37,418 bases of DNA from a virus (IMGVR_UViG_3300049259_000056:1-37418), one strand, 5' to 3'. Shown: positions 1 through 37,418, numbered from the stretch's first letter. A program made the numbers and translations. Notes: generated by a model not told the origin, from the letters alone.

Positions 1-1145
1 GCATTCGTGGAGATGAAGCCGAATGGAGCGGTGAGCGTATGCCCATTCAGCTTCAACGATCCTTTCGTCAGAACCACTTGCTCGGGGCAGGTCAGATTAT
101 CCTGTAAGGTCCATTCTCCTCCTGCACCATTGAACGTAAAACGGGTGCTAGCCGTAAACGTGGCCCCATTCGCAGTGATCGTTTTCCCTGTAGACGTCGC
201 GGCAAATACAAAACCGTTTCCAGCGGCACCGGCTTTCAAATATGTGCAGGTTGCCGCGAACTTCACATTGCCGAAGATATTAAGGAAGCCTAACGAGGGG
301 CCAGATAGTCCAAATCGCAACGTGCCAGTAAATCCCGTGAAGTCAACATTGTTTCCGGATGCGCTCGTCCCACTACCGCAGGTGATCGTACCGCTGCCAC
401 TATTTGCATCGAAGAAAATATTGTTTGTGCCGTTGCTCAGTGGAGTAGTCGCTGTCGGCTGACCTCCTGATACGGTCGACCAATTCGTTCCAGCGGAATT
501 GAATGTTGCTGTTCCTCCGTTGCTTCCGGGCACCCAATATCGATCAAGCGTCGTGTAGGTAAGGATGATGATGCCTTCCTTACCATCGCTAGCATTAGGA
601 GGCGGGATCGCGACCGCACCACCACCACCGCCACCATATAAAGCACCCGCCTGCCCGCCCGCTGCTCCCGCCGCACCATTTGTTGCTGTTGCAGCATCAA
701 GAGTTTGCGTCCACGTTACCGAGCCTCCCGGAGGAACGGCCGCTGCTCCACCAGTCGTCCCCGTCGTTATAATAGTAGCAGCAACAGTCGTCGTACCAAC
801 GAGCGTCGTCGCACTCCCACCGCCCGCCGCTACGGCCGGAGCGTCTCCAACTCCTGTTCCTCCGAACCAGCTATCGCCTCCGTTATTTCTTGTGCTTCCG
901 CCAGAAGCCGCACCACCGGCACCAACTCCGAAGTTAATACTCGCTCCGGGAGTAACGGCAAGATTTACGTATTGCGCATAGCTCCCGCCCGTTCCCGCAA
1001 GACCGCCGCCAGTCTTTCCACCAGTTGTTGCTCCCCCCTGCCCGGCACCGAACATATCGACCGAGTCGATATTCGTAATACCGGCAGGCACAACCCAAGG
1101 CGTGCCGTTGTTACCAACCTTAAGGAATACGACGGCGGTTGACAT
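1..1145 (-). CDS. Glycine-rich tail fibre/appendage protein (partial, C-terminus off window)
   Basis: The minus-strand frame is open from the ATG at 1145 to the left edge, giving at least 381 residues with no stop. The N-terminal ~45 residues are followed by a glycine/alanine/threonine-rich region (about residues 40-190) that ends in GKEGIIILTY, the usual close of the glycine-rich domain found in phage fibres. After it comes a repetitive serine/threonine/asparagine-rich beta-type region, including a run about finding and colouring a surface-like fold (GFTGTLRFGLSG, VKFAATCTYLKAG). The ATG lies directly against the TAG stop of the methyltransferase gene, so the two are probably translated together. 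The likely role is a distal tail fibre or receptor-binding appendage; this is inferred from composition and from its position after baseplate J. The true end lies outside the window. Confidence 0.8.
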   Translation of the reverse strand, partial: MSTAVVFLKVGNNGTPWVVPAGITNIDSVDMFGAGQGGATTGGKTGGGLAGTGGSYAQYVNLAVTPGASINFGVGAGGAASGGSTRNNGGDSWFGGTGVGDAPAVAAGGGSATTLVGTTTVAATIITTGTTGGAAAVPPGGSVTWTQTLDAATATNGAAGAAGGQAGALYGGGGGGAVAIPPPNASDGKEGIIILTYTTLDRYWVPGSNGGTATFNSAGTNWSTVSGGQPTATTPLSNGTNNIFFDANSGSGTITCGSGTSASGNNVDFTGFTGTLRFGLSGPSLGFLNIFGNVKFAATCTYLKAGAAGNGFVFAATSTGKTITANGATFTASTRFTFNGAGGEWTLQDNLTCPEQVVLTKGSLKLNGHTLTAPFGFISTN

Positions 1146-1802
1146 CTATTGCCCCGCTCTTTCGACGAAAGCTCGTATCAACGAACCTGATTTCTGCATA
1201 TCCCAAAGACGCAAGGTCCGGGGATGAAGGTCCGATCGCTTCGGATCATCATACCAATCGTTGATATACTCGAGGCATGCCCCGAAGCTGAAAGGAGGCA
1301 TTTCCAAATTCGTGGGAGTTTCGTTCATACCATCCCAAAATGACAATCCATTCTCCAAGTTCCTGTGTGATGTCAACAAGGCAAACCGGATATTGCTCCG
1401 AAGAAAGTTATCAAAAATCTTTGCCATGTCCCTTATCGAATAAAGATAAAGACAATCCCGGCATAGCCACAAATCGACTTCAGGAAAAGGATCAGTCAGC
1501 AAATTGAAAACACGAAAGGCATTTGCGCTGTTATATTTATTGCGAAGCTCGGCAATCAAGGGCGCGACAATATCCGCTCCGAAGTATTGGCAACCATCTG
1601 GTAGTGCAACCGCGCTCATCCATGTGTAATCCCCACATGGAGCATCAAACACAGATTGGATTTTATGACGCTCCAAGAGCCCCGGAAGCTCGGCGCGCAG
1701 GCGGTTGGTATAAGGAGGCGACGCATAGATGCCGCTTCGAGGAGCAGTGCCCCACCCGCCCCGCCTCCAACATGCTTCATAAAAACTCGAAGGATCGTGC
1801 AT
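1146..1802 (-). CDS. Class I SAM-dependent methyltransferase in the tail module
   Basis: This 218-residue protein has a class I methyltransferase core. Motif I is VFDAPCGDYTW at about 51-61, a following acidic strand is YFGADIVAPLI (73-83), and a motif IV-like stretch is LWLCRDCLYLYS (111-122). It would transfer a methyl group from SAM to an unknown substrate. It begins 5 nt after the stop of the upstream gene and its stop abuts the start of the fibre gene. That tail-end position suggests modification of a virion protein or of a host surface glycan rather than of DNA, since no DNA-methylase NPPY/DPPY motif is visible. No strong Shine-Dalgarno precedes the ATG, which fits translational coupling. 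The enzyme class is fairly sure; the substrate is not known. Confidence 0.8.
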   Translation of the reverse strand: MHDPSSFYEACWRRGGWGTAPRSGIYASPPYTNRLRAELPGLLERHKIQSVFDAPCGDYTWMSAVALPDGCQYFGADIVAPLIAELRNKYNSANAFRVFNLLTDPFPEVDLWLCRDCLYLYSIRDMAKIFDNFLRSNIRFALLTSHRNLENGLSFWDGMNETPTNLEMPPFSFGACLEYINDWYDDPKRSDLHPRTLRLWDMQKSGSLIRAFVERAGQ

Positions 1803-1807
1803 CGCTT

Positions 1808-2221
1808 TTATGCACCCGGCATCGTCTTTTGAAATGACGTGACCTTGACAGTCTGCCCGATTGCGATGCTCACGTTATCGATCGTCGCATCACCGCCGCC
1901 CCCACTCGCGGTTACCGTGCCGCGCTCATGAGTTGTGACGCCATCCGTGGCGACGATGACATAATGCCCGGCATTACCCAGCGCCAAGCCGACCGTCGTT
2001 AGCGGAAGCGAGAGAGCAGCCAAAGCTTTGACGCCGCCCGCCGCATCATCCGCCCAATTTGCGCCGAGATGATACTCCGCAAGAAGAGTGCCTGTTTGTG
2101 CATCCGCCGTGTGAGCGGGAGGAGCGCCAGTGTAAATCCGTAGGAAGGGAGTGCCGCCAATGGCAGTCTCCCATGCGTCAATCATCGTGTTGCGAACCGC
2201 GGCGGACCAAGTGACCGTCAT
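1808..2221 (-). CDS. Conserved phage tail-module protein, function unknown
   Basis: The 137-residue product starts WSAAVRNTMIDAWETAIG and continues with TPFLRIYTGAPPA, a type of N-terminus often found in small virion proteins coded near fibres and baseplates. The rest is alanine/glycine/threonine-rich and beta-prone, with no enzyme motif. A clear AAGGAG sits 8-10 nt before the ATG. It lies between baseplate J and the methyltransferase, where P2-type phages have gpI and fibre genes, but I see no gpI similarity. A small structural or fibre-attachment protein is the best guess. Confidence 0.7.
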   Translation of the reverse strand: MTVTWSAAVRNTMIDAWETAIGGTPFLRIYTGAPPAHTADAQTGTLLAEYHLGANWADDAAGGVKALAALSLPLTTVGLALGNAGHYVIVATDGVTTHERGTVTASGGGGDATIDNVSIAIGQTVKVTSFQKTMPGA

Positions 2222-2237
2222 TTGCCTTCTCCTTGTT

Positions 2238-3212
2238 TTATTCCGTGCGTCCTGCGTAAACTATCTCAATGCCGAGCACGCGCACGAATTGGGTTGGCTC
2301 GACATTAACGCTGGCAACCGGCTCCAAGATATCGACATGATGCACGCCAATCTGTGCCGCTGCTGAATTGATCTTCATTAAGGTATGATCATACCCAAGC
2401 CACCGCTGCTCTTCGACCAGCGCGGCGATATTGTTTCGGAGCGCGGTCATTACACTGATCTTATCCGCCCCCGGATAAAGCCAAGCAGCAAGCCGGTAAG
2501 TCACTTCCCGGACCAGCGGACTTCGAATTGAGATTACATCCGTCGATCCGACCCGCTTTTCGTCGATGATGTATCGGCGAACCTCGAGTAGTTCCTCAGT
2601 CGTCGGGACTTGATTGGCTCCCGCTAGCAGCGCCGTGTAACTTTCCCAATTCTTTGCGAGCGCGGCCGCGGTCAGTTGCGGAGCATCTTTGATACATGTG
2701 ATCACGATAACCGGATCATCCGCAAGCGAGGGCCGCACCTTGATCGTGGTCGCATCGCGCATCAACCCATCGGCGGCGGTCAGCGCCCAGAATTCATAAC
2801 TCTCGGCAACGCCGTGCGGGGAGAGCGGATTGGGGGAAAGCCAGATACGGCGGCGATAATGCTCGTCATCTTCCCCGGCAAGCTTCGGCACGCCGCCCGG
2901 ATATCGGGAAGCGATAGCTCGTAAATCCTCCCCGATAGCATAGACCGTCGTCGTAGCTCTTGCCGCCTGATTGACACGGTCACGAAGAAGCAACTCGAGA
3001 AGCGTATTCAACTCCTGATTTATCTTGATCGGATCGAACTCGAGATTGTCCACGTCATATTGAGCACCGGCCGGAGGATCGCGCAAAGCCCAAAGCTGTT
3101 TGAACCGGAGCATGCGGTCACTCAAGATCGCTTCCGTGTCGATGACCTCAAGGACTTCCATCAATCCCAAGGTCTTCGGATCGAGTACGGAAAAGCGCGG
3201 AATGCCTACCAT
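2238..3212 (-). CDS. J: Baseplate assembly protein J-like (P2 gpJ family)
   Basis: The 324-residue protein matches the P2 gpJ / Baseplate_J pattern. It has RDRVNQAARATTTVYAIGED at about 77-96, the charged segment EDDEHYRRRIWLSPNPLSPHG (split here at about 114-134) and then YEFWALTAADGLMRDATTI. Its length is near that of P2 gpJ (about 300). It would form the baseplate wedge periphery that contacts the fibres. AGGAG precedes the ATG. It follows the gpW-like gene and precedes the small tail gene, reproducing the V-W-J order of P2-type baseplates and marking the phage as contractile-tailed. Confidence 0.9.
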   Translation of the reverse strand: MVGIPRFSVLDPKTLGLMEVLEVIDTEAILSDRMLRFKQLWALRDPPAGAQYDVDNLEFDPIKINQELNTLLELLLRDRVNQAARATTTVYAIGEDLRAIASRYPGGVPKLAGEDDEHYRRRIWLSPNPLSPHGVAESYEFWALTAADGLMRDATTIKVRPSLADDPVIVITCIKDAPQLTAAALAKNWESYTALLAGANQVPTTEELLEVRRYIIDEKRVGSTDVISIRSPLVREVTYRLAAWLYPGADKISVMTALRNNIAALVEEQRWLGYDHTLMKINSAAAQIGVHHVDILEPVASVNVEPTQFVRVLGIEIVYAGRTE

Positions 3213-3321
3213 GATTGCCCTTGCTCCTGATCAGGTTCGGGCGCTTCCAATTTGCGCCCTTCCTCATTCTGCCTTGAAGCGGGGAACCCGATTGCTACCC
3301 GCCTCGAACTTCCAGCAATCG

Positions 3322-3831
3322 CTAGGAAGCGCTCGCTTCCCAAACCCCATCCCCGATGCCGATCAAGCCAACGCGGCGGGGAGCTTCCGGGGTATCATCT
3401 CCCAAATGAGCGCGGGGGCGGTAGACGCCCTCATTCTGCGTCGTTAGCTGGCCCAAGCGGAGTTCTTCCACGGAGGTCAGGCTACTGCCATCCGCTCTCT
3501 GACCGATCCGCACTCTTCGCAAGCGATAGTTTGGTTCCCATAGCTCGATTGAAACCATGATCGCCCAGTAGAAGCGCGTGATCGTCCGATCCGTATCGCT
3601 TTCGCCAAGGAGATGCGGAACGAAGGAACCGACCCAACGGCGCAGGACGCGCTCATGGAAGCGCGTCATGAAAATCGTCAGAATGGATTGCTCGACATGC
3701 TTCCATCCCACGATGACCTTTCCGGTGCGGCGATCCATTCCCACTCGCACCGGTGCGAGAATGACCCGACCTAATCGTAGATCGGGCCATGCGTCATATG
3801 TGGGGTCGTAATATTGCCTTGCCGTCGTCAT
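3322..3831 (-). CDS. W: Baseplate wedge protein, gpW/gp25-like
   Basis: The 169-residue protein carries the gp25/gpW core signature: VGWKHVEQSILTIFMTRFHE followed by RVLRRWVGSFVPHLLGE, at about residues 40-77. Members of this family join the wedge to the tail sheath and act as a lysozyme-like structural module without enzyme activity. The C-terminal half, from about 90, is an extension with WEPNYRLRRVRIG, similar to the strand that ends P2 gpW-type proteins. A TAG stop of the upstream gene lies 6 nt before the ATG. A 109-nt gap separates it from the J-like gene. Confidence 0.87.
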   Translation of the reverse strand: MTTARQYYDPTYDAWPDLRLGRVILAPVRVGMDRRTGKVIVGWKHVEQSILTIFMTRFHERVLRRWVGSFVPHLLGESDTDRTITRFYWAIMVSIELWEPNYRLRRVRIGQRADGSSLTSVEELRLGQLTTQNEGVYRPRAHLGDDTPEAPRRVGLIGIGDGVWEASAS

Positions 3832-3837
3832 TGCTGC

Positions 3838-4188
3838 CTACCGCCGCCGCCGACCGCGGGGATGATTTTCGAGGACGCTTGCGCCCGCGTCCTCCTCCTC
3901 CGACAGCTGCTCTTGTGAAAGCTGTTCCTGCGAGGATGTATCCGCTTCCGCACTCGCCTGCTTGCGCGCCTCGATCCGCTTCTCACGCTCCGGAGGCGTG
4001 GACATCGATAGCGCTCCTTGATCGACCCAATAGCGCGCCTCCTCCCGCGTCATGAGCACGGTCTGGTGCCCATTGCCATCGGTTGTGATCGGAATGCGAC
4101 CGAGATGGCTTTCGTCGCTGTTCTTCGTCAAATAAAACAGCGCGCGAGCCGGAGCGGCGGGCACGGGCGAATTGACGGGCCTTTTCAT
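3838..4188 (-). CDS. Hypothetical protein with acidic then Arg-rich tail
   Basis: The 116-residue product is not recognised. The N-terminal 75 residues look globular (RALFYLTKNSDESHLGRIPI, TREEARYWVDQGAL). The end is charge-segregated: a Gln/Glu/Ser-rich acidic stretch (about 80-105) followed by RGRRRR. AGGAG stands 8 nt before the ATG. It is sandwiched between baseplate V-side and W genes, so a small baseplate or assembly factor is possible, but nothing in the sequence proves it. Confidence 0.7.
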   Translation of the reverse strand: MKRPVNSPVPAAPARALFYLTKNSDESHLGRIPITTDGNGHQTVLMTREEARYWVDQGALSMSTPPEREKRIEARKQASAEADTSSQEQLSQEQLSEEEDAGASVLENHPRGRRRR

Positions 4189-4216
4189 ATCAAACTCTCC
4201 TGCGGTTATGATCCGG

Positions 4217-4465
4217 CTAACCTATCCTCACCGGATCGATGGTGGATGAAAGCGTGACTTTCCCGTTGAATGGCACGACTTGCGAATTCGTGACAGTCAC
4301 TCGTTCATAGAGTTCCAGATTATAAATATCTCCCGCCCCCTCCTCGAACGCCGGGATGTAGACGACAAAACCATAACCCGGTTCGGGTTGTGCGATGATT
4401 ACGCCCGCAAAGTCCTGCTCATCGCGATAAAGCGCCAAGCGCGGATAACGACCTGATAGCGGCAT
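4217..4465 (-). CDS. Hypothetical small protein between baseplate genes
   Basis: The 82-residue protein is beta-rich (FAGVIIAQPEPGYGFVVYIP, YNLELYERVTVTNSQVVPF). It has no cysteines, membrane segment or known motif. The ATG sits 2 nt after the stop of the gpV-like gene, with GGGAG upstream. This tight packing suggests translational coupling and a structural partner of the baseplate hub. Function unknown. Confidence 0.7.
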   Translation of the reverse strand: MPLSGRYPRLALYRDEQDFAGVIIAQPEPGYGFVVYIPAFEEGAGDIYNLELYERVTVTNSQVVPFNGKVTLSSTIDPVRIG

Positions 4466-4467
4466 TA

Positions 4468-5172
4468 TTATGGGCTCCCACTTCCTTTCGAGGGCGCGCC
4501 CCCGGATGTACTCTCTTGCCCCCCTTGCTGACCTTTATCATCCTGATTGATCGGGTCTTTACCAACTTCCCAAGGCTTGGACACGATTAGCTTCTCAGGC
4601 GTGACGACGGCATATTGCTTATCGGCTTGAAGCTTCGCGCCCTTCTCATGTGCAACGAACCAATTCTTGCCGACGCGGCCGGTGACCGATCCTTTTTGCA
4701 GGAACACCTTTTCATTGACACCGTTGCCATTCCCACCGTTATTGCTCTTGCCACCCTCTCCGCTTTTATCCCCCTGCTCTAACCAAATCTCGTATCCCTT
4801 CCCCTTCTTGCGGACGCGGAGGTCGCCTTGCTGATACGTTTCCTCATCTTGCCCGGACTCGTTCGCCTGATCAGGCGGCTTGAATTTCTCATTCGGAGCA
4901 AAGGGGAATTGTACCGCTTGGGCGGGATCACCGGTCGGAGAGAACATGGCGATGTTCTGCCCCTTCTTGTAGAAACGGCGCTCGCGCGCTCCTCCCCGAT
5001 GATCACCAGTATCAATCCAAGGACCGAGAACGTCGCTTCCATCGGCACCCTTTCCGATCTTGGCGCGGAAGCGATCCTTCTTGACCTCCTCCACGGTTCC
5101 AAATTGCATCATGTTGCCGATCAAGCGCCCGTAATCGGCAATCTGATGAAGAAGCCTTTGGTAATCACTCAT
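4468..5172 (-). CDS. V: Baseplate assembly protein V-like, tail-spike/puncturing protein
   Basis: The 234-residue protein has the P2 gpV / Phage_base_V OB-fold region at about 17-95. It includes IGNMMQFGTVEEVKKDRFRA, KIGKGADGSDVLGPW and GQNIAMFSPTGDPAQAVQFP. A beta-prism-like C-terminal part follows (GDLRVRKKGKGYEIWLEQG, KVFLQKGSVTGRVGKNWFVA), broken by low-complexity Gly/Asn/Ser linkers at about 138-152 and at the end. It would form the membrane-piercing spike at the centre of the baseplate. The start overlaps the upstream stop as ATGA. The Gly/Gln/Ser-rich last 25 residues are unusual for a spike tip, which normally ends in a compact apex. Confidence 0.87.
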   Translation of the reverse strand: MSDYQRLLHQIADYGRLIGNMMQFGTVEEVKKDRFRAKIGKGADGSDVLGPWIDTGDHRGGARERRFYKKGQNIAMFSPTGDPAQAVQFPFAPNEKFKPPDQANESGQDEETYQQGDLRVRKKGKGYEIWLEQGDKSGEGGKSNNGGNGNGVNEKVFLQKGSVTGRVGKNWFVAHEKGAKLQADKQYAVVTPEKLIVSKPWEVGKDPINQDDKGQQGGQESTSGGAPSKGSGSP

Positions 5173-5804
5173 CGCAGCGCGCTCCGCATTGCCTGCTGTA
5201 ACTCGCCCCGCATCTTGGCCAAAATTTCCGACATCGGCTCCGCGGTGCTCTCCGCTCGAAAGCCGGATGGGTTCTGATTACGGAATTCGATAGGAGCTAC
5301 CTTGCGGCGTTCGAGGGTATCGACGACGCAGCGGCAATTCGGATGAGCAGGCACCAAGCGACGGGCCTCCTCGATTGTGTAAGGGCCATCCTCGACCAAT
5401 CGCTCACAGATCGGGCAAACCCGCTCATCCCCCATGTCGATGATATTGACAAGCTCCCCCTCCCGGAAGAATGTTTCTTCATCCTTCTTCACGAAGCGTC
5501 CCCTGCTATCGCGAGATGGCATCGGGCGGTGGGAGGTCTCTTCCGTCATCGATTTTTTGGCATCGATGATAAACGAAAGATTGGCTTCGCTAGCGCGGGT
5601 GATCACGAAGGAGCGACGCACGGCTTCGATCGGCATACCGGTCTGCGCTGCTACTCTTTCCGCCATCGCCATCACGGCTTTATCACCAATATAGTTGAGG
5701 GTCGATGCCGCAACCTTCGGAACACGCTGACGTTTGCCGCGCATCCGCCCGGCCCACTTCGCGATTGCCCGCGCATCAACCTTGACCCTTGGGATAAGGC
5801 TCAT
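5169..5804 (-). CDS. Tail-module protein with Mu gpF-type CxxC...HPNCRC C-terminal motif
   Basis: I place the start at 5804: the ATG is preceded by AGGA, whereas the longer reading (from 5894) adds residues unlike the rest. The 211-residue product has a helical N-terminus (DARAIAKWAGRMRGKRQRVP, then KAVMAMAERVAAQTGMPIE) resembling minor tail protein Z / tail completion proteins that contact the tail end. At 130-159 it carries CPIC, GPYTIEEAR and PAHPNCRC. This is the likely zinc-binding motif normally found at the C-terminus of MuF head-morphogenesis proteins, and 22 of 30 residues match the same motif in the MuF-like gene at 13676-14671. The stop overlaps the gpV-like start as ATGA. The combination looks like a fusion or domain transfer. 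Confidence 0.75.
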   Translation of the reverse strand: MSLIPRVKVDARAIAKWAGRMRGKRQRVPKVAASTLNYIGDKAVMAMAERVAAQTGMPIEAVRRSFVITRASEANLSFIIDAKKSMTEETSHRPMPSRDSRGRFVKKDEETFFREGELVNIIDMGDERVCPICERLVEDGPYTIEEARRLVPAHPNCRCVVDTLERRKVAPIEFRNQNPSGFRAESTAEPMSEILAKMRGELQQAMRSALR

Positions 5805-6600
5805 AAGGTTCCTGTGGTTCCAGCTGTACGCCTTGATCATCATCGGTAAGCATTGCCCCCTCCTCATCGGGCACGACCTGCACCAGCGGAGCAATCCCCA
5901 TTGCCCGTGCGGCTTGCTCCGTCAATCCAAGCCACGATTGCGCTTGCCGCCAATTGGCGGTCGGATCAGTCAACAAAGCGCGCTCAATAATATCGGCGGC
6001 GGTCGCTATCGCGGCATTGACATCGGAGCGCGCGAGCGCAAGGAATTTCGTTACCGGGTGATAAGCTTCAAGCGTCATCCCCGGAATGGGATCGGCGATA
6101 ACATTTTCCGCGATGAATGTCGTTTGCCGAGCAGCATAACGCGTGCCCTTATCAGCTTGGGCACCTCGCATGGATGGCACGCGGCGGATGCCGAGAACGA
6201 TTTCCTTGAGAAGATCGCCCCAAGCGTTGGTCGTATCCTGCCAAAGGGCTCGCTTCGCTTGCATCTCCACTATATCGATAACAATTTCCATCGCCTCGTC
6301 GGTCGCGGGAAGTTCGAGGGCGGGTTGCGGCGGGGACCCATCTGCTCCCGGCAACTCCACCCGGGACGCGATCCCAACCTCTAGCACGATGGATATGGCG
6401 CGGTCTGCCATCGAGATATCATGCCCGCTGATATTGCTCGCGGTATCATCATCGGTAAAAACGACGATGTAGGGTCCGGAGCTTATCTCCTTGAGAGCAT
6501 CGAGGAGCGGCGTGTTATCACTATCGTAGACGCGCATCCCCGCAAGCGTCCGCCTCCGAAGAGCAGCAACGACGATTTGACGGATAATGCTCCGGATCAT
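5776..6600 (-). CDS. Conserved phage protein in head-tail junction block, function unknown
   Basis: The 274-residue protein begins with IRQIVVAALRRRTLAGMRVY. A central part with mixed alpha/beta character follows (SIVLEVGIASRVELP, EAMEIVIDIVEMQAKRALW), then an alanine-rich helical part and an acidic, proline-rich tail. Its N-terminal half is arranged like tail terminator proteins (alpha, then beta strands naming an oligomeric ring), but this is only a resemblance. It overlaps the upstream gene as ATGA and the downstream gene by 29 nt. Its position after DUF4054 and a neck-like gene supports a tail-completion role. The name is left open. Confidence 0.7.
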   Translation of the reverse strand: MIRSIIRQIVVAALRRRTLAGMRVYDSDNTPLLDALKEISSGPYIVVFTDDDTASNISGHDISMADRAISIVLEVGIASRVELPGADGSPPQPALELPATDEAMEIVIDIVEMQAKRALWQDTTNAWGDLLKEIVLGIRRVPSMRGAQADKGTRYAARQTTFIAENVIADPIPGMTLEAYHPVTKFLALARSDVNAAIATAADIIERALLTDPTANWRQAQSWLGLTEQAARAMGIAPLVQVVPDEEGAMLTDDDQGVQLEPQEPYEPYPKGQG

Positions 6601-7007
6601 TCCTGCTTGACCTTGATCAGGTGCAAAAGGGACCGGCCGGTATCTCCGGGGGTGATAAAATTGACTTCCCCTAGGAAGGCATCAATGAAAGCTTGCTGCG
6701 GAATTTCGCAACGATCCTTTTCCCTGAGGTCTCCAAGCAGGCTGGTGCGGATCGAGATGATTACATCCGCCTCGACCATATTCGTGCTCTCGCCGCCCTT
6801 CACGGCTTTGATCGAGGCATCCGGGCGTACAAATAGCGCCTTGATCCCATCGCGCCTTGCGCGCGACATATCCGCTCCTCCTTCCTTGAAAGGATCGGGA
6901 AGGCCATTGGTCATGGCATCTCCCCAAGGAATGAGGTTGATAGTAACCCCGAACTCACGATCAATCGCTTGGTCCATCGTTTCAGCAAGCGTCATCCAAT
7001 TGACCAT
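6597..7007 (-). CDS. Probable neck / head-tail joining protein
   Basis: The product is 136 residues if the ATG at 7007 is used; a GTG at 7013, inside the upstream TAG overlap, is the alternative. It starts VNWMTLAETMDQAIDREFG and later has FVRPDASIKAVKGGESTNMV and ISIRTSLLGDLREKD. It ends in a strand that reads like lambda gpFII-type head-tail joining proteins (FITPGDTGRSLLHLIKV). Its place directly after the DUF4054 connector fits that role. Similarity is by layout rather than by a signature motif, so the assignment is tentative. Confidence 0.65.
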   Translation of the reverse strand: MVNWMTLAETMDQAIDREFGVTINLIPWGDAMTNGLPDPFKEGGADMSRARRDGIKALFVRPDASIKAVKGGESTNMVEADVIISIRTSLLGDLREKDRCEIPQQAFIDAFLGEVNFITPGDTGRSLLHLIKVKQE

Positions 7008-7012
7008 GATCA

Positions 7013-7438
7013 CTACACCACGAGCGGCCCGCCAATATTACGTTGGCGGAGTTGAAGGAAACGTTGACCATAGATCGTATCCGCATAGGGCGATCCCATA
7101 CGGGAAGAAGAGGAGCTTGACGAACTCCCGGATGATTTCTTCTTATCCCAAGTAATTTCCCGATCGGAAAAGCGGATCGTTTTAACGAACAGAAAACTAT
7201 CATCCGTGGTATTACTGTCGCCGCTACTCGAACTGAACTCCTGCTGCGCTAGCAGGGATTGCTGTGCAGCATGAGCGGCAAGGTGGAGGACGGCGACGCT
7301 CCTGTCGCGATCCACCCACCTGCCATCAGTGAAAATATCCGCTTCATCCAAAAGGATTTGAATGAAGGGATCGGTCAAGCTCGCGAATTCGGGGAAGCGA
7401 GCTTTGAACGTAGCGGCGTTCGGAGGGACATAAGCCAT
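7013..7438 (-). CDS. DUF4054 head-tail connector (gp6-like adaptor)
   Basis: The 141-residue protein has the DUF4054 opening: TFKARFPEFASLTDPFIQI, LDEADIFTDGRWVD and AVLHLAAHAAQQS. This all-helical family docks to the portal ring and starts the neck. Next to the end there is an uninterrupted poly-serine linker (SSGSSSSSSSSR at about 102-113) before a conserved finish MGSPYADTIYGQRFLQLRQ. GGAGG precedes the ATG. Confidence 0.85.
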   Translation of the reverse strand: MAYVPPNAATFKARFPEFASLTDPFIQILLDEADIFTDGRWVDRDRSVAVLHLAAHAAQQSLLAQQEFSSSSGDSNTTDDSFLFVKTIRFSDREITWDKKKSSGSSSSSSSSRMGSPYADTIYGQRFLQLRQRNIGGPLVV

Positions 7439-7462
7439 TAGGAAGCCTCCCGCGCGAGTGCG

Positions 7463-7930
7463 CTATTTCTTCCGTGAGCTTGCCCGTTGCTGCGACTTGG
7501 TCGGACGCGTATGCGTCGCGGCGCTTTTCTTCCCGCCGTCTTCGCCGTCGTCTTTGGCCTCCTCCTTCTCACCATCCTCGTCGTCACCGCCACGATCGCG
7601 GAGCGCGGCGAGTTCGGCTTCGGATTTGCCGAGGTCTTCGATAGCCTGCTGGATTGGTGCCGACGTACGCGAGGGATCGCCCATCGTCTGGCGGGCGATT
7701 GCGGAGTCGGCGCCGGAACCGCGGCGAGCAACCCTTGCCTTGCCGCTACTGACTTCGCCCTCGATGGCGATCCGCTCCTTGCGCTCGGTAAGCTCATTGA
7801 TGTAGTCGGCGGTATCCTGATCGAGGTCGGCACCGTCCTTCGTCCCCATCGCGGGGACAAGCACCTTGGCCCCATGCCTGTCCGTGAAGACGCGGGGGTT
7901 CGCGGTCATGTTCGTGATCTTGAATGCCAT
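7463..7930 (-). CDS. Hypothetical virion-associated protein with highly charged C-terminal half
   Basis: The 155-residue product has a short folded N-terminus (FKITNMTANPRVFTDRHG, KVLVPAMGTKDGADL). From about residue 55 it is disordered and charged: an acidic block (GGDDEDGEKEEAKDDGEDGG) and a final basic run (THTRPTKSQQRASSRKK). It lies between the major capsid and the DUF4054 connector genes. The N-terminus resembles small proteins placed at this point in other phages of the DUF2184 head type. The overlapping reading frame 7438-7875 is a shadow rich in Arg/Ser/Pro. Function unknown. Confidence 0.75.
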   Translation of the reverse strand: MAFKITNMTANPRVFTDRHGAKVLVPAMGTKDGADLDQDTADYINELTERKERIAIEGEVSSGKARVARRGSGADSAIARQTMGDPSRTSAPIQQAIEDLGKSEAELAALRDRGGDDEDGEKEEAKDDGEDGGKKSAATHTRPTKSQQRASSRKK

Positions 7931-8006
7931 CTTGAATTTCCTTCTCTTCGGTTAGCTCTTTGCCGGAAGCGCCTTTCCCTTGCCGCTAGATCAGCGGGGG
8001 AGAGGT

Positions 8007-8969
8007 TTAGAAAGCGTCGAGATAGCGCATGGCACCGGGGCGGCGCACTTCGACGCCACCGAAGCGGAACAGCCCCGGAACGTCGAACACGAACGGCGAG
8101 CGTTGCCAGATGCCGAAGAAGCGGTGGGGCATCGGAAGGTGCATCTTCACGACCTGCGGGTCCTTCCGGTAAAACACGGCACGATTGACGCTGCCTGCTC
8201 CCGCCGTTTCGAGACCACGCACGCCCCGGATCGTCATCGGGCGACCGGTGCGCAAAGTGTACATGTTCTTCTGCATGATCCAATCGAGGAGGGTCATGGT
8301 CGTGTTCGGAAGCTGAATTTCCGAAAGATAGGTCAACGTGTCGATCGGGAAGAGTGCGGTGTCGGCCATCTCCAACTGCAAGGAGGTCGTGTAGATGTTG
8401 GAAAGCGCCGAGTTGAAGTCCCGCATGATCTGTTGCGGGGTCTTCGCGGTGAAGGAGCGGGAGGAGCCGGTACCATCATTTGGAACGGTGATGACGGAAA
8501 CGCCCGCCGCATTGAAGATGCCGGTCCATCCCTTGACGGAGTCGCCCGCGATACCACGGGTGTCAAGGAACTCCTCCGACGCGCGCCGTGCCGCTTCCGC
8601 CTTCTCGTTGGGCAGATTGATACCCATCGACATGGCGTACTGCACTTCCTGCATGTCGTAGCGATAGCCGACCGCGGCCATCTCGATACCCTGCTCGAAG
8701 CGTTCCTTGGTCAGGTCGGCCATCGGGATATCGTTTGCGCGGATATCGAACCAATCCGCCCTGCCGGTGACGTCCATCGAGTAGAACGTGACCGATTTGG
8801 TCCATTCCGGTGCCGATGTATCGACCGGCACCAATTCGCGGAACTGCACGTCCGGATAGATGATCCGGTAGACCTGCGCTTCCACTACAGTCAGCTGTGA
8901 CTGCACGAAGGCAAGCGCGGCTTGCTGCGCGTCTGCCATCGAGGGGTAGTAACCGTTTGCGAAGTACAT
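8007..8969 (-). CDS. Major capsid protein, DUF2184 family
   Basis: I start the gene at the ATG at 8969, preceded by AGAGG. This gives 320 residues, the normal length for the family; the open frame upstream to 9338 is Ser/Arg/Pro-rich junk and overlaps the cement gene. The protein begins YFANGYYPSMADAQQAALAF. It carries FRELVPVDTSAPEWTKSVTF, DIPMADLTKERFEQGIEMA and DWIMQKNMYTLRTGRP, typical of DUF2184 HK97-fold capsid proteins, which bear no cleaved delta domain in the coding sequence. Gene order protease/scaffold - cement - capsid is standard for this head type. A 70-nt spacer separates it from the cement gene, allowing separate expression. Confidence 0.88.
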   Translation of the reverse strand: MYFANGYYPSMADAQQAALAFVQSQLTVVEAQVYRIIYPDVQFRELVPVDTSAPEWTKSVTFYSMDVTGRADWFDIRANDIPMADLTKERFEQGIEMAAVGYRYDMQEVQYAMSMGINLPNEKAEAARRASEEFLDTRGIAGDSVKGWTGIFNAAGVSVITVPNDGTGSSRSFTAKTPQQIMRDFNSALSNIYTTSLQLEMADTALFPIDTLTYLSEIQLPNTTMTLLDWIMQKNMYTLRTGRPMTIRGVRGLETAGAGSVNRAVFYRKDPQVVKMHLPMPHRFFGIWQRSPFVFDVPGLFRFGGVEVRRPGAMRYLDAF

Positions 8970-9039
8970 GATCAAGCCTCTTTCATTTGCTTGTTCGAGG
9001 GGTGAGGGGTAGCGATATCCAGCGGGAGGAGGAAGCTCC

Positions 9040-9792
9040 TTACTTCTGGATACCCAGATTGACGATTGCGAGGGCCTGATCAACGGCCGACGTTTGCCAC
9101 CGCGCTCCGGGGATCGGGCCTTGCGTCGCGGCAGTGAGCGCGAGAAGGAAGGTATCCCCGACCACGAAGTCGGTGGCGCCGTCGGCGATCGTGAAATTGA
9201 CCGGACCAGCGAAAGCAACGCCGACGTTGCCCTCACCGACTTCATCGCCCTGCGGATCAAGCACAATGAACCGCCCGGCATTCGCAGCGGCCGCGACGAA
9301 GCGCACCGTGTAAACGCCAGCGACATGATTGGCGCCATAGGCGGGGGTGCCCCGCGTCAGCACGCCATTGCCGGTCCCGGAGAACGTCGGGGCGGCGACC
9401 GAGATGGCACCTTCGGAATTTGCGAAGAGCCCGGTCGTCGCATCGAAGTAGACCAAATCTTCCGCCGCGACCGCGCCGCCGGAGTTGTTCAGCACGACGA
9501 TCGGGCCGCGCGTCTTGACGCCGATATTCTCGCGGTATTGGTAGTAATCGGCGACCGGGATCGCAGGCGTCGGAACCCGGAACTGGTCCATGATCGAGAT
9601 GCCACGGAATTTTGTTCCGCCAAGGACCACGCCCTTGTCGTTGACGCCTTGCGAGACCGCACGGCCGAAAGGAACGCCGCCGACCGTCTCGACGATGCCG
9701 GTGACGTTCTCATACCCCGCCATATGCGGTTCGAAACCCGGACCGGGCCACTGCTTGTGGTATTGGGTATAGGTGGTCTGTACTGCGGGCAT
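9040..9792 (-). CDS. Capsid cement/decoration protein
   Basis: The 250-residue protein has an N-terminal part found in phage structural cement proteins (GFEPHMAGYENVTGIVETVG, GVPFGRAVSQGVNDKGVVLG). After it comes a repeat-type beta domain with VAGVYTVRFVAAAANAGRF, IVLDPQGDEVGEGNVGVAF and NFTIADGATDFVVGDTFLL, a module common in trimeric head decoration proteins. It would bind the outer capsid surface and stabilise the expanded head. AAAGGAG precedes the ATG. It stands directly upstream of the capsid gene in transcription order. Confidence 0.83.
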   Translation of the reverse strand: MPAVQTTYTQYHKQWPGPGFEPHMAGYENVTGIVETVGGVPFGRAVSQGVNDKGVVLGGTKFRGISIMDQFRVPTPAIPVADYYQYRENIGVKTRGPIVVLNNSGGAVAAEDLVYFDATTGLFANSEGAISVAAPTFSGTGNGVLTRGTPAYGANHVAGVYTVRFVAAAANAGRFIVLDPQGDEVGEGNVGVAFAGPVNFTIADGATDFVVGDTFLLALTAATQGPIPGARWQTSAVDQALAIVNLGIQK

Positions 9793-9867
9793 TAGCCTGC
9801 TCCTTTGTTTGCCTTCAAGAAAACGGTGGACGTGGTAGTGACGAAGCTCGCGCTTGCGCGAACTGTA

Positions 9868-10578
9868 TTACTGCGGCTGACCCTGACCGCGGCGGAAGGC
9901 GTCGATGTTGGAGTCGATCCACGCCTGCCCCCGCCAACCGTTCTCGGTCCGCCAGTTGCCTTCCGCGTAGGCGCGGTCGCCGTCGTTCATGTTCGCGGAG
10001 CTAGGAGCGGGCTGGCTCCATTGCTGCCGAGCATCGTACACAGAGTTGCCGGGACGAGGAGAAGTGCGCGCCGCTCCCGGTTTGATATCCTTCGTGATTG
10101 TCACGAAACTGGTCTCGACCTGCGGGTCGGTCCAATCCTTCGCGTCATCGCCCATCTTTGCCATGACGACCTGCTTGCGAATATCGGCGATGTCGCGGCC
10201 GTCGACCACGAGGGGCTTGCCCTGCGGCATCGCCTGCTGTGCGACGCTGATCGTATCCGCATAGTCCTTCGCCATCGCACTGAGCTTCGCCGGCGTGACC
10301 TTCGCATCCTCGACCTGCTTCTTGAGCGTCGCGTTCTCGGCAGTCAGCTTGTCGACGGTCTGCTTGGTCTCGGTCGCTACCTTCGCGGCGTCCGTTTGCA
10401 ACGTCTCGATCTTCGCCGCCGATGCCTTGAGGTCGGTCGTCAAATTCGTGATCTTCGCTTCGCGATCAGCGACCGCCTTGTTGATGATTGACTGCGTCTG
10501 TGCATCGGGCACGGAAACCGTCAAGCCGTCGACCACCATTTGCATGAGGGAAGGACGGGGATTGTTATCGCCTGCCAT
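9868..10578 (-). CDS. Nested in-frame scaffold protein (internal start within DUF2213 gene)
   Basis: The ATG at 10578, codon 202 of the protease gene, is preceded by AGGAG with 8 nt spacing (10587-10591 on the plus strand is CTCCT). It falls exactly at the end of the acidic linker, where the coiled-coil scaffold begins. A separate 236-residue product starting MAGDNNPRPSLMQMVVDG is therefore expected. This is the layout of lambda C/Nu3, in which the scaffold is made in excess from an internal start. The start site is seen; expression is inferred. Confidence 0.6.
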   Translation of the reverse strand: MAGDNNPRPSLMQMVVDGLTVSVPDAQTQSIINKAVADREAKITNLTTDLKASAAKIETLQTDAAKVATETKQTVDKLTAENATLKKQVEDAKVTPAKLSAMAKDYADTISVAQQAMPQGKPLVVDGRDIADIRKQVVMAKMGDDAKDWTDPQVETSFVTITKDIKPGAARTSPRPGNSVYDARQQWSQPAPSSANMNDGDRAYAEGNWRTENGWRGQAWIDSNIDAFRRGQGQPQ

Positions 10579-11181
10579 ATCATCGTCTCCTGTGTTGTCA
10601 TCATCATCGTCAACGTCGCCGTGATCAATTGCAAGCTCCGGGCCTCCACGGGCGACGTCGACGACAGCGATGTGGTTGACCCGGATGTTCTTTTGGATGC
10701 AATCGAATATTTCCCCCGCTGGCGTTTTACCGGGGGTCCAGTCAAGCTCGCACCCATAGCCGACCGAAAACTGTTTCTTGCCCGCCTGCATATCGTTGAC
10801 TGCGGGAGCATCGCACACCATGAGAGGCAGGCGGATGAATTCGCCATCGCGGGCAACCTCTCCTCCCGCTCCTCCGACGGCATCCTTCTTCCAGCTTTTC
10901 GCAGTCACATGGCTTCGCGGATGATCATTGGTGATCGGGCGGTATGGAAACGTCGCCATCGAGTCCTTAGAAAATACTTCCGCCTCCGGGCGGAATACCT
11001 TCACCCGCTGACCGGCTTCGGTATGTTCATGATCGGGATCGACCTCGTCGGCTCCGTAAATCTGAATACCGATGCGAGCGACTCGAGGATTGGCCACGAG
11101 GAAGCCGGTCGTTCGATCGATATGCCAATCACGCGGGTCCATATCGCGCAAGGCGTAAGTGTCAAAGAGTTCGAGCACCAT
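9868..11181 (-). CDS. DUF2213 prohead protease-scaffold fusion
   Basis: The 437-residue protein has an N-terminal DUF2213 domain (about 1-185): RTTGFLVANPRVARIGIQIY, YRPITNDHPRSHVTAKSW, QFSVGYGCELDWTPGK and NHIAVVDVARGG. This family is considered a phage prohead protease. An acidic linker (about 191-201) leads to a long helical Lys/Ala/Thr-rich region (about 230-310) with coiled-coil character, then a Gly/Gln/Arg-rich tail, as in internal scaffolds. A second, in-frame start lies at codon 202 (see the nested entry). AAGGAG precedes the ATG at 11181. It acts inside the procapsid, digesting itself and the scaffold before DNA packaging. Confidence 0.85.
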   Translation of the reverse strand: MVLELFDTYALRDMDPRDWHIDRTTGFLVANPRVARIGIQIYGADEVDPDHEHTEAGQRVKVFRPEAEVFSKDSMATFPYRPITNDHPRSHVTAKSWKKDAVGGAGGEVARDGEFIRLPLMVCDAPAVNDMQAGKKQFSVGYGCELDWTPGKTPAGEIFDCIQKNIRVNHIAVVDVARGGPELAIDHGDVDDDDDNTGDDDMAGDNNPRPSLMQMVVDGLTVSVPDAQTQSIINKAVADREAKITNLTTDLKASAAKIETLQTDAAKVATETKQTVDKLTAENATLKKQVEDAKVTPAKLSAMAKDYADTISVAQQAMPQGKPLVVDGRDIADIRKQVVMAKMGDDAKDWTDPQVETSFVTITKDIKPGAARTSPRPGNSVYDARQQWSQPAPSSANMNDGDRAYAEGNWRTENGWRGQAWIDSNIDAFRRGQGQPQ

Positions 11182-11196
11182 GGGAAGCTCCTTATC

Positions 11197-13395
11197 TCAG
11201 ACCGGGATTTTACAGATGGTGACGCCTTGGAAATCGATGTACGATTTATAAGGCCCCATGCAGAACGTTAGCTCGGTCGCGCCATTCGGCTTGAATGGCC
11301 GGAAGCAATCTTCCGGCATATTGGTTAGGCGCGTCATCGTCCACGTAGCACCATTATCCGCCGTGACGCCTTTCCATAGCTGGAAGATGCCGCGCGTTGC
11401 TCCGGGCACTCCTCCAATTCCGATCGTGCCATCGGTCTTGGTGGGGCGGGAGCAATAGATCGTATTGACGTCATCCGGATCAAGGCAAATGCCTCCGGAG
11501 TAATAATCCTGATTGGTCGGACCGGATGCACCATCGACCCCGGATACGTTCGGATAGATGGTGCCACCCGCGGTGCAAATCTCGTGATAAGCCCAAGCGG
11601 AGCCATCCCACTTCGCGTGATAATAACGATGATCATTGACGCGATTGGGGAAGATCGCGAATACCGCGGAAGGCTTTCCATCTCCTCCCGCCGCGACTTG
11701 ATGCACCCAACTCTCGACCGATGCCCCATCATATATTTTCGTAAGCGCCGTTGCAGGAGTGAGCGGGAGAGCGCCCATATCCGTGCCGTCGCTCTTGCAC
11801 CATTTATCCGTCGCGCCATCATAGTAAAAATGGTACGTCGAATTACCGACGACCTCATCCGGGTGCCCGTCATTGCAAATGAAGTCGATCCGGTTCGCCC
11901 CATTCTTGCAGAATTTGTTGTAGGGGCGGAGTCCGTTAAGCACGCGCTGCGAAGCCGCCCATGTTACGCCAGCATCCGCGCTCTTCGAGAAGCACATGGT
12001 GATCGGATTGGCTCCGACGACCGCCCGATGAAATGAGAAGAGCCCCGCGGTGATCTTCGCAAGATTGGCGTACGTATAGCTGGTCGCTCCTAACTGAGTG
12101 GCGATATTGGTTTCCGATCCCCATGTGATCACGCCCGCCGATATCGTGCCAAGCCGCTGGTAGTAATTATTATCGATCCCATGCCGGGAGTACTGCATAA
12201 TGCAATTATTGCTTCCTAGGTCTTCAAGGCCCGGGTTATCATGATCGTCCTTTTCCAAGCCGACGTGGGCAGTGTAGGAAATCCCATCGATCTTCCCGAC
12301 CGAAGGGGTACCTGCGGTATAATTCCCGACCCCTCCCGCAACAAGGTCACTGCCCAACTTGATCACGCGCGGATCATTATACCACGTCCATACCCCGGCA
12401 ACGATCGCTCCCGCGCGGCGCAAGGAAAGTTGTTGGCGACGCAATTGACTGACCGCCCTTGGGAAATAAGCAAAGCGGTAAATCGTGCCATCCTGCTTGT
12501 TAGCTCCCGCCCGATGCCCGATCATCAAGGAAACGTTGGTCACTGCTGCGGAGACGTTGCCGCTGACATCCGGGGAACCAACAAGCTCCCCATCCATATA
12601 GGTCATGCCATCATTGACCTTATAGACGTCAACCGAGCGGAAGCGGTAATTCTGTTGGAGCGCGGCACCAACCCCACTGACAACTTGCAATTGCGTCACG
12701 TTTGTACGCACGACGTCGAATGATCGGCGATTGCTGGCGTCAAGAGATAGCGCGCGGATCATATCCGTGTTGACGCCGGATTGCTGGAATGTGTAGAGAA
12801 ATGTCGATTGCGTCGTACCTGTCTTTATATATTCACAAACGTTCGTGCCTTCCGCATTATTGTAATTCGTGAAAGGCAGATTAGCGGCGGGGCCAAGCGT
12901 ATAGGTGCCATCCCCATTATCCGCTCCCGCACCGACCGCGGTAACGACTGCGGCAAAGCTCGCATACTCGTTCCCGTTGTAGTAAAATAGCCCGCGCTCG
13001 AAATCCAAATCGACCAACGCCTTGGTACCGTTCTCATCCCTGAATGGAAACACGCGATCGATTGCGACCGTAGCGGCGGATTGCAGGGATGAACCGAACC
13101 CCTGCCCATCATGATAATTAACGATGACCTTGAGAGGCCAACCAAGGTCGATGAATTGGCACGTATAAGTTGACGCCGTGGCTCCGGGGATATTGATCCC
13201 GTTCCGCGTCCATTGATAAGCGATATCACGTGCCGGGCCATTCGGATCATTATCGGGGAAGGAAGCAGTCAGCACTTCCCCGATCCGCGCTAATCCGCTA
13301 ATCGAGGGAGGAGAAGCTTGCCCGCGATCTAACGGGCCTCCTCCCCGATGGCGGAAGCCGATCGTCGGCTTTCCCTGCAAGCGCGGGACGAGCAT
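11197..13395 (-). CDS. Sialidase-like receptor-binding/tailspike protein with Ig-like and LamG-like domains
   Basis: The start at 13395 forms TAATG with the upstream stop, so I do not use the longer open frame. The product is 732 residues. Residues 30-112 are an Ig-like domain (IAYQWTRNGINIPGATASTY). About 113-330 looks like a concanavalin/LamG-like fold (FPFRDENGTKALVDLDFERG, YMDGELVGSP, IGHRAG). From 340 on is a beta-propeller-like region with Asp-box-type turns (SKSADAGVTWAAS, TADNGATWTMTRL) and repeated aromatic strands, as in BNR/sialidase-type proteins. It probably binds, and may cleave, a host surface glycan. No catalytic residues can be assigned by eye. It is coded among head genes, an unusual place for such a protein. 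Confidence 0.75.
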   Translation of the reverse strand: MLVPRLQGKPTIGFRHRGGGPLDRGQASPPSISGLARIGEVLTASFPDNDPNGPARDIAYQWTRNGINIPGATASTYTCQFIDLGWPLKVIVNYHDGQGFGSSLQSAATVAIDRVFPFRDENGTKALVDLDFERGLFYYNGNEYASFAAVVTAVGAGADNGDGTYTLGPAANLPFTNYNNAEGTNVCEYIKTGTTQSTFLYTFQQSGVNTDMIRALSLDASNRRSFDVVRTNVTQLQVVSGVGAALQQNYRFRSVDVYKVNDGMTYMDGELVGSPDVSGNVSAAVTNVSLMIGHRAGANKQDGTIYRFAYFPRAVSQLRRQQLSLRRAGAIVAGVWTWYNDPRVIKLGSDLVAGGVGNYTAGTPSVGKIDGISYTAHVGLEKDDHDNPGLEDLGSNNCIMQYSRHGIDNNYYQRLGTISAGVITWGSETNIATQLGATSYTYANLAKITAGLFSFHRAVVGANPITMCFSKSADAGVTWAASQRVLNGLRPYNKFCKNGANRIDFICNDGHPDEVVGNSTYHFYYDGATDKWCKSDGTDMGALPLTPATALTKIYDGASVESWVHQVAAGGDGKPSAVFAIFPNRVNDHRYYHAKWDGSAWAYHEICTAGGTIYPNVSGVDGASGPTNQDYYSGGICLDPDDVNTIYCSRPTKTDGTIGIGGVPGATRGIFQLWKGVTADNGATWTMTRLTNMPEDCFRPFKPNGATELTFCMGPYKSYIDFQGVTICKIPV

Positions 13396-13673
13396 TACGC
13401 CAAATCCCAACGAGCATAGACGTCGAGCGCGGCCGGAGTTTTGGCGCGGACGCCGAGTTGGTTCATATTCGTGATGCCGTATATATCGATCGTCTGTTGA
13501 TCGGGAAGCGGAAAGACCTCCCCGCTTCCTCCTTGCTGAATTTCGATCACCGCCCCGGATACATTGCTGATCAAGCAATGCGTCGCTTCGCGGGGAGCGA
13601 AGAGCGTAAAGCCCGCTCCGCTTGACGGCGACGTGGCCTTCATATTTCCGCTGATACTATTGGGGCTGACCAT
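13395..13673 (-). CDS. Small virion-type beta protein
   Basis: The 92-residue product starts at the ATG at 13673, with GGGAG upstream; the longer frame would overlap the MuF stop. It is beta-rich: GFTLFAPREATHCLISNVSG, IEIQQGGSGEVFPLPDQQ, VYARWDLA. Such small proteins occur with fibres and decoration proteins. Its stop overlaps the start of the sialidase-like gene as TAATG, so it may be a partner or assembly factor of that protein. Not recognised as a named family. Confidence 0.7.
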   Translation of the reverse strand: MVSPNSISGNMKATSPSSGAGFTLFAPREATHCLISNVSGAVIEIQQGGSGEVFPLPDQQTIDIYGITNMNQLGVRAKTPAALDVYARWDLA

Positions 13674-13675
13674 GC

Positions 13676-14671
13676 TTATCTCCCGGCTTGGAATGGAATG
13701 AATGCACAACGGCAATTGGGATGAGCGGGGATAAGGCTCCTCGCTTCATCGATCGTATAAGGACCGGCTTCCTCGATCCCTTCGCAGATAACGCAAACAT
13801 CGTCATCACCTGCGGTTAAGACGTTAACGAGATTGAGCTTCGATAGCTTGGCTTCGCGTCGCTCTATTCTCGTCTGCTCTTGCGCACCGGGTTTAGTCAA
13901 GAAGCGGCGCTGTACCGGTTTGCGCCTTCTGATCTTGACCGCGTCAAATGACGCGTGATCGTGGGAATGTTGCGGGGGTCGCGTCTCCGGAAGGATGCCA
14001 ACCCGGGCAACGCCACTGGCCTCATAGAGGTCCAGCTTTGCGGCGTTGAAAGCGCGGACGATATATGTAGACGCGAGCGCACGCAACCGCACCCTGCCTA
14101 TCTCGTCGATTTTGCCGACAATTGCTCGGTAAATACGTCTTTCCGAATAGCGGGCGACCAACCCCATTCCCATCTCGCGAGAGGCATTATGCACCATTGC
14201 GTCGGTCGCTCCTTGAAGCTCGATTTGAGCAAGCGCCACGATCGCGTCACAGTTATCGTGATGAATAAGCGTATCCTGATTATTGACTTCTTCGCGGGCT
14301 CGCGCCAAGCCAAGTTCATAAGCCGCGCGGATATACTTATCCAGCCAGTATCCATTACGATCGACAATGATGGATTGTGCCGCATCCGTAAACCATGCAT
14401 CGAAACCTTGAGCGGTCCGATAATTCGGCATCCCGAAGACCGGCTTGATCAGCGCCGCTTTACGCAAAGCCATCTTCAAGCGACGCAAGCGCTGCTCGAT
14501 ATCATTCCGGAAGGCGCGGCGGATCGAACCGGTGCGCGTCGGATCACGAGAAGGAGGAGGACGCATCGCGTCACGGGCTGGCATGACCGACGCGTCCCCC
14601 TCCTCCCGATCCGATCCACTAGCGGCGGGAGGAGAGATAACCCTAGTGGGACCGAATAGCGACATCAGCAT
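13676..14671 (-). CDS. Phage head morphogenesis protein, Mu gpF-like (MuF)
   Basis: The 331-residue protein is mostly helical. It has the MuF-type core (YSERRIYRAIVGKIDEIGRV, RALASTYIVRAFNAAKLD, ASGVARVGILPETRPPQ) and ends with CVIC, GPYTIDEAR and PAHPNCRC (about 293-322), the metal-binding-like motif of the family. These minor head proteins bind the portal and are packaged inside the capsid. Its ATG overlaps the portal stop region (TGCTGATG), reproducing the portal-MuF pair of Mu/SPP1-type phages. The first 50 residues are a Pro/Arg/Ser-rich disordered arm. Confidence 0.85.
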   Translation of the reverse strand: MLMSLFGPTRVISPPAASGSDREEGDASVMPARDAMRPPPSRDPTRTGSIRRAFRNDIEQRLRRLKMALRKAALIKPVFGMPNYRTAQGFDAWFTDAAQSIIVDRNGYWLDKYIRAAYELGLARAREEVNNQDTLIHHDNCDAIVALAQIELQGATDAMVHNASREMGMGLVARYSERRIYRAIVGKIDEIGRVRLRALASTYIVRAFNAAKLDLYEASGVARVGILPETRPPQHSHDHASFDAVKIRRRKPVQRRFLTKPGAQEQTRIERREAKLSKLNLVNVLTAGDDDVCVICEGIEEAGPYTIDEARSLIPAHPNCRCAFIPFQAGR

Positions 14672-16602
14672 GTATCATCCTCGTCGTCATCGTCGGGAGG
14701 ATCATTCGGATCATAAGACTTGCTGATGGCCTCGAACATTTCCGGACCGAACCGAAGCTCCCCGCGGTAAGGATCAATATTGCGGATATCGATGCTGACG
14801 CCATTTGCGATGGTCAGATGTGGCTGGTATTCCGCGTAATCATGCGAAGCACCTTGAGCACACATGCTCTCGTGTCGATATTGCAGACGATTGGATGCGA
14901 AACTTAGAACGATCGCCCCCTCTCCGAATTTTTCCATAACGCGGGGGCCACCGGCAGGAACGACAAGGTCGGCATCTCCTCCCCAATCGTCACTTCCAAG
15001 CGACATCCAATTGACCGGTTCCCGCGAATAGATAATGGTGACACGCATATCAGTAAGAACGCTAGCGGCGGGGAAGCCTTGAGCAATCGCCCACTCCCTG
15101 ACCTTAGAAGCCGATGCCGCGGTTAGATCGCGATGAACATAGAGCGGGGATGGCAGGCTATCCCCGATCCGAACGCTATCTCCGCTTCTCCGGGGAGCGG
15201 GGAGGGCCTTCCTAGCGGGCGGGAGGGCCTTTTGCTGCGAGTTCGAGGGGCCTAGGAGCTTCTGAGCGGCAAGCAAGGCAGGATCGACCTCAGGCTCATC
15301 CGGCTCCGCTCCGAACTCGTCTATCGCATCTTCGAAACCGGGATAGGTGCCATCCTCGATCAATTGGTTCTGTCGCCCTTGGCGTAATGCATCCTCATTG
15401 AAGAGCATACTGTTTACGTCAATCTGGAATGTCTGAGCTTTGGAGTAAGCAGTCGTCGCCTTCTCCGCTTCCGTCGCCTGCCAAAGGGGACGCCAGTTAT
15501 AATGGATGCCGTCCGGCATCGTGCCCAAGGTCGAGCGGATGACGATTTCATCAAGCGGAGAAATCGTCGGCGTCACTTCATTGGTCTGCTTCGAACGGCA
15601 GCTATCGTAATAATTCCGGATATCGCTTTCGCCCGTCGCGCTCAATCCTTTTGGTGACTGCGAGAGGAAGCGGGTTGACGGAACGTCGACCGCGGCACAT
15701 GCGATCAAAAGGTAGACCTGCAATACATCCGGCATCCCCTGAAATTCGACTTGGATGCGCTGCCACTCCTCTTCCTTATCAAGGAGGAGCGCGTTAATCA
15801 CAGACTTCGCGGTGTTCGCATAAGTGAAGCGTTCGGTCAGCCGCTTTTGACCTTCTTCTGTCGATACCGCCTCCGTAAGATCGGGCACCTTGATGATATC
15901 GACCTTTGCCTCACTGATCATGTGCGCGATGTTCGCGCTCACAAGACCAGCGCCCTTCACTGCATCATCGATTACTTGCAGGATCGGATCGGACCAAGCC
16001 TCGTTGAATTCGACCGCATTCAGCCTTTCCGCTCCATAGAAGGGAATGACGCGGGAGGGGTGAAATCGCACGCCTTGCTGAAAAGGAGTCGTAGCCGCGC
16101 CGATGTAGCGCTGCTCATAATATTCCGGGCGACCATACCATTCGCTTGCCACATCCTGAACGATCGTGCCGGTCGCCAATTGATTACGCGAGACCGGATG
16201 AAGGAATTTCAAACTATCCTTCTTGACCTTCTTCAAATTGAGCGGGAGGGTCATATCCTCCTCGTCATCGGTCCCCATCATGAGAGCGCCCCCGCCGATA
16301 AAGCGGCCGAGCTTCATCGCGCGTCGCATCTTCGATTGTACCTTGATCAGCTTCTCAGTCTCCTCAAGGGCAGTAATATCTTTCTTATCCGCCTGCCATG
16401 AGCGCCACTCACGCGTCGCATCATCGGCGGGAATATCAATGGCCTTCCGCACTATCCAATCGGAGCGGTAAGCGGCATCGATCTGTGCGTAAGTCAATGA
16501 GCGGATAACGTAACTGGTCGAGACGGCTCCTTTATCTCGCCCTCCCATACCAATGGATGAAAGTAAATTCTGAAATCCATCTTTGAAAAGTGAGGTCAGC
16601 AT
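14665..16602 (-). CDS. Portal protein (DUF1073) with C-terminal Acb1-like 2H phosphoesterase domain
   Basis: I use the ATG at 16602 (AGGA upstream, overlapping the previous stop), giving 645 residues. About 1-430 is a DUF1073 portal: SLTYAQIDAAYRSDWIVRKA, FIGGGALMMGTDDEED, YYEQRYIGA, AAVDVPSTRFLSQSPKGLSA, GESDIRNYYD. After a Pro/Ala linker, about 485-625 resembles the anti-CBASS Acb1/2H phosphoesterase fold. The second HxT motif is intact (HLT at 595-597, in DYAEYQPHLTIANG). The first is RVT (520-522, in TDMRVTIIYSREPVNW), so the expected catalytic His is Arg. The codon is CGT, one transition away from CAT. The end is an acidic tail (NDPPDDDDEDDTC). The portal role is secure; a working nuclease activity is doubtful. 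Confidence 0.88.
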   Translation of the reverse strand: MLTSLFKDGFQNLLSSIGMGGRDKGAVSTSYVIRSLTYAQIDAAYRSDWIVRKAIDIPADDATREWRSWQADKKDITALEETEKLIKVQSKMRRAMKLGRFIGGGALMMGTDDEEDMTLPLNLKKVKKDSLKFLHPVSRNQLATGTIVQDVASEWYGRPEYYEQRYIGAATTPFQQGVRFHPSRVIPFYGAERLNAVEFNEAWSDPILQVIDDAVKGAGLVSANIAHMISEAKVDIIKVPDLTEAVSTEEGQKRLTERFTYANTAKSVINALLLDKEEEWQRIQVEFQGMPDVLQVYLLIACAAVDVPSTRFLSQSPKGLSATGESDIRNYYDSCRSKQTNEVTPTISPLDEIVIRSTLGTMPDGIHYNWRPLWQATEAEKATTAYSKAQTFQIDVNSMLFNEDALRQGRQNQLIEDGTYPGFEDAIDEFGAEPDEPEVDPALLAAQKLLGPSNSQQKALPPARKALPAPRRSGDSVRIGDSLPSPLYVHRDLTAASASKVREWAIAQGFPAASVLTDMRVTIIYSREPVNWMSLGSDDWGGDADLVVPAGGPRVMEKFGEGAIVLSFASNRLQYRHESMCAQGASHDYAEYQPHLTIANGVSIDIRNIDPYRGELRFGPEMFEAISKSYDPNDPPDDDDEDDTC

Positions 16603-16793
16603 GATGCGTCGATCCTCTGTTTGATTTTGTAGACGTCGACGCCCCATCCATGTTCAATAGATATCCGCCGCCCGCTGGTCGTAATGATGACCAGATACGT
16701 TGCGGAGCCATTTATGTAGAAGCGTTGATCGATTATCGCGCTTTCGATCAACGCCGCTGAAAGGCTTTCGCCCCTCCCAATATCGATCATCAT
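16596..16793 (-). CDS. Hypothetical small protein upstream of portal
   Basis: I choose the ATG at 16793, 5 nt after the stop of the membrane-protein gene and with GGAG about 10 nt before it. This gives 65 residues. A longer frame reaches back to a TTG at 16946 (116 residues) but would overlap almost the whole 52-residue gene. The sequence is beta-rich (ESAIIDQRFYINGSATYLVI, ITTSGRRISIEHGWGVDVYK). The stop overlaps the portal start. Function unknown. Confidence 0.55.
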   Translation of the reverse strand: MMIDIGRGESLSAALIESAIIDQRFYINGSATYLVIITTSGRRISIEHGWGVDVYKIKQRIDASC

Positions 16794-16798
16794 CGAGC

Positions 16799-16957
16799 TT
16801 ACACTCCGCTTCTCAGATGCCGGAAGAATACCAGCGGGAAGGTTGCGAAGATCGCGTACGATAGGCACCCCGCTCCTATCGACGCAAGCAACCCAACATT
16901 CCCGAAGAGCGCGACGCACATCATGATCACGGATGACGTGAGCCAAAGGACTTTCAT
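16799..16957 (-). CDS. Small membrane protein (52 aa)
   Basis: The product has two hydrophobic stretches, about 4-29 (LWLTSSVIMMCVALFGN onward) and 31-45 (CLSYAIFATFPLVFF), followed by a basic end RHLRSGV. It begins in a 4-nt ATGA overlap with the 41-residue membrane protein. Two consecutive tiny membrane proteins in a late operon are what holin/antiholin or spanin components look like, but no endolysin is recognisable beside them. Confidence 0.6.
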   Translation of the reverse strand: MKVLWLTSSVIMMCVALFGNVGLLASIGAGCLSYAIFATFPLVFFRHLRSGV

Positions 16958-17079
16958 GGCAGCACCCTCACCAAGGAGTAAATCCCGAATGCGATGCCTC
17001 CCACGATGGCGATGAGCAAGCCGTAGGAAACGACCGTCGTCGTCAAGGCGGGGTAACGATCCGACCAAGGAGCTTTCAT
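16954..17079 (-). CDS. Single-pass membrane protein (41 aa)
   Basis: The product starts MKAPWSDRYPALTTTVVSYG and has one hydrophobic segment at about 14-36 (VVSYGLLIAIVGGIAFGIYS). ATGA overlaps join it to the genes on both sides (17079 and 16957). A membrane anchor or lysis accessory protein is possible. It is too short for most gene finders, but the frame and overlaps are clean. Confidence 0.6.
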   Translation of the reverse strand: MKAPWSDRYPALTTTVVSYGLLIAIVGGIAFGIYSLVRVLP

Positions 17080-17285
17080 GATGCAATGGCCCCCTTGGCG
17101 GCGAGAGCGCGGAGTTTGGCCCCCTTCCGCTCGCGCTTGGCTTCCGCCTTGGCGATTGCTTCATCCTTCCCCGCGCGGCGATCCCCATCCCGCGCACGAG
17201 CGGCAATGCGCTTGATGCCAAGCGGGCTCCCCGCCCGGAAGATATCGAGGAGGAGCGCATTCGCGATCGTTGCGGCCGCTTTCAT
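17076..17285 (-). CDS. Basic alanine/lysine-rich small protein
   Basis: The 69-residue product is strongly basic and helical (KAAATIANALLLDIFRAG, then DEAIAKAEAKRERKGAKLRA). The first 20 residues could be an amphipathic or membrane-associated helix. It is part of the chain of ATGA-overlapping genes between 17566 and 16954. Function unknown. Confidence 0.6.
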   Translation of the reverse strand: MKAAATIANALLLDIFRAGSPLGIKRIAARARDGDRRAGKDEAIAKAEAKRERKGAKLRALAAKGAIAS

Positions 17286-17566
17286 GGCTGCTCCCTCGCT
17301 TGGTGCTTGGGAAGGACGATTTCCTTGGGGATGCCGGTGACCACGTAATCGGTCGATGGGTCCTTTGCGTCCTTGATCTTTTCGAGCGCGACTTGCACTT
17401 CAAGCTCCAAGGATGAGAGCGTGCTGTGCTCTGTGCCGGAAACGCGACGACCGTGCTTATCGCGCATCTCGATATGATAAGGCGGGGGATATTGCTCGAT
17501 CATCTCCCGCCGCGTAATCATCCTCGACGCTTTGGTCGGGATATCGCCGTGATCAATGCCACTCAT
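17282..17566 (-). CDS. Hypothetical protein (94 aa)
   Basis: A soluble, charged protein (TRREMIEQYPPPYHIEMRDK, LEVQVALEKIKDAKDPSTDY) with no recognised motif. Its stop overlaps the next start as ATGA. It is probably a real small late gene, since it is tightly packed and has a balanced composition. Confidence 0.6.
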   Translation of the reverse strand: MSGIDHGDIPTKASRMITRREMIEQYPPPYHIEMRDKHGRRVSGTEHSTLSSLELEVQVALEKIKDAKDPSTDYVVTGIPKEIVLPKHQAREQP

Positions 17567-17601
17567 AGCGCTCTCTCCTCCTCCAAGTAAGCCGGAATGG
17601 C

Positions 17602-17775
17602 CTACTGCTCGTCGACCGCGGAAGCTTTCGCCGAGATGATCGATGTCGTATCATCCGGCTTATCATCGGCGCGCTGATCGAAGCTGGACTGCACCCACTC
17701 CCGAATTGCTTTCTTCGATACTGGGGCCTCCGTCATGATCGTAACGCGGACGATGTATTTTCCCTTCTTTGCCAT
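17602..17775 (-). CDS. Hypothetical small protein (57 aa)
   Basis: It begins MAKKGKYIVRVTIMTEAPVS and continues with SKKAIREWVQSSFDQRADD. A strong AGGAGAGAAGG lies before the ATG at 17775, which is the main reason to call it. The beta-alpha start followed by a charged tail suggests a small folded protein. Function unknown. Confidence 0.6.
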   Translation of the reverse strand: MAKKGKYIVRVTIMTEAPVSKKAIREWVQSSFDQRADDKPDDTTSIISAKASAVDEQ

Positions 17776-17803
17776 TACCTTCTCTCCTCTTCATCGCGCG
17801 GGA

Positions 17804-18022
17804 TCATCCCCGCATGTAATTGCGCTTGGTAATCTGGCGCTGCGCCTTCCCCTCATTCCTTCTTTGCGCACGAGGAGAGAGCTTCGCATTCTTCGGAGGG
17901 CGCTGTTGCTCCCGCTGCTTGACTTGGCTTGGCTCCTTGCCAGCCGCTTTGTCATCGCGTTCCGCCGCCGCTCTTGCCGCCATTGCTGCAAGCATCGTCG
18001 TTGGTAATCCGACCGTTCTCAT
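17804..18022 (-). CDS. Basic glutamine/arginine-rich small protein
   Basis: The start at 18022 gives an ATGA overlap with the upstream gene and has AAGGG about 10 nt before it; the open frame runs further back to 18085. The 72-residue product has an alanine-rich start (LPTTMLAAMAARAAAE) and then a very basic, probably disordered stretch (VKQREQQRPPKNAKLSPRAQ). RNA or DNA binding is possible from charge alone. Confidence 0.5.
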   Translation of the reverse strand: MRTVGLPTTMLAAMAARAAAERDDKAAGKEPSQVKQREQQRPPKNAKLSPRAQRRNEGKAQRQITKRNYMRG

Positions 18023-18498
18023 AACGACCATTCCCTTTCTACGCGCTGCTCTTGCAACCACCCCGAATGCAGGAAGCCGTGCCATTGATCCTTTCGCCCC
18101 ATGTAGAATGATCCTGCCCCCGCTCCGCAGGTCAAGCCTGCTTTATCGACCGTGACTTTATCACCGACTGTGCCATGCCTGACCCAACAGCGGTGTTTGC
18201 TATCAAGCTTCTTGTTACAATTCGAGGCGCGGTTCTCGATGTACCAATGCCGGATCGCCCCCTCCTCAAATCCCAAGACGACGCAAGCAACCGCTTTTCC
18301 ATCGCAAGCCGCTGCGTAAGGGAAATCATCCGGGCCTTTATCCTTTCTTCGCGGGATCGCGTAGAGCGCGCCAACCGGAAGCGCACTACTCGGAAGCTCC
18401 TCCCCGCTCGCGATGTTGCGATAAACAATCTGCGTGAATATTTCCGCAGTGCATCTTTTGGCCGTGGCTTCCCACCACGTGGTCTTGAAGCTTTCCAT
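18019..18498 (-). CDS. Conserved hypothetical protein with paired Cys/His residues
   Basis: Starting at the ATG at 18498 (GGAG with 9 nt spacing), the product has 159 residues; an ATG at 18513 is the alternative. The sequence has HWYIENRASNCNKK, HRCWVRHGTVGDKVTVDKAG and LTCGAGAGSFYMG, a set of spaced Cys, His and Trp residues that looks conserved and may bind metal. I have seen this layout in proteobacterial hypothetical proteins but know no function. Confidence 0.65.
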   Translation of the reverse strand: MESFKTTWWEATAKRCTAEIFTQIVYRNIASGEELPSSALPVGALYAIPRRKDKGPDDFPYAAACDGKAVACVVLGFEEGAIRHWYIENRASNCNKKLDSKHRCWVRHGTVGDKVTVDKAGLTCGAGAGSFYMGRKDQWHGFLHSGWLQEQRVEREWSL

Positions 18499-18514
18499 AA
18501 TCAGGTGCTCCATA

Positions 18515-18847
18515 TCATGGGATGCATCGGGGCCACCTTCCACTCTTGGAAAGGAAGCGGATCAATCGAGCGCGGCGCTTGGCCTCATCCTCCTCGAATA
18601 GCTCCGGAGAGCAACAGGAGAAATCCGGGCAACATTCATTCGTGATATTGTTATGCCTGCTGATCCCATTGACCCAAAGCAGCAACTGCCGGACCACTTG
18701 GTCCTCATAATCTTTGCTCTCGGTCTGATAGGGAGGATCGATATCCGCGCGGGCTACGATCTTGAGGGAAGTAACGAAAGGAAGGATGGGCTCGAGTAAG
18801 TACCCGGGAGTCCAATGGCTGCCATCCATGCGGTGGTCTTCATTCAT
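18515..18847 (-). CDS. Conserved hypothetical protein with ECCPDFSCC motif
   Basis: The ATG at 18847 overlaps the upstream stop as ATGA; the TTG further back is not needed. The 110-residue product has HNNITNECCPDFSCCSPELF at about 70-89, with four cysteines in two CC pairs, after LLEPILPFVTSLKIVARADI. The motif suggests a small metal-binding or disulphide-rich site and recurs in phage hypothetical proteins. Function unknown. Confidence 0.65.
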   Translation of the reverse strand: MNEDHRMDGSHWTPGYLLEPILPFVTSLKIVARADIDPPYQTESKDYEDQVVRQLLLWVNGISRHNNITNECCPDFSCCSPELFEEDEAKRRARLIRFLSKSGRWPRCIP

Positions 18848-19131
18848 GGCTTCCACCCTTTCCAATCCGCACTGTGTCCGTGCGTTATATCCCAGACGTG
18901 CCCCCGCTCGACCAGATGGAACATGGCACGCGGAAGTACGCTTATCGCATCCGCAACATCTCCGGGGTAATACACTTCGATCAATCCAGTCGAGCGCTCA
19001 TCCCAGATAGCGGGAGCATTCCGGGGGAATGAGATATCCAAATCCGTCACGAGCCCTATCGGACCTCCGCTCTTCAAACGGACCCAATCACCCCACCGGA
19101 TATGTGCAACGTTTCTCAATCCCGCACCCAT
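18844..19131 (-). CDS. DUF2158/YodC-like small protein
   Basis: The 95-residue product carries RWGDWVRLKSGGPIGLVTDL at about 12-31, the DUF2158 signature (GDxVxLKSGGP), a small SH3/KOW-like beta barrel. The rest is mixed (LIEVYYPGDVADAISVLPRA). It overlaps the 3' end of terL by 16 nt. The family's role is unknown. Confidence 0.65.
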   Translation of the reverse strand: MGAGLRNVAHIRWGDWVRLKSGGPIGLVTDLDISFPRNAPAIWDERSTGLIEVYYPGDVADAISVLPRAMFHLVERGHVWDITHGHSADWKGWKP

Positions 19132-20660
19132 GAGAAAGAGCTATCGTAACTGCCGACGTTCAACTTATTGAATGCCCCCGCCGATGCATCAACCTTATCC
19201 ATGAAAGGACCATTGGGCCAGACCTCGTGTTCATCGAGGAAGCTCGTCACCCAAGGACCGGCAAGAAGCTTGACGCCCTTATTCTGCACCTGCGCTGCGT
19301 AAGGCTCCGCACGATCCTCCTTCGATCCCGTCACTTTATCGGCGTAGATGCGATGGCCTCTAAGCATTCGAACAGTTGCTTCCGCCGACTCCTTTCCTCC
19401 CGATCCGGGTTCCTGCTCGACAAAGGTACGTACGTTTTTGCAGACGACCTTATCATTCTCGGCACACTGTTTGATATGCACTTCCCTTGGGAGCGCCGAC
19501 CATTGTCCAGATACGCAACTCTCAATCGTGTAGGTGCCGTCGAACATGAGATGCATGAGCACGCCTGCTGTTCGCTTTCCTCCGTCATCGGTCCCTGCCT
19601 TATCCCAATAGCGTACGGATTTCTTTATCTCCCTGCGATTGATCGCGGGAATGACCGTGAAGTTCTCGACCGGGAATTCTCCACCTCCCTGAATGATCGG
19701 GCTCTGTTGGTAAACGCTCTCCCATCCCGCGGTGGTATATCCCTGCCTGCGGAGAAGGAGGAAATCAATGCTCTTGTGTTCGGGGAATAACGCCTCTCCC
19801 TTCTTACGAAGAAGGACGCGTTCACCATTCGGATGACGGATGTACTCATTATGCTTCGCGATGGCGGGAAATGCGATGACGCGCGTATTCGGATATCTCT
19901 CTATGAAGCGACCGCCCGCGTCATCCTTGTGCCATCTCGTCATGATCATGAGAAGGCCAGCCTGATCGGCGAAGCGGGAGAAAAAGCTTTCCATCAACCA
20001 ATCCCATACGTTCTGACGGATGGTTGGGGAGCGCGCTTCCTTTCTTCCCTTAAGGGGATCATCCACGATCCCAAGCATGCATCCGAACCCGGTTGATTGC
20101 CCTTCGACCGTTGGATTGCGGAAGGAGCCTCCTCCCACCATGCGAAGCTCCCCATCCTCTCCCCGCACGGGATACTTCGCGAACTCGATGACCTCGGTAT
20201 TCTGTTGAGGCTTGACGGCGATGTCAAGGTCTTCCGGGAGATTGCGGCGTACGCGAAGCTCCGGGAACACATGCTGATATCGGGGATCGAGGAAATAGCT
20301 CTGTAGCTTCAAATTGGTCCGCGTGCAAAGCTCTTCCGCATATGACGAGAATAGGATCGGCCAATTCGTCTGTTTCCCCGCACACCAAGCAGCGAAGTCA
20401 CTGATGATATCGGATTTGCCATGTTGGGGAGGAGCGCCGAATAATCGGCAGGGGCGCTTGCCAGCCAATATCTCTTCGAAGAAATTCTGTAATTCAATGC
20501 AACAGAGGTCCTGCCACCACCCCCGGATCAATTGGGGGTTCATGTAATAGCGGAATGAAAGGAAGCTCTCCCTTGCTTCCGCCGCTGCTAGCTCTTCAAC
20601 AAGATCGAGGTCGGCGGATGATATTTCCCGCCGACCTGACTTGGTAAGAGTACCGTGCAT
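19116..20660 (-). CDS. terL: Terminase large subunit
   Basis: The 514-residue protein has the packaging ATPase and nuclease layout. The Walker A is GAPPQHGKSD (about 75-84), Walker B is MLGIVDDPL (195-203), and the coupling motif is MTRWHKDD (240-247). The RNase H-like nuclease has RYWDKAGTDDGGKRTAG (from 350), EQEPGSGGKES and DKVDASAGAFNKL, carrying its acidic residues. It cuts concatemeric DNA and drives it into the procapsid through the portal. It starts 10 nt after the stop of the preceding gene, with a weak ribosome site, so coupling is likely. Confidence 0.93.
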   Translation of the reverse strand: MHGTLTKSGRREISSADLDLVEELAAAEARESFLSFRYYMNPQLIRGWWQDLCCIELQNFFEEILAGKRPCRLFGAPPQHGKSDIISDFAAWCAGKQTNWPILFSSYAEELCTRTNLKLQSYFLDPRYQHVFPELRVRRNLPEDLDIAVKPQQNTEVIEFAKYPVRGEDGELRMVGGGSFRNPTVEGQSTGFGCMLGIVDDPLKGRKEARSPTIRQNVWDWLMESFFSRFADQAGLLMIMTRWHKDDAGGRFIERYPNTRVIAFPAIAKHNEYIRHPNGERVLLRKKGEALFPEHKSIDFLLLRRQGYTTAGWESVYQQSPIIQGGGEFPVENFTVIPAINRREIKKSVRYWDKAGTDDGGKRTAGVLMHLMFDGTYTIESCVSGQWSALPREVHIKQCAENDKVVCKNVRTFVEQEPGSGGKESAEATVRMLRGHRIYADKVTGSKEDRAEPYAAQVQNKGVKLLAGPWVTSFLDEHEVWPNGPFMDKVDASAGAFNKLNVGSYDSSFSWVRD

Positions 20661-20669
20661 CGCAGGAAA

Positions 20670-21068
20670 TTACTTCTTGCGATTGTTCGGCTTGTGACGT
20701 GCGGCGGCGACCGCATTCGGATTGCTGCTGCTTCCGTCATCGGTCGGAGCCGTCACCGAAGGGCCTTCCGGTGCGAGCGGATCGTGCGGAGCGTCATCCG
20801 GATTTTCCTGCTGTGGTGCGACCGGCGTCGGCGTGCCGATCGGATCGGGAGCGGCAACCGTGCCGTTGGTGACGCCGGCGGCGAGTGCCTGATCGTTCGC
20901 CTTGAAGGTATCGAGGACGGCTTGGAGCGCGGTCGGATCGTCGACGTTCGCCTCCACCTGGCCGATCAGTGTGTGCAGAAGATTGAGTGCCGAATTGGTC
21001 GCCGACGTATTTGCTGCGCTCTCCGTCACCAACTGTTCGATGACTTCTTGGGTCTTCGGGCCTGCCAT
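20670..21068 (-). CDS. Nested short form of the same gene (internal start)
   Basis: The ATG at 21068, codon 68 of the long frame, follows AAGGAGAGCTACTC. It would give a 132-residue protein MAGPKTQEVIEQLVTESAAN that lacks the coiled-coil N-terminus. If only this start is used, the N-terminal 67 codons would have to be a separate leader. Two strong in-frame starts suggest two products in known proportion. Confidence 0.55.
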   Translation of the reverse strand: MAGPKTQEVIEQLVTESAANTSATNSALNLLHTLIGQVEANVDDPTALQAVLDTFKANDQALAAGVTNGTVAAPDPIGTPTPVAPQQENPDDAPHDPLAPEGPSVTAPTDDGSSSNPNAVAAARHKPNNRKK

Positions 21069-21269
21069 GAGTAGCTCTCCTTCATCTCTGAGAATGGAGC
21101 GACTTGTGTGCATGATCCGACGTAGCATGCGCTCCATTCTTGAAACATGCCGCGTCAGTCGTTCGATATCTTCCAAGCGGTCGACCACATAATCGAACAA
21201 TGTGGCCGTATGCCGGTCAGGAGCTTCCGCCCTCATTTGTTTGAGCATATGTCGTACTGCTTCATCCAT
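20670..21269 (-). CDS. Hypothetical protein upstream of terL, long form
   Basis: The 199-residue product starts at 21269, with AGGAG 9 nt upstream. The first 67 residues are helical and basic (DYVVDRLEDIERLTRHVSRM, ERMLRRIMHTSR), with coiled-coil character. The middle is helical, and the C-terminal third is Pro/Ala/Asp-rich and disordered, ending in KPNNRKK. It could be a DNA-binding packaging factor given its place beside terL, but no motif proves this. The same frame has a second start with an equally strong ribosome site. Confidence 0.6.
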   Translation of the reverse strand: MDEAVRHMLKQMRAEAPDRHTATLFDYVVDRLEDIERLTRHVSRMERMLRRIMHTSRSILRDEGELLMAGPKTQEVIEQLVTESAANTSATNSALNLLHTLIGQVEANVDDPTALQAVLDTFKANDQALAAGVTNGTVAAPDPIGTPTPVAPQQENPDDAPHDPLAPEGPSVTAPTDDGSSSNPNAVAAARHKPNNRKK

Positions 21270-21294
21270 GATAGCAAGCTCCTTTCAAATACGA

Positions 21295-21358
21295 GCGGCG
21301 GTACCTCGTTGCCGCGTGCACGATCAAGGGGGCGTCGATCGTGGAGAGGTACCGCCGC
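21295..21358. repeat. Long intergenic hairpin (13-bp perfect inverted repeat) in the terminase region
   Basis: GCGGCGGTACCTC (21295-21307) is repeated in inverse orientation as GAGGTACCGCCGC (21346-21358). The loop contains a second 7-bp pair, CACGATC (21319-21325) with GATCGTG (21337-21343). No T-run follows on either strand, so it is not a simple terminator. It lies between the small terminase-like gene and the gene before terL. Confidence 0.8.
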
Positions 21359-21421
21359 GATCCCGACCCTACGCTTTCGGGGGAAGGCCGGAGAGAGTGG
21401 CCAAGCGCGGGGGCGGGGAAC

Positions 21422-21892
21422 CTATTCATGTTCGATAGTCACCGGCGCTCCCTTACTTTGCGGGAGCAGCACTCTCATGGGTTCAAACATACGCGGCGTT
21501 GGAATGCCGCGCTCCTTCAATTCCTTCCGTAACTCGTCGCTGGTGCGGATGATGTATTCCTTGGTCTCACTCCGCTTCGATATGATTTGCAGCGGGAGCA
21601 CTGCGCGAAGTAAACTGGCGAATGCTTCCGGCTTATTGATCGCGAGCCATTGCAGATATCCTTCGAGGCCACCCGCATTCCCCGCCGACTCGACCCCAAG
21701 CTCCGAAATGTAATCCCCCGCGCTCGATCCCGCATTGATGATGCAATCCCGGAGGATGGTCGTGACACGATTAGGCGTGCCCTTCTGACGTCCCCCAAGT
21801 CGTTGACCCTTCTTCGGCTTGATGATCTTCCCACCACGCGGGGAGTCCACCAACTCGATTTCCGGTTTCCTGCTTTTACGACGCTCAACCAT
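21422..21892 (-). CDS. Probable terminase small subunit-like protein (GRQKGTPN domain)
   Basis: The 156-residue protein has GGRQKGTPNRVTTILRDCII at about 32-51, the basic (G-R-x-K-G-T-P-N) signature of DUF5681-type proteins that stand next to terL in phages. Helices follow (GLEGYLQWLAINKPEAFASL, EYIIRTSDELRKELKERG). GAGGG precedes the ATG. Its position, size and DNA-binding-like N-terminus support the small terminase role, that is, recognition of the packaging site. Similarity is motif-level only. Confidence 0.6.
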   Translation of the reverse strand: MVERRKSRKPEIELVDSPRGGKIIKPKKGQRLGGRQKGTPNRVTTILRDCIINAGSSAGDYISELGVESAGNAGGLEGYLQWLAINKPEAFASLLRAVLPLQIISKRSETKEYIIRTSDELRKELKERGIPTPRMFEPMRVLLPQSKGAPVTIEHE

Positions 21893-22012
21893 TTTTAGCC
21901 CTCATTCCCGGATGGGCATATCAGCGCGGGGCGATTATCGGGGTCTCTTCCTGCTTATCCTCTTCCCCATCCCCACTTTCCGTCACCTACTTTTGCCGGT
22001 GCGGATTAGTAC

Positions 22013-22264
22013 CTATTGAGTACGAAATGGATTGGGTCGCGGGATCGGCACTCTTCCGCTCTTCCCATATGGGTTGGCATGTGAGATGTTATCCTGCCTT
22101 GCCCACTCTCCTCCCGCTTTTCGGCACATCTTTGCATTGGCACTCAGATATCCATCAAGCCAATCATCGTGGAGGCGGCAAGCATATTGATTATCTTGCT
22201 CCTTGGCGGATGAGGCGGCGGATATCGTGATCAGCAACAGAGCCAGAACTATTTTGCGGAGCAT
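22013..22264 (-). CDS. Secreted/periplasmic small protein with signal peptide
   Basis: The 83-residue product has a classic signal peptide: MLRKIVLALLLITISAASSA, with cleavage expected before KEQDNQ. The mature part has two cysteines (YACRLHDDWLDGYL, AKMCRKAGGEW) and a proline-rich end. AGGGG precedes the ATG. It might form a disulphide in the periplasm and act in lysis or superinfection exclusion; this is inference. It is the first gene after the terminator at 22296-22325. Confidence 0.7.
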   Translation of the reverse strand: MLRKIVLALLLITISAASSAKEQDNQYACRLHDDWLDGYLSANAKMCRKAGGEWARQDNISHANPYGKSGRVPIPRPNPFRTQ

Positions 22265-22591
22265 CGATTTTCCCCTATCTGGTAATCTTCACACGAAAAA
22301 GCCCGCTGCGGATTTGCGAGCGGGCGGAATTAGGCGGATTGACTGGGATTTGCGGGCACGAATTGACTCGCGGGCTTCGAATTCCCGGATCGGAAGCTCT
22401 CTACTGAATGCCCTCTTCGAAGTCGCATTGATCCCTCTTCATCGCGACTCATCCCCCGCGACATATGATATCGCTATGGGAGATGCAACCCGGACGAAGT
22501 CAGGATCGGGCTAACTGTTTGAATATGATAAATTTTCGGGCGAAATAGCCCGGAGGAGGCAAGATCTTAAATTTTCGGGGAAATCGGATGA
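22265..22591. other. Non-coding spacer between two minus-strand operons
   Basis: No convincing gene is seen. The spacer holds the terminator at 22296-22325. A second short hairpin with CGGGC/GCCCG arms lies near 22538-22553 and lacks a T-run. The word AAATTTTCGGG occurs twice (near 22531 and 22570). Minus-strand promoters for the late genes may lie here, but I cannot name -35/-10 boxes. The plus-strand open frame through the spacer looks like a shadow. Confidence 0.5.
22296..22325 (-). terminator. Intrinsic terminator of the queF operon
   Basis: Read on the minus strand, GCCCGCT is followed by an 11-nt loop and AGCGGGC, then TTTTT (22300-22296). The 7-bp GC-rich stem plus T-run is a standard Rho-independent terminator. 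It would end transcription arriving from 22592-26603 before the late genes. Confidence 0.75.
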
Positions 22592-22837
22592 CTAATCGAT
22601 CTTGCGACTCAGTGATCGAGGAGCCTTGCGTCGGCGACTCCTCTTCTCCCGGACCTCAAGACAATCCGCATTGACTACGAAGAATGTATCGTGATAGACC
22701 TCATAATTCCAGCGCTGCTTCGTATTCGACCAGTAGCGTACGACGGCGCGACCATCGACCATCCCCCGGATATGGAATATATATCCTGTAATACCATGCC
22801 GGAAGCTGACGCCCGGCTTCACCCATGATGGCAGCAT
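22592..22837 (-). CDS. Hypothetical small protein, last gene of the queF operon
   Basis: The ATG at 22837 shares TGATG with the upstream stop and is preceded by AAGGAGGAG, so I use it rather than the longer frame. The 81-residue product is beta-rich at first (SFRHGITGYIFHIRGMVDGR, AVVRYWSNTKQRWNYEVYHD) and ends very basic (REKRSRRRKAPRSLSRKID). The tail could bind nucleic acid. Not recognised. Confidence 0.65.
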   Translation of the reverse strand: MLPSWVKPGVSFRHGITGYIFHIRGMVDGRAVVRYWSNTKQRWNYEVYHDTFFVVNADCLEVREKRSRRRKAPRSLSRKID

Positions 22838-22977
22838 CACCACTTCTCCTCCTTGAGGACGTATTTCAATTCGATATGCTCGACCTGCTTCGGATGCCTC
22901 CAATTATACTCGAGAAGGAATGCCTCCAACAGCTGGGCAAGCTCGTAATTCAAACGCTGGCGTTGCCAATTGGTCAT
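22837..22977 (-). CDS. Hypothetical 46-aa protein
   Basis: MTNWQRQRLNYELAQLLEAF continues to a short acidic/basic helix and ends VLKEEKW. It overlaps the preceding gene as ATGA and the next as TGATG, and its last codons contain the next gene's ribosome site. It appears to be a short helical protein of unknown function. Confidence 0.55.
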   Translation of the reverse strand: MTNWQRQRLNYELAQLLEAFLLEYNWRHPKQVEHIELKYVLKEEKW

Positions 22978-23234
22978 GATCGGCTCACCTGCAACCAAGG
23001 CTCATCACTGAAAAATGCGATGAAGAACCAGATTAGCGTGCCGACCAGCAGGATCACGAATAGGGTTTCTCCCTGCTTGGTTATCGGCGGGCGCATGGTG
23101 ACCAGATAAAGCATCACGATCAGCGCGGCAATCTGATTGATAGTCATGATCAGATATCCTCCCTCGATGAGCGCGAAAAGAATGGCGAAAAGAATGGCCA
23201 GCGTCCACATTATCACGGTAAGTCGGATGATCAT
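22974..23234 (-). CDS. Small membrane protein (86 aa, three hydrophobic segments)
   Basis: Hydrophobic segments are seen at about 5-22 (LTVIMWTLAILFAILFAL), 29-46 (IMTINQIAALIVMLYLVT) and 57-75 (TLFVILLVGTLIWFFIAFF). ATGA overlaps join it to both neighbours. It might be a holin-type or inner-membrane exclusion protein; nothing more specific can be seen. Confidence 0.65.
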   Translation of the reverse strand: MIIRLTVIMWTLAILFAILFALIEGGYLIMTINQIAALIVMLYLVTMRPPITKQGETLFVILLVGTLIWFFIAFFSDEPWLQVSRS

Positions 23235-23515
23235 GATTGCCCCCTCAACTCTTCGCTTCGATCCGGAACGATGGAAGCTTCGTACTCCTTGGCGAACTCA
23301 TCGCGCATCTTCTCTTGCGCGAAAAGCCAGATGGCACTTCCGAAGCAAAGGAAAGGAGCGCGGCAAAGGCTCCCGTATTTCTCCGGGTCGATCCCGGAAG
23401 ACGTTGGATTGTAGATGCTGGTACAGACTTCATATGGATAACCGACCCGTTTGATATCCAACCACTCAAGCATCCTTCTTGCATCACGTCCCATAATACC
23501 ACCGACCTTGGTCAT
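23231..23515 (-). CDS. Hypothetical protein (94 aa)
   Basis: The ATG at 23515 has AAAGG 7 nt upstream and lies just past the upstream stop, so I prefer it to the longer frame. The product has MLEWLDIKRVGYPYEVCTSI and SLCRAPFLCFGSAIWLFAQE, a cysteine-containing hydrophobic centre, then a charged tail. Not recognised. Confidence 0.6.
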   Translation of the reverse strand: MTKVGGIMGRDARRMLEWLDIKRVGYPYEVCTSIYNPTSSGIDPEKYGSLCRAPFLCFGSAIWLFAQEKMRDEFAKEYEASIVPDRSEELRGQS

Positions 23516-23516
23516 G

Positions 23517-24005
23517 TCAGTACCTTTCCGCATCGAGAGATGCTTGTTCAGCCGCGCGGGCTTGCCGATCCATTTCGTTATCCGATCCCATTGCGTCCAG
23601 CTTTCGCTTGGCCTCATGAGCCCGCAGGCGGATTTTCTGCAAACTCTCGCAATTCCTTTTGTGAAGCTCCTCGTCCGTGTATCTATGATAGCCTTCCGCG
23701 TTAATAACGGTACAGCCGCTCATTCCATATTCCCTGACAGCATGACGAGCGCGATCGATCCGGAATTCGATCCGTTGGTATATCAGTGCCCAAGGATCAT
23801 CATGCACGAGGATCGCCCAATTACGTCCGGGGCGATTGTCCTTGATATTCTCTTGCTGTCTCCTGAGTTCATCGATCCGGGAGAGGAAGCGCGCCCATCC
23901 CCAAAGGAGGACGAAACGGCGAACGCCGGAACGTCGCGGGCATTCGAGGCAACGCGTCTTATCGGTCGGATAACCGACCGGCGGGCAATCGTTACACATT
24001 TCCAT
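23517..24005 (-). CDS. Zinc-ribbon-like protein with long helical tail
   Basis: The 162-residue product opens with two CxxC pairs, CNDC and CLEC (residues 4-22), a typical small zinc ribbon. A helical charged body follows (WARFLSRIDELRRQQENIKD, CESLQKIRLRAHEAKRKLDA). AAGGGG precedes the ATG. A nucleic-acid- or protein-binding accessory role is likely, with function unknown. Confidence 0.65.
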   Translation of the reverse strand: MEMCNDCPPVGYPTDKTRCLECPRRSGVRRFVLLWGWARFLSRIDELRRQQENIKDNRPGRNWAILVHDDPWALIYQRIEFRIDRARHAVREYGMSGCTVINAEGYHRYTDEELHKRNCESLQKIRLRAHEAKRKLDAMGSDNEMDRQARAAEQASLDAERY

Positions 24006-24016
24006 GAGGCAACCCC

Positions 24017-24232
24017 TTACTCTTCTTGATCACGGAAACCTTCGACGACGCCCGTATCGTGAAGAGCGCGGATAACGTGCCGACTTTGAAGATGATCGAG
24101 AGGGATCGGTTCATCATAGGCACTGATCCTGACTCCGCCGATATATGTACCGGAGCTATCGCGCTCCAAGCGGATGACCTCATCATCCAAATCAATAGTG
24201 ATCATGAGCGGGCGGAAGGGACCTTTTGGCAT
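24017..24232 (-). CDS. Hypothetical small protein (71 aa)
   Basis: The protein is MPKGPFRPLMITIDLDDEVI followed by LERDSSGTYIGGVRISAYDE and a short helix. AGGAG lies before the ATG and it is packed 11 nt before the next gene. It looks like a small alpha/beta protein; not recognised. The overlapping frame 23992-24195 is a shadow. Confidence 0.6.
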   Translation of the reverse strand: MPKGPFRPLMITIDLDDEVIRLERDSSGTYIGGVRISAYDEPIPLDHLQSRHVIRALHDTGVVEGFRDQEE

Positions 24233-24243
24233 TGATAGCTCTC

Positions 24244-24729
24244 CTATCGTTTGATGTTGAGCAGCGAACGTGCGAGCTTATGACTTCCCATGACGATTTG
24301 ATCAACGCTATCTGCAATCTCATCTTCGGTCAAATCGTATTCGAGCGCACTGAGAATGGAGACCACAGGAGGCGTAGCGTAGGTCCCCAACAGATGAGCA
24401 CGAAGCAGCAGCGGGATCATAGGGAGATTGTTATTAGTTATGTAAACCCTGAGAAGCGCTCGCGTCCAGACATCGAGGAGCACGAAGCGATCCGCCCATT
24501 CGATAAGGCAGGGTTCAATCATCGTGATCCTGCTGGCACTAAGATCGATCCCAAGCTCTCCGGATATCCGAAGCAACGACCGCGGGAGCTTCCTCCCGGC
24601 AAAATGCTCACATTCCAATCCCGCCGCGACCACTTCGAGCTTATGGTATTGCCTGAGCACACCGTAAGCCAATTGGGAGCGGAATAAGTTATCGGAGCAA
24701 AGAACGAGGAGCTTTATTCTTTCCGTCAT
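24244..24729 (-). CDS. Low-molecular-weight protein tyrosine phosphatase-like protein
   Basis: Starting at the ATG at 24729, the 161-residue product has IKLLVLCSDNLFRSQLAYGV at about 5-24. This fits the C-x5-R-S phosphate loop of LMW phosphatases/arsenate reductases (usual form CxGNxCRS), with C11 and R17 kept, the Gly replaced by Asp and the second Cys by Phe. Next come a GLECEHFAGRKLPRS segment and ELGIDLSASR, as in the family. The usual DPYY acid loop is replaced (EYDLTEDEIADSVDQI). Activity is therefore uncertain. It overlaps the zinc-finger gene by 41 nt and has no clear ribosome site of its own. Confidence 0.7.
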   Translation of the reverse strand: MTERIKLLVLCSDNLFRSQLAYGVLRQYHKLEVVAAGLECEHFAGRKLPRSLLRISGELGIDLSASRITMIEPCLIEWADRFVLLDVWTRALLRVYITNNNLPMIPLLLRAHLLGTYATPPVVSILSALEYDLTEDEIADSVDQIVMGSHKLARSLLNIKR

Positions 24730-24976
24730 TTGAATGGCCAATATGTTTGCACGCGAGAGAGCAAAAGCGGCCGCGCGCATTCGTCCTCTTATTGATTGGA
24801 GGAAGATCATGAGCGCGGCGCGTAAAGGCTGCTCCGCAATTCTCGCACACGAGAAAGACTCGCGCGGTCTTCCGACAAGCTTGCGCGCATTGGCGGCAAC
24901 AGCAGCGCTGCCTGCTATCCTTCGATTTGAATGTGATGTGACAAGCGGGATTTTCACAGATGCCAACGAATGCCAT
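24689..24976 (-). CDS. Double zinc-finger-like protein
   Basis: The 95-residue product has two cysteine clusters: CENPACHITF with CCCRQC (7-30), and CENCGAAFTRR with FCSLAC (44-75). Both resemble treble-clef or HNH-associated zinc knuckles. AGGAGG stands before the ATG. It probably binds nucleic acid, and its 3' end overlaps the phosphatase-like gene. Confidence 0.65.
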   Translation of the reverse strand: MAFVGICENPACHITFKSKDSRQRCCCRQCAQACRKTARVFLVCENCGAAFTRRAHDLPPINKRTNARGRFCSLACKHIGHSNDGKNKAPRSLLR

Positions 24977-24977
24977 C

Positions 24978-25451
24978 TTACCGCCTCCTCTTCTTCGGAG
25001 CTTTCGGAGCTAGGAAGCCGCCCCCTAGATCGAAGCGCCATGCGTTCAGGCGGCGTTTCTTTCCAGCCTCCTTGCCTATTAGCCGGAAGCCGATTGCCTT
25101 ATAGAACGCGTTCGCTGGCTGTTCCTCCGGGCACTTGAGGAAGATCGCGCTAGCGCCGCGCCGCTCCCCCAACCTCTTTATTGCTTGGATGAGCGCCCTT
25201 CCGATCCCATTGCCCCGATGCTCCTTCTTGGTGGCAATCTCGTAGATCACGAGCACCCGATCCCGCCTGATATGGAAATGACAGAGCGCGATAATCTCTC
25301 CCCTCGATTGGATGAGAGCTAATTCGTTTCTCATCATACCTTCGATATACGCGCCGCGCGTGACGAACCCAAGCTCCTTGGAATTCTTCCGCACAATATT
25401 CGTGATGGCCTCGTCGACCTGCTCGACAGTCGGAGTGATTTGAAAAATCAT
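24978..25451 (-). CDS. GNAT family N-acetyltransferase
   Basis: The start at 25451 overlaps the upstream stop as ATGA and gives 157 residues. The acetyl-CoA motif A is EIATKKEHRGNGIGRALIQA (71-90). Motif B-like ANAFYKAIGFRLIGKEAG follows (113-130), and the strand SAIFLKCPEEQP stands between. The protein transfers an acetyl group to an amine, but the substrate is unknown. It ends basic (APKKRRR). It is one of several small enzymes in the queF operon. Confidence 0.85.
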   Translation of the reverse strand: MIFQITPTVEQVDEAITNIVRKNSKELGFVTRGAYIEGMMRNELALIQSRGEIIALCHFHIRRDRVLVIYEIATKKEHRGNGIGRALIQAIKRLGERRGASAIFLKCPEEQPANAFYKAIGFRLIGKEAGKKRRLNAWRFDLGGGFLAPKAPKKRRR

Positions 25452-25636
25452 GATTGAAGGTCCATCAAATCCACAAGATCGCGGAAGCAGGCACATTCCT
25501 TCCATACTTCCTTACGCCATTGCCAAGGGGCGAGAAGGAGGAGGCTTCGTTCATTGATATGAGCGGTCGCGCTCAATCGCCATCCCTTCCGCCAATCGAC
25601 ATCTATCGAAAAATCCAAGCCGCGCGATCTAATCAT
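25448..25636 (-). CDS. Hypothetical small protein (62 aa)
   Basis: The ATG at 25636 is preceded by GGAGGGAAGGAAG, a strong site. The product has IRSRGLDFSIDVDWRKGWRL, an aromatic middle (LLLLAPWQWRKEVWKE) and CACFRDLVDLMDLQS. It joins its neighbours by short overlaps. Not recognised. Confidence 0.6.
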   Translation of the reverse strand: MIRSRGLDFSIDVDWRKGWRLSATAHINERSLLLLAPWQWRKEVWKECACFRDLVDLMDLQS

Positions 25637-25859
25637 CTTCCTTCCCTCCCTGCCTGCACTGCATTGCCCTCCGGTCGTAGACGTCCTTGATCCGGAGATA
25701 CTTACATAGCCCCTTATTGGCCTTTGCGAAGCTCGCACCATCTCCACTCATAAAGCATCTGACTGCAAGCAAGCGAAGCTCCCGCAACTCGGCATTCTTC
25801 TTTATCCGGACTTTTCGAGGCAGGAGCTTGCGCTTCCCATTGAGTTTCTTATTCTTCAC
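25629..25859 (-). CDS. Basic small protein (76 aa, GTG start)
   Basis: I choose the GTG at 25859, which forms GTGA with the upstream stop; an earlier GTG at 25895 is possible. The product starts very basic (NKKLNGKRKLLPRKVRIKK), then has a helical part (NAELRELRLLAVRCFMSGDG, AKANKGLCKYLRIKDV) and an end with CRQGGKEDD. It is probably nucleic-acid binding by charge. Confidence 0.55.
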   Translation of the reverse strand: MKNKKLNGKRKLLPRKVRIKKNAELRELRLLAVRCFMSGDGASFAKANKGLCKYLRIKDVYDRRAMQCRQGGKEDD

Positions 25860-26095
25860 AACCCCTCGACCGGCTTCGCCTTGCTGCTCTTGCACCCATC
25901 ATCACAAAAGAATTGGAGCGGTGGAAAGATAATAGGCCACCCGCGTTGCTCCAACCAGAGGGCAATTTCATCCGCACTCAACGCCTCATTGAATACGAAT
26001 ATGTAAGGCTTCCCGCATGCCGCGCAATCGAAGTTGACGACCTTATACTTATTCGACCGCGAGAGGAGCGCGGGCTTTCTAGCTACCAAGGCCAT
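25856..26095 (-). CDS. Zinc-ribbon-like protein (79 aa) after queF
   Basis: The ATG at 26095 lies 1 nt past the queF stop. The product has FDCAACGKPYIFVF (24-37) and FFCDDGCKSSKA near the end, giving a CxxC...CxxxC pattern typical of a small zinc ribbon, with a strand-helix section between. Tight coupling to queF raises the idea of a partner in the same pathway, but nothing confirms it. Confidence 0.6.
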   Translation of the reverse strand: MALVARKPALLSRSNKYKVVNFDCAACGKPYIFVFNEALSADEIALWLEQRGWPIIFPPLQFFCDDGCKSSKAKPVEGL

Positions 26096-26096
26096 A

Positions 26097-26603
26097 TCAG
26101 CGCGACCGATAAGGATTGACGCCTTGCTCGGGTACCCATTCAAGATCATCCGGGAGCTTTCCGAATGACCAGAACACGTCGATCGGGATACCACCCCTCG
26201 CATTGAAGTAGCCGCCGATGCGGAGCCAATGAGGCTTGACGGCTTCCCGGAAATGCTTGCCGATACTGATAATGCAATCCTCATGAAAGCCGCCGTAGTT
26301 GCGGAACGAGAAGAGGAAGAGCTTGAGTGATTTGCTCTCGACGAGGAAGCGATCCGGAGCGTAATCGACCACGATGTTTGCAAAGTCCGGCTGACCAGTG
26401 ACCGGGCAAAGCGAAGTGAATTCCGGGCAGGTGAAACGTGCGATGAAGTGCACGTCGGGATGCGGATTGAAGACCGCTTGAAGCGATGCCTCCTCCGGGC
26501 TCTTCGGGATCGGCACATCTTTGCCGAGCAAGATGGAAGGTATCTGCCCGCCATCCCATGATGCTTTTCCGCCGCTCGAAAGCTCCGATTTTTCGTTCGC
26601 CAT
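26097..26603 (-). CDS. queF: NADPH-dependent 7-cyano-7-deazaguanine reductase
   Basis: From the ATG at 26603 (AGGAG, 8 nt spacing) the product has 168 residues, the size of unimodular QueF. The catalytic loop [16 protein letters not shown] (62-77) contains the nucleophile Cys66 and Asp73, and the family motif [14 protein letters not shown] (89-102) with HED (107-109) is intact. QueF reduces the nitrile preQ0 to the aminomethyl preQ1 with two NADPH. In bacteria preQ1 feeds tRNA queuosine; in phages the pathway can supply a modified guanine for DNA. It is the first gene of a leftward operon, divergent from the operon that has queE. Confidence 0.9.
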
Positions 26604-26670
26604 GTTAGCCGCTCCTACCAAGGGTTTCCGCGGTTCCAGCATTCCCCGCTCATCTAATCATACAAGGAAG

Positions 26671-27015
26671 CTAGAAGCTCGATGGTATGATTTGATTGGG
26701 AAGGGCTGCTTGCATGAGGATCGAAGCGCGCGAGAGGAAGCACGCGGAGCATCCGACAAAGCCTTCCAAGCCCCCACCCGGCTTCCAGCCGATTGAGTGG
26801 ACAAAATAAAGCGGATGGTGCTTTCTGCATTGCCCTCCCCCGCTTGCGAGGATCATCGATGGCCGAAGAGCCCCGATCATCGCTTCAATGGAATGCTGGC
26901 GGTTCTCCAATGGTCCGCTCATACAAAACCAACGGTCGCGCTCCGGGATACTTTCACAGTGACTGAAACTCACTGCTTTCCGGCCCTTGGTGCTTCCATC
27001 GTGATAGGGCACCAC
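26671..27015 (-). CDS. Possible small Cys/His protein in the divergent region (uncertain)
   Basis: This minus frame of 114 codons from a GTG at 27015 contains ASGGGQCRKHHPLYFVHSIG and WKPGGGLEGFVGCSACFLSR, which read like a small folded metal-binding protein. It has neither a good ribosome site nor an ATG near its start, and its codon use is not clearly phage-like. It may be a degraded gene, or chance. Downstream starts at 26922 or later are possible. Confidence 0.33.
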   Translation of the reverse strand: MVPYHDGSTKGRKAVSFSHCESIPERDRWFCMSGPLENRQHSIEAMIGALRPSMILASGGGQCRKHHPLYFVHSIGWKPGGGLEGFVGCSACFLSRASILMQAALPNQIIPSSF

Positions 27016-27134
27016 ACAAACGGCTTACTGATACCACCTAGCTGGTCCGGCATGCGATGGATGGTGGAGCGACTTGGCCCTCGATAAAGGGCAGCCGATG
27101 AAAGGGGCGCATAAATATTACGGACCGAATTCCG

Positions 27135-27267
27135 CTTTCCACTTCACAATGGAAAGTCATTTGCCCACGAGTAAGCAAATGACGATGACCGTGGAGGTGG
27201 AGGTCAGCGGAAAGCGAAGTCATGTTCATAGGCCCGGCCTTGTAAAGAGGTTCCGGGCCTTTCGTTT
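27135..27267 (+). ncRNA. Structured leader with two perfect hairpins and an intrinsic terminator
   Basis: In order: CTTTCCA/TGGAAAG (27135-27141 with 27150-27156); GTCATTTGC/GCAAATGAC (27156-27164 with 27175-27183, 9 bp perfect); then AGGCCCGG/CCGGGCCT (27230-27237 with 27253-27260) followed by TTCGTTT. It stands 28 nt before the first gene of the plus operon. It could be a small RNA ending at the terminator, or an attenuator controlling the operon. Confidence 0.6.
27230..27267 (+). terminator. Intrinsic terminator in the plus-operon leader
   Basis: An 8-bp stem AGGCCCGG/CCGGGCCT with a 15-nt loop is followed by a T-rich run (TTTCGTTT). It stands before, not after, the operon genes, which is what attenuation needs. 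Confidence 0.65.
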
Positions 27268-27295
27268 GTATGGATATATGCAGGAGAATGGTGTT

Positions 27296-27481
27296 ATGGG
27301 AATTCGAAGAGAAGCTATCGATAGGATCAAGGAGCGTATGGCCGAGCTTGCTTCTTGCAAATCATGCGCGATCCGCAATGAGAGCAATCCCCGCTACAAT
27401 ACGAAGGTAGAAGAAATCAGGCGATTGAAATTCTTGGTCTGTAACGAATGCGATCAAGTAATCGATGCCGTCACAAATTGA
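27296..27481 (+). CDS. Small zinc-ribbon-like protein, first gene of the plus operon
   Basis: The ATG at 27296 has AGGAG with 9 nt spacing. The open frame reaches back to 27074, but that would put the terminator hairpin inside the coding region. The 61-residue product has SCKSCAIRNESNP and FLVCNECDQVIDA, two CxxC pairs separated by a helix (TKVEEIRRLK), so it is probably a zinc ribbon. Confidence 0.65.
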   Translation: MGIRREAIDRIKERMAELASCKSCAIRNESNPRYNTKVEEIRRLKFLVCNECDQVIDAVTN

Positions 27482-27493
27482 GGAGCATGTGCT

Positions 27494-27682
27494 ATGCCGG
27501 AGCCAATCGTCGTCAAATTCGATATAAGTAACGAAGATGCTATACGTCTTTACGAAGAAAGCGAGGGGATGCAAAAGCCGGTCCGCTATGCCGAGCAACT
27601 CTGGTGGATTTCATACTTTCGTCACAACACCAGAAATGGGAGCACTGAAATTATTCTTCAACCCGATCCGGAGAACAAATAA
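27494..27682 (+). CDS. Hypothetical small protein (62 aa)
   Basis: GAGGAG lies 9-10 nt before the ATG. The product reads PEPIVVKFDISNEDAIRLYE, then AEQLWWISYFRHNTRNGSTE, and ends IILQPDPENK; it looks like a small alpha/beta protein. It is unrecognised and sits in tight order between its neighbours. Confidence 0.65.
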   Translation: MPEPIVVKFDISNEDAIRLYEESEGMQKPVRYAEQLWWISYFRHNTRNGSTEIILQPDPENK

Positions 27683-27683
27683 A

Positions 27684-28031
27684 ATGGTTAGCCGACGAGT
27701 ACCAACCAAAGGGATAATCGAGCGGCGTGTTTCCACGAAAGATAAAATGCAAGCGTACGTCGATCGTCGCAGTGTGGAAGCTCGCGAGAGCTTAGCTCCG
27801 AAAGGAAGCCCCGACCATAAATTGGCTTACATGATGGCAGCGGCGTATGTCGCGGGAGAGCGCAGCGGCGACTACCGCTACTGGATTGCTCACGAACGCA
27901 TTTCCCCCGCCATTGCGGAAGGAGCAATCCAGCGGATGAAATTTGTCCTTGATGAAGTCCGGGGAAATCGAGCGCTCCGCAAAGCGGTAATCAATTACCT
28001 TACCAGATTGCCATCTCCTTGGGTGGCTTGA
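27684..28031 (+). CDS. Hypothetical protein (115 aa)
   Basis: The ATG at 27684 follows the previous TAA by 1 nt, with CGGAG upstream. The product begins basic (VSRRVPTKGIIERRVSTKDK). It then has alanine-rich helices (DHKLAYMMAAAYVAGERSGD, YRYWIAHERISPAIAEGAIQ) and NRALRKAVINYLTRLPSPW. It is mainly helical and unrecognised. Confidence 0.65.
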   Translation: MVSRRVPTKGIIERRVSTKDKMQAYVDRRSVEARESLAPKGSPDHKLAYMMAAAYVAGERSGDYRYWIAHERISPAIAEGAIQRMKFVLDEVRGNRALRKAVINYLTRLPSPWVA

Positions 28032-28053
28032 TCCCCGCCGTGTATGAATAAGC

Positions 28054-28650
28054 ATGGGGAAGATCGAGCGCAGCAAAGAGTTTGCCGAGATAAACGCCAA
28101 GCTCCCTAGCCTAGACCGCGGGGAGCTTGAGGCGTTGCGAACGCGCATTAGCGCGATCCTTCATCTATCGGCGGGCGATCCGGATGTTACATCAAGCGGG
28201 GGAGAAGCCTCCCGCGATGATGCGATGTTCGCGCTCGCTTGCATCGCGGATACCTTGGCTGGCTTGGGAGAGGAATTCCCGCATGTCGGCATTCTCCAAA
28301 AATCCAAGGGGATGCCCGCCTTTCGAGCCAAGGTCCCGACCGTCATGGAATTTCTTCGACGATCGATCAAAGGGCGGCGCGAACAGCAGGCGGTGCTTTG
28401 CATCGCCATTGATCTTCTTTACAAAGCCATCGGCAGCACCGGGCTTCCTATTAGCTCGCGCGCAGTCATGAACCACTTCCATCGCATTCCCTCAATCCTT
28501 AACCAAGCTTTCCCCGGATATGCCAGCGCGGGGTTGCTTGGATTGATCATCATCCGCGACGCTCGGCAAAAGGAGCATGCAAGTGTACGGCCTCAACGCA
28601 GTGACGCACCAGTTTCTCCACCCCGACGGCGATCTGTTGGTCGTCGGTGA
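28054..28650 (+). CDS. Hypothetical helical protein overlapping queE
   Basis: The 198-residue product is helical (EFAEINAKLPSLDRGELEAL, RDDAMFALACIADTLAGLG, MEFLRRSIKGRREQQAVLCI). Its basic end SVRPQRSDAPVSPPRRRSVG lies in the 74-nt overlap with queE, so the tail may be partly constrained by the other frame. Not recognised. The stretch QAFPGYASAGLLGLIIIRDA could be a short hydrophobic helix. Confidence 0.65.
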   Translation: MGKIERSKEFAEINAKLPSLDRGELEALRTRISAILHLSAGDPDVTSSGGEASRDDAMFALACIADTLAGLGEEFPHVGILQKSKGMPAFRAKVPTVMEFLRRSIKGRREQQAVLCIAIDLLYKAIGSTGLPISSRAVMNHFHRIPSILNQAFPGYASAGLLGLIIIRDARQKEHASVRPQRSDAPVSPPRRRSVGRR

Positions 28651-29338
28651 GCCTTTCTACACTTTGCAGGGGGAGGGGCCACAAGCAGGTTGGCCAGCAA
28701 TCTTCGTTCGTTTGGCAAAGTGCAATCTGCGCTGCTTCTTCTGTGATACATCCTTTGAAGAAGGAAATAGCTACTGCCTCGACACGTTAGTCGAGCAAGT
28801 TGGCACAATGGCATCGGAGCATAAATGTGGGCTCGTGGTGCTGACCGGCGGCGAACCACTCCTGCAAAACGTCGTGCCTTTCATCCGGAAAATGAATTTC
28901 ATTAACATCGCAGTGGCAATCGAGACGGCTGGTACAGTATTTGTCGAAGGATTGGACCGATTATTCCGACCGGGGCATCTGGACAACTTCGAGGATAATC
29001 TGATCGTATGTTCCCCGAAGACGCCGAATATCAATGCGAGGCTCCGGCCCTTGATCGGCGCATTCAAGTATATCATTCGTGACTATCCCATCGGCGCGTT
29101 CAAGCATGGCGTCAGTATCGATGGGCTTCCGGTTCTCTCGACGCAAAAGGATGGCTTGCTATCCCTGATCTTTCGTCAGGATGAAGCATGCCTTCATCCG
29201 ATGCCGATCTATCTTCAAGCGATGGATGAGCGCGACTCGATTGCAACGGCTCGAAACGTCAAGCTTACGGCTAGGTTATGCCTAGAGCATGGCTACAGAA
29301 ACAGTATGCAGACCCACAAGCTCCTTGGATTGGATTAG
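28577..29338 (+). CDS. queE: 7-carboxy-7-deazaguanine synthase (radical SAM)
   Basis: The 253-residue protein has FYTLQGEGPQAGWPAIFVRL, then the radical-SAM triad CNLRCFFC (Cys49, Cys53, Cys56; CxxxCxxC), CDTSF, and TGGEPLLQ (90-97), all QueE marks. It converts 6-carboxytetrahydropterin to 7-carboxy-7-deazaguanine, the precursor of preQ0. An ATG at 28577 has AGGAG only 1 nt away, so a GTG at 28583 may be the true start. Together with queF it gives two pathway steps; QueC, QueD and the transglycosylase are not in the window. Confidence 0.9.
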   Translation: MQVYGLNAVTHQFLHPDGDLLVVGEPFYTLQGEGPQAGWPAIFVRLAKCNLRCFFCDTSFEEGNSYCLDTLVEQVGTMASEHKCGLVVLTGGEPLLQNVVPFIRKMNFINIAVAIETAGTVFVEGLDRLFRPGHLDNFEDNLIVCSPKTPNINARLRPLIGAFKYIIRDYPIGAFKHGVSIDGLPVLSTQKDGLLSLIFRQDEACLHPMPIYLQAMDERDSIATARNVKLTARLCLEHGYRNSMQTHKLLGLD

Positions 29339-29343
29339 CCCAA

Positions 29344-29718
29344 ATGATCCGCGAAAAATACAAGCCGACCGCGGCACATAACGCGGCGGTTGGGAGAGGG
29401 TTGCGTTGTTATGCGAAGACCCGGAAAGGAAAAGAGGCAACGGCGAAACGGATTGCGGCCGCTCGCGAAGCCCGGCGTGCTCATGTTGCAGCGAACGCCG
29501 CTCGTTATAATATGCCGGTAGCCACTTACAGTGTGCTCAATCGGCTTTGGCTTGACTATCGATACAACTGGAAGCGGCGAGTAGCTCCGAAAGGAGCTTT
29601 GATGCCTTTCGAAATATGGCTCTTAAAAAGGAAGAGGTCTGGAAATGGCTTTGTCAGAACACAAGCTACCACTGGCACAGCAAGAGAACTTATTAAGTAT
29701 GCTGGCGCTGAGCGATGA
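29344..29718 (+). CDS. Basic hypothetical protein overlapping the helicase
   Basis: The 124-residue product from the ATG at 29344 is Arg/Lys/Ala-rich (RKGKEATAKRIAAAREARRA, HVAANAARYNMPVATYSVLN) and then WLDYRYNWKRRVAPKGALMP. A helix-turn-helix is possible around AARYNMPVATYSVLNRL. The ribosome site is weak and the end overlaps the helicase by 74 nt. Unrecognised; DNA binding is a guess. Confidence 0.5.
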   Translation: MIREKYKPTAAHNAAVGRGLRCYAKTRKGKEATAKRIAAAREARRAHVAANAARYNMPVATYSVLNRLWLDYRYNWKRRVAPKGALMPFEIWLLKRKRSGNGFVRTQATTGTARELIKYAGAER

Positions 29719-31147
29719 GCACGGAAAGCTAATCGCCCAGATAGTCACCCCTGATCTATTCGAAGGAGATTACCGCGAGATAGCGGAGCGCTCTGTTGCG
29801 TTCTGGCGCTCGCAAGGGGAAGCTCCCAAGACGCATCTTTCCGACCTCTTCTCCGACATCTTGGAGGATGAGAAGAACCGCAAGGCATCCGTCTATCGGC
29901 GCATCATCACGAGCATGTTCCAGCTTAATGATGATGGGATCAACAGCCGATATGTAATCGAATGCCTTGAAAAATTCATCCGCTTGCAGAAGTTGAAGCA
30001 GGCGATCTACTTCGCGGCGGAAATCGTCAATCGTCCCGGAGAGACATCAATCGAGCAAACAGAGGAGGTCCTACAAAATATTCTTATGGCGCGGGATTTC
30101 CGTTTCAATCCGGGAATGCGATTGACGGAAATCGACCGCATGCTCGAGTTCCTGCAATTACAACACTCTGAATTCTCGACCGGCATCGACGTCTTAGATC
30201 GAGCGCAGATTATCCCGATGCGGGGCAAGTTGCTGCTGCTTGCCGCGCCGAGCGGCTATGGTAAGACGTGGGCGCTCGTCAACGTTGGTAAGCACGGTCT
30301 GCTGAATAAGAAGCGCGTGCTCCATATGACCGGAGAGCTTGACGAGGAGGATGTAAGCCAGCGCTACTATCAAGCACTCTTTGCGGTCCCCACCCGTTAT
30401 GATCAGGAGGAGCCTGTCGAAACGGCACGCTTGCGGATCAATCGTGATGGCGATCTAGTCGGGATCGATAGGGAGGAAGTTAAAACCGATTTCACGTTCG
30501 ACAGTGAGCACATTAGCGATGAATTACAGACGCGCATTTCGATCATGGGGGATCAATTCTTTAGTAAGCTGATCGTCAAACGATTTCCAAGTCAGAATTG
30601 GACGGTCGGCGATTATAATGGCTACCTCGACTCGCTTGAAGCGACGGAGGGCTACTCCCCGGATTTGGTTCTCTTCGATAGCCCCTATCATCTCAAGACC
30701 AATACACAATCCTACCGTTTCTCACTCGTCGAGAATATCGAGGGAGTACGATCGATTGCCCGCACTCGCAATCATGCCGTCGTCGCAACGCACCAGATTT
30801 CCGATGAAGGCTTGCGCTCCGGCAATTCGAGGGGAAGTCATCTTTCAGAAGCGAAAGCCATTAAATGGGTCTGCGATAATCTCCTCACCTACTCATCGAC
30901 CGATATCGAACGGCGCTTGGGATTGGGCAGGCTTTACGTTGATAAAGCCCGCAAGGCTTCCGATCATTGGGGTCTGATCATCACGCAGAATTTGCGGATC
31001 GGTCAATTCTGCCTTTCATCGACTCGCCTCTCTCCCCGCTACTTCGATATTCGGAAGCGCTTGGAAGATGAAGAATACGAACAGGATGTAGCGGAGAAGG
31101 AACCGGAAGATCGTCGCCGCGGTGGCTTCGCGGATGATGATGACTGA
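29645..31147 (+). CDS. Replicative DNA helicase, DnaB-like
   Basis: The 500-residue protein has a DnaB-type N-terminal helical domain (about 1-150; QENLLSMLALSDEHGKLIAQ, TPDLFEGDYREIAERSVAF) and a RecA-like motor. Walker A is AAPSGYGKTWA (200-210), Walker B is LVLFDSP (341-347), and the motif III/IV region contains VVATHQISDEGL (379-390). It would unwind DNA 5'-3' at the phage fork. GGAAGAGG precedes the ATG. A very acidic tail with RRRGGFADDDD ends the protein. No primase or polymerase lies in the window. Confidence 0.87.
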   Translation: MALSEHKLPLAQQENLLSMLALSDEHGKLIAQIVTPDLFEGDYREIAERSVAFWRSQGEAPKTHLSDLFSDILEDEKNRKASVYRRIITSMFQLNDDGINSRYVIECLEKFIRLQKLKQAIYFAAEIVNRPGETSIEQTEEVLQNILMARDFRFNPGMRLTEIDRMLEFLQLQHSEFSTGIDVLDRAQIIPMRGKLLLLAAPSGYGKTWALVNVGKHGLLNKKRVLHMTGELDEEDVSQRYYQALFAVPTRYDQEEPVETARLRINRDGDLVGIDREEVKTDFTFDSEHISDELQTRISIMGDQFFSKLIVKRFPSQNWTVGDYNGYLDSLEATEGYSPDLVLFDSPYHLKTNTQSYRFSLVENIEGVRSIARTRNHAVVATHQISDEGLRSGNSRGSHLSEAKAIKWVCDNLLTYSSTDIERRLGLGRLYVDKARKASDHWGLIITQNLRIGQFCLSSTRLSPRYFDIRKRLEDEEYEQDVAEKEPEDRRRGGFADDDD

Positions 31148-31692
31148 TGTCAGCGCTTTGGTTCTGGCAATGGGTCGAGGAGCCTGACCCTTTCGATCCG
31201 ACGGCATGGAAGCGTAAGCCCCCATGCCGGATATATGCTGCCGATGGAATACGCTATGCGCTCGTCGATGAGGAGTTCTATTCCCAATTGGTTACCATGC
31301 GCGCAACGCGCTATGGCGAAACAAGACCGCGCCGCTGGAACCCGAAGCCTCTTCATCCCAAGCGCAACGGCAGAAAGCTCTATTTCGTTTCCAACGCCGG
31401 ATGGCGGAATGGGGGCGCGGTCTTCCTTCACGTCGCGGTTATGCGTTTATCCGGCATCCTCCCGCCCTCGAAGAAGCACAAGCTCGTCAATCATATCGAC
31501 GGCAAGGAGTGGAATTGCCAGCTGTATAATCTTGAATGGGCTACGCACGTAAAGAACCGCCACACCGCGAACGGTGTTAATCGATTGAATAAGGGGCCAC
31601 ATCATGACGAAGAGGAAGCGGTGGGATGTTCAACTGATCCCATCATCGACGAGGGCGAAACTCCTCCCGAAGTTAAGACAGGCGGCACATGA
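31147..31692 (+). CDS. HNH endonuclease
   Basis: The 181-residue protein has the HNH core VFLHVAVMRLSGILPPSKKH, then LVNHIDGKEWNCQLYNLEWA: H95, N115-H116, D118 and the N-L-E-W ending at 128-131. This is the phage HNH type of homing-like or packaging-type nucleases. The first 90 residues look like a separate recognition region with WFWQWVEEPDPFDPTAW. The start overlaps the helicase stop as TGATG. It is probably a free-standing endonuclease cutting one or both DNA strands. Confidence 0.85.
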   Translation: MSALWFWQWVEEPDPFDPTAWKRKPPCRIYAADGIRYALVDEEFYSQLVTMRATRYGETRPRRWNPKPLHPKRNGRKLYFVSNAGWRNGGAVFLHVAVMRLSGILPPSKKHKLVNHIDGKEWNCQLYNLEWATHVKNRHTANGVNRLNKGPHHDEEEAVGCSTDPIIDEGETPPEVKTGGT

Positions 31693-31813
31693 TGGATGGG
31701 AACCTTGCGGCATGCTCAATATCACGGAAGAGTTCGGCAATGGCTCGACAGCGACACATTACACAGCGCCCTACGTCCTGCTGAAACGAGAAATTTTCTA
31801 TGACGACAAATAG
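31604..31813 (+). CDS. DUF4177-like small protein
   Basis: This 69-residue protein starts inside the HNH gene (AAGGGG upstream). It has KRWDVQLIPSSTRAKLLPKL, AAHDGWEPCGML and YTAPYVLLKREIFY, the strand-helix-GWE-strand pattern of DUF4177-type small proteins. The 89-nt overlap with HNH is large, so the last codons of both genes are mutually constrained. Confidence 0.55.
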   Translation: MTKRKRWDVQLIPSSTRAKLLPKLRQAAHDGWEPCGMLNITEEFGNGSTATHYTAPYVLLKREIFYDDK

Positions 31814-32561
31814 ACCGCGGATATCATCCGACGAGGGGATCAAAAATCTCCGTTCGATGTTCGCGCGAGCGGATAAGATCGATGTTGCGGAAGGGTTGCT
31901 ATCATATCAGCGCTATCATCAGGTCATGCATGAGATAGCCATGTATTACTCTGCTTCGTTGACTAGCACGGTGGCGATCTTCTGTGCGCTATCTCCCAAT
32001 AATGACTACATCGGCAATCTTCGATCCTTGGTCAGCGTGCTTGATGCACGCTCTAAAGGTTGGGGGATCGAAATGGTGCAAGTATCGACCTACCGCCATT
32101 GCCTCCAACGCGCTTGGGCTTACGGGGATGGAATTGATTTTCTCTCCGATGCAAAGGGCCTCAAGATCAGAAGCTTTTACATGAATGTGCTACGTCCAGA
32201 CGATAATCAATACGTGACGGTTGATGGCCATGTCTGTGCGGCATGGCAAGCTCGCCGCCTCGTGATGAAGGAGGCATTAGTCAAAGGCGCAAAAGAATAT
32301 CACCGGATAGCCGATGCAATCAAGAAGCTCGCGTTTGAGGAATTCATGCTTCCTAACCAATATCAGGCGATCATCTGGTTTACACGAAAGCGCGTCTTTC
32401 AAATCAAAGCGGAGATGCATAAGGATTTATTTCTCCCGCCTGATGACGTCTGGCGGACCTATCGGGATGTATCATCCATCAAGCCTTTCCCGGAGCGCAA
32501 GGCGGGAGTTAGCGGGAGACAAAAGAGCCTTTGGGATATTCAAGCGGAATTATTCAAATGA
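31800..32561 (+). CDS. Helix-hairpin-helix/HhH-GPD glycosylase-like phage protein
   Basis: The 253-residue protein is helical, with TSTVAIFCALSPNNDYIGNL (55-74), a motif with KGLKIRSFYMNVLRP (119-133), and YVTVDGHVCAAWQARR (138-153). The order 'glycine/basic hairpin, then V-D-x-H' is that of HhH-GPD DNA glycosylases, and phage proteins of the DUF7178 type share it. A base-excision or modified-base role would fit the deazaguanine genes nearby, but the catalytic Lys/Asp is not certain. It overlaps the previous gene by 14 nt and the next as ATGA. Confidence 0.55.
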   Translation: MTTNRPRISSDEGIKNLRSMFARADKIDVAEGLLSYQRYHQVMHEIAMYYSASLTSTVAIFCALSPNNDYIGNLRSLVSVLDARSKGWGIEMVQVSTYRHCLQRAWAYGDGIDFLSDAKGLKIRSFYMNVLRPDDNQYVTVDGHVCAAWQARRLVMKEALVKGAKEYHRIADAIKKLAFEEFMLPNQYQAIIWFTRKRVFQIKAEMHKDLFLPPDDVWRTYRDVSSIKPFPERKAGVSGRQKSLWDIQAELFK

Positions 32562-32746
32562 TCGGACATACAGAAGATCGCAAGTGGTTCTGGTTCAGCA
32601 TCACGTCTGATTTTGATGAGCACGGAAGGCTTCAATATGAATTCTACTGTTTCGATACGCGGATTGAGCGTGGCTGGTGCAAGGAAATAGAACTGAGCGA
32701 CAGATTTGATTTGGCCGTCGCCGCTGCAAAGGAATGGCTCCAATGA
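32558..32746 (+). CDS. Hypothetical small protein (62 aa)
   Basis: It starts in an ATGA overlap and ends in another at 32743-32746. The product reads IGHTEDRKWFWFSITSDFDE, YEFYCFDTRIERGWCKEIEL, FDLAVAAAKEWLQ. It is aromatic and beta-rich with a C-terminal helix. It is the small gene just before the SNF2 helicase, perhaps a cofactor. Not recognised. Confidence 0.65.
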   Translation: MIGHTEDRKWFWFSITSDFDEHGRLQYEFYCFDTRIERGWCKEIELSDRFDLAVAAAKEWLQ

Positions 32747-34374
32747 GAAGCCGCCCCGCTTGGCTCCTTGCCAAGATCGCGAGAGAAAGGCGTTCGAAGG
32801 TGATCCTAAAGCGGGGCACCATCCCGCAACGCACTATTGATGCCTTCCTAGACCGCGATAGGCGGGATTTCCGGGCGTTCCTAAAGATGCCTGATAGGAA
32901 GCTCGATGCCTTGGCCTCGAAGCTCCCAACCTTGCCCCCTATCTGGCACGGCCTCCGAACAAATCAAAAAGCCTGCCTGATCATCGGAGCGCGGGAACGC
33001 CGCTTCTTTTTCATGAATGATACCGGCACCGGCAAAACGTTATTGACGATCGCATTGGCTGAATACTTCTACAAGCTTGGTGAGATTGATCATATGCTCG
33101 TACTCGTACCACGACGCCCGAATAAATACGAATGGGCGGACGAGATTGAGAAGCATTCTCCGAATACGCCTTACGTCGTGCTTGAAGGATCGACCAAGAA
33201 CAAATGGCAACAGATCGAGGAGAACCCGGACGCCCTTCTTTTCATCGAAAGTTACGCCGGGCTTCCCTATCTCTGTACAACACTGAAAGAAAAGAAGAAG
33301 GCGAAAGGCAATGAGCGCGTACTCAATCTGCGTCTTGCCAAGAAGCTCGCACAATTCTTTCAGGGATTGACGACGGACGAAGCCGTGCAAGGAGGATTGG
33401 GCAGCAAGGATACGCTGCCGTGGCGTATCTGCCGTCAGCTAACCAACGATGAAGCGTCGATCTACTTCACTCTGACTGGTACTCCTTTCGGTCGCGATCC
33501 CATTCTCGTTTGGCCTCAAATGTGGTTGGTCGACCGCGGCTACTCCTTGGGAGAGAACCAAGCAATCTTCCGCTCTGTCTTTTATACGGCGCAAACCAAT
33601 CCGATGGGGGCTATTGAGTACACGTATCAAAAGAAAAAGAAGCGCTTGCTGCACGACTTCCTAGCCGATGCATCGATCCGCTTTGAAGCCGATAGCCGGG
33701 ACCTCCCTCGCGTCAACTCAATCCAGAAATATTGCATGCTCCCGGGTGATGCGAGCACTTACTATGAGCAAGCGAAGAAACGCTTCATTGCCGCTCATGG
33801 AAATTACGAGGAGCAGAAGAATGCTTTTCTTCGCATGCGCCAGATATCATCCGGCTATTGCGGCTTCTGGGATGATGAGCACGGAACGAAAGCCTCCTTG
33901 GAATTTGACGACAATCCAAAGCTCGACGCGCTCCTGACTTGGGTGCAGGGGATCGACGAGCAATATAAACAGATCATCTTCTACGAATTCACATGGTCGG
34001 GATTGAAGATCGCAGCGGAGCTTAAGAAGCTCAAGATTGGTTACGCTCATCTCTACGGCGGCACGAAGGATGCGCAAGCGGAGAAGCATCGCTTCACGCA
34101 AGATGAAGATTGCTCCGTGCTGATCATGCAGAATAGCTTTGGCGTGGGGCTCAATGTCCAGATTGCGAAGTATGCCGCATTCTATGAAGCACCCGTCTCC
34201 CCGATCACGCGTAAGCAATGCTGGCGTCGGATCGAGCGGCAAGAGAGCACACATTCAACCGTGTTTATTGCTGACATGATCATGCGTGGAACGGTCGACG
34301 AACGCATCCTCGAATTTCACAAGGAAGGAGAGGACCTTTTCAAGGCGATCATTCAGGGAAAGGTGAAGCTATGA
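32743..34374 (+). CDS. SNF2-type DNA helicase/ATPase
   Basis: The 543-residue protein has Q-motif-like LRTNQKACLIIG, Walker A MNDTGTGKTLLTIALAEYFY (91-110), Walker B/DEAx TTDEAVQGGLGS (210-221), TLTGTPFGRDP (243-253) and the C-terminal motor KLKIGYAHLYGGTKDAQAEK. It then has SFGVGLNVQIAKYAAFYEAP and QCWRRIERQEST. These are the SNF2/SF2 motifs. It could remodel DNA-bound proteins during replication or recombination. The start overlaps the upstream stop as ATGA, with AAGGA upstream. Confidence 0.88.
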   Translation: MRSRPAWLLAKIARERRSKVILKRGTIPQRTIDAFLDRDRRDFRAFLKMPDRKLDALASKLPTLPPIWHGLRTNQKACLIIGARERRFFFMNDTGTGKTLLTIALAEYFYKLGEIDHMLVLVPRRPNKYEWADEIEKHSPNTPYVVLEGSTKNKWQQIEENPDALLFIESYAGLPYLCTTLKEKKKAKGNERVLNLRLAKKLAQFFQGLTTDEAVQGGLGSKDTLPWRICRQLTNDEASIYFTLTGTPFGRDPILVWPQMWLVDRGYSLGENQAIFRSVFYTAQTNPMGAIEYTYQKKKKRLLHDFLADASIRFEADSRDLPRVNSIQKYCMLPGDASTYYEQAKKRFIAAHGNYEEQKNAFLRMRQISSGYCGFWDDEHGTKASLEFDDNPKLDALLTWVQGIDEQYKQIIFYEFTWSGLKIAAELKKLKIGYAHLYGGTKDAQAEKHRFTQDEDCSVLIMQNSFGVGLNVQIAKYAAFYEAPVSPITRKQCWRRIERQESTHSTVFIADMIMRGTVDERILEFHKEGEDLFKAIIQGKVKL

Positions 34375-34601
34375 CGGCAGTCACTTTCTATCATCGCGAT
34401 GGAAGCAAGGAGGTCGTCGAGATGTGCGGATGGACCGTGCATGTTGAAGCTCCCGCGCTGCGACATAAGGGCTACGCGGGATGGCCGACGCACCCGCCTC
34501 CTCATGGATGGCGTCAGGAGATGGCGGACGAAATCAACGACCTGCTTGATTGGGCAAGGGCGGATCGCAACAATCGCTTCCCGCCCGATCCTCTCTACTA
34601 G
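34371..34601 (+). CDS. Hypothetical small protein, last gene of the plus operon
   Basis: The 76-residue product starts in ATGA with the helicase stop: TAVTFYHRDGSKEVVEMCGW, then HPPPHGWRQEMADEINDLLD and ARADRNNRFPPDPLY. Its beta-first start followed by a helix looks folded. Not recognised. Confidence 0.65.
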   Translation: MTAVTFYHRDGSKEVVEMCGWTVHVEAPALRHKGYAGWPTHPPPHGWRQEMADEINDLLDWARADRNNRFPPDPLY

Positions 34602-35254
34602 AGCGGATTGCCCTCGTAATCGCGCTAGGAAGCCCCCTCACGAGCTTATCAGCCCTAGGCTACCAGCCTAGCAGGCGGGGCAGAATTCCGCGTCGGCGGG
34701 CTTCCCTAGGGGCCTTCGTAAAGCCTTGGAAATGTTACGAGAATTTCCGCCCCGGAAGCCTCGTAAATCTGCTTGCAACTCAGCCCTCCTGTCACTATTC
34801 TATGCCTGCGATTGGCGAATAGCTGATTGAAGGACCGAAGGGAGGCCCGAAAGGACTTCCTCCCTTTGCAGCCAAAGGAGCGGGCTTCCTAGCCTAGCTT
34901 CCTCTCCGAGGACCCTCAGTGAGGGGATGATCCGGAAGGAAGCACTAGAAAGAAGCAATCTCCCCGATCACCGGCAGGTCAAGACTGCCGGGATGCTACG
35001 CGCGAGCGCCCCTAGAGGGCCGCGCTAGCGAAGCATAGCCCGCATGATTGCGCGCTTCCTCTTCTCTGGCACTAGCGCTAACGAGCCTCCCCTTCACGAT
35101 CAAAGCCTAATGGCGCTTCGAAGCTTTGGCTTCCTTGCAGGATCATCAAAGCATGATCTAACTCGCAAGATGCGCGGCTGAATATCTGATCTGTCTCTCT
35201 CTCCAAATGATCATAGACGAGCGTGCGAGCCCTATGGGCCGCGCTTGCTTGCGA
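34602..35254. other. Non-coding, hairpin-dense, CTAG-rich region
   Basis: No gene is supported in these 653 nt. There are several perfect small hairpins: CTAGGCT/AGCCTAG (34655-34661 with 34665-34671) and CCGGCAG/CTGCCGG (34971-34977 with 34985-34991). There is also a terminator-like AAGGGAGG/CCTCCCTT stem. CTAG occurs 13 times from 34598 to 35285. Open frames in both directions look like chance. Confidence 0.55.
34838..34867 (+). terminator. Terminator-like hairpin after the plus operon
   Basis: AAGGGAGG (34838-34845) pairs with CCTCCCTT (34859-34866), and only one further T follows. The T-run is short, so a weak or Rho-assisted terminator is the most that can be said. It stands 240 nt downstream of the operon's last gene. 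Confidence 0.35.
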
Positions 35255-35367
35255 GAGCATCGCAAGAGGGGCTAGCTTCGGCTAGCCTCTTCACGATGCT
35301 CTAAGCATCACCCGGGGCGGCGAATGATAACGGATGCTGCCCCACTCATTCATAGGAGAGAAAAATC
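35255..35367 (+). promoter_or_regulatory. Repeated RNA leader, copy 0 (divergent first copy)
   Basis: P1 is GAGCATCG/CGATGCTC (35255-35262 with 35294-35301). It encloses the stem GGCTAGC/GCTAGCC closed by a TTCG loop. P3 is GATGC/GCATC (35295-35299 with 35305-35309), which shares bases with P1, so the two exclude each other. Unlike the other copies it has an extra stem GGGGCGGC/GCTGCCCC (35314-35321 with 35336-35343). The ribosome box with AGGAGAG then leads to the ATG at 35368. Confidence 0.7.
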
Positions 35368-35577
35368 ATGGCCCGCAAATATCACTCACTGCTCGAACGC
35401 ATCGACGGTCGCTGGTCAATCCAATTCGGCGACTTCGACCGCGAGGTCGTTAGGCAGGAGTTGGAGGATGTGCACGAGGGCGTCCCATTCGTCAAGAAGA
35501 AGGACTTGAAAATTATCACGACCGCCGAAAATCAAGCCGCTATCGCAGCGGCGGTTGCGAAGCTGAACGGAGAATGA
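35368..35577 (+). CDS. Small protein (69 aa) led by RNA leader copy 0
   Basis: The product is ARKYHSLLERIDGRWSIQFG, DFDREVVRQELEDVHEGVPF, then KKKDLKIITTAENQAAIAAA. It is an alpha/beta protein beginning with a beta hairpin rich in W/F and ending in an alanine helix. AGGAGAG lies upstream. Its layout resembles small phage proteins of the 'ribonuclease/antirestriction-like' size class, but I recognise no family. Confidence 0.7.
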   Translation: MARKYHSLLERIDGRWSIQFGDFDREVVRQELEDVHEGVPFVKKKDLKIITTAENQAAIAAAVAKLNGE

Positions 35578-35647
35578 ATTGCAGCTAGCGCCCTCCCGAT
35601 GAGGAGGGCGTCAGGGTGCAATGGGCACCTTCATAGGAGAGAGACAA
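35578..35647 (+). promoter_or_regulatory. Repeated RNA leader, copy 1
   Basis: P1 is ATTGCA/TGCAAT (35578-35583 with 35617-35622); it starts right after the previous gene's TGA. The enclosed stem is CGCCCTCC/GGAGGGCG (35589-35596 with 35603-35610). P3 is GGTGC/GCACC (35615-35619 with 35625-35629) and shares TGC with P1. TTCATAGGAGAGAGACAAA then meets the ATG at 35648. Confidence 0.8.
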
Positions 35648-35842
35648 ATGTATAGCTACGAAATCAACATCGCGGTTAACGGCTTGCACTACGCAAAGAT
35701 GATCCTTCCGGTGACCACGAGCGAAACACAAGCGAAGATAAAAGCAAAGAACATCTTCGAAGCTCTTTCGGACAGCTTCAACGCGACCGTCGTGATCGAC
35801 CTGACCCGAAAATCTAACATAATCGAAGCGGTCGAGTTCTAA
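35648..35842 (+). CDS. Small protein (64 aa) led by RNA leader copy 1
   Basis: I start at 35648, because the longer frame would read the leader as FIGERQ before the Met. The product is YSYEINIAVNGLHYAKMILP, VTTSETQAKIKAKNIFEALS, then FNATVVIDLTRKSNIIEAVE. It is a beta-alpha-beta fold, perhaps ferredoxin-like. Unrecognised; the RNA leader is the best clue. Confidence 0.7.
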   Translation: MYSYEINIAVNGLHYAKMILPVTTSETQAKIKAKNIFEALSDSFNATVVIDLTRKSNIIEAVEF

Positions 35843-35845
35843 ACA

Positions 35846-35916
35846 ATTGCAGCGAAGCGCCCTTTTCTTTGGGAGGGCGTCACGGTGCAATCACGCACTT
35901 CATAGGAGAGAGACAA
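35846..35916 (+). promoter_or_regulatory. Repeated RNA leader, copy 2
   Basis: P1 is ATTGCA/TGCAAT (35846-35851 with 35886-35891). The enclosed stem is CGCCCT/AGGGCG (35858-35863 with 35874-35879). P3 is GTGC/GCAC (35885-35888 with 35895-35898), one G-T pair longer at most. The same ribosome box leads to the ATG at 35917. Confidence 0.78.
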
Positions 35917-36183
35917 ATGACGACCAAGACCAAGACCGCGAAGACTTCCGCCCGCCGCGCTTCCTCTTCGACCAAGAAGGCTTCGAAGAGCGCGCGTCGC
36001 GACATCAGCCCGCGGTCGGCGATCCGGGAGCGCTTGGAGAAGAGCGGTCGCGATGCCGCTTTCGCTTTCGGAGTCAAGCTCAAGGGCATGAGCGAAGCGA
36101 CGGTCCGCCGCTACATCGCCTTCTTCCTCTCGAAGAAGGGCAAGACGGAAGCGAAGAAAGCCGCCAAGAAGAAGGCGGCTTGA
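35917..36183 (+). CDS. Histone H1-like Lys/Ala/Ser-rich DNA-binding protein
   Basis: The 88-residue product is TKTKTAKTSARRASSSTKKA, SKSARRDISPRSAIRERLEK, FAFGVKLKGMSEATVRRYIA and ends KKGKTEAKKAAKKKAA. The two flanking arms are basic and disordered, as in bacterial/phage H1-like proteins. The centre (about 30-70) can form a small helical domain. It should bind DNA without sequence preference and may organise or shield phage DNA. The start at 35917 uses the constant ribosome box. Confidence 0.75.
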   Translation: MTTKTKTAKTSARRASSSTKKASKSARRDISPRSAIRERLEKSGRDAAFAFGVKLKGMSEATVRRYIAFFLSKKGKTEAKKAAKKKAA

Positions 36184-36196
36184 TCCGCCAAGCAGG

Positions 36197-36267
36197 AGTG
36201 CAACGAAGGGGAGCGCCTTAGTGCGCTCTCTCACGATGCGCTTTGCATCATCATAGGAGAGAGACAA
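36197..36267 (+). promoter_or_regulatory. Repeated RNA leader, copy 3
   Basis: P1 is AGTGCA/TGCGCT (36197-36202 with 36237-36242) with one G-T pair, a covarying version. The enclosed stem is GAGCGC/GCGCTC (36211-36216 with 36223-36228). P3 is GATGC/GCATC (36235-36239 with 36245-36249). The same box leads to the ATG at 36268. Confidence 0.75.
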
Positions 36268-36522
36268 ATGACGAAAACGTACATCTGGTCCGTCAATGGA
36301 CGGGGAGCTTTCCCGCTCGACATGCTGCGCTTCGACGCATGTTATCCTGCGACCAGCGCCGATGTCGACGCGATCCAGCGCTCACTTGATCCGCTGGAAC
36401 GCCGGGAAGCCGGATCGAAAGGCTTCTCCGTAACGCTGCGCTCCCAAATCGCGGGAGCGGAAGAGGCGCGGTGGAATTCTTTCGGTTGGCGCGTCAGTGA
36501 TAAACGCGAAGAGCGCCGCTAG
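36268..36522 (+). CDS. Hypothetical small protein (84 aa) led by RNA leader copy 3
   Basis: The product reads TKTYIWSVNGRGAFPLDMLR, FDACYPATSADVDAIQRSLD, PLERREAGSKGFSVTLRSQI and ends VSDKREERR. Beta strands surround a central helix. It is possibly a small nucleic-acid or protein binder. Not recognised. The next gene starts 3 nt after its stop without a leader of its own. Confidence 0.7.
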   Translation: MTKTYIWSVNGRGAFPLDMLRFDACYPATSADVDAIQRSLDPLERREAGSKGFSVTLRSQIAGAEEARWNSFGWRVSDKREERR

Positions 36523-36525
36523 ATC

Positions 36526-36726
36526 ATGCGCCCTTCATACAACACACGAACGCCAATCGTCGAACGTCGCGGCAAGGAAGCGGTGTTCAACAAGATCAAT
36601 GAGCTTCGCGTCAAGATCGGGCGACCGAAGATGACGCGAGACTACATGGACCGAGTCGGCTTGGAAGCTCTTCGAAAAGACCTAGCCTGCCTCCAATTCG
36701 AGAATGCAGCGAAGGGGAGCGCCTAG
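36526..36726 (+). CDS. Basic small protein (66 aa), second gene of a pair
   Basis: The product is RPSYNTRTPIVERRGKEAVF, NKINELRVKIGRPKMTRDYM, RVGLEALRKDLACLQFENAA. It is a helical basic protein. It lacks a leader and has only a weak ribosome site, so it probably depends on coupling to the previous gene. Its last codons and stop are inside leader copy 4. Confidence 0.6.
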   Translation: MRPSYNTRTPIVERRGKEAVFNKINELRVKIGRPKMTRDYMDRVGLEALRKDLACLQFENAAKGSA

Positions 36727-36775
36727 CGCGCTCCCTCACGGTGCATTTACCCGCACCTTCATAGGAGAGAGACAA
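36703..36775 (+). promoter_or_regulatory. Repeated RNA leader, copy 4 (overlaps the end of a gene)
   Basis: P1 is AATGCA/TGCATT (36703-36708 with 36742-36747), a covarying pair compared with copies 1-2. The enclosed stem is GGGAGCGC/GCGCTCCC (36715-36722 with 36728-36735), and the TAG stop of the 66-aa gene lies in its loop. P3 is GGTGC/GCACC (36740-36744 with 36753-36757). The ribosome box meets the ATG at 36776. Confidence 0.8.
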
Positions 36776-37270
36776 ATGGAACGCTTGTTAATGAACGCAC
36801 CGACCCTCGACTTCAACGTGGAATTCGATCGTTGGGTTCTCAAGCTCAATCTGCAAGGAACGGTGCGGCTCGACGAACTCGAGCGCTCCTACGAGATGAT
36901 GGTCCAATGCGCCTTTCAAGGAGAAGAAGAGGGCTGGTTCCAGTACCGCTTCATCCGATGGGAAATGGGCGATTGGGTCGAGGTCATCACGCGCGCCGAA
37001 TTCGACCAGCGCGTGAAGGATATCCGGGAGCATGAGGGCGACCGGATCGCCAACGCTTGGGCGGAAGGTCAAGACCAAGTCGACATAATCAACGACTACC
37101 ATCCGGTCTTTCTGCTCCGGGATCATTGGGAAGCAATGATCAAGCTTGGCCTCTTCTTCCCCTCCGTGACTAACCGGCAATGGCAAGGGAAGCCGACCAA
37201 TCCGGAACTCAAGGCCAAGCTTGACGCGATCGTAAAGGACGAACGCGACTTCGTCGTCGATCCCACCTGA
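36776..37270 (+). CDS. Hypothetical protein (164 aa) led by RNA leader copy 4
   Basis: The start at 36776 uses the constant box, and the longer frame again reads the leader. The product begins LLMNAPTLDFNVEFDRWVLK. It then has NLQGTVRLDELERSYEMMVQ, an acidic aromatic part (EGWFQYRFIRWEMGDWVEVI) and DHWEAMIKLGLFFPSVTNRQ. The acidic N-terminal two thirds suggest a DNA-mimic or protein-binding factor, which is speculative. Not recognised. Confidence 0.7.
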   Translation: MERLLMNAPTLDFNVEFDRWVLKLNLQGTVRLDELERSYEMMVQCAFQGEEEGWFQYRFIRWEMGDWVEVITRAEFDQRVKDIREHEGDRIANAWAEGQDQVDIINDYHPVFLLRDHWEAMIKLGLFFPSVTNRQWQGKPTNPELKAKLDAIVKDERDFVVDPT

Positions 37271-37276
37271 TCAGGG

Positions 37277-37347
37277 AATGCAGCTAGGGCGCACCCATCC
37301 GGGGTGCGCCTCGTGGTGCATTTTTGCACTTCATAGGAGAGAGACAA
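37277..37347 (+). promoter_or_regulatory. Repeated RNA leader, copy 5
   Basis: P1 is AATGCA/TGCATT (37277-37282 with 37317-37322). The enclosed stem is GGCGCACCC/GGGTGCGCC (37288-37296 with 37302-37310), 9 bp. P3 is GTGC/GCAC (37316-37319 with 37326-37329). The box then leads to the ATG at 37348. Confidence 0.8.
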
Positions 37348-37418
37348 ATGGCCAAGAAGAAAGCCACCAAAGTAAAGGCGGCAAAGCGTGCCGCTCCTGT
37401 CGAGCGTAAGGCGAAAGA
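37348..37418 (+). CDS. Lys/Ala-rich histone-like protein (partial)
   Basis: The frame is open to the window end: MAKKKATKVKAAKRAAPVER and further. It is strongly basic, like the 88-residue H1-like protein, and probably also binds DNA. The C-terminus is outside the window. Confidence 0.6.
   Translation, partial: MAKKKATKVKAAKRAAPVERKAK

Follow-up and report, generated by a model that had tools for sequence, protein, structure and literature searches.

Many small genes of unknown function lie in tight arrays in phage genomes, and how each of them reaches the right expression level is mostly unknown. The right end of a 37,418-base linear IMG/VR virus record (the window, i.e. the whole stretch of DNA analysed) raises this question for an array of small genes, six of which follow a leader of common anatomy. 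The window encodes a portal and a terminase protein on the minus strand and, on the plus strand, two helicases, one of them DnaB-like; the array genes are mostly without match. The array contains, in order:

35255..35309, + strand, leader copy 0; P1 35255-35262/35294-35301 (GAGCATCG/CGATGCTC), P2 between
35295-35300/35304-35309, + strand, P3 of copy 0, GATGCT-cta-AGCATC
35314..35344, + strand, extra GC-rich hairpin between P3 and SD, among the window copies only in copy 0
35349..35367, + strand, SD box of copy 0, TTCATAGGAGAGAAAAATC, before the ATG at 35368
35368..35577, + strand, ORF of 69 aa, no Pfam or PHROG match
35578..35629, + strand, leader copy 1; P1 35578-35583/35617-35622 (ATTGCA/TGCAAT), touched by the upstream stop TGA at 35575-35577
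35615-35619/35625-35629, + strand, P3 of copy 1, GGTGC/GCACC
35630..35647, + strand, SD box of copy 1, TTCATAGGAGAGAGACAA
35648..35842, + strand, ORF of 64 aa, no match
35846..35899, + strand, leader copy 2; P1 35846-35851/35886-35891 (ATTGCA/TGCAAT)
35884-35888/35895-35899, + strand, P3 of copy 2, GGTGC/GCACT, outer G-U
35917..36183, + strand, ORF of 88 aa rich in Lys, Ala and Arg, no match
36197..36249, + strand, leader copy 3; P1 36197-36202/36237-36242 (AGTGCA/TGCGCT)
36235-36239/36245-36249, + strand, P3 of copy 3, GATGC/GCATC
36268..36522, + strand, ORF of 84 aa, phrog_11674 (unknown function), E=1e-10
36526..36726, + strand, ORF of 66 aa without a leader of its own, its 3' end overlapping leader copy 4
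36702..36757, + strand, leader copy 4; P1 36702-36708/36742-36748 (GAATGCA/TGCATTT)
36740-36744/36753-36757, + strand, P3 of copy 4, GGTGC/GCACC
36776..37270, + strand, ORF of 164 aa, no match
37276..37330, + strand, leader copy 5; P1 37276-37282/37317-37323 (GAATGCA/TGCATTT)
37315-37319/37326-37330, + strand, P3 of copy 5, GGTGC/GCACT, outer G-U
37348..37418, + strand, sixth led gene, start only, cut by the contig end

The arms of P1 and P3 were read directly from the window sequence, and the folds are predicted. In all six leaders P1 encloses a GC-rich stem, P2, and the 3' strand of P1 doubles as the 5' strand of P3. An initial annotation of this DNA had described six ATGs, each with such a leader, compensatory arms in all six P1 helices and a P3 covarying between GGTGC/GCACC and GATGC/GCATC; direct reading confirmed all of this, with GGTGC/GCACT and its outer G-U as a further P3 form. 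Two of its descriptions had to be narrowed. The box that it regarded as fixed except in copy 0 is indeed near-identical among the window copies, with TCATAGGAGAGA occurring exactly six times and only at leaders and the SD-box 20-mer including ATG occurring five times, but the start of the box also differs in copy 3 (ATCATAGG). Likewise, the inner stems were said always to pair and to be unrelated in sequence; the P2 stems of copies 1 and 2 resemble each other, as do those of copies 3 and 4.

Such similarities in SD boxes and inner stems are what recent local duplications would leave behind, with covariation arising by chance or shared ancestry and without function. The initial annotation had proposed a covariance-model search of other phages, and the outcome speaks against duplication: a model built from eight sequences outside the window (R3) recovered five of the six copies, at E-values that are rough by the tool's own statement, as are those of the models R1 and R2 (copy 2, 1.5e-15; copy 4, 4e-12; copy 1, 6e-12; copy 5, 4e-11; copy 3, 4e-5). 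Copy 0 was matched weakly by R3 (E=0.14) and with E=3e-5 and 20 bits by R2, which was trained on the other five window copies. Together with pairing controls that fall far below the observed values (see below), this makes non-functional duplication a scarcely credible explanation.

Relatives of the window leaders were found by three pattern searches. The pattern of P1/P2 led to a phage, G018, with an array of twelve leaders (L123:4865-12633) of window-like anatomy and different sequence, for example ATTGCAG...ACGGCAAT CCT GCCG followed by a phage-specific box, ATGGAGACTGAC, before the ATG. The pattern of this array led to further leader phages, and a third pattern revealed window-type leaders in at least G792-G797. 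Applied to whole records, model R1 detected 12 leaders in G018, 11 in G026, four in G023 and three each in G024 and G028, revealing multi-copy arrays in phages initially reached through one leader. In total, 58 leaders with context were available, six from the window and 52 from about 17 other IMG/VR phage genomes (near-identical contigs counted once), with up to 13 per genome; outside the window, too, they sit between small genes. Extra hairpins similar to that of copy 0 were also seen at G018 8364 and in L317 and L315.

The leaders form two subfamilies. In subfamily A, P3 is CGGC/GCCG; in subfamily B, to which the window belongs, it is GGTGC/GCACC with two extra pairs near P1. R1, the subfamily A model, did not score significantly at any of the window leaders. 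The two subfamilies are linked by their anatomy and by bridging copies, namely G026 7299, an A-array copy with a B-type P3, and G018 5714, a B-type copy inside an A array. The leader-carrying phages are unrelated: their terminases fall into phrog_38, phrog_2 and phrog_9 and their portals into phrog_146, phrog_156 and phrog_1216.

Beyond these genomes the searches returned little. The exact SD-box 21-mer was present in no other IMG/VR record, no relatives of the window helicase were found, and relatives of the portal at 16 loci showed no box-plus-leader arrays in those searched. None of 66 matches of the P1/P2 pattern in 84,980 species genomes was a convincing leader, and blastn of the leader consensus against isolate phages and plasmids returned only weak, non-leader matches. 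Among 385 + 369 genomes from two classes, the family A pattern matched nine times; these matches were judged by eye to be chance, because their inner sequence does not fold back. R1 found no match in parts of Rhizobium phage L338C, Rhodobacter phage RcTiptonus and Anaya; one weak R2 match across these parts was taken as chance. The whole-genome search with R1 gave no match among the 150 candidates scored per genome, of thousands, an outcome that carries no information. A first ad hoc descriptor scan yielded 345 matches against 226 on the reversed sequence, and because of this high background we relied on covariance models instead.

Across the family, covariation in the predicted P1/P2 helix is overwhelming. 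In 20 type A leaders 98.4% of the cells were paired, compared with 24-45% in a slid-register control; 11 pairs changed on both sides, with 61 double-changed cells against 16 expected after shuffling. Thirteen type B leaders showed 88.5% pairing against 70%, and 40 double changes against 13.6 expected. The shuffle controls ignore relatedness, and leaders from the same phage cannot count as independent; stronger evidence comes from the matches of R3 across phages. In 23 leaders on which no model had been trained, 355 of 362 P1/P2 cells (98%) were paired. The 14 G-U cells against four A-C cells in this set favour sense-strand RNA.

P3 did not vary in alignment A3, and some P3 instances had been selected by the search patterns themselves. 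Across the family, hand-parsing of its third pair gave G-C in 41, T-A in 13 and A-T in one leader (paired in 55/55), and the next pair was C-G, G-C or A-T with two C-A exceptions. Type A leaders found only by the P1/P2 model still had at least four P3 pairs, R1 itself including P3 sequence. At k=+1 the nucleotide of the shared strand fits both of its partners; at k=-1 it does so when it is T or A. In G018, where ATTGC/GCAAT has changed to ATCGC/GCGAT, some copies answer this A-to-G change with T-to-C on the P3 side; in G026 11436 the A of the shared strand has T as its partner in P1 as well as in P3. The shared strand thus changes in step with both partners, as selection on both helices would predict. 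In family A, the shared G is mismatched with A in P1 in 41/41 leaders. Change in one arm without the other, which the initial annotation had named as evidence against its reading, was mainly absent from the relatives; a minority of leaders has a one-base P1 defect, and L123:5714 lacks P3. Its central claim, that these leader RNAs form one family, recur in tandem and preserve two mutually exclusive helices through compensatory change, is supported across phages, and we consider it very probable that the family and its two-state anatomy are real. Its reading of the leaders as a whole is partly supported.

Compensatory change in both exclusive helices also bears on the idea that the leaders act as DNA, as a homology or structure tag at cassette boundaries for the shuffling of small genes (similar to PeSLs or integron attC sites), RNA folding being incidental. 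Leaders flank mostly unmatched small genes in unrelated phages, and the array of G018 holds, among leaders of the other subfamily, one copy near-identical to the window P1/P2 module; both observations are in line with this idea. The compensatory changes, the excess of sense-strand G-U over A-C and the fixed place before the SD all point to RNA instead. In addition, the attC core sites RYYYAAC and GTTRRRY were found in 0/58 leaders, no T-tract signal was detected (3/58 are T-rich), and on the + strand the leaders showed no promoter-like or terminator-like site. A DNA-level tag is therefore quite improbable.

If the leaders act as RNA, a trans-acting factor could be their reader: a host or phage RNA-binding protein or small RNA would hold P1 or P3 and so govern a set of small genes as a regulon, through their translation or their stability. 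The motif TTGCAGC on the 5' strand is conserved across both subfamilies at positions that are unpaired or singly constrained, and tandem reuse before genes of diverse families would suit a regulon. The invariant unpaired core is small, and no gene was common to more than 4 of the 19 leader phages (blastp, 1e-6), which makes a common phage-encoded partner unlikely, since it would have to be very divergent. Docking of such a factor therefore appears improbable.

The initial annotation had also considered a translation-controlling switch. Reading of the SD region showed that neither P1 nor P3 covers the SD, and SD pairing in the predicted window folds was mixed and not systematic. With the SD uncovered and no U-tract present, a translation on/off switch is not supported, and the alternative offered there, a processing or stability element duplicated together with each gene, accounts for the leaders no less well.

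The position and energies of the helices suggest another way in which the fold might be set. With an ORF of at least 40 codons and a stop placed between -3 and +6 nt relative to the leader start as the test, 45/52 leaders outside the window adjoin an upstream stop codon, compared with 7.5% of random positions (family A, 36/43; non-window B-type, 9/9; window, 3/6). Each of the three stop codons (TGA, TAG, TAA) occurs, and their registers are shifted. Constrained folding of 29 leaders gave a median difference of +0.9 kcal/mol between P3 and P1 (P3 minus P1), 19 of them lying within 2.5 kcal/mol, and P1 was predicted to be the more stable helix in 6/6 window copies, by 0.3-5.6 kcal/mol. A ribosome terminating upstream could cover the 5' strand of P1 and so allow P3 to form, whereas an untranslated upstream gene would leave P1 in place; the leader would then report upstream translation to the next gene, like an attenuator without terminator. 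The stop codons at the leader start, in all three kinds and in shifted registers, agree with such ribosome-operated coupling, and nearly isoenergetic states with P1 slightly favoured are what a ribosome-thrown switch needs. Three of the six window copies nevertheless break the stop rule and keep both helices: copy 0 has no adjoining upstream gene, the stop of copy 3 lies 13 nt before P1 and that of copy 4 lies inside P2. Copy 0 in particular implies that no ribosome is needed. As the SD is covered in neither state, a translation output is also not evident. We therefore regard ribosome coupling as possible but rather unlikely. Somewhat less likely again is that the leaders form a new class of reusable intercistronic switch, swapped among unrelated phages, in which the terminating ribosome flips the fold of the next leader and couples gene to gene without terminator or SD sequestration.

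The reading that we prefer, with a probability of about 0.38 for the proposal as a whole, is that of a cis-acting intercistronic processing or insulation element, used in tandem by unrelated tailed phages, in which loss of the 5' strand of P1 lets P3 form. Sequence comparison shows a predicted P1/P2 hairpin that begins at or near the upstream stop and whose 3' strand can alternatively form P3 just upstream of the next SD. P1 and P2 together comprise about 17-19 paired positions, broken by 1x1 and 2x2 internal loops, and in all alignments the internal loop adjoins the start of P3, which lies 1-3 nt after it. As long as the polycistronic mRNA is uncut, P1/P2 would be the resting form. Loss of P1's 5' strand would then leave the 3' strand free to fold into P3; the most likely agent would be a host nuclease specific for double strands, for example RNase III, that cleaves the P1/P2 stem at the internal loop. 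Given the short distance between loop and P3, the downstream mRNA would begin with the P3 hairpin, a protective 5' structure directly before an open ribosome-binding site, and each gene would obtain an independent, stabilised message. A cut in the stem would fit four observations: P3 lies immediately after the internal loop, P2 is free in sequence, no partner common to the phages emerged, and copy 0 has no upstream gene next to it. R1.1 of phage T7 (see below) provides the precedent.

Several observations count against this processing or insulation proposal. The interrupted stem is short for some RNase III enzymes, that of S. meliloti preferring longer duplexes (PMC6121014), and a pure processing model requires neither the adjacency of stop codons nor near-equal energies. 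The G/A mismatch of family A, the P3-less leader and the one-base P1 defects also weigh against it. Taken alone, the cleavage-driven flip is much less certain than the family and its anatomy.

A structured element that recurs along gene arrays in unrelated phages, with selection on both of its exclusive folds, would be a general device that makes arrayed genes independent of each other. The ribozyme-plus-hairpin insulators used in synthetic biology would be its natural counterpart. Such an element would also mark accessory arrays for discovery.

In Rfam 15, no family exceeded its gathering score at any of the leaders, and no lower-scoring match was credible. Since they match no catalogued RNA family, the leaders may represent a novel kind of reusable element that serves the control or the processing of viral genes, and their absence from Rfam 15 makes the family directly testable. 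Among open-licence papers we found no description of it. With integron attC sites the leaders share the arrangement of small-gene arrays split by palindromes whose ends are conserved and whose inner stems vary; they differ in being polar, with SD and P3, and in covariation of a second, exclusive helix. Similarly, the PeSLs of T4-type phages are intergenic stem-loops tied to the shuffling of small phage genes, but are characterised in the title of Comeau 2014 (cited in PMC4503421) as composite promoter-terminator motifs, whereas the leaders have neither promoter nor U-tract. In attenuators and other mutually exclusive leader RNAs, too, a shared strand close to where a ribosome stops has the choice of 1:2 versus 2:3 pairing. 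Unlike attenuators and riboswitches, the leaders contain no terminator or SD-sequestering helix, and they are intercistronic, with many copies per genome.

The closest published pattern in layout is the SAS/ESAS of cluster K mycobacteriophages, which is likewise repeated before a subset of small non-structural genes and has an SD-like box after inverted repeats with a variable spacer. SAS/ESAS combines the box GGGATAGGAGCCC with sequence-conserved 17-bp inverted repeats, whose departures from the conserved sequence do not support RNA pairing, and its authors argue that RNA hairpins are not involved (PMC3203893); the leaders have a different box (TTCATAGGAGAGAGACAA) and stems that vary, and neither R1 nor R2 matched in the searched part of mycobacteriophage Anaya. 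In structure, the leaders resemble R1.1 of phage T7, which is located between genes 1.0 and 1.1 and forms a hairpin of 60 nt whose internal loop measures 4/5 nt (PMC6121014), and in which E. coli RNase III cuts a single bond to give fragments of 47 and 13 nt (PMC4858673). Both are irregular intercistronic hairpins of about 60 nt with an internal loop, reused along a polycistronic message and requiring no phage-specific partner. To this arrangement the leader family adds a P1 base of strongly conserved sequence that touches the stop codon, and a conserved alternative hairpin, P3, on the shared 3' strand.

The stretch directly upstream of leader copy 0 (window 34602-35250) comprises about 650 bases and holds no convincing ORF. 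Folding of window 34640-35370, a span that takes in copy 0, was much more stable than that of shuffled sequence (z -4.9), and several inverted repeats were found in it. Window 34602-35250 is possibly a structured non-coding RNA or a promoter region.

A small ORF at window 36526-36726 has no leader of its own, and its 3' end extends into leader copy 4. Because of this overlap, ribosomes on the ORF would open P1 and P2 of copy 4.

Two further window features were noted:
14668-16647 (-), portal protein; C-terminal part matches phrog_755 (E=3e-17)
28577-29338, ORF resembling QueE (7-deazaguanine synthesis)

The annotation of phrog_755 is RNA ligase. The portal with its phrog_755-like C-terminal part is, by sequence, apparently an unusual fusion. 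The second ORF looks QueE-like from its cysteine motif, judged by eye.

In the leader array of phage G018 (L123), the first gene has an SD box and lacks a leader; a long inverted repeat, near-perfect by eye, lies 5' of it (L123:4530-4620). Inside this array of the other subfamily sits a P1/P2 module of the window type (L123:5714-5769), which lacks P3 and has a different SD box.

The ESAS inverted repeats of mycobacteriophage Anaya (L322) contain TTGACA followed by a palindrome, which suggests that they may be promoters or operators.
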